This document shows positions 1-45,957 of a stretch of 45,957 nt of DNA, piece by piece; the first letter of the stretch is position 1; every line of letters begins with the position of its first letter. The position numbers and the translations under genes were made by a program. Origin of the DNA: Legionella drancourtii LLAP12 (GTDB taxonomy: Bacteria; Pseudomonadota; Gammaproteobacteria; Legionellales; Legionellaceae); the NCBI RefSeq assembly GCF_000162755.2, contig NZ_JH413817.1, forward strand, positions 32,639 to 78,595, written 5' to 3'. Below the pieces are notes generated by a model. It made no database searches and was not told the origin of the DNA. It was given only the letters and a program-made list of their open reading frames with translations.

Positions 1-24
1 ACTAGGTGAAGCCATAATGTATGC

Positions 25-264
25 TTAATAAGACCAGTCATTTGAGTTATCCATGGGTACATCAAACAGTTTATAGCGTAGGGCTTGTATTTGATCGGCA
101 TCTTTGGGCTGTTGGCTTGGGGGCGCGCTATATCTTTCCACGGTATCCGGTGCGAAATAAACCGGGGTTGATGTTGCGTTGGCATAACCAGAATAATTTT
201 CAGCACAGCCAATGAGAATAAGTATAACACCACAGAGGCCAATGGATAACGCTGTCTTTTTCAT
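25..264 (-). CDS. small lipoprotein, unknown function
   Basis: This 79-residue protein begins with a lipoprotein signal peptide: two lysines, a hydrophobic stretch and the lipobox LIGC with the acylated cysteine at position 20. The mature part of about 59 residues is polar, rich in Tyr, Pro and Ser, and shows no domain I recognise. The start is supported by an AAGG Shine-Dalgarno sequence about 8 bases upstream. Asp at position +2 is absent (Ala-Glu follows Cys), so by the usual rule it would go to the outer membrane. The function is unknown. It is transcribed away from the riboswitch region to its right. Confidence 0.6.
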   Translation of the reverse strand: MKKTALSIGLCGVILILIGCAENYSGYANATSTPVYFAPDTVERYSAPPSQQPKDADQIQALRYKLFDVPMDNSNDWSY

Positions 265-424
265 CTAAACTGCCTTAAAATTGGCTTGTGATTGTGCAAT
301 TATAGTACAGTTTGGGGCGAGTAAATCATATAATGCCTATTATCAAGCATTTTATTTAGATTTACGACTAGAAAGTAAGTTGATATGGAAGCTTCCACCG
401 TTTATGTGCTATACCTTGTTTGTT

Positions 425-465
425 CCGGACGAGATGCGCCGTACCCGGTTAAGACAAGACGACGC
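425..465 (+). promoter_or_regulatory. guanidine-III (ykkC-III) riboswitch
   Basis: The 41 bases follow the ykkC-III consensus almost base for base: CCGGACGAG, then TGCGCCGTACCCGG, then AAGACAAGACGACGC. P1 is CCGG 425-428 with CCGG 445-448. The H-type pseudoknot pairs GCGCCGT 436-442 with ACGACGC 459-465, with one C-A mismatch (439/462) where the consensus pairs perfectly. This class binds guanidinium and usually controls translation of guanidinium exporters. The AAAAGGAG ribosome binding site of the broken exporter gene lies 16 bases downstream. The identification is from memory of the consensus. The mismatch may mean the switch is decaying with its gene. Confidence 0.85.
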
Positions 466-493
466 TTTTATAAATCTTATAAAAGGAGAGCTT

Positions 494-586
494 ATGTTTT
501 TAGCTTGGGTAAATTTATTTGTGGCGGGTTTATTAGAAGTTTGTTGAGCTGTGGGCTTAAATTATACGGATGGATTTTCAAAATAA
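494..586 (+). pseudogene. remnant of SMR-family guanidinium exporter (Gdx/SugE-like)
   Basis: The ATG at 494 follows a strong AAAAGGAGAG site and opens with MFLAWVNLFVAGLLEVC, the first helix of SugE/Gdx proteins including the conserved Glu of the substrate site. The codon that should be Trp (family motif LLEVVWAVGL) is TGA at 545-547. The same frame then continues AVGLNYTDGFSK, still typical of the family, to a second stop at 584-586. The rest of a roughly 105-residue exporter is missing. Gdx exports guanidinium across the inner membrane in exchange for protons. The guanidine-III riboswitch immediately upstream supports the assignment. Confidence 0.75.
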
Positions 587-624
587 CGGCTTATTTTGCA
601 TCGGACTAAGGGAGGAGCGACATA

Positions 625-1578
625 ATGCAAAAACGATTGCTTGGAAAATCGAATTTAGCTGTAGTGCCACTAGCTTTTGGTGGTAATGTTTTTGGTTGGA
701 CCGTGGATGAGAACCAATCGCATAAATTATTAGATACGTTTTTAGATTATGGTTTTAATTTTATTGATACCGCTAATGTCTATTCTACTTGGGTTCCAGG
801 TCATCGTGGTGGCGAATCAGAAACCATCATTGGCAATTGGTTAAAGGCTACAAATAAACGCGATCGCGTGATTCTTGCGACCAAAGTAGGTATGCAAATG
901 GGTGATGGTTCCCAAGGTCTTAAAAAAGAATATATTATCCGCGCCGTAGAAGATTCCCTTAAACGGTTACAAACTGATGTTATTGATTTGTATCAATCGC
1001 ATAAGGATGATGAAAATACGCCCTTAGAGGAAACTTTAGCGGCTTATCAAATCTTGATGCAACAAGGTAAAGTACGTGCCATTGGTGCCTCTAATTATAA
1101 TGCCGCTCGTCTTAAAAAGGCATTAGAACTTAGTAAAGAAAAAAATCTTCCTACCTACATCTCATTACAACCTGAATACAATCTTTATGATCGAGCCGGC
1201 TTTGAAGAGGAATTAGAACCTTTATGCCTAAAATATGGACTTGGGGTGATTAGTTATTATTCATTAGCCAGTGGGTTTTTAACTGGAAAATATCGCTCTA
1301 GTGCCGATCTAAGCAAGAGTACTCGTGGCAGTGTAATTGGTAATCGATACTTAAATGGACGTGGAATGCGTATTTTATCTGCCCTTGATGAAGTCGCACA
1401 CAGTCACAATTGTGGACCGGCTGCTATAGCTCTTGCTTGGTTACTGCAACGCAAAAGTATCACGGCCCCCATTGCTAGTGCTACAAAGGTTGAGCAAATT
1501 AAAGAGTTTGTTAAGGCACTGGAAATCAAACTTGAGGCAAAGCAAGTGAAACGACTTGATGAAGCGAGTGCTCCATAG
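625..1578 (+). CDS. aldo/keto reductase
   Basis: This 317-residue protein has the TIM-barrel NADPH-dependent reductase motifs of the AKR superfamily: FIDTANVYS with Asp48 and Tyr53, ILATKVG with Lys87, and DLYQSHKDDENTP with His126 form the expected catalytic tetrad. GASNYNAARL and SLQPEYNLYDR are later barrel strands, and LASGFLTGKYR is typical of the YajO/Tas-like group. Length is normal. A GGAGG ribosome binding site sits 8 bases before the ATG. The substrate cannot be told from sequence. It may be cotranscribed with the pirin gene, 28 bases downstream. Confidence 0.9.
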   Translation: MQKRLLGKSNLAVVPLAFGGNVFGWTVDENQSHKLLDTFLDYGFNFIDTANVYSTWVPGHRGGESETIIGNWLKATNKRDRVILATKVGMQMGDGSQGLKKEYIIRAVEDSLKRLQTDVIDLYQSHKDDENTPLEETLAAYQILMQQGKVRAIGASNYNAARLKKALELSKEKNLPTYISLQPEYNLYDRAGFEEELEPLCLKYGLGVISYYSLASGFLTGKYRSSADLSKSTRGSVIGNRYLNGRGMRILSALDEVAHSHNCGPAAIALAWLLQRKSITAPIASATKVEQIKEFVKALEIKLEAKQVKRLDEASAP

Positions 1579-1606
1579 CCTAGTCGCGCACTTAAAGGAA
1601 GTTCAT

Positions 1607-2539
1607 ATGAGCGATTTAATTACCAAGACGCAGTTATCCGATTCAAAGGATTGTCCTGAATATTCATTAAAACCGGTACAGCAAAAAATTGTGACACGAC
1701 AAGCCTTGCTCGGTGAAAAGCTAATGATTAAGCGGGCATTGCCAACGCGTGAGCGGCGCATGATCGGTGCTTGGTGTTTTCTGGATCATTTTGGGCCATT
1801 AGTTTTAAACAATGGCCATGAATTTGATGTGGCGCCGCATCCGCATATTGGATTGCAAACCTTTACGTGGATCATCGACGGTGAAATTCTCCATTGTGAT
1901 AGTCTAGGTTCAAAACAGGTGATTAAACCAGGCCAAGTTAATTTAATGACCGCAGGTAACGGTATTTCCCATTCTGAAGAATCGGTAGATCCGAAGAGTG
2001 TTTTACAAGGCGTACAATTATGGATTGCTTTACCAGACGCTGTACGTCATATAGAGCCTGATTTCATGCATTATCCTGAGTTACCCGCCGTACACCATGA
2101 AGGATTAGCCATCGCTGTAATGGTTGGCGAGCTATTGGGTACTCAAGCGCCAACAGCTGTCTATTCGCCCTTAATCGGCTTGGACATTCAAGCGGTGGTG
2201 TCTGCAAAAACAACACTGCCATTGAATCCAAAATTTGAATACGGAATTTTACCCTTAACTGGTGATATTCGCGTGGAAGATGTAACCATTGATAAAAATA
2301 CTTTACTGTATCTTGGCTGCGGACGTTCTCAATTAGCATTAAATATTCCTAAGCAGGAACGGTTTTTGTTGATAGGTGGTGAACCATTTACAGAGGAAAT
2401 TCTCACTTGGTGGAATTTTGTGGCACGCACCAAACAAGAAATCATTACCGCGACTAATGCTTGGAATAACCATACTTATTTTGGTGAAGTTATGGGTTAT
2501 GTTGGTAATGCACGCACTCCAGCACCGATAATGCCTTAA
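1607..2539 (+). CDS. pirin family protein
   Basis: This 310-residue bicupin protein carries the pirin metal site: PHPHIGLQTFTW (His78, His80) and NGISHSEES (His122, Glu124), which normally hold iron. The pirin-specific HFGP segment follows GAWCFLDH. The N-terminal cupin is the conserved one and the C-terminal half is more variable, as usual. I chose the ATG at 1607, with AAAGGAAG upstream, over the ATG at 1556 that overlaps the preceding gene, because the extra 17 residues look like readthrough of non-coding sequence. Bacterial pirins include quercetinase-like dioxygenases and regulators of metabolic enzymes; the role here is unknown. Confidence 0.88.
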   Translation: MSDLITKTQLSDSKDCPEYSLKPVQQKIVTRQALLGEKLMIKRALPTRERRMIGAWCFLDHFGPLVLNNGHEFDVAPHPHIGLQTFTWIIDGEILHCDSLGSKQVIKPGQVNLMTAGNGISHSEESVDPKSVLQGVQLWIALPDAVRHIEPDFMHYPELPAVHHEGLAIAVMVGELLGTQAPTAVYSPLIGLDIQAVVSAKTTLPLNPKFEYGILPLTGDIRVEDVTIDKNTLLYLGCGRSQLALNIPKQERFLLIGGEPFTEEILTWWNFVARTKQEIITATNAWNNHTYFGEVMGYVGNARTPAPIMP

Positions 2540-2555
2540 ACGTAGTCCTGTGGAC

Positions 2556-2610
2556 AGAGTTTTAGGCTGGGTTGTAACGTTCATAGACGTCAAGCGAAGC
2601 CGAAAACTCT
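2556..2610. repeat. long imperfect hairpin between convergent genes
   Basis: AGAGTTTTAGGCT at 2556-2568 pairs with AGCCGAAAACTCT at 2598-2610 with a single mismatch. An inner ACGT/ACGT pair lies within the loop. The element lies between the convergent pirin and photolyase genes. It could act as a bidirectional transcription stop although no clear T-run follows, or be a REP-like palindrome. Confidence 0.4.
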
Positions 2611-2685
2611 CATCTCTCAGCAAAGAGCTTGGCTTGATGACCATGCCCACGCGACCAGCTTACCATTGACTTCAGAGAATTCTTT

Positions 2686-4119
2686 TCAATTAGGGGGCGA
2701 TAAATTATTAGCAACTTTTCTAAGGCTTTGATAATGCTGAAGGGCAATTTTTCGGACAAGGGCATGATCAACCAATGGATAAGGATAGTCTTTACCTAGC
2801 GTGATGGCTAGAGTTTGTGGGGGAGCTTCCCAAGGCTTGTGTATCCATTGCCTAGGTACTTGAGATAATTCTGGGATCCACATTTTAATGTACTCTCCTT
2901 GTGGATCAAATTTTTCGCTCTGAAGTGTTGGATTAAAAATACGAAAGTAGGGCGCTGAATCAGCTCCTGTGCCCGCAACCCATTGCCAACTGGCGGAATT
3001 ATTGGCTAAATCGGCATCGAGTAACGTGTTATAAAACCAGGCTGCCCCTGCGCGCCAATCAATCATCAAATCTTTGATTAAGAATGATGCGACGATCATC
3101 CGTACCCGATTATGCATGTATCCGGTATGCCATAATTCGCGCATGCCCGCATCGACAATGGGGAATCCAGTCATTCCTGTTTGCCAGCATTTTAGGTGTG
3201 TCTCATCTTGCTGCCATGGAAAGGCATCAAATTCCTGACGAAAATTTTTGTTGGGTAATTCAGGAAAATGATAAAGCAGGTAATAGGAAAATTCACGCCA
3301 ACCTAATTCTGCAAGAAAATGGTCTGCGGAGCGTAAATCGCATTTGGGTTGTAATTTTGCTTCTTCGATGGCATTCCAGACTTGCCAGGGGCTGATTTCA
3401 CCAAAGTGAAGATGAGGTGCGAGGCGAGAGGTTGCTGTTTTACTAGGGTGATTACGTGCTTCTTGGTAATCCTGTAAATGATGCTCGATAAAAAAATTCA
3501 GTTTATTCATCGCCCCATGTTCGCCTGGTTCCCAATAATTAGGAAATTCTATAGCCCAGTTAGGTTTTTGGGGTAAAAGACGCCAATCGGAAAGCTGTTC
3601 TGATGTACTTGTAAGGGGGGGCGGGCGCTGATTGATGCTACTTACTCTTGATTGCGTGGTTTGGCGAATGCATTGTTTCCAATATGGGGTAAATACTTTA
3701 AAGTAGTCGCCGTTTTTATTTTTGACGGTCCAGGGTTCATTCAACAAGCTGCCATTAAAACTATATACTTGTAATCCTTTGAGCCGCAATTCATCTTTAA
3801 TTTGCTTATCACGCTGAATGCTTTTCGGCTCATAACAGCGATTCCAGTAGACTGCTTCAATCTTATGGTTTTTGATTAGTTCATGGATTATGGATAAGGC
3901 TTGGCCTTGTTTAAGACATAAATCTAACCCCTGTTTTTTTAATTCTTTTTGCAAGGCTAATAAACTATGATGTAGCCACCAGTGCTGGGCGGCGCCGAGC
4001 GATTCTTGAGAATAAATATACAGAGGAATAATGTACTGATGGTGGTTACATGCTTCTGCAAGTGCTTGATTGTCATTACAGCGTAAGTCTTGTCGAAACC
4101 ATACGATTGCTGTGGACAA
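2686..4119 (-). CDS. phrB: deoxyribodipyrimidine photolyase (CPD photolyase)
   Basis: This 477-residue flavoprotein repairs cyclobutane pyrimidine dimers using blue light. The N-terminal alpha/beta antenna domain starts TAIVWFRQDLRCNDNQAL. The FAD-binding helical domain contains TSRLAPHLHFGEISP, ELGWREFSYYLLYHFPEL and DWRAGAAWFYNTLLDADLAN, followed by NSASWQWVAGTG and YFRIFNPTLQSEKFDP, all hallmarks of class I photolyases. Length matches E. coli PhrB (472). The start appears to be TTG, preceded by AGGAGT six bases upstream. It follows ispA on the same strand after 20 bases and may be in the xseB-ispA operon. Confidence 0.95.
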   Translation of the reverse strand: MSTAIVWFRQDLRCNDNQALAEACNHHQYIIPLYIYSQESLGAAQHWWLHHSLLALQKELKKQGLDLCLKQGQALSIIHELIKNHKIEAVYWNRCYEPKSIQRDKQIKDELRLKGLQVYSFNGSLLNEPWTVKNKNGDYFKVFTPYWKQCIRQTTQSRVSSINQRPPPLTSTSEQLSDWRLLPQKPNWAIEFPNYWEPGEHGAMNKLNFFIEHHLQDYQEARNHPSKTATSRLAPHLHFGEISPWQVWNAIEEAKLQPKCDLRSADHFLAELGWREFSYYLLYHFPELPNKNFRQEFDAFPWQQDETHLKCWQTGMTGFPIVDAGMRELWHTGYMHNRVRMIVASFLIKDLMIDWRAGAAWFYNTLLDADLANNSASWQWVAGTGADSAPYFRIFNPTLQSEKFDPQGEYIKMWIPELSQVPRQWIHKPWEAPPQTLAITLGKDYPYPLVDHALVRKIALQHYQSLRKVANNLSPPN

Positions 4120-4139
4120 TTAATACTCCTAAAAAGGTG

Positions 4140-5024
4140 TTAGCGCAAATTACTACGCTCTTGTAATTTCCTGGTTAAGTCGAGTAATGCCTCTGCTTTT
4201 TGCGCAAATAATTTTAATGCATCGTTGGCAATTTGATAATGCTTTACTATTTCTTCTTCCAACTTCGCTTGAGAATAGAGGGTCGCAAAGGTGGTTTTTT
4301 GATTCGCTAAATCTGACGACCGACCTTTCCCTAAAAGTTCGGTTGGGGCATAGTGATCTAAATAATCATCTTGCATTTGAAAAACCAGGCCAATGTGACT
4401 GGCATAGGTTCTTAGGGCCGCTTTAGTTTGTTCGGAGACGGTGTCTTTTGCTGCTAAAACCATTTCAATACACGCAGAAATCAGGCGCCCAGTTTTTAGG
4501 TGATGAATTTCACGCAATTGCTCTTCCGTAATGGATGATTTGGCTAATTCTGATAAGTCCAGGCTTTGTCCACTGACCATGCCACTGATGCCACTGGCTT
4601 TGACCAGCTCCTGAGTAATGGCAATAACTTGCACGGGATGCACTAGAGGGGATAAATGGGTTAACAACACCTCAATAGCCAAAGCTTGCATGCCATCACC
4701 GACTAAAATAGCCGTTGCTTCATCAAATGCTTTATGACAACTGGGTTTGCCACGTCGCAGATCATCATCATCCATTGCTGGTAGGTCATCATGAATTAGC
4801 GAATAGCAATGGGTTAATTCCACTGCAGCAGCAATGACATCCAAAACTTGTGGATCAACATCGATGAGATGGCCGGTTAAGTAGACTAAAATCGGCCGGA
4901 TTCTTTTGCCGCCAGGAAATAAAGAGTAATTCATTGCCAAATGAATTTGTTGCGCTGGCACAGATGACTCATTAATTATTTGTTCAAGAACATGTTCATG
5001 GCGTTTTATGTAGGTATTAATCAC
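4140..5024 (-). CDS. ispA: (2E,6E)-farnesyl diphosphate synthase
   Basis: This 294-residue polyprenyl synthase makes farnesyl diphosphate from isopentenyl and dimethylallyl diphosphates, the precursor of ubiquinone side chains and undecaprenyl phosphate. The first Asp-rich motif is [17 protein letters not shown] (Asp79, Asp80, Asp85) and the second is MQDDYLD (Asp219, Asp220, Asp223). GGKRIRP near residue 38 binds diphosphate. The start is GTG, overlapping the 3' end of xseB by 8 bases, so translation is probably coupled. In many gammaproteobacteria dxs follows; here photolyase does. Confidence 0.95.
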
Positions 5025-5247
5025 TTAATTTTTCATCCGGGGTGAGTTCTGCAGTGGATTGGGCTGCAGTTAAAGTTTCTATTTTTTGTTCTGCTTGTTG
5101 TAATACATCCTGACAACGTCTGGCCAAACCAATGCCTTTTTCAAATTGCTTCAGCGAGTCTTCCAAGGTTAATTCCCCTTTTTCCAACTGCCGAACAATT
5201 TCTTCCAGTTCCCCTATAGACTGCTCAAAATGGATGCCTTTACTCAT
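5017..5247 (-). CDS. xseB: exodeoxyribonuclease VII small subunit
   Basis: This 76-residue protein has the XseB signature [20 protein letters not shown] followed by [19 protein letters not shown], a two-helix coiled coil. It is the small subunit that binds the large XseA subunit to form exonuclease VII, which degrades single-stranded DNA in both directions. XseA is not in this window, as usual. It overlaps ispA by 8 bases, the standard gene order. The intergenic space to radA (5248-5430) must hold divergent promoters. Confidence 0.93.
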
Positions 5248-5430
5248 AGACGTTGTCCTGATTGTGCAAAATTAACTGATTATACTGAGTTGTTTTCAGT
5301 ATTCAATGGGGGATGGGGGCGAACATTGCTTTCTGCTTGAGAAAGTTTTAGCCGTTGCTACTTTTTAGATGGCTGGCTTTCCGTTATGATGCAGTCACAA
5401 AATCGAATGGATTACTCAAGGTCAGCAACT

Positions 5431-6786
5431 ATGAAAACAAAAACCCAATTTGTCTGCAATCAATGCGCCGCAGTGTTTAAACAGTGGGCTGGGCAATGCA
5501 CGCAATGTGGGTCTTGGAATTCAATTGCCGAAGAAGGCGTTGTCCCAGCCAGTCGTAATACGCGTAGTGGTGCTTCTTGGGTGAATCAACGTTCGGTAAT
5601 TACTGCGGTAGAAGACGTGGTAATGGATAAAGAAGTCCGTATGGATTGTGGTTTATCTGAATTAAACCGGGTTTTAGGTGGTGGCTTGGTCTATGGCTCT
5701 GTGGTGTTAATCGGTGGTGACCCCGGTATAGGTAAATCCACTTTATTATTGCAAACCCTGGCCAATCTTTCTCTTCGCGAAACAGTTTTATATGTTACCG
5801 GTGAAGAATCATTACAACAGGTCGCGATGCGTGCCAAGCGTTTAGGCCTTCCCTTAGCTGGTTTACGGCTGTTGGCTGAAACTCAGGTTGAGGCTATTCT
5901 TGCCCAGGCACAAAAGGAACATCCTAAGATCATGGTCATCGATTCTATTCAAACTATTTTTACCGAAAGCATCAGTTCTGCTCCGGGAGGCGTGAGTCAA
6001 GTTCGTGAATCTGCCGCACAATTAGTTCGTTTTGCCAAAATGACTCAGACGGCCGTTTTTTTGGTGGGGCATGTGACGAAAGAGGGCGCTTTAGCCGGTC
6101 CGCGGGTTTTAGAACATATGGTCGATAGTGTGTTGTATTTCGAAGGTCAAAGTGATAGTCGTTTTCGCGTTATTCGTGCCATTAAAAATCGTTTTGGGGC
6201 GGTGAATGAGTTGGGGGTTTTTGCGATGACGGATAAAGGTTTAAAAGAAGTTGCTAATCCCTCGGCAATTTTTTTATCACGCCAGCCAGAACCCACCCCA
6301 GGAAGCGCAGTAATGGTCACCTGGGAAGGTTCGCGTCCGATGTTGGTTGAAGTGCAGGCACTGGTGGATGAGGCCCATGGGCAGCAATCCAAGCGGGTTA
6401 CCGTTGGTTTAGAACATAATCGTTTGGCCATTTTGCTCGCTGTTTTACATCGTCATGGTGGCATTGCTACGTATGACCAGGATATTTTTATTAATGTGGT
6501 TGGTGGTGTAAAAGTTACCGAAACAGGATCGGATTTGGCTTTATTAGCTGCTGTGGTGTCTAGTTTACGTAATCGAGTTTTTGATAGTGAAACCATTATT
6601 TTTGGTGAAGTAGGATTAGCTGGCGAAATCAGACCTGTACAAAGTGGACAGGAACGCTTAAAAGAAGCAGCCAAACATGGATTTAAACGCGCAATCGTTC
6701 CCTTTGCCAATGCACCAAAACAACAGGGCTCGGCAATGGTAATCGAACCTGTAAAATATTTACATGAGGTTTTAGAAAAGATGTGA
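5431..6786 (+). CDS. radA: DNA repair protein RadA
   Basis: This 451-residue protein is a RecA-related, Lon-like branch-migration factor in recombinational repair. It has an N-terminal zinc finger (CNQCAAVF and CTQCGSW), Walker A GGDPGIGKSTLL, Walker B IMVIDSIQT, the RadA-specific KNRFG motif, and a C-terminal Lon protease-like domain (ETGSDLALLAAVVSSL, GEVGLAGEIRPV). The frame is open from 5386, but the RadA N-terminus matches the ATG at 5431 (MKTKTQFVCNQC). It is divergent from xseB. A 7-bp hairpin at 6819-6838 follows. Confidence 0.96.
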   Translation: MKTKTQFVCNQCAAVFKQWAGQCTQCGSWNSIAEEGVVPASRNTRSGASWVNQRSVITAVEDVVMDKEVRMDCGLSELNRVLGGGLVYGSVVLIGGDPGIGKSTLLLQTLANLSLRETVLYVTGEESLQQVAMRAKRLGLPLAGLRLLAETQVEAILAQAQKEHPKIMVIDSIQTIFTESISSAPGGVSQVRESAAQLVRFAKMTQTAVFLVGHVTKEGALAGPRVLEHMVDSVLYFEGQSDSRFRVIRAIKNRFGAVNELGVFAMTDKGLKEVANPSAIFLSRQPEPTPGSAVMVTWEGSRPMLVEVQALVDEAHGQQSKRVTVGLEHNRLAILLAVLHRHGGIATYDQDIFINVVGGVKVTETGSDLALLAAVVSSLRNRVFDSETIIFGEVGLAGEIRPVQSGQERLKEAAKHGFKRAIVPFANAPKQQGSAMVIEPVKYLHEVLEKM

Positions 6787-6818
6787 TTGGAGTACTAAAT
6801 ATTTATCAATGGAAGTTA

Positions 6819-6838
6819 GATTGTTAAATCCAACAATC
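6819..6838 (+). terminator. hairpin after radA (possible weak terminator)
   Basis: GATTGTT 6819-6825 pairs perfectly with AACAATC 6832-6838 around a 6-base loop, 33 bases after the radA stop. Only a weak T-rich tail follows. A second perfect hairpin (CGAATGAG 6871-6878 with CTCATTCG 6889-6896) lies just before pilU. Confidence 0.35.
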
Positions 6839-6922
6839 ACTCTTTATAATATGTCCTATGCTTATAGGGACGAATGAGATAATAGGTGCTCATTCGCCAT
6901 TTCCTTTAAATTGAGTTGATAT

Positions 6923-8041
6923 ATGGACATAACCCCTTTTTTTAAATTAATGGTTGATAAAGGCGCTTCAGATCTGTTTTTTAGTGTTGGCGCGCCGCCT
7001 AATATTAAAATTGAAGGCATGATTGCGCCTGTAGGGAAATCGCCCCTTACATCTCAGCAAATGGTGGAAATTGCGTTATCGTTGCTGAACGATGAGCAAC
7101 GCAAAGAGTTTGAGTCGACAATGGAGCTTAATATGGCTTTGTCACTAAATGGAGTAGGGCGTTTTCGCATTAACCTGTTTCGACAACGCGGCGATGTCTC
7201 CATGGTTGCGCGTTATATTAAGAGTGATATTCCTTCAATTGAACAATTAAATTTACCGCTTATTTTACAGTCTATGGTGATGGAGTTACGTGGTTTGGTT
7301 TTGATTGTAGGGGCTACGGGTTCGGGTAAATCCACGGCTTTAGCGGCGATGATTGATTACCGAAACCAGCATCATCGCGGGCATATTTTAACCATTGAAG
7401 ATCCCATCGAGTACATTCATTTACATAAAAAATCAATAGTCGATCAGCGTGAAGTGGGTATCGATACGTTAACTTATGATAATGCATTGAAAAATGCGAT
7501 GCGTGAAGCGCCTGATGTTATTTTAATCGGTGAAATTCGTGAGCGTAGCTCCATGAAGCATGCGATTGCTTATGCAGAAACTGGCCACTTATGCATTTCC
7601 ACCTTACATGCAAATAATGCAAATCAGGCTTTAGATCGCATCATTAATTTTTTCCCTGATGATGCGCGGCAACAAATACTTATGGATTTATCGCTTAATT
7701 TACGTGCGATTATTTCTTTGCGCTTGGTTCCTGGTATGGAAAAACAGCGCATAGCTGCCGTTGAGATTTTACTTAACACGCCTTATGTTGCTGATTTAAT
7801 TGAAAAAGGGAAGCTAGATGAAATTAAGGACGTTATGGCGCGCAGTACAGAGCAAGGAATGCAAACTTTTGATCAGGCTTTATTAAAACTTTATCAACGT
7901 GGCTCAATTTCCAAGGAAAATGCGATTAAATTTGCTGACTCAAAAAATAATGTTGGTTTGCAAATTCGCCTTAATGCTGAAGGAGGCTTAGAGACACCCG
8001 ATGATAATTTAACAATTGAATCCGATGAATTGGATAAGTAA
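6923..8041 (+). CDS. pilU: type IV pilus retraction ATPase, PilU-type
   Basis: This 372-residue hexameric ATPase powers type IV pilus retraction together with PilT. It has the N-terminal PAS-like domain (GASDLFFSVGAPPNIKIEG), Walker A GATGSGKST, the Asp box LTIEDPIEYIH, Walker B PDVILIGEIRE and the His box TGHLCISTLHAN. The length and the C-terminal tail after EQGMQTFDQALLKLY fit PilU better than PilT (about 345 residues). It stands alone here, with no pilT visible in the window. A palindromic repeat begins right after the stop codon. Confidence 0.9.
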   Translation: MDITPFFKLMVDKGASDLFFSVGAPPNIKIEGMIAPVGKSPLTSQQMVEIALSLLNDEQRKEFESTMELNMALSLNGVGRFRINLFRQRGDVSMVARYIKSDIPSIEQLNLPLILQSMVMELRGLVLIVGATGSGKSTALAAMIDYRNQHHRGHILTIEDPIEYIHLHKKSIVDQREVGIDTLTYDNALKNAMREAPDVILIGEIRERSSMKHAIAYAETGHLCISTLHANNANQALDRIINFFPDDARQQILMDLSLNLRAIISLRLVPGMEKQRIAAVEILLNTPYVADLIEKGKLDEIKDVMARSTEQGMQTFDQALLKLYQRGSISKENAIKFADSKNNVGLQIRLNAEGGLETPDDNLTIESDELDK

Positions 8042-8043
8042 TT

Positions 8044-8178
8044 AGGGCTTGTTGATATTTCTACTATCTTGGTCAAAATTGGCCGCTTTTCTGTGCTCTT
8101 ATGCTTACATACTCTGTGTATGCTGTGTTTCGGTGCTCGACTATATTGATTCAAGCGAGCAAAATGTCAGCAATCCTT
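8044..8178. repeat. MITE-like palindromic repeat, copy 1
   Basis: This segment of about 135 bp resembles 32110-32251 at both ends: both carry GTTG.TATTTC or GTTGCCATTTC, then TACTATCTTGG, CGATTTTCTGTGCTC or close variants, and TGTATGCT.TG.TTCGGT.CTC. Each copy is an imperfect palindrome whose right half is the reverse complement of its left. No ORF is convincing inside it. It fills the gap between pilU and the ankyrin protein gene and may carry part of that gene's leader. Confidence 0.55.
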
Positions 8179-8252
8179 CCTTCGGAACATTGTTTTTTTT
8201 TGCGGAGTGTGTTAAAATTGAACACGCAAAATATCTTTGTGGAGGCATTTCG

Positions 8253-10142
8253 GTGGTTGCTTTTTATAACATTAGTGATATTACTTTAGGTGCTCCTTCG
8301 CATTCAGGGCATGAGGCTTATCTTGGGGCGATTTATAATCCACTCAAGCAAAAAATTGTATATAAGAAAAATAAATACGGCCTTCCCTCTTTTTCTCGCT
8401 TAGAAATATCCTTTAGCCAATTAGCCAAATTATTTTTATCTCCTGATTTAACTCCAGATCAATATTTAGTTTTGGATGAGAAATATAATGTGGTTGGGGT
8501 TGCGGCGCAGCATCTTTGTTATAGTATTGAAAATAAAGAAAGTTTATGTCAACCGTTTTATGCTTTAAATGAGCCCCTGCAAGGATTTAACACAACTGCA
8601 CGCACTCTTAAAGATTCGGCACAGATTCCAATTTATTTTTTAGATAAATTACCGCAAGGTTATTTTGCTACACTAACCGAGGCAGAGAAAAAAGGTCAAT
8701 TAAGCATTGATTATGAGGCCTTAGCAAGCATCCTGGCTACTTCATACACGATGGAAGAAGACGACTTACATAAAGGAAACTTTGGTTTCTATATGGTCAA
8801 AAAAAATGGCAAGCCCCACGTAGTATTTTTTAAAATTGATCATGACTTAATGTTTGTCGACAGTATTATGGGCTTTCATACCCGCAGACCATTCCATTTA
8901 TTTCATGGCCCTAGTGCTTTTGACATTATCGCTGAGGATTTGCTTTCTTTTCCGAACTTAAAACACTCCGCAAATTCTTATTGGCCAACAAAATTTGGTT
9001 ATGTTGCTAATCCATTTGATAATAAGGAATATCATAGTTTCAGCGAAAATGCTGCTTTTGCCGCTTTAGCGGATAATCCTGAATTTATAAAAGCGAAATG
9101 GAAAACTTTTTATAAACATATATTAATTCCAACCGAATTAATAGAACGTACCTTGCGCGACTGCGCCAACATTGAAAATGCTGCTGATCGAGCACATATC
9201 GCCTTATTGACGCAAGCAATGGTCGCACGACTGGCTGCATTACGTGCAGTGCTGTTTTCTGTAAAAGAGTTTCGTGAGTTTGTCGTTGGCTTAGATGCTC
9301 AAAAACATGAAGCCTTATTGCGTGAAATAATTCCGCCAAATCATCCTTTAGAGCAACAAATAAAAACATCTGTTGCTCACTTTAACAGATTGTGTATGTC
9401 TGCTAATGGATTTGTTGCTGGCGATACGCCTTTGCATATGGCAATCAAACTTGGTGAGTACCGTTATGAAGAAACCACGCGGATGTTCGGTCATTTTATT
9501 AATACCCCTAATAGTGCCGGCCAAATTCCTTTAGATCTTGTTGTGGAACGGGCTTGTACGTTAACGGTTGCCGAGCATGATATTCGCAAAGACAAACATG
9601 CCATTATGCAACATTTGTTAGAAAAAGGGGCCCGTAAAACGGATCGTTTTAAACAGGCCAATATGGATGAGGAAATTAAAAATCATCAATTTACAAATCC
9701 ATACCTGCCCATGATAAAGCCAACACTTTCGTATGAGAATTTTAAAAATATTTTACGCGATATTGGTGAAGATCACCGGTTTTGTCTGAAACATAAAAAG
9801 AATTTGGCGATTGGGTGCCTTAATCACTGGATCGAGCTGCGCCAAACTCATCCTTATTTCAAATACGAATTAAAAAAACTGCAGCAGGATATCAATGGGA
9901 AATCACCCGAGATTGAGTGTGCAAGCGTAAAATACATTCGTCAATTGCGTAGTAAACTATGGCTTATTCGCCAATTACGGGGCTTGTATGGCCAAACATC
10001 AACACAGTCTGAAATAAATCATATTATAGATAAAGCCATGGAGCCTTTCCTCGCCAAAGAAGGCAATACGTTTTCCTTCTTTAGCAGGTTTAGAGAACAA
10101 CGATTAGATTTTGATGAATATGATTATCAGCCGGTACCCTAA
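8253..10142 (+). CDS. ankyrin-repeat protein with OpiA/LegA5-like lipid-kinase motifs, probable Dot/Icm effector
   Basis: The frame is open from 8049, but GGAGG seven bases before a GTG at 8253 gives a 629-residue protein. The N-terminal half has kinase-like catalytic elements: EEDDLHKGNFGFY (residues 168-180, with Asp171 and Asn176 as a catalytic loop) and FFKIDHDLMF (Asp196/Asp198, a DFG-like metal site). That layout is known from the OpiA/LegA5 family of bacterial phosphatidylinositol 3-kinases. At least one ankyrin repeat begins near residue 390 (GDTPLHMAIKLGEY), with a second degenerate one (AGQIPLDLVVE, MQHLLEKGARKT). The C-terminal 150 residues are alpha-helical and basic. The combination of ankyrin and kinase points to LegA5/AnkK-like effectors. 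Secretion is inferred, not shown. Confidence 0.7.
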   Translation: MVAFYNISDITLGAPSHSGHEAYLGAIYNPLKQKIVYKKNKYGLPSFSRLEISFSQLAKLFLSPDLTPDQYLVLDEKYNVVGVAAQHLCYSIENKESLCQPFYALNEPLQGFNTTARTLKDSAQIPIYFLDKLPQGYFATLTEAEKKGQLSIDYEALASILATSYTMEEDDLHKGNFGFYMVKKNGKPHVVFFKIDHDLMFVDSIMGFHTRRPFHLFHGPSAFDIIAEDLLSFPNLKHSANSYWPTKFGYVANPFDNKEYHSFSENAAFAALADNPEFIKAKWKTFYKHILIPTELIERTLRDCANIENAADRAHIALLTQAMVARLAALRAVLFSVKEFREFVVGLDAQKHEALLREIIPPNHPLEQQIKTSVAHFNRLCMSANGFVAGDTPLHMAIKLGEYRYEETTRMFGHFINTPNSAGQIPLDLVVERACTLTVAEHDIRKDKHAIMQHLLEKGARKTDRFKQANMDEEIKNHQFTNPYLPMIKPTLSYENFKNILRDIGEDHRFCLKHKKNLAIGCLNHWIELRQTHPYFKYELKKLQQDINGKSPEIECASVKYIRQLRSKLWLIRQLRGLYGQTSTQSEINHIIDKAMEPFLAKEGNTFSFFSRFREQRLDFDEYDYQPVP

Positions 10143-10178
10143 AAGCTAACCGGAACCCGAGCTTCAGCTTCCTGTCTA

Positions 10179-10478
10179 TCAATGGGTTTGCATTTCTCCT
10201 AAACGGAAAGGGTAATCATGGCGGCAACGAGCATAGGCAGGACCTATCTTGGCTGGGTTATTATAGAAGGCGTAATGGGTGGCGTTGTACTGGCAGCAAG
10301 GCACAGAACTGATGAAGCAACCGCGTTTACCATTCCATACATAACCACGGGGTGTTAGTTCTAATGTTCGGCCGTCATAACAGATATAACGTGGTTGCGA
10401 AGGGGTGTTGCCGACGATGCATCCTTGCGCATAGACGAAATTTACCATTACTAATAGTCCAAATAGAATAGTTCTCAT
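10179..10478 (-). CDS. small secreted cysteine-rich protein, unknown
   Basis: This 99-residue protein has a Sec signal peptide (RTILFGLLVMVNFVYA, cleavage likely after Ala18) and a mature part with six cysteines (20, 33, 54, 61, 62, 84), many aromatic residues and no recognised domain. The even number of cysteines suggests disulfide bonds in the periplasm or outside the cell. The lipobox rule is not met at Cys20 (Ala-Gln-Gly-Cys). It is divergent from the large coiled-coil gene to the right. Confidence 0.6.
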   Translation of the reverse strand: MRTILFGLLVMVNFVYAQGCIVGNTPSQPRYICYDGRTLELTPRGYVWNGKRGCFISSVPCCQYNATHYAFYNNPAKIGPAYARCRHDYPFRLGEMQTH

Positions 10479-10628
10479 GTATTAAGCCTTAAACTTGCTA
10501 TAATTACTATAAACTAGTCCATATTACCCCTTCTCTTCAAGAGCGATGGGATATTAAATTACGAAATTTAAGGTTAAATTAATAAATTAAGTTTAAAATA
10601 AATCCATAATGATTTTTGGAGTTTGAAT

Positions 10629-13600
10629 ATGTCTAAAAATGCTGCCTTGTTAGCGAAAATAAATGACACAACGTTCTGGACTGGTAAAAATGCTGAAGAT
10701 ACAACTAAGATGCAAAATGCTTTAGATGCATTATTACAGGCGAATCCTGAGGATGAGCAAGAATTCCAAACTGCAATCGCGAGTCACGAGTCTACATGGG
10801 GCGTATTTGAAGAGTCACAGGCAGAGGGGGTAACTGCACCTATGTTTGGCTGGGCCCTTAGTTTTTTTGGAGCCTTGTTTTCGGTTCTGGGCTTGTGGAA
10901 GAAGCCTGATAAAGAGTCATTAGATGTTGAGGAAGATGTTGAGGAAGATGTTGAGGAAGATGTTGAGGAAGATGTTGAGGAAGATGTTGAGGAAGATGAA
11001 AATGTTGTTGAAGAGGAAGAGAATCCTTCTTCTCTTGTCATCCAGCAGGCAGCAGTTGCCCAACGAGTGAAACTTAGTTTAAATAAAACAAATGACCAAG
11101 AAATATTGCTGAAGATTTTAAAATATAATGAGGATGAGTGTAGGGCGTATTTAGCAGAAAAAGTAGAGTCGAGTATTACTAAAGCTTATGGTTGGAAAGA
11201 GACAACCACACCGGCACCTCTAATTGATGGTACTCAGCCAGATAATATTAATGATTCTAAAGAAGTTTTGACTGATGAGTACATTAATAACGATATTAAA
11301 AAAATGGCAGCAGCCCGGTGGGTTTTACAGGCTGTTGCTACAGCCAGTCTTGAGGTATTAACTAAATTAGATACGGCTAAACAAGAGAGCAATCTTGACG
11401 TTTTTCGCGAAGCGGTAAAAGAATTAGGTTTACCAGAAAAGGCGCTTAATTTGATTGATATGGATATTGTTTATGATTTAGCACAGGATAAAATTCAAGA
11501 GCGTAGAACTCTGTTAGAAACGGCTAAGAAGCAAGAAGCAGCGCAGTGGGTTTTAAGTGCTGTTGATAATGCGAGTCTTGAGGTATTAACTACATTAGAT
11601 ACAGCAAAACAAGAGGGCAACCTTGAGGCTTTTCGCAACACAGTAAAAGGATTAGGTTTCACAGACGATAGCAAATTTATTGATATGGATACTGTCTATG
11701 CTGTTGCAGAAACTAAAATTCAAGAGCGTAGAACGGTATTACAAGAAGAACAGGCTCAATTAGAAGCGGTTAAGAAACAAGAAGCTGAGCAGTGGGTTGT
11801 AAATAATGTTGATAATGCGAGTCTTGAGGTATTAAATAAGTTAGACCTGGCTAAAAAAGCCAATGATGAGAACGCTTTTCGCAACGCTGTAAAAGAATTA
11901 GGTTTTACAGGCGATAGCAATTTGATTGATATGGATACTGTCTATGGCTTAACAGAAACCAAAATTCAAGAACGTAGAGGTATATTACAAGTGCAAAGCG
12001 ATCTATTAATGGCCCAAGAAGCTATGACCACCTATGATAGTTATATTGCAGAGTTAAGTGATGATGAGGTTTTTGCACAAGGTAACGCTCTGTTGGATAA
12101 GGAAGGCGAGCAATTTCGCGCGGCTTTGGTGGTAAAAGACAATCGCGATAAGTTGACGGTGGATAATCTTACTGCCCTTAGAGAAAAGCTGGGAGCGCGC
12201 TATTTAAATGTTGCTCTGGCAAGAGATAATTATTCTCGGCTTCTTCCCGCCATGCAAAAAGAGGAACTTGCCGAATTTAATGCTGAATTAGGCAAGCTGT
12301 TTCCTGGGCATACTTATATTGCTCAAGTGGTTACCACTCAGGAACAAATGGTCGAACTTAAACACATTATGGCGGCGCATGCTGTCCCTAATTTGCATCA
12401 AGCAATCAATAATGTGATTCAGTCGGCTGTTGGTAGCAACGCTTTCAAAAGAGAAATAGCGCAGCTTAAAACCTTTGATCAGAAAGAAGGTATGACGCTA
12501 CAGCAATTTAGAGCGGAATTAGCGAAGATTGTCGGCGAGGAAGATAAGGCCGCTTTGTCTTATCTTACTAAAAATGACATGCTTAAGTTGCAAGATACTG
12601 CACGTATGCGTCGTTTGGACGTTCAGATTGGCGTGTACTCGATTTATGGAGTGAATAGACATTCGCGACTTCGTGAGGCGTTTAGAACCCTTAGTGTTGG
12701 GCAGCAACGTGATTTCTTAGATCGTAGTGCTGATAGTGAGAATAATCCTGATTTACGCCATATACTGCGTTCTACCGAGCTGAGTGTACTTACGAAATAT
12801 CTGCATGTCGCGGATGAGCTGTTACAGAAAATACAGGAAGAAAATATAAATAATCAACTCGTGAAAAGTATTCATAATTCTCAAGTTATTAAGTGTCTTC
12901 TTAGTATTTCACCACCCATTATCCTCACAGAAAGCCAAGTGGCGGACATCAATAAGAATTTTATTGGCGTGGCGTCGTTTGCTGATGGCATCGACAACAG
13001 TAAATACATTGCTTTGGTTCACGCCATTAAAATTCAGGCATCTATATCAGAAGCACAGAAGGGACTTTTTTATCTGGCTTTCGGACTTGAAGAAGATGGT
13101 TCTGTTGTTAAGGATGTAAAGATAAAAAATAATATTGAGGAGCAACATAAGCGTAACCTCGAGTTATTGAATATAGCCGCTAAGGCTCCTGATAAGCAAA
13201 TAATCAGCCCTAGACTTATCAGCTTTTTATTAAGAGTAAATAAAGGTAATGGGGATATTACTCACCTGAAAATGCAGACTGAAAGTGAAATCCAGGAAAA
13301 AATTCAGATGGCATTTAGGGAAAGTCGCTCAGCTAAGGATTTTATTGATCTGTATATACGGGGGGATAATAGTTTGATTGCAGAGCAATATAAAAAGGAA
13401 TTGACACGAGAACTTACACCCAAATTATATCGCGAAATCAAAAATGATATTCGGATCCAAACATTTAAAATAGCTCCTGAGCTAATAAATAAAGAACTCA
13501 ATGAGGTAGAAAAGAACCTGGCTGGATTTAAACGCAATCATAAGCAGATTGGCAAGTATGCGAAGAGTGTCGACTACATTCCTAAAATGAATGACGTTCA

Positions 13601-14819
13601 AATATATAATCCTGAGTTTCAAAGCGAGCCGGAACCTAAGAAGATTAAATATGAAGCGATTTTAGCGGAGTGTGAGGTTAATAGAGAGCAGTTATTGTAT
13701 GACCGTCGCAGGCTCAAGGATTATTTGGACAGTATCCCTGTGCCTGCAAAAAGTACTAGCGTCGCGCAGCAGGAACTGAAAGCCCGAATCGAAGAATTAC
13801 ATAGTGGTATCCAAGCACAAATAGATGATATTGATAAGCAGGTCGCTTTTTTTGCTGAAGCAAAAGACAAAATAAAAAATGCGATTTTACCATCATTAAA
13901 TAGGGAGCATTCTAAAAAATGGACCTATAATCCACATACAGTGGTTACTTATCTTGTTGGGCGAGAGCAAGAAAAATCAGAAGCAAAACGTGCTAGAGTG
14001 GCTTCTGATGATCCATATGGCGAAGATATTCAGATCGAAACTGAACTTGGTAACCCTCAAGATGATAAACAAGAACGCATTACTAGGTTTGTCTTTGAAA
14101 ATCAGCCCAATGCAAGTCAAGTCCGTTGCTTTGATGTGACTTATAAAACAAAACATACGACCTCACAAGAAGAAATTAAGATTCAAGGCCGCTTTATTTA
14201 CGATAAATCCGCTAATGAGGCAGGAAAGAGCAATAAATCAGAGCCCGGAAAATATATAGTCCGTCAGTTCCCTACGGCTAAACCTGGAGATGGTATATCC
14301 CCAGAAGCGCTTGATGCTGCCAGAGTGAATTTTGCGATGGCTATGGCGACCCAGGTTCTGGCCGGTATGGATGGCCCTCCTACGCGGGAGAATCCTATTC
14401 GCTTGCGTAAGGGAAGCGCAGAGGAGTTGCAATATTTATGGACGGCCTTTGCCATTTTAGGTGAAAAAGTTCCAAAAATGAAATTTGGTACGGATGCAAT
14501 TTTTGTGGTTTCAACTAAGTTTGATCCCGCCAGTCAAAAAGGATTTTGGGGGTATGCTGAGGGTTCCCTTTACAAAGAGTCATTTGCAAAGAATAATGAA
14601 GTAGTAAAAGAGTTTATCGATGATGCTCGTGAATACGTATCTAAGCGCCACGATAAAAAGGGTGTTAAGAGTAGAGAAAAAAGTGGCGAAAAAGCGACTG
14701 AGTTCTTTAAGAAGCAACTACATGCAACTCGAGTGGAAACCGAGGAGCGGCAGAAAGAAGAAGGCCTTGCCGCAGAACCGTCAGAAGCATCTTCTGTTGT
14801 TCCTCGCACTGGCGGATAA
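10629..14819 (+). CDS. very large repeat and coiled-coil protein, putative Dot/Icm effector
   Basis: I chose the ATG at 10629, with GGAG seven bases upstream, giving 1396 residues. A hydrophobic segment lies near residues 72-90 (APMFGWALSFFGALFSVLGL). Six perfect DVEE units encoded by a 12-bp tandem repeat cover residues 99-122. Three related modules of about 75 residues follow at about 227-300, 303-378 and 385-457, each with the pattern WV..VDNASLEVL..LD.AK and IDMDTVY..AETKIQERR. The rest is mostly helical and coiled coil. The C-terminal domain holds ELQYLWTAFAILGEKVPKMKF and a Glu-rich tail. No enzyme motif is evident. The size, the internal repeats and the Glu-rich C-terminus suggest a secreted effector; that is inference. 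The upstream region is very AT-rich. Confidence 0.75.
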   Translation: MSKNAALLAKINDTTFWTGKNAEDTTKMQNALDALLQANPEDEQEFQTAIASHESTWGVFEESQAEGVTAPMFGWALSFFGALFSVLGLWKKPDKESLDVEEDVEEDVEEDVEEDVEEDVEEDENVVEEEENPSSLVIQQAAVAQRVKLSLNKTNDQEILLKILKYNEDECRAYLAEKVESSITKAYGWKETTTPAPLIDGTQPDNINDSKEVLTDEYINNDIKKMAAARWVLQAVATASLEVLTKLDTAKQESNLDVFREAVKELGLPEKALNLIDMDIVYDLAQDKIQERRTLLETAKKQEAAQWVLSAVDNASLEVLTTLDTAKQEGNLEAFRNTVKGLGFTDDSKFIDMDTVYAVAETKIQERRTVLQEEQAQLEAVKKQEAEQWVVNNVDNASLEVLNKLDLAKKANDENAFRNAVKELGFTGDSNLIDMDTVYGLTETKIQERRGILQVQSDLLMAQEAMTTYDSYIAELSDDEVFAQGNALLDKEGEQFRAALVVKDNRDKLTVDNLTALREKLGARYLNVALARDNYSRLLPAMQKEELAEFNAELGKLFPGHTYIAQVVTTQEQMVELKHIMAAHAVPNLHQAINNVIQSAVGSNAFKREIAQLKTFDQKEGMTLQQFRAELAKIVGEEDKAALSYLTKNDMLKLQDTARMRRLDVQIGVYSIYGVNRHSRLREAFRTLSVGQQRDFLDRSADSENNPDLRHILRSTELSVLTKYLHVADELLQKIQEENINNQLVKSIHNSQVIKCLLSISPPIILTESQVADINKNFIGVASFADGIDNSKYIALVHAIKIQASISEAQKGLFYLAFGLEEDGSVVKDVKIKNNIEEQHKRNLELLNIAAKAPDKQIISPRLISFLLRVNKGNGDITHLKMQTESEIQEKIQMAFRESRSAKDFIDLYIRGDNSLIAEQYKKELTRELTPKLYREIKNDIRIQTFKIAPELINKELNEVEKNLAGFKRNHKQIGKYAKSVDYIPKMNDVQIYNPEFQSEPEPKKIKYEAILAECEVNREQLLYDRRRLKDYLDSIPVPAKSTSVAQQELKARIEELHSGIQAQIDDIDKQVAFFAEAKDKIKNAILPSLNREHSKKWTYNPHTVVTYLVGREQEKSEAKRARVASDDPYGEDIQIETELGNPQDDKQERITRFVFENQPNASQVRCFDVTYKTKHTTSQEEIKIQGRFIYDKSANEAGKSNKSEPGKYIVRQFPTAKPGDGISPEALDAARVNFAMAMATQVLAGMDGPPTRENPIRLRKGSAEELQYLWTAFAILGEKVPKMKFGTDAIFVVSTKFDPASQKGFWGYAEGSLYKESFAKNNEVVKEFIDDAREYVSKRHDKKGVKSREKSGEKATEFFKKQLHATRVETEERQKEEGLAAEPSEASSVVPRTGG
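10923..10994 (+). repeat. six tandem 12-bp repeats inside coding sequence
   Basis: Six perfect copies of GATGTTGAGGAA encode Asp-Val-Glu-Glu six times. Because the unit is a multiple of three, gain or loss of copies by slippage would keep the frame, so the acidic tract is likely to vary in length between strains. Confidence 0.9.
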
Positions 14820-14842
14820 TTATAAATATAAGGGGTAAGCAA

Positions 14843-15655
14843 TTGAATTTGAATCAATTGGCTGTAGGTGTCTTTGACTCAGGGATGGGTGGCTTGACGG
14901 TGCTGCGCGCATTAAAAGAAAGTTTGCCGCATGAATCATTTATTTACTTAGGTGATACAGCACGTTTGCCTTATGGTACTAAAAGCCCTGATACCGTAAA
15001 ACAGTATGCCATGCAAATGGCAAAACTGTTGGTCGAGCGTCATATCAAGGCTTTAGTTATTGCTTGTAATACAGCAACCACCGCGGCATTACCCTATTTG
15101 CAATCTATGTTACCGGATATGCCAATACTTGGCGTGGTTATTCCCGGTGCAAGTGCCGCTGTTGCCGCAACAAAAAATCAACGGGTCGCTGTTTTAGCTA
15201 CGGAAACAACCATTGCTTCTAAAGCCTATCAAGAATTAATTGCGCGCCAATTACCGCAAGCGGTAATTAGTACTCGCGCTTGCAGTGTTTTAGTTGCATT
15301 GGCAGAAGAGGGGATGATTAATAACCAGATAGCGCGTGAGGCATTAAAGCATTATTTGGATGGTTTTAACGATGAGGACACGTTTTTACTGGGATGCACG
15401 CATTTTCCTGTATTTAAGTCTTTGTTAGTTGATTTGTTACCAGAAGGAATTGCTGTAGTTGATTCGGCGCATGCAACCGCTAATTCATTATATTCCTTAT
15501 TACAGAAGCAAAATTTGCTTAATGACAAGATGTTGGGGAATGGTTCGGTAAATTATTTGGTGACGGATTCAATCAAGCGTTTTCAGGCTGTAGGCGAGAT
15601 ATTTTTAGGGGAAACGCTGGCCGTTGGGGATATTGAATTAGTTGACGTTCGCTAG
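14843..15655 (+). CDS. murI: glutamate racemase
   Basis: This 270-residue enzyme converts L- to D-glutamate for peptidoglycan. It has the N-terminal VFDSGMGGLTVL, GDTARLPYG, the first catalytic cysteine in VIACNTATTAAL (Cys75) and the second in LLGCTHFP (Cys186). The start seems to be TTG at 14843 after AAGGGG. A second TTG two codons later is also possible, and no ATG is available in the right place. It starts 23 bases after the large coiled-coil gene and could be read from the same transcript. Confidence 0.95.
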   Translation: MNLNQLAVGVFDSGMGGLTVLRALKESLPHESFIYLGDTARLPYGTKSPDTVKQYAMQMAKLLVERHIKALVIACNTATTAALPYLQSMLPDMPILGVVIPGASAAVAATKNQRVAVLATETTIASKAYQELIARQLPQAVISTRACSVLVALAEEGMINNQIAREALKHYLDGFNDEDTFLLGCTHFPVFKSLLVDLLPEGIAVVDSAHATANSLYSLLQKQNLLNDKMLGNGSVNYLVTDSIKRFQAVGEIFLGETLAVGDIELVDVR

Positions 15656-15875
15656 AGTCTTAACAGGTTCTGCATGTGCTAATGCTGCTTATTTATGGCC
15701 AGGTTGTCCAGAGCATTAATCAATGCTTCGCTGAAATGTTCAGCTGGGTCAGAAGTGGTAAGATGCACTGGTAGCCATTTAGCAAGAGTTGACGTCGCGA
15801 GCACCGTACTTGTGATAAAGATAATTGCTAATATACTATGAAAAGGTAGAAATAAATAACTAAGGATTGTTTTTT
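15656..15875 (-). other. intergenic region with an open frame lacking a start codon
   Basis: The minus strand stays open for about 64 codons ending at TAG 15679-15681, with a hydrophobic stretch followed by KWLPVHLTTSDPAEHFSEAL and a polar end. It has no ATG and overlaps the promoter side of the next gene. It could be the degraded 3' end of a membrane-protein gene or chance. I see no RNA gene or repeat here. Confidence 0.2.
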
Positions 15876-16382
15876 ATGAAACCATTTTTATGGTCTACAT
15901 CAGTATTCATCATTCTATTTTTTCTCATCAATAAAGCTTTGGCTGTTTGTCCCATATGTACTGTTGCTGCATGCATGGGTTTGGGTTTAAGTCATTATTT
16001 GGGTATTGATGACATTATTTCTGGTATTTGGATTGGCGCAGTCGTTCTTTCAAGTAGTTTGTGGACAGTGGATATCCTCAAGAGGAAAAATATTCACTTT
16101 CCCTATCTAAAATTATTAATTGTCTTTTCTTTCTATTTTTTTACAATTCTTCCGTTATATAGAACAGGAATGATTGGTATTGATGGCAATACACTTTGGA
16201 AGATGGATAAATTAGCTCTTGGTATAGTCATTGGGTCAATTTCCTTCTTGATTGGTGTATTTGCTGATCTATTTCTACGAGCATTAAACGATTGCAAAGT
16301 TTTTTTCTATTTTCAAAGGCTAATATTACCCATTTCTTGTTTAGTGTTTACCACTACCATTTTTTATTTAATCACCAGATAA
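15876..16382 (+). CDS. integral membrane protein with CPIC motif
   Basis: This 168-residue protein has about five predicted membrane helices. It starts with a hydrophobic segment ending in ALAVCPICTVAACMGLGLSHYLGIDD, where two cysteines in CPIC could form a redox or metal site at the membrane face, followed by IISGIWIGAVVLSS. The ATG at 15876 has TAAGGA nine bases upstream. The function is unknown. The next gene starts 19 bases later on the same strand, so the two probably form a small operon. Confidence 0.7.
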   Translation: MKPFLWSTSVFIILFFLINKALAVCPICTVAACMGLGLSHYLGIDDIISGIWIGAVVLSSSLWTVDILKRKNIHFPYLKLLIVFSFYFFTILPLYRTGMIGIDGNTLWKMDKLALGIVIGSISFLIGVFADLFLRALNDCKVFFYFQRLILPISCLVFTTTIFYLITR

Positions 16383-16401
16383 AAAATAAAAGAGGACTGA
16401 T

Positions 16402-16950
16402 ATGGAACTACAAGACAATATAAAACAATTTATAGATAAAGTTAAAAAAGCTGAAAAAGGCGAAATACTTGATCTGTCATCTGACGAAGACTTGTCTATG
16501 GGGGTGATGAATCTTATTTCTATGGAAGAGCACTTCTTCTTTACTTTTAATAAAACGAAAGATGAGAAGTATTTGGACTTGCTAAATGAAATACGTCAAA
16601 TGCGTAAAGAGTTACTTAAAAGACTAATTAAAGACTATGAAGGCGAAGTGTGGTGTATCAGTAAACATTTATTAGCAGCATCCATGAGATTGATGGAAGT
16701 AGGGACAAAAGCGCTGACCAAGGGGGATAAAAAGGATGCGGCTGATTTATTTCAGAAGTCTTATCAGCTTTACAGTCTTTTTATGGGACTAAACTTAGGT
16801 TTAATTGATTCAAAATCAATGGAACATGTTAAAACTGATAATGAGCATGCATCGGTTCCGAATAATGAGCCAACCGTTAAAAATTCTGGGACAATTATGG
16901 CAAGATTAGGCCGGTTTGTACAGAAGATGGTTGATTGTTGCAAAGAGTAA
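16402..16950 (+). CDS. conserved helical protein, unknown, paired with the membrane protein
   Basis: This 182-residue soluble, charged, mainly helical protein has an AGAGGA ribosome binding site. Conserved-looking segments are SMGVMNLISMEEHFFFT and GEVWCISKHLLAASMRLMEV, followed by a tetratricopeptide-like helix pair (GDKKDAADLFQKSYQLY). The last 40 residues are low complexity and end in a short basic helix with Cys-Cys. I recognise the pattern as a family of unknown function and cannot assign a role. A small hairpin (TTCCAG 16961-16966 with CTGGAA 16975-16980) follows. Confidence 0.65.
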   Translation: MELQDNIKQFIDKVKKAEKGEILDLSSDEDLSMGVMNLISMEEHFFFTFNKTKDEKYLDLLNEIRQMRKELLKRLIKDYEGEVWCISKHLLAASMRLMEVGTKALTKGDKKDAADLFQKSYQLYSLFMGLNLGLIDSKSMEHVKTDNEHASVPNNEPTVKNSGTIMARLGRFVQKMVDCCKE

Positions 16951-17148
16951 AATAGTTTGGTTCCAGGTGTTTCTCTGGAATCTGTATCATATCAGCCCAT
17001 TTTTAAAACCAGTAAAATCCAACATTATGTCCAAGCGGATCGACGGGTAATCTGCTCAGTCGCGATTTCTTATCCATAACATTATATTAATAGTGGCTAA
17101 CGCTAGCGAAATGGCAACATAAATGGTTAATCGCTCTGGGTTATTATA

Positions 17149-17649
17149 CTAAAACAGGATGCAGGAAGGCTTGCAATTATCACTGGGTTTCTTAACTAGG
17201 GCTTCTGTTTTCAATTCGCCATAAAGCAACAAAGCATTTTGCAATAAGCTATTTGCCTGATGCCATAGGGGTAAATTTTCATTGATTGCTGCTGCTAAAT
17301 TACCTAATAAAATAATGCACTGTGCCTGTTGATAGCTGAATTTTTTTTGCGCAAAGAAAGAACCTTTGGGAGCTATTTCCGGTAATGGTACTTCTTTTAA
17401 ATTAACAATATAGTCAATAATTTCAGGGAGTTGTTCTTGGCAAAGTACATTGAGCAAGCTTGATATGCGTTCATGAGCGAGTACTTTAGGCTCTTGCATA
17501 ATTTCTTGGAGTACCCTAATTAATTGCTTTTTAGCGTACACAATCGCTGACGCATTTTCATGTTCAAGTAAGACCGTTTTTTCGAGTTCACCTAATATGG
17601 TAATTGCTTGCTCATATTTCTTTTGTATCTGTTCAATATAATTTTTCAT
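17149..17649 (-). CDS. helical protein ending in a CAAX prenylation box (CILF), putative effector
   Basis: This 166-residue protein is mostly alpha-helical (IEQIQKKYEQAITILGELEK at the start) with no known domain. It ends NCKPSCILF followed by the stop: a cysteine four residues from the end, two aliphatic residues and Phe, which fits a eukaryotic CAAX box of the geranylgeranyl type. Upstream Cys159 could add a second lipid site. Several Legionella effectors use CAAX boxes so that host enzymes lipidate them and anchor them to membranes. Bacteria lack these enzymes, so the motif only makes sense inside a host. Secretion is inferred. Confidence 0.65.
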   Translation of the reverse strand: MKNYIEQIQKKYEQAITILGELEKTVLLEHENASAIVYAKKQLIRVLQEIMQEPKVLAHERISSLLNVLCQEQLPEIIDYIVNLKEVPLPEIAPKGSFFAQKKFSYQQAQCIILLGNLAAAINENLPLWHQANSLLQNALLLYGELKTEALVKKPSDNCKPSCILF

Positions 17650-17687
17650 GAAGTAAACCCCCAGGAATCAATTCAATTAAGAAGGAG

Positions 17688-18677
17688 TTATTCTTCCTTG
17701 GGTGGGCGGCTCATTAAATTATTAACGGCCTCTTTCGCACTGATTTTCCCTTGTAATAGTGCATTGATTTGCTCGCAAATAGGCATTTCAACGTGAGATT
17801 GCTTGGCTAAGGTACATACCTGTGCGGCATTGCTTTTTCCTTCAACAACTTGACCAATTTGTTTCTCTGCTTCATTTATACTCACATTTTGACCTAAAAG
17901 CAAGCCAAAACGGCGGTTGCGTGATTGATCATCAGTACAGGTAAGTACTAAATCACCTACACCAGCTAAGCCAAGAAAGGTATCTGCCTGTGCACCGAGA
18001 CTTAATCCCAAGCGGCTCATTTCGGCTAAGCCACGGGTGATTAGGGCTGCTTTAGCATTAGCACCATAACCGAGACCATCGCTGATGCCACAACCAATAG
18101 CCAAGACATTTTTGACCGCGCCACAGACTTGTACCCCGGTGAGATCATCACTGAAGTAGACCCGTATATTACTGTGATGGAGTAATTGCTGAATGTTTTT
18201 TTGGTAGTCTAAATTGTTGCTCGCCAAGGTTAATGCGGTAGGTAAAAAACGCGCGACTTCTTTGGCAAATGAAGGACCGGTAATCATGGCCACTGGAAAT
18301 GACGGGCCAAAACGTTGCGCCACTAAGTCACTTAATAATCGGTGACTGTTTGGATCGATCCCTTTAGTAATCCATGCCAGACCTTGCAATGGTTCTTTGA
18401 TGTTGGCAAGAAGGCCGGCAAATGCATGGGAGGGGACAGCAATAAGAACATAATCCGCTTCACGCAGACATTGATTTAAATCGCCTGTAGGGATTAAGGT
18501 CTCCGGGAATTTAATATCTGGTAAATAGCGTGGATTTGTTTTTGTTTCTGCCATAAGGGCTACGTGCTGTGGGTTATGCGCCCACAGCAATACACGATGC
18601 CCTATTTGGGACAGATGAATTGCAACAGCGGTGCCCCAAGAGCCGGCACCTAATATGGCAATGGTTTTTTTATTCAT
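17688..18677 (-). CDS. gpsA: glycerol-3-phosphate dehydrogenase [NAD(P)+]
   Basis: This 329-residue enzyme reduces dihydroxyacetone phosphate to sn-glycerol 3-phosphate for phospholipid synthesis. The N-terminal Rossmann motif is ILGAGSWGTAVA, followed by AVPSHAF and TKGID. The substrate-binding C-terminal part includes GAVKNVLAIGCGISDGLGYGANAKAALITRG in shortened form (catalytic Lys in AVKNV) and GLAGVGDLVLTC. Length is normal. It lies three bases after secB in the order rhodanese-grxC-secB-gpsA, the classic gammaproteobacterial operon. Confidence 0.96.
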   Translation of the reverse strand: MNKKTIAILGAGSWGTAVAIHLSQIGHRVLLWAHNPQHVALMAETKTNPRYLPDIKFPETLIPTGDLNQCLREADYVLIAVPSHAFAGLLANIKEPLQGLAWITKGIDPNSHRLLSDLVAQRFGPSFPVAMITGPSFAKEVARFLPTALTLASNNLDYQKNIQQLLHHSNIRVYFSDDLTGVQVCGAVKNVLAIGCGISDGLGYGANAKAALITRGLAEMSRLGLSLGAQADTFLGLAGVGDLVLTCTDDQSRNRRFGLLLGQNVSINEAEKQIGQVVEGKSNAAQVCTLAKQSHVEMPICEQINALLQGKISAKEAVNNLMSRPPKEE

Positions 18678-18680
18678 CGT

Positions 18681-19169
18681 TTAGTGAGTAATCGCTTCTT
18701 CTGTAGTTTGTGCCCCTTTTTGCTTTTCTGCAAGTTGTTGCATGTATAAAGCATCAAAATTAATCGGAGCCAATACTAATTGTGGGAAGCTGCCACGAAT
18801 TACTTGCGATGTAATCGCTTCACGAGCATAGGGGAAAAGAATACTTGGGCAGAAGCTATTTAACAGATGGTCTAATTGATTGTCTGGGGCGCCTTGAATA
18901 GTGAATATACCTGCTTGTTTTACCTCAACCAGGAATGCAACTGTTTTTTGGTTATTTACTGTAGCAGTTACGGTTAATATTACTTCATAAACGCCAGCTT
19001 CTAATTGAGTACTGGTTGTATTCAGATCGAGTGTCAGTTCTGGTTCCCATTGTTGTTGGAACACCGCGGGTGTATTTGGCGTTTCATAAGATAAATCTTT
19101 AACATAGACTCTTTGGATCATGAATTGAGTGTCATTGTTTTGTTGTTCTTGGTTTGCTTGTTCTGCCAT
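18681..19169 (-). CDS. secB: protein-export chaperone SecB
   Basis: This 162-residue cytosolic tetrameric chaperone holds precursors unfolded and delivers them to SecA. Family features are QRVYVKDLSYETPNTPAVF near residue 20, LEVILTVTA-like strands (YEVILTVTATVN), and FCPSILFPYAREAITSQVIRGSFPQLVLAPINF, which carries the peptide-binding groove. It is placed between grxC and gpsA, as in E. coli. Confidence 0.96.
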   Translation of the reverse strand: MAEQANQEQQNNDTQFMIQRVYVKDLSYETPNTPAVFQQQWEPELTLDLNTTSTQLEAGVYEVILTVTATVNNQKTVAFLVEVKQAGIFTIQGAPDNQLDHLLNSFCPSILFPYAREAITSQVIRGSFPQLVLAPINFDALYMQQLAEKQKGAQTTEEAITH

Positions 19170-19176
19170 GATATTC

Positions 19177-19431
19177 CTATCCTCTTAGTAATTGGTCTAA
19201 TTTTCCCTGGGCCTCCAGGGCATATAAATCATCGCAGCCACCGACATGATGACCATTAATGAAAATTTGTGGCACGGTGTGCCTGCCGCTTTTGGCGATC
19301 ATTTCTTCACGTAGTTCCGGTTGTAAATCAATACGAATCTCCGTAAATGAAACTTTTTTTTGCGTCAATAATTCTTTTGCTTTCACACAATAAGGGCAGT
19401 AGTCCTTAGTGTATATAATGATTTCAGGCAT
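19177..19431 (-). CDS. grxC: glutaredoxin 3
   Basis: This 84-residue dithiol glutaredoxin has active site YCPYC (Cys12, Cys15), the cis-Pro motif TVPQIFI and the glutathione-binding GGCDDL. It reduces protein disulfides and ribonucleotide reductase using glutathione. It sits two bases after the rhodanese gene. Confidence 0.95.
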   Translation of the reverse strand: MPEIIIYTKDYCPYCVKAKELLTQKKVSFTEIRIDLQPELREEMIAKSGRHTVPQIFINGHHVGGCDDLYALEAQGKLDQLLRG

Positions 19432-19433
19432 CT

Positions 19434-19853
19434 TTATTTCCCTTTAACCAACGGTAAATCTGCGTTTTTCCATGCCTCAATACCACCGGAAAGGACTAAA
19501 GGTTGATAGCCTTGGGTTTTGATTTTGTTGGCAAAAGCAGGCGTTTGCAAGCCACGGGCGCAGACTAAAATAATGGGTTTGTTTTTGTATTTTTCCATTT
19601 TTTGTTGTCCAAAGTCTTCGCTTTTGGCATTAATTGAATCAATGATGTGGCCTTTTTTAAAGCTTTCTGTATCGCGTAAATCGATAACGAGCGCATTTTC
19701 ATTGTTGATCAAATCAACAGCTGCTTGTGGAGAGAGCTCTTTGGCTTTCTTTCTCTGAGTGAATAACTCATTTAAGAATGTTAAAAATAAAACCACAATG
19801 AAGAGAAGCCATAGTGGCCAGTGGTTTATGATAAATTGACCTAAGTGTTCCAT
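19434..19853 (-). CDS. membrane-anchored rhodanese-like protein
   Basis: This protein of 139 residues from the ATG at 19853 (or 147 from a TTG at 19877) has one N-terminal membrane helix (HWPLWLLFIVVLFLTFLNEL) and a single rhodanese domain. The active-site loop VCARGLQ carries the catalytic cysteine, and ALVIDLRD is the typical first strand. It corresponds in position to E. coli YibN at the head of the grxC-secB-gpsA operon. Rhodaneses move sulfane sulfur; the substrate is unknown. Confidence 0.88.
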   Translation of the reverse strand: MEHLGQFIINHWPLWLLFIVVLFLTFLNELFTQRKKAKELSPQAAVDLINNENALVIDLRDTESFKKGHIIDSINAKSEDFGQQKMEKYKNKPIILVCARGLQTPAFANKIKTQGYQPLVLSGGIEAWKNADLPLVKGK

Positions 19854-19933
19854 AGTGAGCTCTTGATGTTTTGACAATGATGCGAATTATCCTCAGAAAG
19901 GTGGGTTAACGCAAGTGATGGTAGGGTAAAAAA

Positions 19934-20494
19934 CTAGACTCGCGCGCGGTCTCTATTTTTTTTTAGTAAAACATAGACCGCACCAGTCCCTCCATCTTTA
20001 GGTAAGGCGCTGTGAAATGCCAAAACATTCTCTAACTGGGGTAGCCAACGATTAACTAAGTTTTTGATCACCGGTGGCGCGCCTTCATGACCGCCTTTTC
20101 CATGAATAATTAATAAACAGCGTTTATTATTCTCCGCTTCAATATGAATAAATTGGCAGAGGGCATCACGTGCTTTTTCACTCTTTAGCCCATGTAAATC
20201 TAAACGACTTTCCCAATGAATATGGCCATTTCTTAAGGCTTTAAAGCGTTGATTTGTCAGGCCTGGTTGCGCATAGGATAATATTGTTTGAGAAAGAACA
20301 GTATCTTTTATAATATCGGATAAATAATAGTCGATTTTTTTTTCCACTGGCGGAATATTAATTCTTCTCGGTGGTATTGCTGGCTTAGAGGGTGTTGTTT
20401 TAACCCGTTTTGTTTTTTCATTTAATGGTTTGACCGAGCGCATGTGCGCATGAAATAAAGCTTTGTCCTCATCAGACATAAAATCATCAACCAT
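19934..20494 (-). CDS. Smr-domain protein (SmrB-like nuclease)
   Basis: This 186-residue protein has a charged N-terminus and a C-terminal Smr domain: RLDLHGLKSEKARDAL (LDxHG motif), then LLIIHGKGGHEGAP (HGxG motif) and a closing strand with TGAVYVLLKK. Smr domains cut nucleic acids. In E. coli the equivalent gene next to prmB-aroC is smrB, which cleaves mRNA at collided ribosomes. The divergent arrangement with prmB and the length (183 in E. coli) support that identity, though the sequence is also close to generic Smr/MutS-family proteins. Confidence 0.85.
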   Translation of the reverse strand: MVDDFMSDEDKALFHAHMRSVKPLNEKTKRVKTTPSKPAIPPRRINIPPVEKKIDYYLSDIIKDTVLSQTILSYAQPGLTNQRFKALRNGHIHWESRLDLHGLKSEKARDALCQFIHIEAENNKRCLLIIHGKGGHEGAPPVIKNLVNRWLPQLENVLAFHSALPKDGGTGAVYVLLKKNRDRARV

Positions 20495-20629
20495 TTTTAT
20501 AAGAATTTAAGGGTTATGCTTGAAGTATAACCCAGGTTATAGAAAGCAGGACAGCTTTCTGATATAAGGTACGATCATAATTTTTTTTCCTACTAGGGTC
20601 TGTTGACATCCCAATAAAATGGAGAGGTA

Positions 20630-21547
20630 ATGAGCAATTATATACTTAAAGAAACGGAAGATTTATCCACGGTGCTGGATTTTTTACGTTTTAGTTTATC
20701 TTGTGCTATTAATGCGCATTTGTATTACGGTCATGGTACTGATAATGCTTGGGATGATATGCGTTCCTTAATTTTGAGAAGCTTATCTTTACCTTATGAT
20801 CTTGATCCGCATTTGTTGAACGGACGTTTAACACCGAGTGAAAAAAAGCATTTATGCCAACAACTGGAAAAACGTATTAACCAGCGCGTACCTGTACCTT
20901 ACTTAATTAAAGAAGCTTTTTTCTGTGATTTGCCTTTTTATGTGGATGAACGTGTACTTATTCCTCGTTCGCCAATTGCCGAATTAATTAAAGAACAGTT
21001 TTCTCCCTGGATTGATGCGGGCAATGTGCATCGTGTCTTGGATTTATGTACTGGCAGTGGTTGTATTGCTATTGCTTGTTGTTATGCTTTCCCCGATGCG
21101 CATGTCGATGCGGTTGATATTTCCAGTGAGGCGCTTGCAGTAGCTGCCATTAATCGCGAAGAATTAGGTGTTGAGGATCAACTTACGCTGATTGACTCCG
21201 ATTGTTTCGCGAATGTACCCAAGGTCCGCTATGATTTAATTGTCAGTAATCCGCCTTATGTTGGCAAGGAAGAAATGCAGACATTGCCTGATGAGTTTCG
21301 TCATGAGCCCGTATTAGCTTTAGAAACAAGTAATAATGGCTTGGCCATTGTCGAAACGATTCTTAAAGAGGCACATGCTTATCTTAGTGAGCAGGGGATT
21401 TTAGTGGTTGAAGTAGGTAATAGCGAAGAGGCGTTAAGCGATGCTTATCCGCACGTGCCATTTACTTGGCTGGAACTGAGTCATGGTGGACAGGGCGTGT
21501 TTTTATTAACCAAACAACAATTGGACGAATACTTTCATGTCCGGTAA
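20630..21547 (+). CDS. prmB: 50S ribosomal protein L3 N5-glutamine methyltransferase
   Basis: This 305-residue SAM-dependent methyltransferase modifies a glutamine in ribosomal protein L3. It shows the PrmB/HemK N-terminal helical domain, [20 protein letters not shown], the SAM motif [14 protein letters not shown] (about 137-149) and the catalytic NPPY (207-210). The ribosome binding site is GGAGAGG. It overlaps aroC by 11 bases, the usual smrB-prmB-aroC neighbourhood. Confidence 0.95.
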
Positions 21548-22592
21548 TAGCTTTGGCACTTTATTTACCGTAACGACCTTTGGCGAAAGCCATGGTCCAG
21601 CCATTGGTTGTGTCGTTGATGGTTGCCCTCCTGGATTGTTGTTAGGTGAAGAGGATATTCAGCCGTTTTTAGATAAACGCAAACCAGGACAATCTAAATA
21701 CACAACCCAAAGAAGGGAAGACGATAAAGTACAGATTCTTTCCGGAGTCTTTGAGGGTAAAACCACTGGTGCACCTATTGCTTTATTGATTCATAATACC
21801 GATCAGCGCTCTCGTGATTATGAAGAAATAAAAAACCTGTTTCGCCCGGGACATGCTGATTTTACCTATCATCATAAGTATGGTCATCGCGATTATCGTG
21901 GTGGTGGGCGTTCTTCGGCGCGCGAAACGGCGGCACGCGTTGCTGCAGGGGCGATTGCTCGTTTGTACTTACAACGGCATTTGCAAATAGAGATCGTCGG
22001 TTATTTACAACAAATGGGCGATTTAGTGCTGCAGGTTGATGACGAACAAGAAATTAATAATAATCCATTTTTTTGTCCTAATGACCGTCAGGTTAATGAT
22101 CTTGCACAGTACATAGACCGTTTAAGGCGACAAGGCGACTCGGTGGGCGCGCGCGTTAAGGTTCTGGCTAAAAATGTGCCTGTAGGCTTGGGCGATCCGG
22201 TATTTGATAAATTAGATGCGACTTTAGCTTTTGCGATGATGTCGATTAATGCGGTGAAAGGCGTGGAAATAGGGACGGGTTTTGCTGCCGTAAATCAATT
22301 AGGCTCGGTGCATCGCGATCAGATGTCACAACAAGGGTTTTTGACGAATCATGCGGGTGGTATTTTAGGTGGTATTTCCACAGGACAACAGATTGAAGTG
22401 AGTATGGCCTTAAAGCCCACTTCAAGTATTACCACACCTGGAAAAACAATGAATGTTTTTGGCGAAGAAGTAACGGTAGTGACCAAAGGTCGGCATGATC
22501 CTTGTGTGGGGATCCGAGCAGTGCCGATTGCTGAAGCCATGATGGCTTTGGTGTTAATGGATCATTATTTGAGGCACAAGGCTTTAAAATAG
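21537..22592 (+). CDS. aroC: chorismate synthase
   Basis: This 351-residue FMN-dependent enzyme makes chorismate from 5-enolpyruvylshikimate 3-phosphate, the last common step to the aromatic amino acids. Signatures are [21 protein letters not shown] at the N-terminus (shown in part), [20 protein letters not shown] in the middle with the catalytic His, [17 protein letters not shown], and the C-terminal [18 protein letters not shown]. The ATG lies inside the 3' end of prmB, so translation is coupled. Confidence 0.97.
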
Positions 22593-22633
22593 GGTATGCG
22601 ACCCAATATTAAATAATTTTCAAAGAGGGCATA

Positions 22634-23656
22634 ATGAGCAGAGAACTAAACGTAGCTATAGTCGGGGCTACCGGCGCGGTCGGGGAGACTTTTTTAACGG
22701 TATTAGCCGAACGAAAATTTCCCATAAAAAATCTATATCCATTAGCTAGTGCTCGCTCTGTAGGTAAAACTGTTGCGTTTAAAAATCAAGAACTGGATGT
22801 TTTGGATCTCGCTGAGTTTGATTTTAGTCAAGCAGATATTGCTTTATTTTCCGCCGGTGGTGCTGTATCGAAAGAATATGCCCCCAAAGCCGCTGCTGCA
22901 GGTTGTGTGGTCATTGATAACAGTTCTTGCTTTCGTTACGAGGATGATATTCCTTTAGTAGTGCCCGAAGTAAATCCACATCGTATTGCTGAATATACGA
23001 ATAGAGGCATCATTGCGAATCCAAATTGTTCCACGATTCAAATGGTTGTTGCTTTAAAACCGCTGTATGATGTTGCCGGAATTACCCGCATTAATGTTGC
23101 GACTTATCAATCCGTTTCGGGTACCGGTAAAAAAGCGGTTAGTGAACTTATTGCACAAATGGCTGATTTACTCAATGGTAGACCGGCAAAAGTGGATGTT
23201 TATCCGCAACAGATTGCATTTAATGCTATTCCCCATATTGATCAGTTTGAAGACAATGGTTATACCCGCGAAGAAATGAAAATGGTGTGGGAAACCCGCA
23301 AAATTATGGAAGACGACAGCATTATGGTTAATCCAACTGCTGTTCGTGTACCGGTGATTTATGGCCATTCAGAAGCTATTCATGTGGAGTTAAAAAAACC
23401 GATGACTGCTGCAGAAGCTCGTACTATCCTTGCTAAGGCACCTGGTGTTAAAGTGGTTGATAACATCACTAAAGCCAGCTATCCCACGGTGATAAAAAAT
23501 GCTGTAGGTCGTGATGAGGTTTTTGTGGGTAGGATTCGAGAAGATATTTCTCATCCTAATGGCTTAGATCTTTGGGTGGTCGCGGATAATATTCGCAAAG
23601 GTGCGGCATCAAATGCGGTGCAGATTGCAGAAATTTTACAAAGAGATTTTTTATAG
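22634..23656 (+). CDS. asd: aspartate-semialdehyde dehydrogenase
   Basis: This 340-residue enzyme reduces aspartyl phosphate to aspartate semialdehyde, feeding lysine, threonine, methionine and diaminopimelate synthesis. It has the NADP motif VGATGAVGETF, the active-site cysteine in NPNCSTIQM (Cys132), and VSGTGKKAVSEL. The ribosome binding site is AGAGGG. It starts 41 bases after aroC. A perfect 8-bp hairpin follows the stop. Confidence 0.95.
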   Translation: MSRELNVAIVGATGAVGETFLTVLAERKFPIKNLYPLASARSVGKTVAFKNQELDVLDLAEFDFSQADIALFSAGGAVSKEYAPKAAAAGCVVIDNSSCFRYEDDIPLVVPEVNPHRIAEYTNRGIIANPNCSTIQMVVALKPLYDVAGITRINVATYQSVSGTGKKAVSELIAQMADLLNGRPAKVDVYPQQIAFNAIPHIDQFEDNGYTREEMKMVWETRKIMEDDSIMVNPTAVRVPVIYGHSEAIHVELKKPMTAAEARTILAKAPGVKVVDNITKASYPTVIKNAVGRDEVFVGRIREDISHPNGLDLWVVADNIRKGAASNAVQIAEILQRDFL

Positions 23657-23669
23657 GATGCTAATTCTG

Positions 23670-23691
23670 GGGTTAAGTTTTGTCTTAACCC
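23670..23691 (+). terminator. hairpin after asd
   Basis: GGGTTAAG 23670-23677 pairs perfectly with CTTAACCC 23684-23691 around a 6-base loop, 13 bases after the asd stop. The tail is not T-rich, so termination would be weak or Rho-assisted. Confidence 0.45.
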
Positions 23692-23757
23692 TTGCCGTAT
23701 GTAACAAAATGTACTTCAATTAGCCACAATGTTTTTTTAGGTATATACTCATTAATT

Positions 23758-24171
23758 ATGAGCGAAAAAATTTTACCCACTGAGATTAGATTACCAACGG
23801 GCGATTCTTCTGGAAGAAAGCGCAAAGCTTCCTTTTTAGTTGAAGAAACTAAATCGATGGAGCGTAAAAGGCGTTTACAGGAGCAAGATGGTGAACGCCG
23901 GTTTGCGCGCGTAAATGCACGTGAGCATGCCGATACCGAAGTTTCTGGCAATTATCTTGAAGAAGCAGCAGAAAATGGCATGTTGCAACATCCTGAGTTA
24001 GACAATCAACGTTTTGATGGTATTGATCCTACCGTTAATCCTGCGCCCGGTTTAAATGATAAAGCGCGTATGGAATTTGACAATGAACGACGTAACCAGG
24101 AGCAAGAGAAGCAATTGCGTTTGGGTAATATGCCTAAATTTAATAAAGCCCCAACTCCTAGAGGACCTTAG
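23758..24171 (+). CDS. disordered charged protein upstream of the AnkH-like gene
   Basis: The likely start is the ATG at 23758, giving 137 residues; the open frame extends further upstream but there the sequence looks non-coding. The protein is highly charged, rich in Glu, Arg and Asn, with no hydrophobic core (for example RKRRLQEQDGERRFARVNAR), so it is probably intrinsically disordered. The stop is two bases before the ATG of the ankyrin gene, indicating a coupled pair. It may be a chaperone, a regulator or an effector in its own right; nothing in the sequence decides this. Confidence 0.6.
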   Translation: MSEKILPTEIRLPTGDSSGRKRKASFLVEETKSMERKRRLQEQDGERRFARVNAREHADTEVSGNYLEEAAENGMLQHPELDNQRFDGIDPTVNPAPGLNDKARMEFDNERRNQEQEKQLRLGNMPKFNKAPTPRGP

Positions 24172-24173
24172 GA

Positions 24174-25577
24174 ATGACCATTGCTAACGACATAATTAGT
24201 CATCGAATGCCTGATTTTGATGCATATGTCCGGGCTGGTGATTCTTTAGATGACATTGATGAATATGGTTTTACACCGCTTATTGAGTGTGCTATTACAC
24301 GTCAGCCCAAAATTGCTGAGCAATTACTAGCGCGCAAAGTAGAGGTGAATAAACTGGATGTCGCTGGGCGTACGGCATTGCATTGGGCTGTGGACAATAA
24401 TGATGTTGATTTAGCACGTTTACTATTAACCTATGGCGCCGATCCTAATGCTTATACGCCTAATGGTCTTTCCGTATTGGTTTATCCCGTATTACGTGGC
24501 CAGGATACTCTAAAACATTTATTGTACCAGCATGGCGCAAAGCTTGATTTCGCGCTTGATTTTATCAATGGCAAACTGGTTGGGCATCGATTTGAATTGC
24601 AAGGCGATGTCGATATTGTCAATGCTCAAGGTGAATTTATTGAGCTGGATTATGAAGGCTTTATGCTGGAATTCACGGTAGCGGTACTTAAAGACTCTTT
24701 AAGACGTTTTACCAGCAGTTATTCTACGCGCCATCTAAGAGAATATTTTCCTTTTATCCATGTGATGATGGATGCCTTTGCTGATGCCGCAGAGTTGCTG
24801 CAGTTCCAACATCAACCCATGCTAAATGAGCAGCATTTTGCACGTATGGGGCAAATATTAAATGCGCCAATGCTAATCCTTCCTGCGGCAAGTCGGGGTC
24901 ATGCAATGGGGTTTGTCCGTTTTGGGCAGTGGTGGGCCAAGATTGATCGGGGGGAGAATAGTTTAAAAGAAGGAACGGTGAATATTTATCAAATCACTCG
25001 TCCTGAAGAGTTAAACTTACGGTTTTTGCAAAATTTTCTTTATAAAAAACAAAGCCGGCGTTATTTTCATCAACAGATTAATCAACAATTAGGCTTAATA
25101 GCAGTCGCTAAAATGCCGATTAGTGCGCAAATTACGGGCAATTGCTCGTGGGCTAACATCCAAGCAATCGTTCCTGTTGCTTATGCCATGCAAGAAATGC
25201 ATGCAGTGAATAGTTTTAATCCTGCACCTGCATTGTATGTCTATGATGAATGGGTAGAATGGGATAAAGATAGGGCGCTTGATGAATGTGTGCAGCGTTT
25301 TTATTTAGCTAATTCGCAACGCAAGGCAAGTATTGCCGCAATGTTAGGTGGTATTTTGTTCCAAGCCTGCGACGCGAATAAAGCAAAACATTTAGAACGT
25401 GCTGAAAAAATTCTTAGTATCCTGATGCTGCCTGATTATGAATATATTTTAAACAGTTATCTTGAAGAGTACTGTGTCAAACGCTTAACAAAACGAGGCA
25501 ATAATTTACTTAAAATTCTTGATGATTGTGGTATTAATCCTAATATTGGGGTTAATCCCGTAGCAACAGAATTATAA
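24174..25577 (+). CDS. ankH: ankyrin-repeat effector with papain-like domain (AnkH/LegA3-like)
   Basis: This 467-residue protein has two or three ankyrin repeats in residues 20-125 (YGFTPLIECAITRQPKIAEQ, GRTALHWAVDNNDVDLARLL). A C-terminal domain follows in which QITGNCSWANIQ (Cys324) resembles the active-site helix of papain-like proteases, with a candidate His243 in SRGHAMGFV and further Asp/Asn residues nearby. Architecture, length and position next to asd fit the AnkH/LegA3 core Dot/Icm effector of Legionella, reported to have ankyrin repeats and a cysteine-protease-like fold. The AGGA site overlaps the end of the upstream gene. The symbol is from memory without alignment. Confidence 0.75.
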   Translation: MTIANDIISHRMPDFDAYVRAGDSLDDIDEYGFTPLIECAITRQPKIAEQLLARKVEVNKLDVAGRTALHWAVDNNDVDLARLLLTYGADPNAYTPNGLSVLVYPVLRGQDTLKHLLYQHGAKLDFALDFINGKLVGHRFELQGDVDIVNAQGEFIELDYEGFMLEFTVAVLKDSLRRFTSSYSTRHLREYFPFIHVMMDAFADAAELLQFQHQPMLNEQHFARMGQILNAPMLILPAASRGHAMGFVRFGQWWAKIDRGENSLKEGTVNIYQITRPEELNLRFLQNFLYKKQSRRYFHQQINQQLGLIAVAKMPISAQITGNCSWANIQAIVPVAYAMQEMHAVNSFNPAPALYVYDEWVEWDKDRALDECVQRFYLANSQRKASIAAMLGGILFQACDANKAKHLERAEKILSILMLPDYEYILNSYLEEYCVKRLTKRGNNLLKILDDCGINPNIGVNPVATEL

Positions 25578-25676
25578 GTACTCCTACAGGCGCTAATACA
25601 ATTAGCAAAACAATAATCTATACTTACAAAATAGCCATTTGGGCTATTGTTGGATTTTTATGATAAGGAGATTGCT

Positions 25677-25859
25677 ATGTTACAGTGGGCAGTCATATTT
25701 TTGGTAATTGCGATTGTTGCTGGTATCTTTGGATTTCGTGGTATTGCCTCAACAGCCACTAGTATTGCGAAAGTTTTATTCTTTTTGTTTATTGTCATTT
25801 TCATAGTCTTTTTAATTATGAGCTTATTCGGAGCTGCCACGCCAGTTATCCCCTCTTAG
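25677..25859 (+). CDS. DUF1328 small membrane protein
   Basis: This 60-residue protein has two membrane helices and the family pattern [20 protein letters not shown] followed by [17 protein letters not shown]. The ATG at 25677 follows AAGGAG. Members (E. coli YtjA) are common small inner-membrane proteins of unknown function, often stress induced. Confidence 0.85.
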
Positions 25860-25994
25860 ATAAAATTACCCCTTCAGTTAATGGAGGGGGCTCTTCGTTG
25901 AAATTCTTAATTTAGTATTAAAAATCATAGTATTTGACATGACCATCATTTCTGTTATTATTGCCTATATTTTGGTCATGAAAGGGTTTTTTAT

Positions 25995-26531
25995 ATGCAA
26001 ACTAAAGCTAACGATGATATGGCTCAAGTTAAAGAATTACTTGAAAAATCATGGTCTATGGATACAGACGCGCCAGCAGGTATTTATGAATTTGTACAAA
26101 AGAAATGGGCAAAAAGACCTGGTTTTTTTACGCCATTTCACAGTGTTTCTGATTTTAACGTGACCCTAAATACTCCTATGGTTGGATCTCTAATTGGAGC
26201 GTTTGTCTTTGGTCTTGCAGCAATAACTGCAGCTACCGCTGCGCTAGCTTCTGCTTATAGTTTAGTTTTTGCTGCTGGTTCTGCTTTATTCGGACAGTTT
26301 GAGACGGCTAAAACTGCTCTTGCTTTGAGTGCTATTGCTGCATTAATTGTTGGTACTGCTGCTCTGGCTGCAGTGGCGCTTGCGATAACCGTTACAATTG
26401 CAATTCCGTTAAGCATCGCGGAAATTGTTACTCGTAGTTTGCTTACTGTAGGTTCTTCTGTTGTTAATTTATTTTCTGCTTCTTCAGCAGAAGAAACAGA
26501 AGAGCGTCACCTGGCAAGCTGCTCTATGTAA
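25995..26531 (+). CDS. hydrophobic protein with effector-like ends, unknown
   Basis: This 178-residue protein has a polar N-terminus of about 55 residues (KSWSMDTDAPAGIYEFVQKK), a long Ala/Val/Ile-rich stretch with three or four membrane helices (about 58-155) and a short acidic C-terminus (SSAEETEERHLASCSM). A hydrophobic body with a short Glu-rich tail is seen in some Dot/Icm substrates that enter host membranes, but no domain supports this. A strong hairpin follows the stop. The ribosome binding site is weak. Confidence 0.55.
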   Translation: MQTKANDDMAQVKELLEKSWSMDTDAPAGIYEFVQKKWAKRPGFFTPFHSVSDFNVTLNTPMVGSLIGAFVFGLAAITAATAALASAYSLVFAAGSALFGQFETAKTALALSAIAALIVGTAALAAVALAITVTIAIPLSIAEIVTRSLLTVGSSVVNLFSASSAEETEERHLASCSM

Positions 26532-26536
26532 TTCTT

Positions 26537-26556
26537 GTTGAGCCTTAGGGCTCAAC
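26537..26556 (+). terminator. hairpin after the 178-residue membrane protein
   Basis: GTTGAGCC 26537-26544 pairs perfectly with GGCTCAAC 26549-26556 around TTAG, five bases after the stop. A further inverted repeat with arms CGAACGG and CCGTTC spans about 26564-26600. Both lie between convergent genes. Confidence 0.5.
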
Positions 26557-26640
26557 TTGCACCGAACGGCCGTATTTGGCGCTCAAATCCGACCGTTCAC
26601 TAAGATTTTGAACATTCCCCGTGACCTACTACTAGTGTTC

Positions 26641-27684
26641 TTAAATTGAGGCGATATCAATAACAAAACGATAACGAACATCGCTTTTTAAGACGCGCTC
26701 ATAAGCTTCATTAACGTTCTCCATGGCAATTAACTCAATATCCGAGACGATGTTGTGTTTGCCACAGAAATCGAGCATTTCCTGCGTTTCCTGGATGCCT
26801 CCAATCGCGGAGCCGGCTAGGCTGCGGCGACCACTGATTAGAGAAAAGGCATTCAGCGGAACTTCTTCTGCAGGAATACCAACCACGACCATTGCGCCAT
26901 CGCGTTTTAATAAGGTTAAATATTGATTCCAATTCAATTTTGCAGAAACGGTACAGATAATAAGATCGAAATAATTGCTTAGTTTATCAAAAGTTTTAAA
27001 ATCGGACGTTGCATAGAAATGATCCGCACCTAAACGTTTTCCATCGGCTTCTTTGTTCAGCGAATGGCTAAGTACCGTCACTTCAGCTCCTAAGGCATGA
27101 GCCAGTTTTACCCCCATATGGCCTAATCCGCCTAAGCCTAAAATGGCTACACGTTTGCCAGGCCCTGCATGCCAATGTTTGAGTGGTGAATATAAAGTAA
27201 TGCCTGCACAAAGCAGCGGTGCTGCTGCATCCATGGGTAAATTTTCCGGGACCCGCAATACATAATTTTCATTAACAACGATCTTGGTCGAATAGCCGCC
27301 TTGAGTCGCTTCTTGGCCGTCACGGGTGCGACCGTTATAAGTGGCTGTCATTCCGCGACTGCAATATTGCTCTAAATGTTCATGACAATTCTCACATTCA
27401 CGACAGGAATCCACAAAGCAACCAACGCCAACTCGATCGCCTGCTTTAAATCGCTTCACCTCGGAGCCAACTTCGCTGATTATGCCCACGATTTCATGAC
27501 CTGGTACCATTGGAAAGGCTGAACCACCCCACTCATCACGAACTTGGTGTATATCTGAATGGCAAATACCACAGTAGTGAATATCAATCAGGACATCATT
27601 CTTGCCTACATCACGGCGATTGAAGGCATAAGGTGTCAGTGGTGTCTTAGGATCTTGAGCTGCGTATCCTTTCACAGGTATCAT
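26641..27684 (-). CDS. zinc-dependent NAD(P) alcohol dehydrogenase (CAD/YahK-like)
   Basis: This 347-residue medium-chain dehydrogenase has catalytic zinc ligands in CGICHSDIH and PGHE, structural zinc ligands in [15 protein letters not shown], and the Rossmann motif [16 protein letters not shown]. The pattern [18 protein letters not shown] fits cinnamyl-alcohol-dehydrogenase/YahK-type aldehyde reductases that prefer NADPH. Length is normal. It stands alone downstream of rne on the same strand, separated by two strong hairpins. Confidence 0.92.
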
Positions 27685-27773
27685 GCTTGATTTCTCTCTT
27701 TTTATATAGGTAGCAATAAGATATGACGCTTCGACACAATCGTCAAGTTTAGAAAATTTTTTGCAAAGAAGGG

Positions 27774-27826
27774 AAGAGAGTAGTTTAAACTACTCTCTTT
27801 TAAGTGCTCTTCCATGATGGAAGAGC
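27774..27826. terminator. two adjacent perfect hairpins downstream of rne
   Basis: A 26-base perfect palindrome, AAGAGAGTAG TTTAAA CTACTCTCTT (27774-27799), is followed by a 9-bp stem, GCTCTTCCA TGA TGGAAGAGC (27806-27826), just after the rne stop on the minus strand. The clear T-runs lie on the plus-strand side, yet no plus-strand gene ends here, so it probably acts in the minus direction or both ways. Confidence 0.6.
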
Positions 27827-27836
27827 AAGTTTTTAA

Positions 27837-29870
27837 TTATTTTTCAACTTCTTTAGTTATAGGTGCTTCTCTTTTTTTATTACCTTCGCCACGTGCCGAG
27901 GCAGGGCGAGAACCACCTTGCTGTTGCTGATTGGGGTTAGAACGTCTACGGTGTTGTGGGTTAGGATTGGTATTAGCAGTAGTCGCTGCATTAGCGCTTG
28001 GATTATTAGCACGTTGCTGTTGATTGCCACTAGGACGACGTCTGCGGTTATTTTGTGATCTACGTTCATTGCTGCCAGTTCCTGTCCCCGTTCCTGTACC
28101 TGTACTTGTACCTGTACCTGTTCCACGGGAAGATTTCCCCTGATTTTGATTACGAGCTGGTGTTTTTTTGGTATGCTGCGGAGGTGATACCGCTTCTACA
28201 TCAGTATGCCCACCAAATAAACTTGACCACAAACGTTTAATGAAGCCAGTTTGTAGATTTTTTGCCGGTTGGTGGCCGGTGAATGGTTTTACTGCTGGTT
28301 CGTCACGTGATAATGCTTCTTGAGCATTTGCGGTGACCTGCAACTCAGGCTGTTGAATTAACGTGTAACTTGGTTTTTTCGTTTTGCCAACGTTATCTTC
28401 TTTTAAACGAGTGATGGTGTATTGTGGTGAATGCAAGTAAGGATTAGCAATAATCATCACAGAAACGCTATGTCTTTTCTCAATATCGCGAATGAAATTA
28501 CGTTTTTCATTCATGATAAAGGTAGCCATTTCAGGCGGAAGTTGCACTTGTATTTCAGCCGTTTTATCTTTTAATGCTTCTTCTTCAATAAGGCGCGTAA
28601 TCGATAAACCATGGGATTGAATGTTACGAACAGTACCACGACCTTCACATCGTGGGCAAACTTCCTGAGCCGTTTCACCTAGAGATAATCTCAGGCGTTG
28701 ACGTGACATTTCTAATAAGCCAAAACGTGAAATGCGACCAACTTGAATACGCGCTCTGTCCGCCTGTAAGGCTTCTTTTAAGCGATTTTCAACATCGCGT
28801 TGGTTCTTGCTCGAACCCATGTCGATAAAATCAATAACCACTAATCCGCCCAAATCACGTAGACGTAATTGACGTGCGATTTCGTCTGCTGCTTCAATGT
28901 TTGTGTTGAATGCTGTTGCTTCAATATCTGAGCCGCCAGTTGCTTTAGCTGAGTTTACATCTATTGAAACCAGAGCTTCAGTGCGGTCAATGACTAATGC
29001 ACCACCAGAAGGCAGCATCACTTGGCGCTGGTATGCTGTTTCGATTTGGCTTTCAATTCCGTAGAAATTAAATAATGGGACACTACTATTGTATAGCTTC
29101 AGATTAGGTAAAAATTCAGGTTTAACTCGCCCAACATATTTTCTGGCTTCAATATAGGAAATCTGATCGTCAATGATGATTTCACTGATGGATTTACGTA
29201 AATTATCGCGAATCGAACGAATAATAACATTGCCTTCTTGATGGATTAGGCAAGGAGCAAGCTCAGTATTATACGCTTGTTTGATTGATTGCCATTGATT
29301 ACATAGCATATTCAAGTCATCTTGCAGTTCTTCTTGGCTTTTACCCACACCTGCGGTACGGATAATTAAACCCATGTCTTCTGGTAAGGTAAGTGCGTTT
29401 AGTGTTTCACGTAATTCATCACGCTCATCCCCTTCAATTCGTCTGGATATACCGCCAGAACGAGGATTATTGGGCATTAAGACTAAATAACAACCGGCTA
29501 AAGTGATGAAGGTGGTTAGGGCTGCGCCTTTATTGCCACGCTCTTCTTTATCGACTTGAATCAGTAATTCTTGGCCTTCGCGAATTAAGGTTGTAATCGG
29601 TGGTTTTTCATCGCCGAAATCATCTGGGTTCCTGCTTAAATATTCAGGTGCGATTTCTTTTAGCGGTAAAAAACCTTGACGTTTCGAACCGTATTCAACA
29701 AAAACAGCATCCAGACTTGGCTCACGGCGAGTAACCGTTGCTTTGTAGATGTTGCCTTTCTTTTTTACTTCACCTGGACATTCAATGTCTAGGTCAAATA
29801 AGTGATTGTTTTTAATGAGTGCAACACGAACTTCTTCAGCCTGCATTGCATTTATTAACATTTTTTCCAT
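27837..29870 (-). CDS. rne: ribonuclease E
   Basis: I chose the ATG at 29870, which gives the family start MEKMLINAMQAEEVRVALI and 677 residues. The catalytic half has an S1 domain (KKGNIYKATVTRREPSLDAVFV), the DNase I-like core with metal ligands (SIDVNSAKATG, LVVIDFIDM) and the zinc-link VCPRCEGRGTV. It starts RNA decay and processes rRNA and tRNA on the inner membrane. The C-terminal scaffold is short compared with E. coli (1061 residues): a disordered Gly-Thr, Asn-Gln and Arg-rich tail with (GT)n repeats and RRRR clusters for RNA binding. The long upstream gap suggests a 5' leader. Confidence 0.95.
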   Translation of the reverse strand: MEKMLINAMQAEEVRVALIKNNHLFDLDIECPGEVKKKGNIYKATVTRREPSLDAVFVEYGSKRQGFLPLKEIAPEYLSRNPDDFGDEKPPITTLIREGQELLIQVDKEERGNKGAALTTFITLAGCYLVLMPNNPRSGGISRRIEGDERDELRETLNALTLPEDMGLIIRTAGVGKSQEELQDDLNMLCNQWQSIKQAYNTELAPCLIHQEGNVIIRSIRDNLRKSISEIIIDDQISYIEARKYVGRVKPEFLPNLKLYNSSVPLFNFYGIESQIETAYQRQVMLPSGGALVIDRTEALVSIDVNSAKATGGSDIEATAFNTNIEAADEIARQLRLRDLGGLVVIDFIDMGSSKNQRDVENRLKEALQADRARIQVGRISRFGLLEMSRQRLRLSLGETAQEVCPRCEGRGTVRNIQSHGLSITRLIEEEALKDKTAEIQVQLPPEMATFIMNEKRNFIRDIEKRHSVSVMIIANPYLHSPQYTITRLKEDNVGKTKKPSYTLIQQPELQVTANAQEALSRDEPAVKPFTGHQPAKNLQTGFIKRLWSSLFGGHTDVEAVSPPQHTKKTPARNQNQGKSSRGTGTGTSTGTGTGTGTGSNERRSQNNRRRRPSGNQQQRANNPSANAATTANTNPNPQHRRRSNPNQQQQGGSRPASARGEGNKKREAPITKEVEK
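28078..28127 (-). repeat. 6-bp tandem repeats in the rne tail
   Basis: Degenerate repeats of CCTGTA (plus strand) encode alternating Gly-Thr in the disordered tail of RNase E. Changes in copy number would keep the frame, since the unit is six bases. Confidence 0.75.
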
Positions 29871-30406
29871 CTGTAACCCCATGTTTAGGGCGCTGTCATT
29901 TAAGTTGCGATAGTGTAAGGCTCAAAATATCTTAGAGGTTCATTTTTTGAACAGTAAGAGAGATGATCTTTAAGCGAATCCTTAGCCTTGTGGACAGACT
30001 TTACGCATGTTCCCTGTACAATAAGAGGTGCACACTGTGAACTACACCGGGTACGAATTAAGTGGGTTAAAATGAGGCGTGCGAAAGCCTTAAAGTAATT
30101 CGTAGCTGGTATAAAGCATGTCTGGCATGCGTAGGTTTCTGTCAAATAAGTGATCAATTTGTCTCTGGCATTGGTTCGCTTCCTTATATCTGTAAACTTA
30201 ACTGAAAGCGCTATTTTTTTGTAACTAGTTACCTTATAGCCTATTATCGTCGTGCCGCACTGTGTTTGCTGACTCCAAAGAGGCAGGGCGGTAAATAGTT
30301 ACGCTTTTTTTACATTTATGCGTTATAATTCGGTCGCATGGAATTATTCCTATGCTACAGGCGATCATATCAAAAAAATCACGCCCAGAAAACAGGTTTA
30401 TTGACA
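29871..30406. other. divergent rne/rluC intergenic region, probable rne 5' leader
   Basis: No convincing gene is present in these 536 bases. An 85-codon minus-strand frame (29900-30157) has an unusual cysteine-rich composition and no ribosome binding site. On the plus strand a TATAAT at 30324-30329 could be the -10 of rluC. On the minus strand, rne genes usually have long structured leaders used for autoregulation, and the spacing would fit, but I cannot define the promoter. Confidence 0.3.
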
Positions 30407-31364
30407 ATGAGTGAAGTAAGTTATAGAGAGATAAGTAATGAAGAGGAAGGACAGCGTCTGGACAATTACTTAATCCGTATTTTAAAGGGTGTGCCCAAAA
30501 GCCATATTTATAGAATTATACGTGGTGGCGAAGTTCGTGTGAACAAAAAAAAGAGCTCAGGTGAGTTCAAGATTGCATGCGGGGGATGTTATTCGCATTC
30601 CCCCAATTCGCACTTCAGAGGCTAAAGAGGTTTTTGTTGGCGATGCTTTGGCAAAACGACTGAAGGATTGTATTATTTTTGAAGATGCATGCTTTCTGGT
30701 GATTAATAAGCCCTCAGGTATCGCCGTTCATGGCGGCAGTGGTTTAAGCCTTGGTGTAATTGAGGCCTTGAGAAAAACCAGGCAGGATTTGGCTTATTTA
30801 GAATTGATCCATCGTTTGGATAAAGAAACTTCAGGTTGCCTCTTATTGGCTAAAAAAAGAAGCACACTAAGAGCCATGCATGCGCTGTTGGAAGCACGCG
30901 AGGTACAAAAAACGTATTGGGCTTTGTTAACGCATCGCTGGGAAGGAAAAAAACAGGTGACGGTTCACGCCGCTCTTGAAAAAAATATTTTAAAATCAGG
31001 CGAGCGAGTTGTTTCAGTAAATGACGAAGGAAAAGCTTCGGAAACAACCTTTAAATTACTTGAGAATTATCAACAGGCGTGCTGGGTTGAAGCCAGCCCC
31101 AAAACAGGGCGAACACATCAAATTCGGGTTCATAGTGCCCATTTAGGACATGTTATTGTTGGCGATGAAAAGTATGGAGCTCTTGCCGGCGAAGTAGAAG
31201 GCATAGATAATCGTCATCGTCGCCTTTATTTGCATGCACGTTCCATCCAGTTTGAATTAAATGGAACGAAGCATTGTTTTCAAGCTAATGCAGATGACAT
31301 ATTTTCTAACACACTAAAACAATTGCGTGCGAGGAGTGTAGAGAGCAATGAGCAGTCCATATGA
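30407..31364 (+). pseudogene. rluC: 23S rRNA pseudouridine synthase RluC, frameshifted at an A8 run
   Basis: From the ATG at 30407 the S4 domain reads normally (EGQRLDNYLIRILKGVPKSH, IYRIIRGGEVRVNKK). An A8 run at 30545-30552 then shifts the frame. The other frame continues RAQVSSRLHAGDVIRIPP, the catalytic LIHRLDKETSGCLL with its Asp, and KTGRTHQIRVH. With A7 the gene would encode 318 residues, very close to the E. coli length of 319. RluC makes pseudouridines at 955, 2504 and 2580 of 23S rRNA. As given, the first frame stops at 30625. Slippage at A8 could restore the protein; a real null mutation or a sequencing error are alternatives. The end overlaps the HAD gene by 17 bases. Confidence 0.85.
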
Positions 31365-31998
31365 TTTAGTAGTCTTTGATTGGGAAGGTACTATTGCAGA
31401 CACCTTAGGTGCAGTATTTCACTCTGTAGCTGTAGAAGCGGACTTGTTGGGTTTTGGTGCGTTTGATCACAATGAAGCAAAAAAATATGTGGATTTGGGG
31501 TTAGCGAAAGCGTTGAAGAAAGCATATCCTAATTTGTCTGATAAACGACATGAGCAACTATTGCATGCAGTGCAACAGGCGATGCATACTCGTTCAGTGG
31601 AGGTGTGTCTGATCCCTGGTGTACGCGAGTTTATCAGGCAATTGCACGATGCAAAAATCAACATGGCTATTGCAACGAATAAAGGGCAGCAGTCATTAGC
31701 TCGTGCATTGCAAGCAACAGGCCTTGATAACCTAATTAAAGTAACGCGGTCTGCAGGACAAGTACCTGCAAAACCTTGTCCACAAATGCTGGATGAAATT
31801 ATTGATGAGTTTGCCGGTAATCGTGCTACAACACTCATGATTGGTGATTCAACTACAGATATGGAAATGGCTAAAAATATCCAGGTAACGGCCATTGGCG
31901 TGGATTTTTATCACCAACATGGAACAGCACTTAAAGCGGCAGGTGCTTTAGCTGTATTTGATGATTATAAGGTGCTGGCAGATTATTTGAATTTGTAA
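31348..31998 (+). CDS. HAD-superfamily phosphatase (Gph-like)
   Basis: This 216-residue HAD hydrolase of subfamily IA has motif I DWEGTIADT, motif II ATNKG, a Lys in PAKPCPQM and motif IV MIGDSTTDMEMA. Motif I reads Asp-X-Glu instead of the usual Asp-X-Asp, so the general acid/base residue is Glu, an uncommon change that may lower activity. Members near rluC are often annotated as phosphoglycolate-phosphatase-like. It overlaps the 3' end of rluC, so the two genes are probably coupled. Confidence 0.85.
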   Translation: MSSPYDLVVFDWEGTIADTLGAVFHSVAVEADLLGFGAFDHNEAKKYVDLGLAKALKKAYPNLSDKRHEQLLHAVQQAMHTRSVEVCLIPGVREFIRQLHDAKINMAIATNKGQQSLARALQATGLDNLIKVTRSAGQVPAKPCPQMLDEIIDEFAGNRATTLMIGDSTTDMEMAKNIQVTAIGVDFYHQHGTALKAAGALAVFDDYKVLADYLNL

Positions 31999-32011
31999 AA
32001 AGCAGGGGAGC

Positions 32012-32078
32012 TCAGATTTTAGGCGTAGCTGTAATCCGGCCATGCTATGCTCACCGGGTATGGCGACGTTAAATCTGG
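32012..32078. repeat. REP-like imperfect palindrome
   Basis: CAGATTTTAGGCGTAGC at the left end pairs with GGCGACGTTAAATCTG at the right end, with an inner CCGG/CCGG pair. It lies between the HAD gene and the larger palindromic repeat. Confidence 0.5.
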
Positions 32079-32109
32079 GCTATAGGCCTATTTAATTTAA
32101 CAACCCCAG

Positions 32110-32251
32110 GGGGCTGTTGCCATTTCTACTATCTTGGCCCAAATGAGTCGATTTTCTGTGCTCCGATGCGCACCTACTTGATGTATGCTTTGCTTCGGTA
32201 CTCAAAAATCAACCCATTAGGGCTTAATCTAGCGAAATGGTAACTGTCCCT
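32110..32251. repeat. MITE-like palindromic repeat, copy 2
   Basis: This element of about 142 bp has terminal inverted segments GTTGCCATTTC and GAAATGGTAAC. The match between left half and reverse-complemented right half continues inward through CGATTTT and CTCCGATGC. It shares internal blocks with 8044-8178. It has no coding capacity and resembles a miniature inverted-repeat element; it sits in the pgsA upstream region. Confidence 0.6.
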
Positions 32252-32310
32252 AGAGTAAATCTTTTTTTTTAAGTTAAAGTTATCAAGTCTGCAAAAGGGA
32301 GTATGAAGCA

Positions 32311-32874
32311 TTGAATACATTAACCAGTTTACCAAATTTATTAACTTTGCTGCGTATCTTATTGATCCCAGTTCTTATCATTATCTTTTACTTACCATTC
32401 AAATGGGTGAATGCTGTGTCAGCAGGTATTTTCGCTGCAGCCAGTTTTACTGATTGGCTGGATGGTTACTTGGCGCGTAAATTGAAAATGATGTCGCCAT
32501 TCGGTGCTTTTCTCGATCCAGTTGCTGATAAGTTACTTGTTTCCACAAGTTTACTGCTTTTAGTCGGCGCTAAGGATATTCAGTACATTACTATTCCTGC
32601 CATTGTCATTGTGGGGCGAGAAATTGTAATTTCCGCATTACGTGAATGGATGGCTGAAATTGGAAAACGAGCAAGTGTTGCCGTCGGTTATATCGGTAAA
32701 GTAAAAACTTTTTTACAAATGGCCGCTTTATTTTTATTGTTAGCCTTTAATCCAATCAATTCTTGGTGGGGCGCACTTGGCTTTGTGTTGCTATATGTGT
32801 CTGCAATTTTAACGATTTGGTCCATGGTTGCTTACTTAGCGATCGCTTGGCCAGAATTAACAAAAAAAAGTTAA
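32311..32874 (+). CDS. pgsA: CDP-diacylglycerol-glycerol-3-phosphate 3-phosphatidyltransferase
   Basis: This 187-residue membrane enzyme makes phosphatidylglycerol phosphate, the committed step to phosphatidylglycerol and cardiolipin. The CDP-alcohol phosphotransferase motif is complete: DWLDGYLARKL, then GAFLDPVADK. About four to five membrane helices are present. The start is TTG after GGGAG; the nearby ATG is out of frame. It precedes the glyW-cysT-leuZ tRNA cluster, exactly as in E. coli. Confidence 0.95.
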   Translation: MNTLTSLPNLLTLLRILLIPVLIIIFYLPFKWVNAVSAGIFAAASFTDWLDGYLARKLKMMSPFGAFLDPVADKLLVSTSLLLLVGAKDIQYITIPAIVIVGREIVISALREWMAEIGKRASVAVGYIGKVKTFLQMAALFLLLAFNPINSWWGALGFVLLYVSAILTIWSMVAYLAIAWPELTKKS

Positions 32875-32882
32875 ATTTATTG

Positions 32883-32910
32883 TTGACATAGTTTTAAATT
32901 TCCGTAGAAT
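32883..32910 (+). promoter_or_regulatory. sigma-70 promoter of the tRNA cluster
   Basis: TTGACA at 32883-32888 and TAGAAT at 32905-32910 are separated by 16 bases, a near-consensus promoter. Transcription should start near 32917, ten bases before tRNA-Gly. Confidence 0.75.
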
Positions 32911-32926
32911 GACACCCCGTAGAGAC

Positions 32927-33002
<76 letters not shown>

Positions 33003-33006
33003 AATT

Positions 33007-33034
33007 AAAGCGACGACAAAGTCGCTTTTTTTTT
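33007..33034 (+). terminator. Rho-independent terminator after tRNA-Gly
   Basis: AAAGCGAC (33007-33014) pairs with GTCGCTTT (33021-33028), and a run of nine T residues follows. This is a strong intrinsic terminator between tRNA-Gly and tRNA-Cys, so the two downstream tRNAs depend on readthrough or their own promoter. Confidence 0.85.
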
Positions 33035-33055
33035 AGAGCAACAAGATATAAAAAA

Positions 33056-33076
33056 GATACTTGCGAGGCAAGTATC
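33056..33076 (+). repeat. 9-bp perfect hairpin just before tRNA-Cys
   Basis: GATACTTGC and GCAAGTATC flank a GAG loop, ending six bases before the tRNA-Cys 5' end. It may guide pre-tRNA processing or be a remnant terminator. Confidence 0.5.
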
Positions 33077-33082
33077 AAATGA

Positions 33083-33156
33083 GGCTGTGTGGCAGAGTGG
33101 TCATGCAGCGGCCTGCAAAGCCGTGTACGCCGGTTCGATTCCGGCCTCAGCCTCCA
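33083..33156 (+). tRNA. tRNA-Cys (GCA)
   Basis: A 74-base cloverleaf with anticodon GCA in CTGCAAAG, T-arm GCCGG TTCGATT CCGGC and encoded CCA. The acceptor stem GGCTGTG/CTCAGCC has a T-T mismatch at its sixth pair. It is the cysT equivalent. Confidence 0.95.
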
Positions 33157-33166
33157 CATACAAAAT

Positions 33167-33253
33167 GCCCAGGTGGCGAAACAGGTAGACGCAAGGGACT
33201 TAAAATCCCTCGGTGGTAACACCATGCCGGTTCGATTCCGGCCCTGGGCACCA
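33167..33253 (+). tRNA. tRNA-Leu (TAA)
   Basis: An 87-base class II tRNA with a long variable arm (CGGTGGTAACACCA), anticodon TAA in CTTAAAATC, acceptor GCCCAGG/CCTGGGC and encoded CCA. It is the leuZ equivalent. Its 3' end from 33224 onward is duplicated at 43159, which marks it as the insertion site of the integrative element. Confidence 0.96.
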
Positions 33254-33396
33254 ATTACACATTTTGTAATGGTTCGCAAGAGTTCAAATTAGTACGTAAC
33301 TGATTGATAAATAATAAAATAACATCGACTTCTTCTTCTCAAATCGTTCTCAACTATTCGTAATTTTTCGCATATAACCGCGAGAACTTTGGGTAA
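33224..33396 (+). repeat. left attachment repeat (attL), 173 bp
   Basis: It begins inside tRNA-Leu (ATGCCGGTTCGATTCC) and runs to GGGTAA upstream of the integrase. It matches 43159-43227 with one mismatch and then 44988-45091 with roughly ten differences. The recombination core is most likely the tRNA 3' part. A hairpin ATTACA/TGTAAT follows the tRNA. Confidence 0.85.
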
Positions 33397-33462
33397 GATT
33401 TTGGGTAAAGTTTTTTCTTCTTCCAGTTCTTCCAAAGTTACCGCTTAGTTGAGGTAATTGCC

Positions 33463-34656
33463 ATGTTATCAGATTCACTAATCAGATCTTTAAAGCTAGG
33501 TGATAAAAAACGCCACACTGACCGTGATGGTTTAGTATTAGAACTTAGGCCAAGCAAGAAGCAACTTAAAAAAATATTTATTTTTCGTTTTCAGTGGGAT
33601 AAAAAACCGCAAACAATTACTATTGGTGATTATCGCAGTGTTGGTTTAGGAGCAGCTAGGGACATCGCTTTAGCTTATCGAAACATGGTTAACAGTGGGA
33701 TTGATCCTAGATCGAAAAATGTTGAAGCTGATCAAGAAAAAATAACCTTTGAAGTTGTTGCTGACCAATGGTTTCAAAAATACAAAGGTACGTGGAAAGA
33801 CTTTGCTCGTAATCGTCATTCCAAAAGCCTTTCACGAGATATCATTCCTTTAATTGGCGATAAACCCATTGACGATATAACAAAAGCTGATCTGTTATTT
33901 ATTATTAAACCGCATGAGGATTTAGGGCATCATGATGTGGCTCACCGACTTTATGCAAGACTCCAAAGTATATTTGAATTTGCAGTAGGTTCATCTCTTA
34001 CTGAAAACTTTCCATTCATCGGCTTGAAAAAAGCTTTAATACCTAAACCTAGGGTTATAAACCAGCCAGCTATTAGCTCAAATAATGCTCATGAGATGAT
34101 GAGGGTCATCAAACAAACTAATTCTACAAAAATTGTTAAGGTGTATATGGAATTGTTGGCACACCTATTCACACGACCCACAGAACTAAGAGAAGCAAAG
34201 TGGAGTGAGTTTGATTTGCAAAAATCTGAATGGAATATACCAGCGGAGCGAATGAAAATGGGGATACCTCACTGGGTTCCTTTAACTCCTCATGTTTTGA
34301 ACTTACTGAAAGAACTAAGACTGATAACTGGATTTACACCATATTTGTTTAGTTCACCTGCATTGAAAAAAGCTAAACCCATTAGTGAAGCAAGTGTACG
34401 TAAGCTCTTACATAATGCTGGTTTTAAAAATCGGCATACAGCCCATGGTTTTCGGTCGTTGGCTTCAAGTGTATTGCATGAGCAAGGGAATTTTAGAAGT
34501 GATGCTATAGAAGCTCAACTTGCACATAAGGTACAGGGAGTAAGAGGTGTATATTTACGTGCTGATTTTAAAGCTGAGCGGAGAGAACTAATGCATTGGT
34601 ACAGTAGTTGGTTATTGGATGAGCATATAACTTTATTAAATCAGGAGGTTATCTAA
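33463..34656 (+). CDS. tyrosine-type integrase
   Basis: This 397-residue P4-type integrase has an N-terminal DUF4102-like arm-binding domain (DSLIRSLKLGDKKRHTDRDG, ITIGDYRSVGLGAARDIAL), a core-binding SAM-like domain and a catalytic domain with Arg in FTRPTELREAKWSEFD, His-x-x-Arg in TAHGFRSLASSVLHE, a later His in QLAHK and the nucleophile Tyr in VRGVYLRA. It recombines the tRNA-Leu attachment site. A GGAGG near its 3' end serves the next gene. Confidence 0.95.
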   Translation: MLSDSLIRSLKLGDKKRHTDRDGLVLELRPSKKQLKKIFIFRFQWDKKPQTITIGDYRSVGLGAARDIALAYRNMVNSGIDPRSKNVEADQEKITFEVVADQWFQKYKGTWKDFARNRHSKSLSRDIIPLIGDKPIDDITKADLLFIIKPHEDLGHHDVAHRLYARLQSIFEFAVGSSLTENFPFIGLKKALIPKPRVINQPAISSNNAHEMMRVIKQTNSTKIVKVYMELLAHLFTRPTELREAKWSEFDLQKSEWNIPAERMKMGIPHWVPLTPHVLNLLKELRLITGFTPYLFSSPALKKAKPISEASVRKLLHNAGFKNRHTAHGFRSLASSVLHEQGNFRSDAIEAQLAHKVQGVRGVYLRADFKAERRELMHWYSSWLLDEHITLLNQEVI

Positions 34657-34657
34657 T

Positions 34658-35803
34658 ATGGATTCTAAAATTGATTCTCTTGCGCTTGCTTTAAAGCAAT
34701 CTTTTCTTGGCATATTCCCAAGAAGAACTCATATAGACGATTATGAAGAAGTGAAAGCAAGGATAAAAAAAGAATTGAAGATTGAATTAACTGTAAAAGA
34801 AATAAATCAAATCAGTTTTTTCGTCATCAGAAGTATTTTGGATGCTCAAAACCAAGACTCTTCACTTCAATGCGTTAATTCAGCTCAGGCAAAAACTATA
34901 GCGAGTAGTCACACGGCGCTACTAGAGGATCTTCAGTATGAAATTAGTCAAAAAATGGATAAAAATAGCGCTAATCAAGCAATAGGAATTGTTATTGAGG
35001 AAATGACTCAGTTTAAAAATCCAACAATATTTGTAAAAAATACCATCTCTTGGCGTTCTAAAATGGTTTGGGACGATAAAACATATGAATCTAAAAAATC
35101 ACAATTAGAATCCTTACTTAAAAGAGATCTATTAAAAGAAGAATTTTATTTGATTGCAGAAGCATGGTTTCACTATATGGTATTTGTCGAAGATCTACGC
35201 AGTCCTGATAATTATACTAAAGAAAAAATAAAAGAGTTAAGAACAACACTAATTGTCCGCATTGCTCATCTTGAAGGAGTAGTTAACTCAAGCAAGGAGA
35301 TTATTGATCAAGTCCGTGATATTGATCGTTTTCCTGAGATTGATATTGAGGCAGAAGAAAGAGGCCTATTAGATGCTCAAAGTAAATTAAATGAATCCAA
35401 GGCTCTTGCAGAACGTCTAAGACAAGATAACGGTTATGAATTAAGTATCAACCATATTCAAGAGAAGGCTTATTTTTCAGCGTTCTTTTTAGGGGAGCTA
35501 CTGGGTTTATTTGAGCCTGAATACAATAAAGATGGGAATCCTCTTCTAACATTTTTAGATATTTTAACAGGTTGGACTGATTCTCAAATGGATAAAGAGG
35601 GGACACGGAAACGGATTAGTAAAAATTACAGCAAATATAAGCAATTTAAATTAAATCCAAACACTAAACCCTTAATTGATGGTTTGTTAAGATGTCATCA
35701 AGAAGAAGGAGTCAGCTTAAATATTATTTTAAAAGAATTTCAGTCTCATTTGCTAAAATTATCTATTAAACCTCAGGCTCTGTCTATCGCTCCTGACGCT
35801 TAG
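34658..35803 (+). CDS. coiled-coil protein of the integrative element, unknown
   Basis: This 381-residue, mostly helical, Lys- and Glu-rich protein has no recognised domain. The region around residues 225-262 (IDIEAEERGLLDAQSKLNES) is a likely coiled coil, and a more globular part follows (AYFSAFFLGELLGLFEPEYN). The ATG is two bases after the integrase stop, with GGAGG inside the integrase gene, so it is cotranslated with int. Its position suggests a role in integration, excision or replication of the element. Confidence 0.7.
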   Translation: MDSKIDSLALALKQSFLGIFPRRTHIDDYEEVKARIKKELKIELTVKEINQISFFVIRSILDAQNQDSSLQCVNSAQAKTIASSHTALLEDLQYEISQKMDKNSANQAIGIVIEEMTQFKNPTIFVKNTISWRSKMVWDDKTYESKKSQLESLLKRDLLKEEFYLIAEAWFHYMVFVEDLRSPDNYTKEKIKELRTTLIVRIAHLEGVVNSSKEIIDQVRDIDRFPEIDIEAEERGLLDAQSKLNESKALAERLRQDNGYELSINHIQEKAYFSAFFLGELLGLFEPEYNKDGNPLLTFLDILTGWTDSQMDKEGTRKRISKNYSKYKQFKLNPNTKPLIDGLLRCHQEEGVSLNIILKEFQSHLLKLSIKPQALSIAPDA

Positions 35804-35918
35804 CTTAAAACTGCTATCGTCTGTAGCTTATTGCGACTCTTCAAAATAATTAACAATGCTCTTTACGGATCCTTGAGAACGATTCGTGAAGAGTTATTGT
35901 TATTTTTGGAGAGTAAAG

Positions 35919-36116
35919 ATGAAGGAAGAATCATTATTGTTATACCCCAAGCAGGTTCAAAAGCTTTTGGGCATAGGAACAACCAAATTTTATGAACTTA
36001 ATAAGTTGCCTGATTTTCCTAAGCCAAGAAACCCTCTTGGTAAACGTCCGATGTACCTTAGGAAAGAGATTGAGGAATGGACAGTAGGTTTAGAAATAGA
36101 GGTGAGCCATGATTAG
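35919..36116 (+). CDS. AlpA-family transcriptional regulator
   Basis: This 65-residue winged-helix DNA-binding protein of the AlpA/MerR-like excisionase group has LLLYPKQVQKLLGIGTTKFY, a turn, then FPKPRNPLGKRPMYLRKEIE and EW. The ATG at 35919 follows GGAGAG; the open frame upstream is not needed. AlpA proteins activate integrase or excision in P4-like elements and satellites. The region upstream has an inverted repeat ACTCTTC/GAAGAGT. Its end overlaps the primase gene by eight bases. Confidence 0.9.
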   Translation: MKEESLLLYPKQVQKLLGIGTTKFYELNKLPDFPKPRNPLGKRPMYLRKEIEEWTVGLEIEVSHD

Positions 36117-37014
36117 AGAGATTCAGGATGGTTGTTACAGCGACTTTCAAATTATAGCTGCTGAAGCAAATTATATTGAAAAATGCCCAACAAAAAATGA
36201 AGAAAGGATGTTCATAATCATGCAAGAAGTTAGTATTTATTGTGATCGTGGCTGGGCTGTTCACCCACTTAATAAGAAAAAGCGACCATTATTAAAAGGC
36301 TGGCAAGAGAACGCGACAACTAACCCCAACATATTTATGCAATGGCTTCAAAAATGGCCATGGGCAAATGTGGGGATCGTTACTGGTAATATTAGCAATT
36401 TGTTGATATTGGATGTTGACGGAGGGGAGGGTATAAATAGTCTTCGTGGTTTGGATTTACCAGTTTCCCCTATTGTCGTTACTGCACGAGGCCACCATTA
36501 TTATTTTAATTGTCCATCTATTTTAAGCAATGTTTCCACAACGCGCTCCGGATTATTATCTAATGTAGATACGCGAGGCAGGGGAGGTTATATAACTGCT
36601 CCTCCATCAATTCATGAGACTGGACATCAATATTACTGGAGTGAGCCATTAGATGGAGATCTCCCTGATGCTCCAGAGTGGCTTATACAACGGCTACTCC
36701 CGCCAGTAAAAATCTCTTACAAAATGCCTATTTTTATTGATAGGACTACTTCTCATTATGCTCGAACTGCTCTGCTGAATGAAACTACAGCCCTTGCAGC
36801 AGCACCTCCAGGCACCCGTAATATGCGTCTTAACCAAGCTGCTTTCTCTATGGGTACATTGGTAGCATCAGGTTGTATAGAAATTAATTTTGTCGCTGAA
36901 GCCTTAGCTAGGTCAGCTCTGAGTGCAGGATTGCGTGAGAATGAGATTAAAAAAACGCTATCTAGTGGGTTATCTGCCGGAATGCTTCATCCTCGGGAGG
37001 TTTCTCATGGATAA
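36109..37014 (+). CDS. bifunctional primase-polymerase (AEP family)
   Basis: This protein of 301 residues (or about 264 if it starts at the ATG at 36220) has an archaeo-eukaryotic primase-polymerase domain: RGWAVHPLNKKKRPLLKGWQ, the metal-binding LLILDVDGGEG, the His in ARGHHYYF, and VDTRGRGGYITAPPSIHETG. GAGGTGAG precedes the first ATG. Together with the ATPase downstream it should start replication of the element. It overlaps the next gene by eight bases. Confidence 0.9.
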   Translation: MIREIQDGCYSDFQIIAAEANYIEKCPTKNEERMFIIMQEVSIYCDRGWAVHPLNKKKRPLLKGWQENATTNPNIFMQWLQKWPWANVGIVTGNISNLLILDVDGGEGINSLRGLDLPVSPIVVTARGHHYYFNCPSILSNVSTTRSGLLSNVDTRGRGGYITAPPSIHETGHQYYWSEPLDGDLPDAPEWLIQRLLPPVKISYKMPIFIDRTTSHYARTALLNETTALAAAPPGTRNMRLNQAAFSMGTLVASGCIEINFVAEALARSALSAGLRENEIKKTLSSGLSAGMLHPREVSHG

Positions 37015-38539
37015 TATTAATAATTTAATTGATATGGCAGTTAGTGATGCAAAGACTAACGATTATATTGATATTGTAATGACAGCATTATCCGAGCTTA
37101 AGAGTAATGCAGGAGCAATTTTTGAGGAGCCAGTATTACTTGCATTAATGGCTATTAGAGAGAGTAGTCCTGCTGAATGGCAGCGTGCTCGTGCTCTCAT
37201 GAAAGAAGAGAAAGTGCAGTTATCTGAGATAGATCGCCTCACGATGGCAAAAAGTTCTAACCATAATGAAACATCAATTATATTTCCTGATGAAACGCTT
37301 TGGCCAAGCATGGTTAATGGTGCTCACCTGCTAGATGATATCGTGTGTTTTATCAATACTCATATTGTAGCTGAGCCTGAAACCGCTCAAGCTGCTGCAT
37401 TATGGATTGTGTTTACATGGTTAACTGATGTTGTGAATGTTGCTCCTCTCGTAAATATTACCGCGCCAGAAAAAAGGTGTGGTAAATCAGAGATGTTGGC
37501 TATTTTAGGTTTGCTTGTTTATCGTCCTCTTCTTGCTGCAAATATGGGATCTGCTCCTATGTTTAGGCTGATTGATCAATACCATCCAACATTACTTATA
37601 GATGAAGTAGACACCTTTTTATCATTACATGATGACATGCGCGGAATTTTAAATGCTGGCTTTACTCGGTCAGCTTCTTTTGTCTATCGCTGTGTTGGCG
37701 ATCATCATGGTGTAAAGCAATTTTCAGTATGGGGAGCAAAAGCCCTGTGTGGAATTGGTGGAGTGGATAAATTGCCAACATTGTCTGATCGCAGCATACC
37801 AATTCGACTCCGTAGAAAATTAAAAGGAGAAAAATCGGTAAAAGTTCGACACCATGATCAGCAATTAGTTGCTATCTTGCGTCAACAATTAGCAAGGTTT
37901 ACTCAAGATGCTAAGAATGATATCCGTTCTTATCAATCAATAGATATTCCTGAATTGAATGATCGTGCTAATGATTGTTGGGAGCCATTATTTGCCATAG
38001 CAAGCATAGCCGGAGGCAATTGGCCAAAAATAGCAAGAAGTGCAGCTATCATCCTTCATGGCATGGAAGAATATGTCCCTACCATTGGTGAGCAATTATT
38101 ATGCTCTGTAAAAGATGTATTTGAACAAAAAGGTTGTGATCGGATAAAAACAACTGATTTATTAGATGCATTAGCTATGGACGACGAATTACCTTGGGCA
38201 ACTTGGAATAAAGGTAAATTGATGACCCCTTATCAATTAGGTAAACGTTTATCTGAATACGGGATTAGAAGTGGCACTGTCAGGTTTGGTACAAAGACAG
38301 CCAAAGGATTCAAACTTGAGCAATTTACAGAGGTATTTGATCGTTATCTTGCTAGTGATGCAGTAGTTGAAACAGTAACATCGTCACAACTCTTACCACA
38401 ACAGGGTTTTATGAGCTTTGAGAAAGGTAACAAAGAAAATAATGTTACGAACTTAAGTACGTTAAAACCCATATCAACTATTGAATGTGACGATGTTACG
38501 GAGTCTTTACCAGAGATCATTGATGGGGAGGTATTCTAG
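37007..38539 (+). CDS. DUF3631-domain ATPase/helicase of the integrative element
   Basis: The ATG at 37007 overlaps the primase end, giving 510 residues. A central P-loop domain has NITAPEKRCGKSEMLAILG (Walker A, with Ser for the usual Thr) and TLLIDEVDTFL (Walker B). It continues into the DUF3631 region (LSDRSIPIRLRRK, RANDCWEPLFAIASIAGG). Such proteins pair with primase-polymerases in plasmids, phages and satellites and are thought to act as the replicative helicase or initiator. The stop shares its last base with the GTG of the next gene. Confidence 0.9.
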   Translation: MDNINNLIDMAVSDAKTNDYIDIVMTALSELKSNAGAIFEEPVLLALMAIRESSPAEWQRARALMKEEKVQLSEIDRLTMAKSSNHNETSIIFPDETLWPSMVNGAHLLDDIVCFINTHIVAEPETAQAAALWIVFTWLTDVVNVAPLVNITAPEKRCGKSEMLAILGLLVYRPLLAANMGSAPMFRLIDQYHPTLLIDEVDTFLSLHDDMRGILNAGFTRSASFVYRCVGDHHGVKQFSVWGAKALCGIGGVDKLPTLSDRSIPIRLRRKLKGEKSVKVRHHDQQLVAILRQQLARFTQDAKNDIRSYQSIDIPELNDRANDCWEPLFAIASIAGGNWPKIARSAAIILHGMEEYVPTIGEQLLCSVKDVFEQKGCDRIKTTDLLDALAMDDELPWATWNKGKLMTPYQLGKRLSEYGIRSGTVRFGTKTAKGFKLEQFTEVFDRYLASDAVVETVTSSQLLPQQGFMSFEKGNKENNVTNLSTLKPISTIECDDVTESLPEIIDGEVF

Positions 38540-38895
38540 TGGTTATCACGGAGCTAATCCAACATCTACAAGACTCTGGTGTTTCATTATCATTTTTTAA
38601 TGGAACAATTATCGCAAAACCAAAGGATTGTTTAACTGACTCGACTCGAAACCAGATAATTATCCATAAAAAACCGCTGCTTGTGTATTTTCAGGTAGAA
38701 TCGGCTTGCAAGGGCATGAATATTTCTCCATCACACATTATAAATCATCTTCTATCTATTGAGGATGAAGCTGATTTAATTAATGGCGACTTGCCTGAAA
38801 TAGCGTTAAAATTACACATTGAGCTTTGGATGGCAAAAGGTATGCCTCATTATTCGGGCAAGCCCGAATTGAAAATCGATCAGGGAGAAAAGTAA
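38539..38895 (+). CDS. TubC N-terminal docking-domain-like small protein
   Basis: This 118-residue protein starts at GTG overlapping the ATPase stop. The first 55 residues (ITELIQHLQDSGVSLSFFNG through IIIHKKPLLVYF) match the TubC_N-like fold often encoded beside primase/DUF3631 genes in mobile elements. The rest is polar and helical. It is probably a replication accessory; the exact role is unknown. Confidence 0.75.
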   Translation: MVITELIQHLQDSGVSLSFFNGTIIAKPKDCLTDSTRNQIIIHKKPLLVYFQVESACKGMNISPSHIINHLLSIEDEADLINGDLPEIALKLHIELWMAKGMPHYSGKPELKIDQGEK

Positions 38896-38896
38896 A

Positions 38897-39364
38897 ATGA
38901 CTGTACTTAAGCAAGGTAGGCCAACAAAATATAACCTCAAGTTAGGCCAAGAAATTTGTGATGCTATTGCATCGACCAGTAAGGGCACAAAGAAGTTATG
39001 TGCGGAACATTCACATTGGCCTTGCCAAGATACTTTATTCACATGGTTGAGAACTTATCCTGAGTTTTCCGAGCAATACGTAAAGGCGAAAATATGCCAA
39101 GTTGAACTATTAGTGGACGATATTTTGGAGATTTCTGATGACGCATCTCAAGATCAATATGTTAATGAGCGAGGGGTATTAGTATCAAACACTCAATCCA
39201 TAAACAGGGCAAGGTTAATGATAGATGCAAGGAAATGGGTGGCTTGTAAGCTTGTGCCAAAGGTATATGGTAATAAAATTGACATTGAAAGCAATAGCAG
39301 CATGTCAGAGGAGCTACGACAGTTAAGTGCCGATCTTGATGCTAAGTATACGCGCGATTATTAG
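38897..39364 (+). CDS. phage terminase small subunit
   Basis: This 155-residue protein has an N-terminal helix-turn-helix (GRPTKYNLKLGQEICDAIAS, CQDTLFTWLRTYPEF) and the helical oligomerisation region ILEISDDASQDQYVNERG, then INRARLMIDARKWVACKLVPKVYG, the pattern of the Sf6-type small terminase family. It would recognise pac DNA for packaging. No large subunit is present, so it would have to work with a helper phage's TerL. GGGAGAAAAG precedes the ATG. Confidence 0.9.
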   Translation: MTVLKQGRPTKYNLKLGQEICDAIASTSKGTKKLCAEHSHWPCQDTLFTWLRTYPEFSEQYVKAKICQVELLVDDILEISDDASQDQYVNERGVLVSNTQSINRARLMIDARKWVACKLVPKVYGNKIDIESNSSMSEELRQLSADLDAKYTRDY

Positions 39365-39396
39365 ACTCATTGGTTAGGTAACTAAGGTGAAACTGA

Positions 39397-39594
39397 TTAA
39401 TTTGAATTACATTTTTCAATTTTCATGCAGTGACAATAACTTTTATCTTGGTTTATGTTGCTCTCTCTATCAGAGGGATGTAATGTAAACCAGATGTAAC
39501 TTAATAAAGACATAACGGATAAAAATATTAAGAACCAAAGTTTTCTATTCAGCGATCGAGATGACTTCCTCATATCAATCAAATCGTTGCTCAT
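39397..39594 (-). CDS. possible small membrane protein
   Basis: This 65-residue ORF has one clear membrane helix (LWFLIFLSVMSLLSYIWFTL) flanked by a basic N-terminus and a cysteine-containing tail. It is oriented against the terminase gene and in the same direction as the XRE regulator. The ribosome binding site is poor, so it may be spurious. Confidence 0.35.
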   Translation of the reverse strand: MSNDLIDMRKSSRSLNRKLWFLIFLSVMSLLSYIWFTLHPSDRESNINQDKSYCHCMKIEKCNSN

Positions 39595-39669
39595 AATGAC
39601 TTCATGAAACTAAATTTTAATTATACAAGATATACGTTAGAAGCATAGAACGACGAATCGGTATTTTTG

Positions 39670-39906
39670 TTAAATGTTCTTAAAACTTTCGATGGGAGGA
39701 AATAGCTCGCCTACTTCCACGTTAAGCGCTTGAGCAATTTTAATTAAATTAAGAGCAGCTATATTCCTTTCGCCACGTTCTACACTACCCATATAACTGC
39801 GGTCTACCCCTGATTCAGAGGCAAAAGCTTCTTGAGAGAAGCCATGTGCTTTGCGCATTTCTCGAATTTTATTACCTAATTTTAGGAGTTGAGGGTCTTT
39901 TTTCAT
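39670..39906 (-). CDS. XRE-family transcriptional regulator
   Basis: This 78-residue helix-turn-helix protein (LGNKIREMRKAHGFSQEAFA, ESGVDRSYMGSVERGERN, LNLIKIAQALNVEVGELF) has the size and pattern of restriction-modification controller (C) proteins. It is divergent from the zinc-ribbon nuclease gene across a 228-bp gap and likely sets its expression and its own. Confidence 0.88.
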   Translation of the reverse strand: MKKDPQLLKLGNKIREMRKAHGFSQEAFASESGVDRSYMGSVERGERNIAALNLIKIAQALNVEVGELFPPIESFKNI

Positions 39907-40134
39907 GTTTGATAATTTAAGGCAAAGGTGATAATGTAACCACGGACTATGAGTACCATTTTTTATGTTCTAGTCATAAGGGGAAGGTTTTTGTTATCGT
40001 TTCGTCTCAAATTTGTAGGGATTCAAATAAGTACTTCACAGGAAGAGAGTTAACCGATCATTGGTCATAGTGAGCCGTTGATATACTGAAAATCCTTCGA
40101 TTAGTTAAATTAATCATTAATTACTAAGTGAAGT

Positions 40135-41319
40135 ATGAAAATAAACTCATTAGCAGAAAAAGCCCCTCATTTAATCGAGGAATGGCATAAGAGCAAAAAC
40201 GTCCTAACACCCGACGAGGTTTCATACTCGTCGAATAAAAAATACTGGTGGCTTTGTAAAAAAGGTCACGAATGGGAGGCTGCTGTAGGGAATCGATATC
40301 GAGGAACAGGATGTCCAGTTTGCGGTGGCAGGAAATTGTCTCCGGAGAATAATTTAGCAGTTAAATGCCCTCATTTGCTCAAGGAATGGCATCCAACTAA
40401 GAATGGTACTTTAACTCCATTTGATGTAACTCCCAGAGGAAGAAATATAATATGGTGGCTGTGTGAAAAAGGTCATGAATGGCCAGCTACAACAGGGAAC
40501 AGATATATGGGTACAGGATGCCCTCATTGTGATGGAAGAATAGCTACGCCAGAATATAATCTTGCTATTAAAAGTCACCAATTAGCCCAAGAATGGCATA
40601 TAGAGAAAAACAGCCCTTTAACACCTTTTGAAGTTACACCAAATAGTCAAAAAAGAGTCTGGTGGCGGTGTGAGAAAGGTCATGAATGGCCAACTAGTAT
40701 TGCTGCTAGGTTTAAAGGAACTAATTGCCCTTACTGTGCGGGTAAAAAACCTTCTGCAGAATATAACCTTGCAGTAAAATGTCCTCATTTAATTTCAGAA
40801 TGGCATGTGGAAAAAAACAAGCCACTTACTCCTGACAACATAACTCCTGGTTCTAAAAAAAGAGTATGGTGGCAATGTGCATATCAACATGAATGGCCAG
40901 CTGCTGTATATACGAGAGTAAATGGTCATAATTGCCCAAAGTGCAATATTCGGACTTCTCGTCTTGAAATTAGAATTTATTGTGAATTAAAAAGCATCTT
41001 TGAAGATGTATTGTGGCAAGAAAAAATTCATACGAAAGAAATCGATGTCTACATTCCCCACCTTACACTAGGGATTGAGGTAGATGGCTTTTATTGGCAC
41101 CAGAGCGATGAAAGAAAAAAGGCTGATAATGCCAAGCAAATTTTACTTGGTAATAATGGGATTACTTTAATTCGTGTTATGGATGATCGATTGGAAGTAA
41201 ACGAAAGTAACTCCATTCCTTATGTAAATAACGGCAATCCTCTCACTGTTATTGTTAATGTCTTAACCTTTATAAGGAGGACATTGGAGCTGCCTAAAAT
41301 TGATGCAAAAAAAAATTGA
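40135..41319 (+). CDS. zinc-ribbon (DUF4379) repeat protein with Vsr-like nuclease domain
   Basis: Four repeats of about 68 residues each carry EWH....LTP...WW.C..GHEW...C..C zinc-ligand sets (Cys41/His45/Cys60/Cys63; 110/114/129/132; 179/183/198/201; 248/252/267/270). Residues 276-355 form a PD-(D/E)XK-type domain: EIDVYIP (Asp304), then LGIEVDGFYWHQ (Glu315, Asp317, His322) and LIRVMDD, like Vsr mismatch endonucleases. It is probably a DNA-cutting defence protein that reads DNA through the ribbons. The gene stops in an A9 run; removing one A fuses it to the next ORF for a 558-residue product, so this is likely one gene split by a frameshift. Confidence 0.85.
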   Translation: MKINSLAEKAPHLIEEWHKSKNVLTPDEVSYSSNKKYWWLCKKGHEWEAAVGNRYRGTGCPVCGGRKLSPENNLAVKCPHLLKEWHPTKNGTLTPFDVTPRGRNIIWWLCEKGHEWPATTGNRYMGTGCPHCDGRIATPEYNLAIKSHQLAQEWHIEKNSPLTPFEVTPNSQKRVWWRCEKGHEWPTSIAARFKGTNCPYCAGKKPSAEYNLAVKCPHLISEWHVEKNKPLTPDNITPGSKKRVWWQCAYQHEWPAAVYTRVNGHNCPKCNIRTSRLEIRIYCELKSIFEDVLWQEKIHTKEIDVYIPHLTLGIEVDGFYWHQSDERKKADNAKQILLGNNGITLIRVMDDRLEVNESNSIPYVNNGNPLTVIVNVLTFIRRTLELPKIDAKKN

Positions 41320-41812
41320 TGAGTATATAAGTGCAAATGAATATCAAAGTGAGGGGGAGTACAATGCAATTATAACCGCTCTCCCTAGCCCCTTAATAAA
41401 AAGTTCTATTGCAGGGAATCCAGATTTACTTAAAGAATGGCATCCCAATAAAAACAGTTATCAGCCAACACAGTTATCCTATGGTTCAAAAATCAAAGTT
41501 TGGTGGCAATGTGGGAAGATGCATGAATGGGAAGCAACCCCAAATAGCAGAACCCGACCACAAGGCACAGGCTGTCCCTATTGTAATGGGAAACAACCAA
41601 CCCATGATAATAATTTGGCGGTACAAAGTCCGGAGTTAGTTAAGGAATGGCATCCAGAGAAGAATAACGAACTTAGACCAGAGATGTTTCTACCCAGGAG
41701 TAATAAAAAAGTCTGGTGGTTGTGCAAATATTTACATGAATGGCAAGCCACCATTGATAATCGATTCAATGGAACAAATTGTCCAGTCTGCTGGAGTTCT
41801 AAGAGTAGCTAA
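41303..41812 (+). CDS. zinc-ribbon (DUF4379) protein, probably the 3' part of the preceding gene
   Basis: This 169-residue ORF has two more zinc-ribbon repeats (LLKEWHPNKN, VWWQCGKMHEWEA, GCPYC; LVKEWHPEKN, VWWLCKYLHEWQA, NCPVC) after a linker (ITALPSPLIKSSIAG). It overlaps the nuclease ORF by 17 bases in the +1 frame. There is no ribosome binding site fitted to this start, and across the A9 run the sequence reads naturally as a continuation (LPKIDAKKIDEYISANEY). It is likely the C-terminal part of one long protein. Confidence 0.75.
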   Translation: MQKKIDEYISANEYQSEGEYNAIITALPSPLIKSSIAGNPDLLKEWHPNKNSYQPTQLSYGSKIKVWWQCGKMHEWEATPNSRTRPQGTGCPYCNGKQPTHDNNLAVQSPELVKEWHPEKNNELRPEMFLPRSNKKVWWLCKYLHEWQATIDNRFNGTNCPVCWSSKSS

Positions 41813-42490
41813 GCTGTAAGCTTACTCTCGCTGTTTCACTATACAGCAAGTGAGTATGCATGAGTTTTAGAGGGGGTATGCCCCGTGACAGAGCCTACCC
41901 CTTCACTAATATGGAGCCTCAGCCCTTTTCATAACTGGAGCTATTTTTCTAGTAATTTTTCGAAGGTATGCTTATCCATGAATACTTTAAGAGGTTTGAT
42001 CTGAGTTTAAATCGTGTTGAAAGGTCTTAATTTTAAATAGAAAGCGATAAAAATCTAATTTTTTTATCGAATAAAATCAATGGAGTATATAGTTTAACTT
42101 AGGAAATTCTTGATAAAACATTGACCATCGTGTATACTTAAAGTGTAGGGAATACTAATTATACGCTGTAGGGCTGTACTATAAATAAATTAAATAAGAG
42201 TCTAAAAATTTCAAATTACCGCGGATCCTTGTTGCAATGGATATCCGCTGTTTCTGTTTTGTCCATTTCAAAAACTTTGTTATATTTTTTTCTAAAAACT
42301 AATAATCAATTTTTAATAAGGAGGAAATTTATGGAAACATAAAATTAATTATTATAGGTTAGATTGTTTAATTATAATGCAAAGTGATTATAACCTTCTT
42401 TCCTATATGAGTCAAATCGTTTCGAAGAATTGATGAGGAAAATTCAATATCTTCGTTATTTAAGCAAGCCAACATATCGAGAGAGTAGTG
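41813..42490. other. AT-rich intergenic region with promoter and hairpins
   Basis: No gene is convincing in these 678 bases. A stem-loop (TACTC, GCTGT / ACAGC, GAGTA; 41823-41856) follows the zinc-ribbon gene. A second one with AGGGGGTA/TACCCCT arms lies at about 41876-41907. A promoter at 42110-42138, a bulged hairpin at 42221-42248 and a ribosome binding site with a three-codon ORF (ATG GAA ACA TAA, 42331-42342) lie further right. Confidence 0.5.
42110..42138 (+). promoter_or_regulatory. sigma-70-like promoter upstream of the WYL-like gene
   Basis: TTGATA (42110-42115) and TATACT (42133-42138) are exactly 17 bases apart. The start site would be near 42145, about 345 bases before the WYL-like gene. 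A bulged hairpin with 11 pairs (GCGGATCC..GGATATCCGC, 42221-42248) followed by a T-rich stretch could end a short RNA of about 110 bases. Confidence 0.5.
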
Positions 42491-42865
42491 ATGATAGATA
42501 TTATTATTGAAGCAATAAAAAACCAAAATACAATTTCTTTTTCTTACAATGGTCAGAGAAAAGTAGTAGAGCCTCATCATTTTGGAGTCTTTGGCACTAA
42601 TGATCAAATACATGGATATCAGATTAAATCTGGATTTTCGAACACAGGTTGGAGAAATTTTATTGTATCCTCTATGCAAGATATCTCTATAAATTCTTCT
42701 GTATTTACACCTCAAAGTGACTATAACCCTAGTGGTTCAAGGTATTCTAATATATATATTTCTGTTTTAGATCCTATAATAAATGACCCTAATGACCCTA
42801 ATGACCCTAATGACCCTAATGACCCTAATGACCCTAATGACCCTAATGACCCTAATGACCCTTAA
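42491..42865 (+). CDS. WYL-like domain protein with C-terminal (NDP)n repeats
   Basis: The first 95 residues resemble a lone WYL domain: EAIKNQNTISFSYNGQRKVV, EPHHFGVFG, IHGYQIKSGFSNTGWRNF. WYL domains sense ligands, often nucleotides or nucleic-acid ends, in regulators of phage-defence systems. The C-terminus is nine Asn-Asp-Pro units encoded by a perfect 9-bp repeat. One extra T at 42863 then makes a TAA stop. Without it the frame would run through eight more units to Phe-Gln-Pro-stop at 42947, giving 151 residues. There is no DNA-binding domain, so it may act with a partner. Confidence 0.65.
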   Translation: MIDIIIEAIKNQNTISFSYNGQRKVVEPHHFGVFGTNDQIHGYQIKSGFSNTGWRNFIVSSMQDISINSSVFTPQSDYNPSGSRYSNIYISVLDPIINDPNDPNDPNDPNDPNDPNDPNDPNDP

Positions 42866-42935
42866 TGACCCTAATGACCCTAATGACCCTAATGACCCTA
42901 ATGACCCTAATGACCCTAATGACCCTAATGACCCT
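42782..42935 (+). repeat. 9-bp minisatellite (AATGACCCT), 9 + 8 units
   Basis: Nine perfect units (42782-42862) are followed by a single inserted T (42863) and eight more perfect units (42864-42935). The array encodes Asn-Asp-Pro. Unit gain or loss is frame-neutral, but the inserted T ends the reading frame, so the array can switch the length of the C-terminus. Confidence 0.95.
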
Positions 42936-43095
42936 TTTCAGCCATAAAAATTAATTTATCTATGGAATAAGATATATAATTTATTGTTGGAATTTCGATC
43001 TATGGGGATCTTGATCAATAATTAGCAAGATCTCTAAAATTAATTTTATTCGTAACTTTTCTTAATCATTCAAATTAGTTATCATACTCAAAGTT

Positions 43096-43113
43096 GGGTA
43101 AGATTTTGGGTAA
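43096..43113 (+). repeat. copy of the int-proximal GGGTAAGATTTTGGGTAA repeat
   Basis: The same 18 bases occur at 33391-33408 just upstream of the integrase. The two copies lie near opposite ends of the element in the same orientation. They may be integrase arm sites or excisionase sites; this is inference. Confidence 0.5.
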
Positions 43114-43158
43114 GCTTCGAGTCCATATTATTTTAGTTAAATAAAATCAATAAGTTAT

Positions 43159-43227
43159 ATGCCGGTTCGATTCCGGCCCTGGGCACCAATTACACATTTT
43201 GTAATTGTTCGCAAGAGTTCAAATTAG
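43159..43227 (+). repeat. right attachment repeat (attR), first part
   Basis: Sixty-nine bases match 33224-33292 with one mismatch and include the tRNA-Leu 3' end with CCA. It is interrupted by the IS66-type element and continues at 44988. The last eight bases, CAAATTAG, form the left target duplication. Confidence 0.9.
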
Positions 43228-44979
43228 GTAACTTCTCAATAAGTTGTGGCAGGAAGCTTAATTGATGATCGAACTAACTCATCTAAATGAGGAATAGAAT
43301 ACGACTGGAAGGTTCTATCAATAAGATAGTCCCAAAATTTAACTCCCATTTTCAAAGCTGTTTTCTTGAGACTAGCAAAGGTATCACGACATCGCCGTCC
43401 CTCATCGCTTCGGGTAGAGCCGCTGATTTTACGTCGTGTAACATATTCACGAATATCTCGCTCACTTAAATTATTATGGAGAGGTATGTCAGGGCGCTCC
43501 AGTACAAGGAGCAATTCTTCTTTGTTATTATGCAATCGCTTAAGTGCTTGATTAAGCAGTTGATAGTGAGTCTTTGTAGCACATAATTTATCGAATCGAT
43601 TTGTTATTTCTGTCTTAGCGGCCAAAGTAGGGACTGACTTATAATCACGTAGAGCTTGATAAATAGCCCATAGTTCGTTTCGAGCCCATCCTACTGCTTG
43701 TGTTTGAGTATCGGTACTCATGCTTAACGATTTAATTCCCCTCTCAGCATGAATCCAGCATAGTGCATGATTGAATACATTAAATTGTCCTGCATCATCG
43801 CTTATGATAACGGTATCTATTGAAAACCCGCGATTTAAAATGCTGCCAATCAATGCTGCTTCAATCACTAACCTTTGGTAATGCTCATTGGTAATGTCTA
43901 ATGCATTGAGGTGGCACTTTAAATCCTGTTCACTGATGAAGTGAGATTGGTCGGCATCATGGAGTTTGTGGCGTATCCACGGTGCTACCTTATAGCGTAC
44001 CATATAGGCATAAGACTCTTCAGTTAACCGATAATCTTTATGCCTTCCTCGCAATAATTCAAGGAAATTAATTCGACTCTTGCTTCCTGTGCTCTCAAAC
44101 CAGCTAAAAAGCTCATTCCCAATGAAAGTGCAATACCCACTTTTTCCTTGATGGCGTGCTCCTGTATCGTCAACCTGGATGTAACTTGACACCGCAATAT
44201 CTGCCGGTAAAAGAGCAGCCTTTTCTTGATGAAATGACTCTTTATCTTCCGTTAATAAACGATTTAATTGACCAGATGAAATATCAATGTCCCATTCCAA
44301 TAATTGTTTACGTAATAGAGGTTGTGTAACCCTTTGATGATGATGTTGATGGAGCACATAAGCTCTTAAGGTTGGGCCAAAATGATGCCCTCTTACTTCT
44401 TTGGGCAACGGTGCTGTAATTATACGACCATTAGGTAATTCCCAACGCTCCAATAAATATCGGGTCACTATAGGCTGCAGTCTGATATCTTGGACAACAT
44501 AGGATTGATATCCCTTATGACGGGAACCCAATGGAACACTCTTTACTTTTATCGTTTCTTCTTTATCTATCTTCAGTTGATTAGTCTTACTGCGTTTTGA
44601 TGATCCAGCACGTTTTCTTGTCCCTCCTGCTCCCGGTGGCTCATTATCTTTATCGTCTTTATTCTTCTCTAAAGTACTTGCTCGAAGCTTCGGTTTCTTA
44701 CTCAATTTCTTTAGGCTGCGAATTTCTTCTAGTAGCGCATTAATTTTGGTGTTCTGCTCGGCTAATTGCTGTGTTAATTGCTCTATCACCGTGAGCAAAG
44801 AGGTCACCAAAGGCGTTCGCTCTGTCTCTGGTACGATATTTGATTTCAATGGTATGGGGCGTTTTTTCATAACCAATAGTATAAGCCCTCCTCATCAATA
44901 AGAAGATGAGATTTTTCTTATTTATCTTTGATCTTTTGCTTGGTTTATGCTTAGTTGCCACAACTTATTGAGAAGTTAC
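43228..44979 (-). mobile_element. IS66-family element (transposase-only, ISBst12-like)
   Basis: This 1752-bp element has 23-bp perfect terminal inverted repeats starting GTAACTTCTCAATAAG (43228-43250 and 44957-44979). Target duplications are CAAATTAG (43220-43227) and CTAATTAG (44980-44987), 7 of 8 identical, the 8-bp size expected for IS66. It carries one transposase gene without the accessory tnpA and tnpB. It splits the right attachment repeat. The perfect ends suggest a fairly recent insertion. Confidence 0.92.
43236..44870 (-). CDS. IS66-family transposase
   Basis: This transposase is 544 residues from the ATG at 44870 (a TTG two codons upstream is also possible). It has an N-terminal leucine-zipper-like helix (VIEQLTQQLAEQNTKINALL), a DDE catalytic domain with YIQVDDTGARHQGKSGYC and the later IISDDAGQFNVFNHALCWIH, and the C-terminal Glu motif in PLHNNLSERDIREYV. 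The stop codon lies inside the left inverted repeat. It appears intact. Confidence 0.93.
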   Translation of the reverse strand: MKKRPIPLKSNIVPETERTPLVTSLLTVIEQLTQQLAEQNTKINALLEEIRSLKKLSKKPKLRASTLEKNKDDKDNEPPGAGGTRKRAGSSKRSKTNQLKIDKEETIKVKSVPLGSRHKGYQSYVVQDIRLQPIVTRYLLERWELPNGRIITAPLPKEVRGHHFGPTLRAYVLHQHHHQRVTQPLLRKQLLEWDIDISSGQLNRLLTEDKESFHQEKAALLPADIAVSSYIQVDDTGARHQGKSGYCTFIGNELFSWFESTGSKSRINFLELLRGRHKDYRLTEESYAYMVRYKVAPWIRHKLHDADQSHFISEQDLKCHLNALDITNEHYQRLVIEAALIGSILNRGFSIDTVIISDDAGQFNVFNHALCWIHAERGIKSLSMSTDTQTQAVGWARNELWAIYQALRDYKSVPTLAAKTEITNRFDKLCATKTHYQLLNQALKRLHNNKEELLLVLERPDIPLHNNLSERDIREYVTRRKISGSTRSDEGRRCRDTFASLKKTALKMGVKFWDYLIDRTFQSYSIPHLDELVRSSIKLPATTY

Positions 44980-44987
44980 CTAATTAG

Positions 44988-45091
44988 TACGTAACTGATT
45001 GATTTATAATAAAATAACATAGACTTTCCCCTCTCAAATCGTTCTCAACTATTCGTTAATTTTCGCATATAACCGCGAGAACTTTGGGTAA
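44988..45091 (+). repeat. right attachment repeat, second part
   Basis: These 104 bases continue the match to 33293-33396 after the IS66 insertion, with about ten differences (for example GATAAATAAT against GATTTATAAT). Similarity ends where the intact element leads into its integrase, suggesting the left edge of a second, now disrupted, related element. Confidence 0.8.
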
Positions 45092-45196
45092 TATTTTTGT
45101 AACCTCCTCGTCTAAGCAACCATCCATAATCTTTTATAAAACATCAAGATAGTGTATTGTCCGCATCAATTTTTACGGAGTAGCTGAGTTTTAAGG

Positions 45197-45871
45197 ATGG
45201 GCAAAGCGATAAAAGTGGTTATAACGCAAGAACAAAAACAAACACTGCTAAAACTAAGAAGTTCGCGAGCGGGAAAAAATATAGGGGAGCGAGCGTATTA
45301 TGTTTTACTATCCTCATCAGGCAAAAGTATAGGTGAGATATCAACACAATTGGGTCGTAATCCACACACGGTGAGATGTTGGATAAAACGTTATTTACGT
45401 TTTGGCATTTCAGGATTAATAGATAAAAGTTCAAGCGGTCGACCTAATCAATTGAGAGAAAAAGTCAAGGAAGAGCTCAACCAACTGCTAAGTGCATCAC
45501 CTAAGGAATACGGTTACCAACAGTCTGGATGGCAAATTAATCTTCTATTAGATCAATTGACTAAAGCGGTTGGATCTGTGAGTGCCACAACAGTAAAGCG
45601 AGCGCTTCATGAGCATGGATGGGTATATAAACGATTTTCTAAAAAGCCCCCACTGAATGCGCCGAGTAAAGAAGACAAAGCAGCTTATATTGAAAAAATG
45701 GTTGCATCGCTAAGTAAACAAAAGTTGGAGCATGAAATAGAAATATTATTTGCAGATGAGTCTCACTTCTCAAACGAACCCTATGTAGAGAGAGGTTGGT
45801 TTAAACGTGGCGAAAAAAAATCCATCCACACCAACAAAAAAAGCTTCGTACACGACAATTTTTTAATTTAG
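45197..45871 (+). pseudogene. IS630-family transposase, truncated
   Basis: The 224-residue frame has the IS630 helix-turn-helix N-terminus (GKSIGEISTQLGRNPHTVRC, WIKRYLRFGISGL) and the first catalytic Asp in ILFADESHFSNEPYVERGWF. The second and third acidic residues are missing because the frame ends at 45871 in KSFVHDNFLI, about 120 residues short. The sequence after it looks like the left end of another insertion sequence, which probably caused the truncation. Confidence 0.8.
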
Positions 45872-45925
45872 TAGTAACTCGTTGAAAGATAAATATAATC
45901 TCGCTTGTCTAGAGGAGGTTATATT

Positions 45926-45957
45926 ATGGATCATATCAACGAGTTGATTGTTATTTT
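45926..45957 (+). CDS. start of a second transposase gene (IS4-like), cut by the window edge
   Basis: ATG at 45926 after AGAGGAGG begins MDHINELIVI and runs off the window. From memory this resembles the N-terminus of IS4-type transposases common in Legionella. Its position directly after the truncated IS630 gene supports an insertion sequence, but ten residues cannot prove it. Confidence 0.4.
   Translation, partial: MDHINELIVI

What the first reader, a model, noticed from the sequence alone, without database searches (positions are those of the whole stretch)
33224..43227. Phage-satellite-like island in a Legionella tRNA-Leu gene
The gene set int - AlpA - primase-polymerase - DUF3631 ATPase - TubC-like - terminase small subunit, with no structural genes, matches satellites that steal a helper phage's capsids. 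The overlapping genes suggest one replication-packaging operon. Few phages of Legionella are known, so a satellite with its own small terminase implies a tailed helper phage. The satellite label is inferred from gene content.
Basis: partly seen in the sequence, partly recalled or inferred. Interest (0 to 1): 0.8.

Follow-up and report, generated by a model that had tools for sequence, protein, structure and literature searches.

The report
Phage-hijacking satellite island in Legionellaceae
A 10-kilobase mobile island in a Legionella relative looks like a parasite of bacterial viruses that carries its own DNA-loading protein, and similar islands occur across a group of bacteria whose viruses are almost unknown.

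Summary
In detail: a 9.9-kb island, int-orf2-alpA-PrimPol-DUF3631-TubC-terS plus cargo, sits between copies of the 3' end of tRNA-Leu(UAA); no capsid, portal, large-terminase or tail gene was recognised in it. The right boundary needs correction: the att core is about 32 nt; the rest of the 69-nt repeat is the left end of a second, mostly lost, tandem element split by an IS66. It belongs to a family. Sf6-type TerS occurs in 30 of 143 Legionellaceae genomes; 25 of 33 TerS ORFs examined lie within 1.6 kb of a primase or helicase gene, and nine elements are bounded by att repeats at tRNA-Leu or tRNA-Asn. Some relatives carry phage-defence cargo. TerS is under purifying selection. New: the TerS C-terminal tail, which binds TerL in P22, comes in several kinds. 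The window's kind occurs in 30 of 43 phage TerS paired with one TerL family, which is also found in Legionellaceae loci with P22-type portals, and in 0 of 26 paired with another; TerS bodies do not show this split. I predict that this satellite docks its own TerS on the TerL of P22-like podophages. Excision, packaging and helper are untested.

The parts
33167..33253 (+). tRNA-Leu (anticodon TAA), integration target; intact at the left end
   Evidence: ARAGORN
33224..33255 (.). attL core (tRNA 3' end)
   Evidence: repeat D7; homology to L177 and L178 ends at 33255
33389..33408 (+). left arm-type repeat TTGGGTAAGATTTTGGGTAA, proposed integrase arm site
   Evidence: same motif at both ends of eight elements and of the remnant L175
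33463..34656 (+). tyrosine integrase
   Evidence: PF22022/PF13356/PF00589, phrog_1
34658..35803 (+). orf2, unknown; holds the position of iolg of PICMIs (between int and alpA)
   Evidence: only chance-level family matches, 0.044 or weaker; PICMI order from PMC10803314
35913..36116 (+). AlpA-type regulator/excisionase
   Evidence: PF05930 6.4e-5, just above cut-off
36109..37014 (+). primase-polymerase (Prim-Pol)
   Evidence: PF09250 9.2e-37
36923..38539 (+). DUF3631 P-loop ATPase, helicase-like (GTG ORF; in-frame ATG at 37007)
   Evidence: PF12307 8.1e-45; NITAPEKRCGK and LLIDEVD invariant in five proteins; Walker reading recalled
38539..38895 (+). TubC_N-like small protein between helicase and TerS
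   Evidence: PF18563 5e-6; cluster present in 10 of 33 TerS loci
38897..39364 (+). Sf6-type small terminase TerS, class-1 tail in the last ~20 residues
   Evidence: PF20901 8.9e-30, phrog_1482 8.4e-31; dN/dS 0.06-0.14; tail tests
39397..39594 (-). 65-aa protein with one hydrophobic stretch; stands by Xre in L107 and L112 too
   Evidence: no family
39670..39906 (-). Xre/Cro-type HTH regulator, divergent
   Evidence: PF01381 1.2e-14; in 7 of 33 TerS loci
40135..41319 (+). cargo: four DUF4379 zinc fingers plus a weak restriction-endonuclease-like domain
   Evidence: PF14311 3.3e-78; PF18741 9e-6, below cut-off
41300..41812 (+). second piece of the same cargo gene (two DUF4379); one ORF in L107, split here near residue 393
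   Evidence: alignment
42488..42865 (+). short WYL-like ORF ending in NDP repeats; 9-bp repeat AATGACCCT x17 at 42782-42935
   Evidence: WYL and PhiKZ_gp35 matches both below cut-off
43094..43113 (+). right arm-type repeat
43159..43190 (.). attR core / junction with the second element
43191..43227 (.). start of the left end of a second, tandem element
44980..45097 (.). continuation of that second left end after the IS66; 44982-45097 is 91% identical to 33287-33402
   Evidence: repeat D5

Best explanation
The island is a phage satellite of PICI type that carries its own small terminase. Steps: (1) Integrase, with AlpA as directionality factor or activator and perhaps orf2, excises the element between the copies of the tRNA-Leu 3' end, using paired TTGGGTAA arm sites at both ends (att and arm sites shown; action inferred). 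(2) PrimPol and the DUF3631 ATPase replicate the circle, probably into concatemers (inferred from families). (3) The satellite TerS recognises the satellite's own pac-like sequence through its body and, through a C-terminal tail, docks on the large terminase of an infecting P22-like podophage, which then fills its heads with satellite DNA (tail-TerL match shown statistically; action inferred). (4) The particle delivers the element to a new cell, where it integrates at tRNA-Leu and brings its cargo, in some relatives phage defence (cargo shown; benefit inferred).
For: Gene set and att structure. Recurrence: PF20901 in 30 of 143 Legionellaceae genomes; of 33 TerS ORFs in fetched loci 25 lie within 1.6 kb of a gene of a primase/helicase-type cluster, 20 share the locus with an integrase, 13 with an AlpA-type gene (cluster functions); the TerL/portal clusters are only in L114 and L116. 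Nine att-bounded elements including the window, 8.4-12.9 kb between the repeats. Arm repeats at both ends of eight elements at three tRNA-Leu genes. Purifying selection: TerS dN/dS 0.06-0.14, int 0.11, DUF3631 0.17. Tail: class-1 score of at least 25 in 30 of 43 phage TerS with TerL-A and 0 of 26 with TerL-B; inside one cluster of TerS bodies linked at 50% identity 25 of 35 against 0 of 25; 4 of 1380 shuffled tails reach 25. TerL-A is in G131 (100%), G027 and G129 (61%), the three genomes with P22-type portals. In P22, TerS residues 140-162 bind TerL residues 1-58 (PMC9611059, passages).
Against: No excision, particle or transfer data. The window's genome is not held, so no resident helper could be looked for. 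Only 4 of 143 genomes match TerL-A (one of them, G049, at 38-39%) and 1 of 143 TerL-B at 1e-10; none of these has a satellite-type TerS. 13 of 43 TerL-A phage TerS lack the tail score and 4 of 70 TerS with no assigned TerL have it. The threshold 25 was chosen after seeing the scores; rank tests agree (2.2e-10 and, by local alignment, 1.6e-9); none is corrected for kinship. AlpA and TubC assignments are near cut-off, and the AlpA-type cluster was found in only 13 of 33 loci (small ORFs can be lost in my ORF tables). The second element is reduced to its end and the cargo gene is split, so parts of this copy decay. The NDP-repeat ORF has a below-cut-off match to a capsid decoration protein (PhiKZ_gp35, 15.4 bits against 35), which I take as a repeat artefact.
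Confidence: 0.74

Rival explanations
1. The island is a phage-defence island in which TerS is an interference decoy: it occupies helper TerL and blocks phage packaging, and the element itself moves by natural transformation or generalised transduction, not by its own packaging.
For: Defence-type genes beside relatives: AbiEi and AbiEii, a Dsr1-like protein, IetS, a type IIG restriction enzyme, PD-T7-3 (six of ten chosen proteins). Tail docking would also serve a decoy. No particle evidence.
Against: Integrase, replication genes and att sites are kept. TerS keeps the conserved body, N-terminal region included, under purifying selection, which a decoy would not need in full. Rpp of Gram-negative PICIs does both jobs at once (PMC6739421, abstract), so the two are not exclusive.
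Confidence: 0.13
2. It is a decayed prophage that lost its structural genes and kept TerS by chance.
For: The second element at the site is only a remnant, the cargo gene is split, and IS elements crowd the end.
Against: Compact rows of integrase, primase/helicase and TerS recur in many genomes without the TerL/portal clusters; TerS dN/dS 0.06-0.14; on the tree the Legionellaceae TerS are set apart from six phage records (99/99).
Confidence: 0.05
3. It is a capsid-forming satellite (cf-PICI kind) that has lost its head genes and kept only TerS.
For: IMG/VR contigs L001-L003, with DUF3631 proteins 44-47% identical, carry prohead protease and capsid genes, or a capsid gene, a small ORF in TerS position and TerL.
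Against: Their packaging genes are of other kinds: the L002 ORF is 16% identical to the window TerS and without Pfam match, the L001 one matches Terminase_7/4 below cut-off. No head gene was recognised in the nine att-bounded elements as far as scanned (49 of 74 non-backbone ORFs).
Confidence: 0.08

Closest known systems
Gram-negative phage-inducible chromosomal islands (PICIs; PMC6092414)
   Same: int, AlpA regulator, replication module, sometimes terS, accessory genes, no structural or lytic genes, rightward transcription (outline, one section, passages)
   Different: 9.9 kb against 12-15 kb; tRNA att sites; PrimPol plus DUF3631; Sf6-type TerS with different tails; the word Legionella does not occur in that paper's main text. 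Induction and transfer untested here
PICMIs of Vibrionaceae (PMC10803314)
   Same: int, then usually an int-adjacent gene (iolg), then alpA, then primase; no capsid-remodelling genes; the PICMI model uses DUF3987 and DUF5906 primases, both found in Legionellaceae relatives (L104, L115)
   Different: The PICMI model sits at fis and the word terminase does not occur in that paper's main text; these elements carry terS and cargo and sit in tRNA or tmRNA genes
Capsid-forming PICIs (name seen in listings; details recalled)
   Same: L001-L003, which have a related DUF3631 protein, carry capsid genes
   Different: The window element has TerS only
P22/Sf6-like podophages
   Same: TerS family PF20901, tail kind, TerL-A partner and P22_portal in G131, G027, G129
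   Different: The island has no recognised TerL, portal, coat or lysis gene
LME-1 of Legionella pneumophila (PMC5071653)
   Same: Integrating mobile element of Legionella with a short att site (passages)
   Different: Palindromic 22-nt att site; the words satellite, integrase and terminase do not occur in that paper's main text

Membership tests
PICI (Gram-negative) | integrase, replication module and master regulator (AlpA) in conserved order | tested here: met
   window: (AlpA just above cut-off); relatives: 20 of 33 TerS loci with int, 13 of 33 with AlpA-type gene
[quoted passage not shown]
   window genes by Pfam and PHROGs, one below-cut-off PhiKZ_gp35 match in a repeat. Relatives: 49 of 74 non-backbone ORFs of the nine att-bounded elements scanned, no structural family among those shown (25 of 31 Pfam, 25 of 44 PHROG families)
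PICI (Gram-negative) | unique att site never used by prophages | not tested
   tRNA-Leu(TAA) is used by related elements; prophage use was not surveyed
PICI (Gram-negative) | size typically around 12-15 kb (PMC6092414) | tested here: not met
   9.9 kb; nine elements 8.4-12.9 kb. A typical value, not a strict limit
PICI (Gram-negative) | induction by a helper phage and packaging in its particles | not testable with these tools
   no experimental data at hand
PICMI | int, alpA and primase together at fis, with minimal gene content | tested here: not met
   site is tRNA-Leu; element has terS and cargo
cf-PICI | own capsid genes | tested here: not met
   none recognised
Sf6-type TerS (PF20901) | profile match over the curated cut-off | tested here: met
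   103.3 bits against 27

The most novel reading that the evidence does not exclude
In these satellites the C-terminal ~20 residues of TerS act as a helper-specificity cassette: within one TerS family at least four tail kinds occur, and in phages the tail, not the body, follows the TerL family. L104 (body next to L059, tail of the L096/L099/L100 kind) would be a natural tail exchange. If so, satellites change helper by exchanging a short tail, and the tails of uncultured satellites name the phages that infect a host, here P22-like podophages of Legionellaceae.
Probability: 0.5. Interest if true: 0.78.

Novelty: new variant of a known kind. Interest (0 to 1): 0.66.

Why it matters
A 2022 review knows of no Legionella phage isolated since 2008, says that no enrichments of the earlier isolates exist, and cites two studies for such phages being very rare (PMC9333994, passages). 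A TerS-carrying satellite family across Legionellaceae implies long and repeated exposure to tailed phages, and the tails point to a definite kind: phages with P22-type portals and the TerL-A family. That turns 'which phages infect Legionella' into a question that sequence data can address. The tail rule could be applied to satellites in other hosts. Some of the islands also carry anti-phage genes.

Tried and rejected
Whole-genome look for a resident helper: the window's genome is not held. Reading the 69-nt repeat as the att core: rejected after the second left end and the sites without an element. TubC as packaging partner of TerS: undecided; it is in 10 of 33 TerS loci, and a small ORF follows DUF3631 in L001-L003 too, but the L001 one has no Pfam match, so homology is not shown. 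The 9-bp array as origin iterons: not supported; of the loci held only the window has it. phrog_2 as probe for Legionellaceae prophages: 49 of 143 genomes, only two matches under 1e-10, so replaced by P22_portal and the L114 TerL. Class-2 tail (GVTDPNEAARIY): one similar phage tail (L371), no TerL assigned. Class-3 tail: 7 of 26 TerL-B and 0 of 43 TerL-A phage TerS reach 25, but the local-alignment rank test gives p 0.077. My first tail rules were hand-made patterns; the score, built from satellite tails alone, replaced them. Pfam found nothing in the L096-type replication protein; PHROGs found primase matches. L062 and L063 were fetched and not analysed; L061 repeats L006. Two weak TerS places (G023, G039:C10) were not fetched. 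Papers: searches for Legionella with 'phage satellite' and with 'phage-inducible chromosomal island' gave 3 and 6 papers, none with a term in title or abstract by the listing; DUF3631 with satellite gave none. No bioRxiv collection was held, so absence from print is not shown. Seen of papers: PMC6092414 outline, one section, passages; PMC10803314, PMC9333994, PMC5071653, PMC9611059 passages; PMC6739421 outline with abstract; all others as listings.
Full report
What is there. The window holds tRNA-Gly, tRNA-Cys and tRNA-Leu(TAA), then a compact rightward gene row: integrase 33463-34656, orf2 34658-35803, AlpA to 36116, Prim-Pol 36109-37014, DUF3631 ATPase to 38539, TubC_N-like 38539-38895, TerS 38897-39364; then a divergent 65-aa protein and an Xre regulator, then a zinc-finger/nuclease-like cargo gene in two ORFs. 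Family matches are strong for integrase, Prim-Pol, DUF3631 and TerS, and only just above cut-off for AlpA and TubC_N.

Boundaries. But homology to two tRNA-Leu sites without a detected element (L177, L178) ends at 33255, and a relative with both ends (L168) shares only 33229-33255 at its far end. So the core is about 32 nt. What follows at 43191 is the left end of another element of the same kind: with the IS66 (43228-44979) set aside it runs on at 44980-45097. The island was therefore the left member of a tandem pair. The second member is lost beyond its end, where an IS630-like gene lies (family name recalled).

Host. The window's genome is not held. The tRNA region has a match in 143 of 143 Legionellaceae genomes, the best at 93% (G085), and the nearest DUF3631 protein, 92% identical, is in a Legionellaceae MAG (L006). 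I treat the host as a Legionellaceae species, not named.

A family. PF20901 occurs in 30 of 143 Legionellaceae genomes, 29 over the cut-off, and a match to the window's DUF3631 protein in 7 of 143, two of them short and weak. I fetched 30 TerS loci plus loci of G051, G113 and G124 and clustered their ORFs with the window, L006 and L007. Of 33 ORFs in the TerS cluster, 25 lie within 1.6 kb of a primase/helicase-type gene, 20 share the locus with an integrase, 13 with an AlpA-type gene, 10 with a TubC-type gene and 7 with the Xre gene; 2 are beside TerL and portal genes (L114, L116); 6 are unresolved (L099, L102, L108, L119, L120, L122). The replication gene differs between elements: PrimPol+DUF3631 (window, L006), DUF3987 (L104), DUF5906 (L115), Toprim with AAA (L093), DUF7146-Toprim (L111), and three further kinds with PHROG primase matches (representatives L096, L095, L107). 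Exact att repeats of 25-72 nt bound eight elements besides the window at tRNA-Leu(CAG), tRNA-Leu(CAA) and tRNA-Asn; L105, L107 and L112 lie beside tmRNA. The repeat TTGGGTAA-N4-TTGGGTAA is found at both ends of eight elements at three tRNA-Leu genes and of the remnant L175, as expected of integrase arm sites.

Same site, other packaging-slot genes. At tRNA-Leu(TAA) other Legionellaceae carry elements with integrases 70-87% identical over full length, several with AlpA; the window TerS found no match in the 18 fetched stretches, several of which are short or end with their contig. After the replication genes some have other small proteins: phrog_4102 TerS-like in L172 (5.6e-9), a weak TerS-like match in L165 (phrog_9231, 1.1e-4), DUF5681 proteins in L168 and L164 (no integrase was found in L164). 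That the DUF5681 proteins serve packaging is a guess. One of these stretches (L174) is from G001, the genome of L006, so the nearest relative may sit at the same tRNA; its contigs do not join.

Cargo. Of ten chosen proteins six matched PADLOC models at 2.5e-25 or better: AbiEi and AbiEii (L060), Dsr1-like (L059), IetS (L112, with an AAA ATPase next to it), type IIG restriction enzyme (L105), PD-T7-3 (L111). The proteins were picked by me, so no rate can be read from this; and in L105 and L112 the right end of the element was not found. The window's own DUF4379 gene had only a weak homing-endonuclease match (0.003). The row 65-aa protein, Xre, DUF4379 gene recurs in L107 and L112, where the last is one ORF of 563 and 558 aa; in the window it is split near residue 393.

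Is TerS used? Pairwise dN/dS (NG86) for TerS is 0.14 against L006 and 0.06-0.08 against L112, L103 and L111 (dS above 1.5 there, so rough); integrase 0.11, DUF3631 0.17. On the tree the 29 Legionellaceae rows are parted from six phage records (99/99); the phage-type rows L114, L116 and L119 fall among the satellites, two of them on long branches whose place is unsure.

The tail. The alignment shows one conserved body and different C-terminal tails: class 1, as in the window; class 2 GVTDPNEAARIY (L096, L099, L100, L104); class 3 SLMERL-like (L095, L106, L101, L093, L108); class 4 (L113, L115). L104 has a body next to L059 (96/95) but the class-2 tail. In P22 the TerS C-terminus binds TerL (PMC9611059). 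I scored phage TerS from IMG/VR against the class-1 tails of satellites only. Of TerS with a TerL-A partner (family of the L114 TerL) 30 of 43 score at least 25; of TerS with TerL-B 0 of 26; of those with no assigned TerL 4 of 70. Fisher p 1.2e-9 and rank test 2.2e-10 are not corrected for kinship, but within one body cluster of 60 TerS the split is 25 of 35 against 0 of 25. TerS bodies do not explain it: the window body is on the whole closer to TerL-B phages (medians 270 against 242), and the mean is higher for TerL-B with every satellite body, though best single scores go either way. The tail therefore predicts a TerL-A helper for the window.

Helper candidates. The L114 TerL is 100% identical in G131, 61% in G027 and G129, and G049 has a weaker match (38-39%): 4 of 143 genomes. 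TerL-B is in G027 only, 1 of 143. P22_portal is in G027, G129, G131, 3 of 143. Fifty-five IMG/VR loci encode a relative of this TerL. No genome with a satellite-type TerS has either TerL at 1e-10, so the helper is more likely an infecting phage or a prophage of another strain; other TerL kinds were not excluded.

Relation to known systems. By gene content it works like a Gram-negative PICI with terS (PMC6092414); it is smaller than the published typical size. The order int, int-adjacent gene, alpA, primase is that of PICMIs (PMC10803314), but those sit at fis and that paper does not mention terminase. IMG/VR contigs with a related DUF3631 protein carry capsid genes, as capsid-forming PICIs do (recalled). 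I file it as PICI-like, not as a proven PICI, since induction and packaging were not tested.

What is new and what is not. TerS-carrying satellites are known (PMC6092414). New, as far as the searches show (open PMC papers only, mostly read as listings), are the Legionellaceae family and the tail/TerL rule.

Noticed in passing
43228-44979: IS66-family transposase gene with inverted ends and 8-bp flanks alike in 7 of 8 bases, inserted in the left end of the second element.
   Followed up: yes
45197-45871: Transposase ORF (HTH_32 over cut-off, DDE_3 below cut-off; IS630-like from memory) right after the remnant of the second element.
   Followed up: no
42782-42935: Seventeen copies of the 9-bp AATGACCCT, coding NDP repeats until one extra base shifts the frame; not found in the other loci held.
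   Followed up: partly
L002:1991-2605 and L003:8870-9466: In two capsid-bearing relatives an ORF that I read, from memory, as like a lambda tail-assembly protein; the L002 copy has no Pfam match.
   Followed up: partly
L005 (PP003913): Pseudomonas 'phage' vB_Pae_U1, 16 kb, is annotated with integrase, cox, primase and Rhs genes but no structural genes; it may be a satellite deposited as a phage.
   Followed up: no
L175: A 1.8-kb remnant at tRNA-Leu(TAA) with arm repeats and a partial integrase; its distal att copy is again followed by an 84% left-end copy, a second tandem case.
   Followed up: no
L060:13841-15375: AbiEi/AbiEii pair next to the right att of a tRNA-Leu(CAG) satellite.
   Followed up: yes
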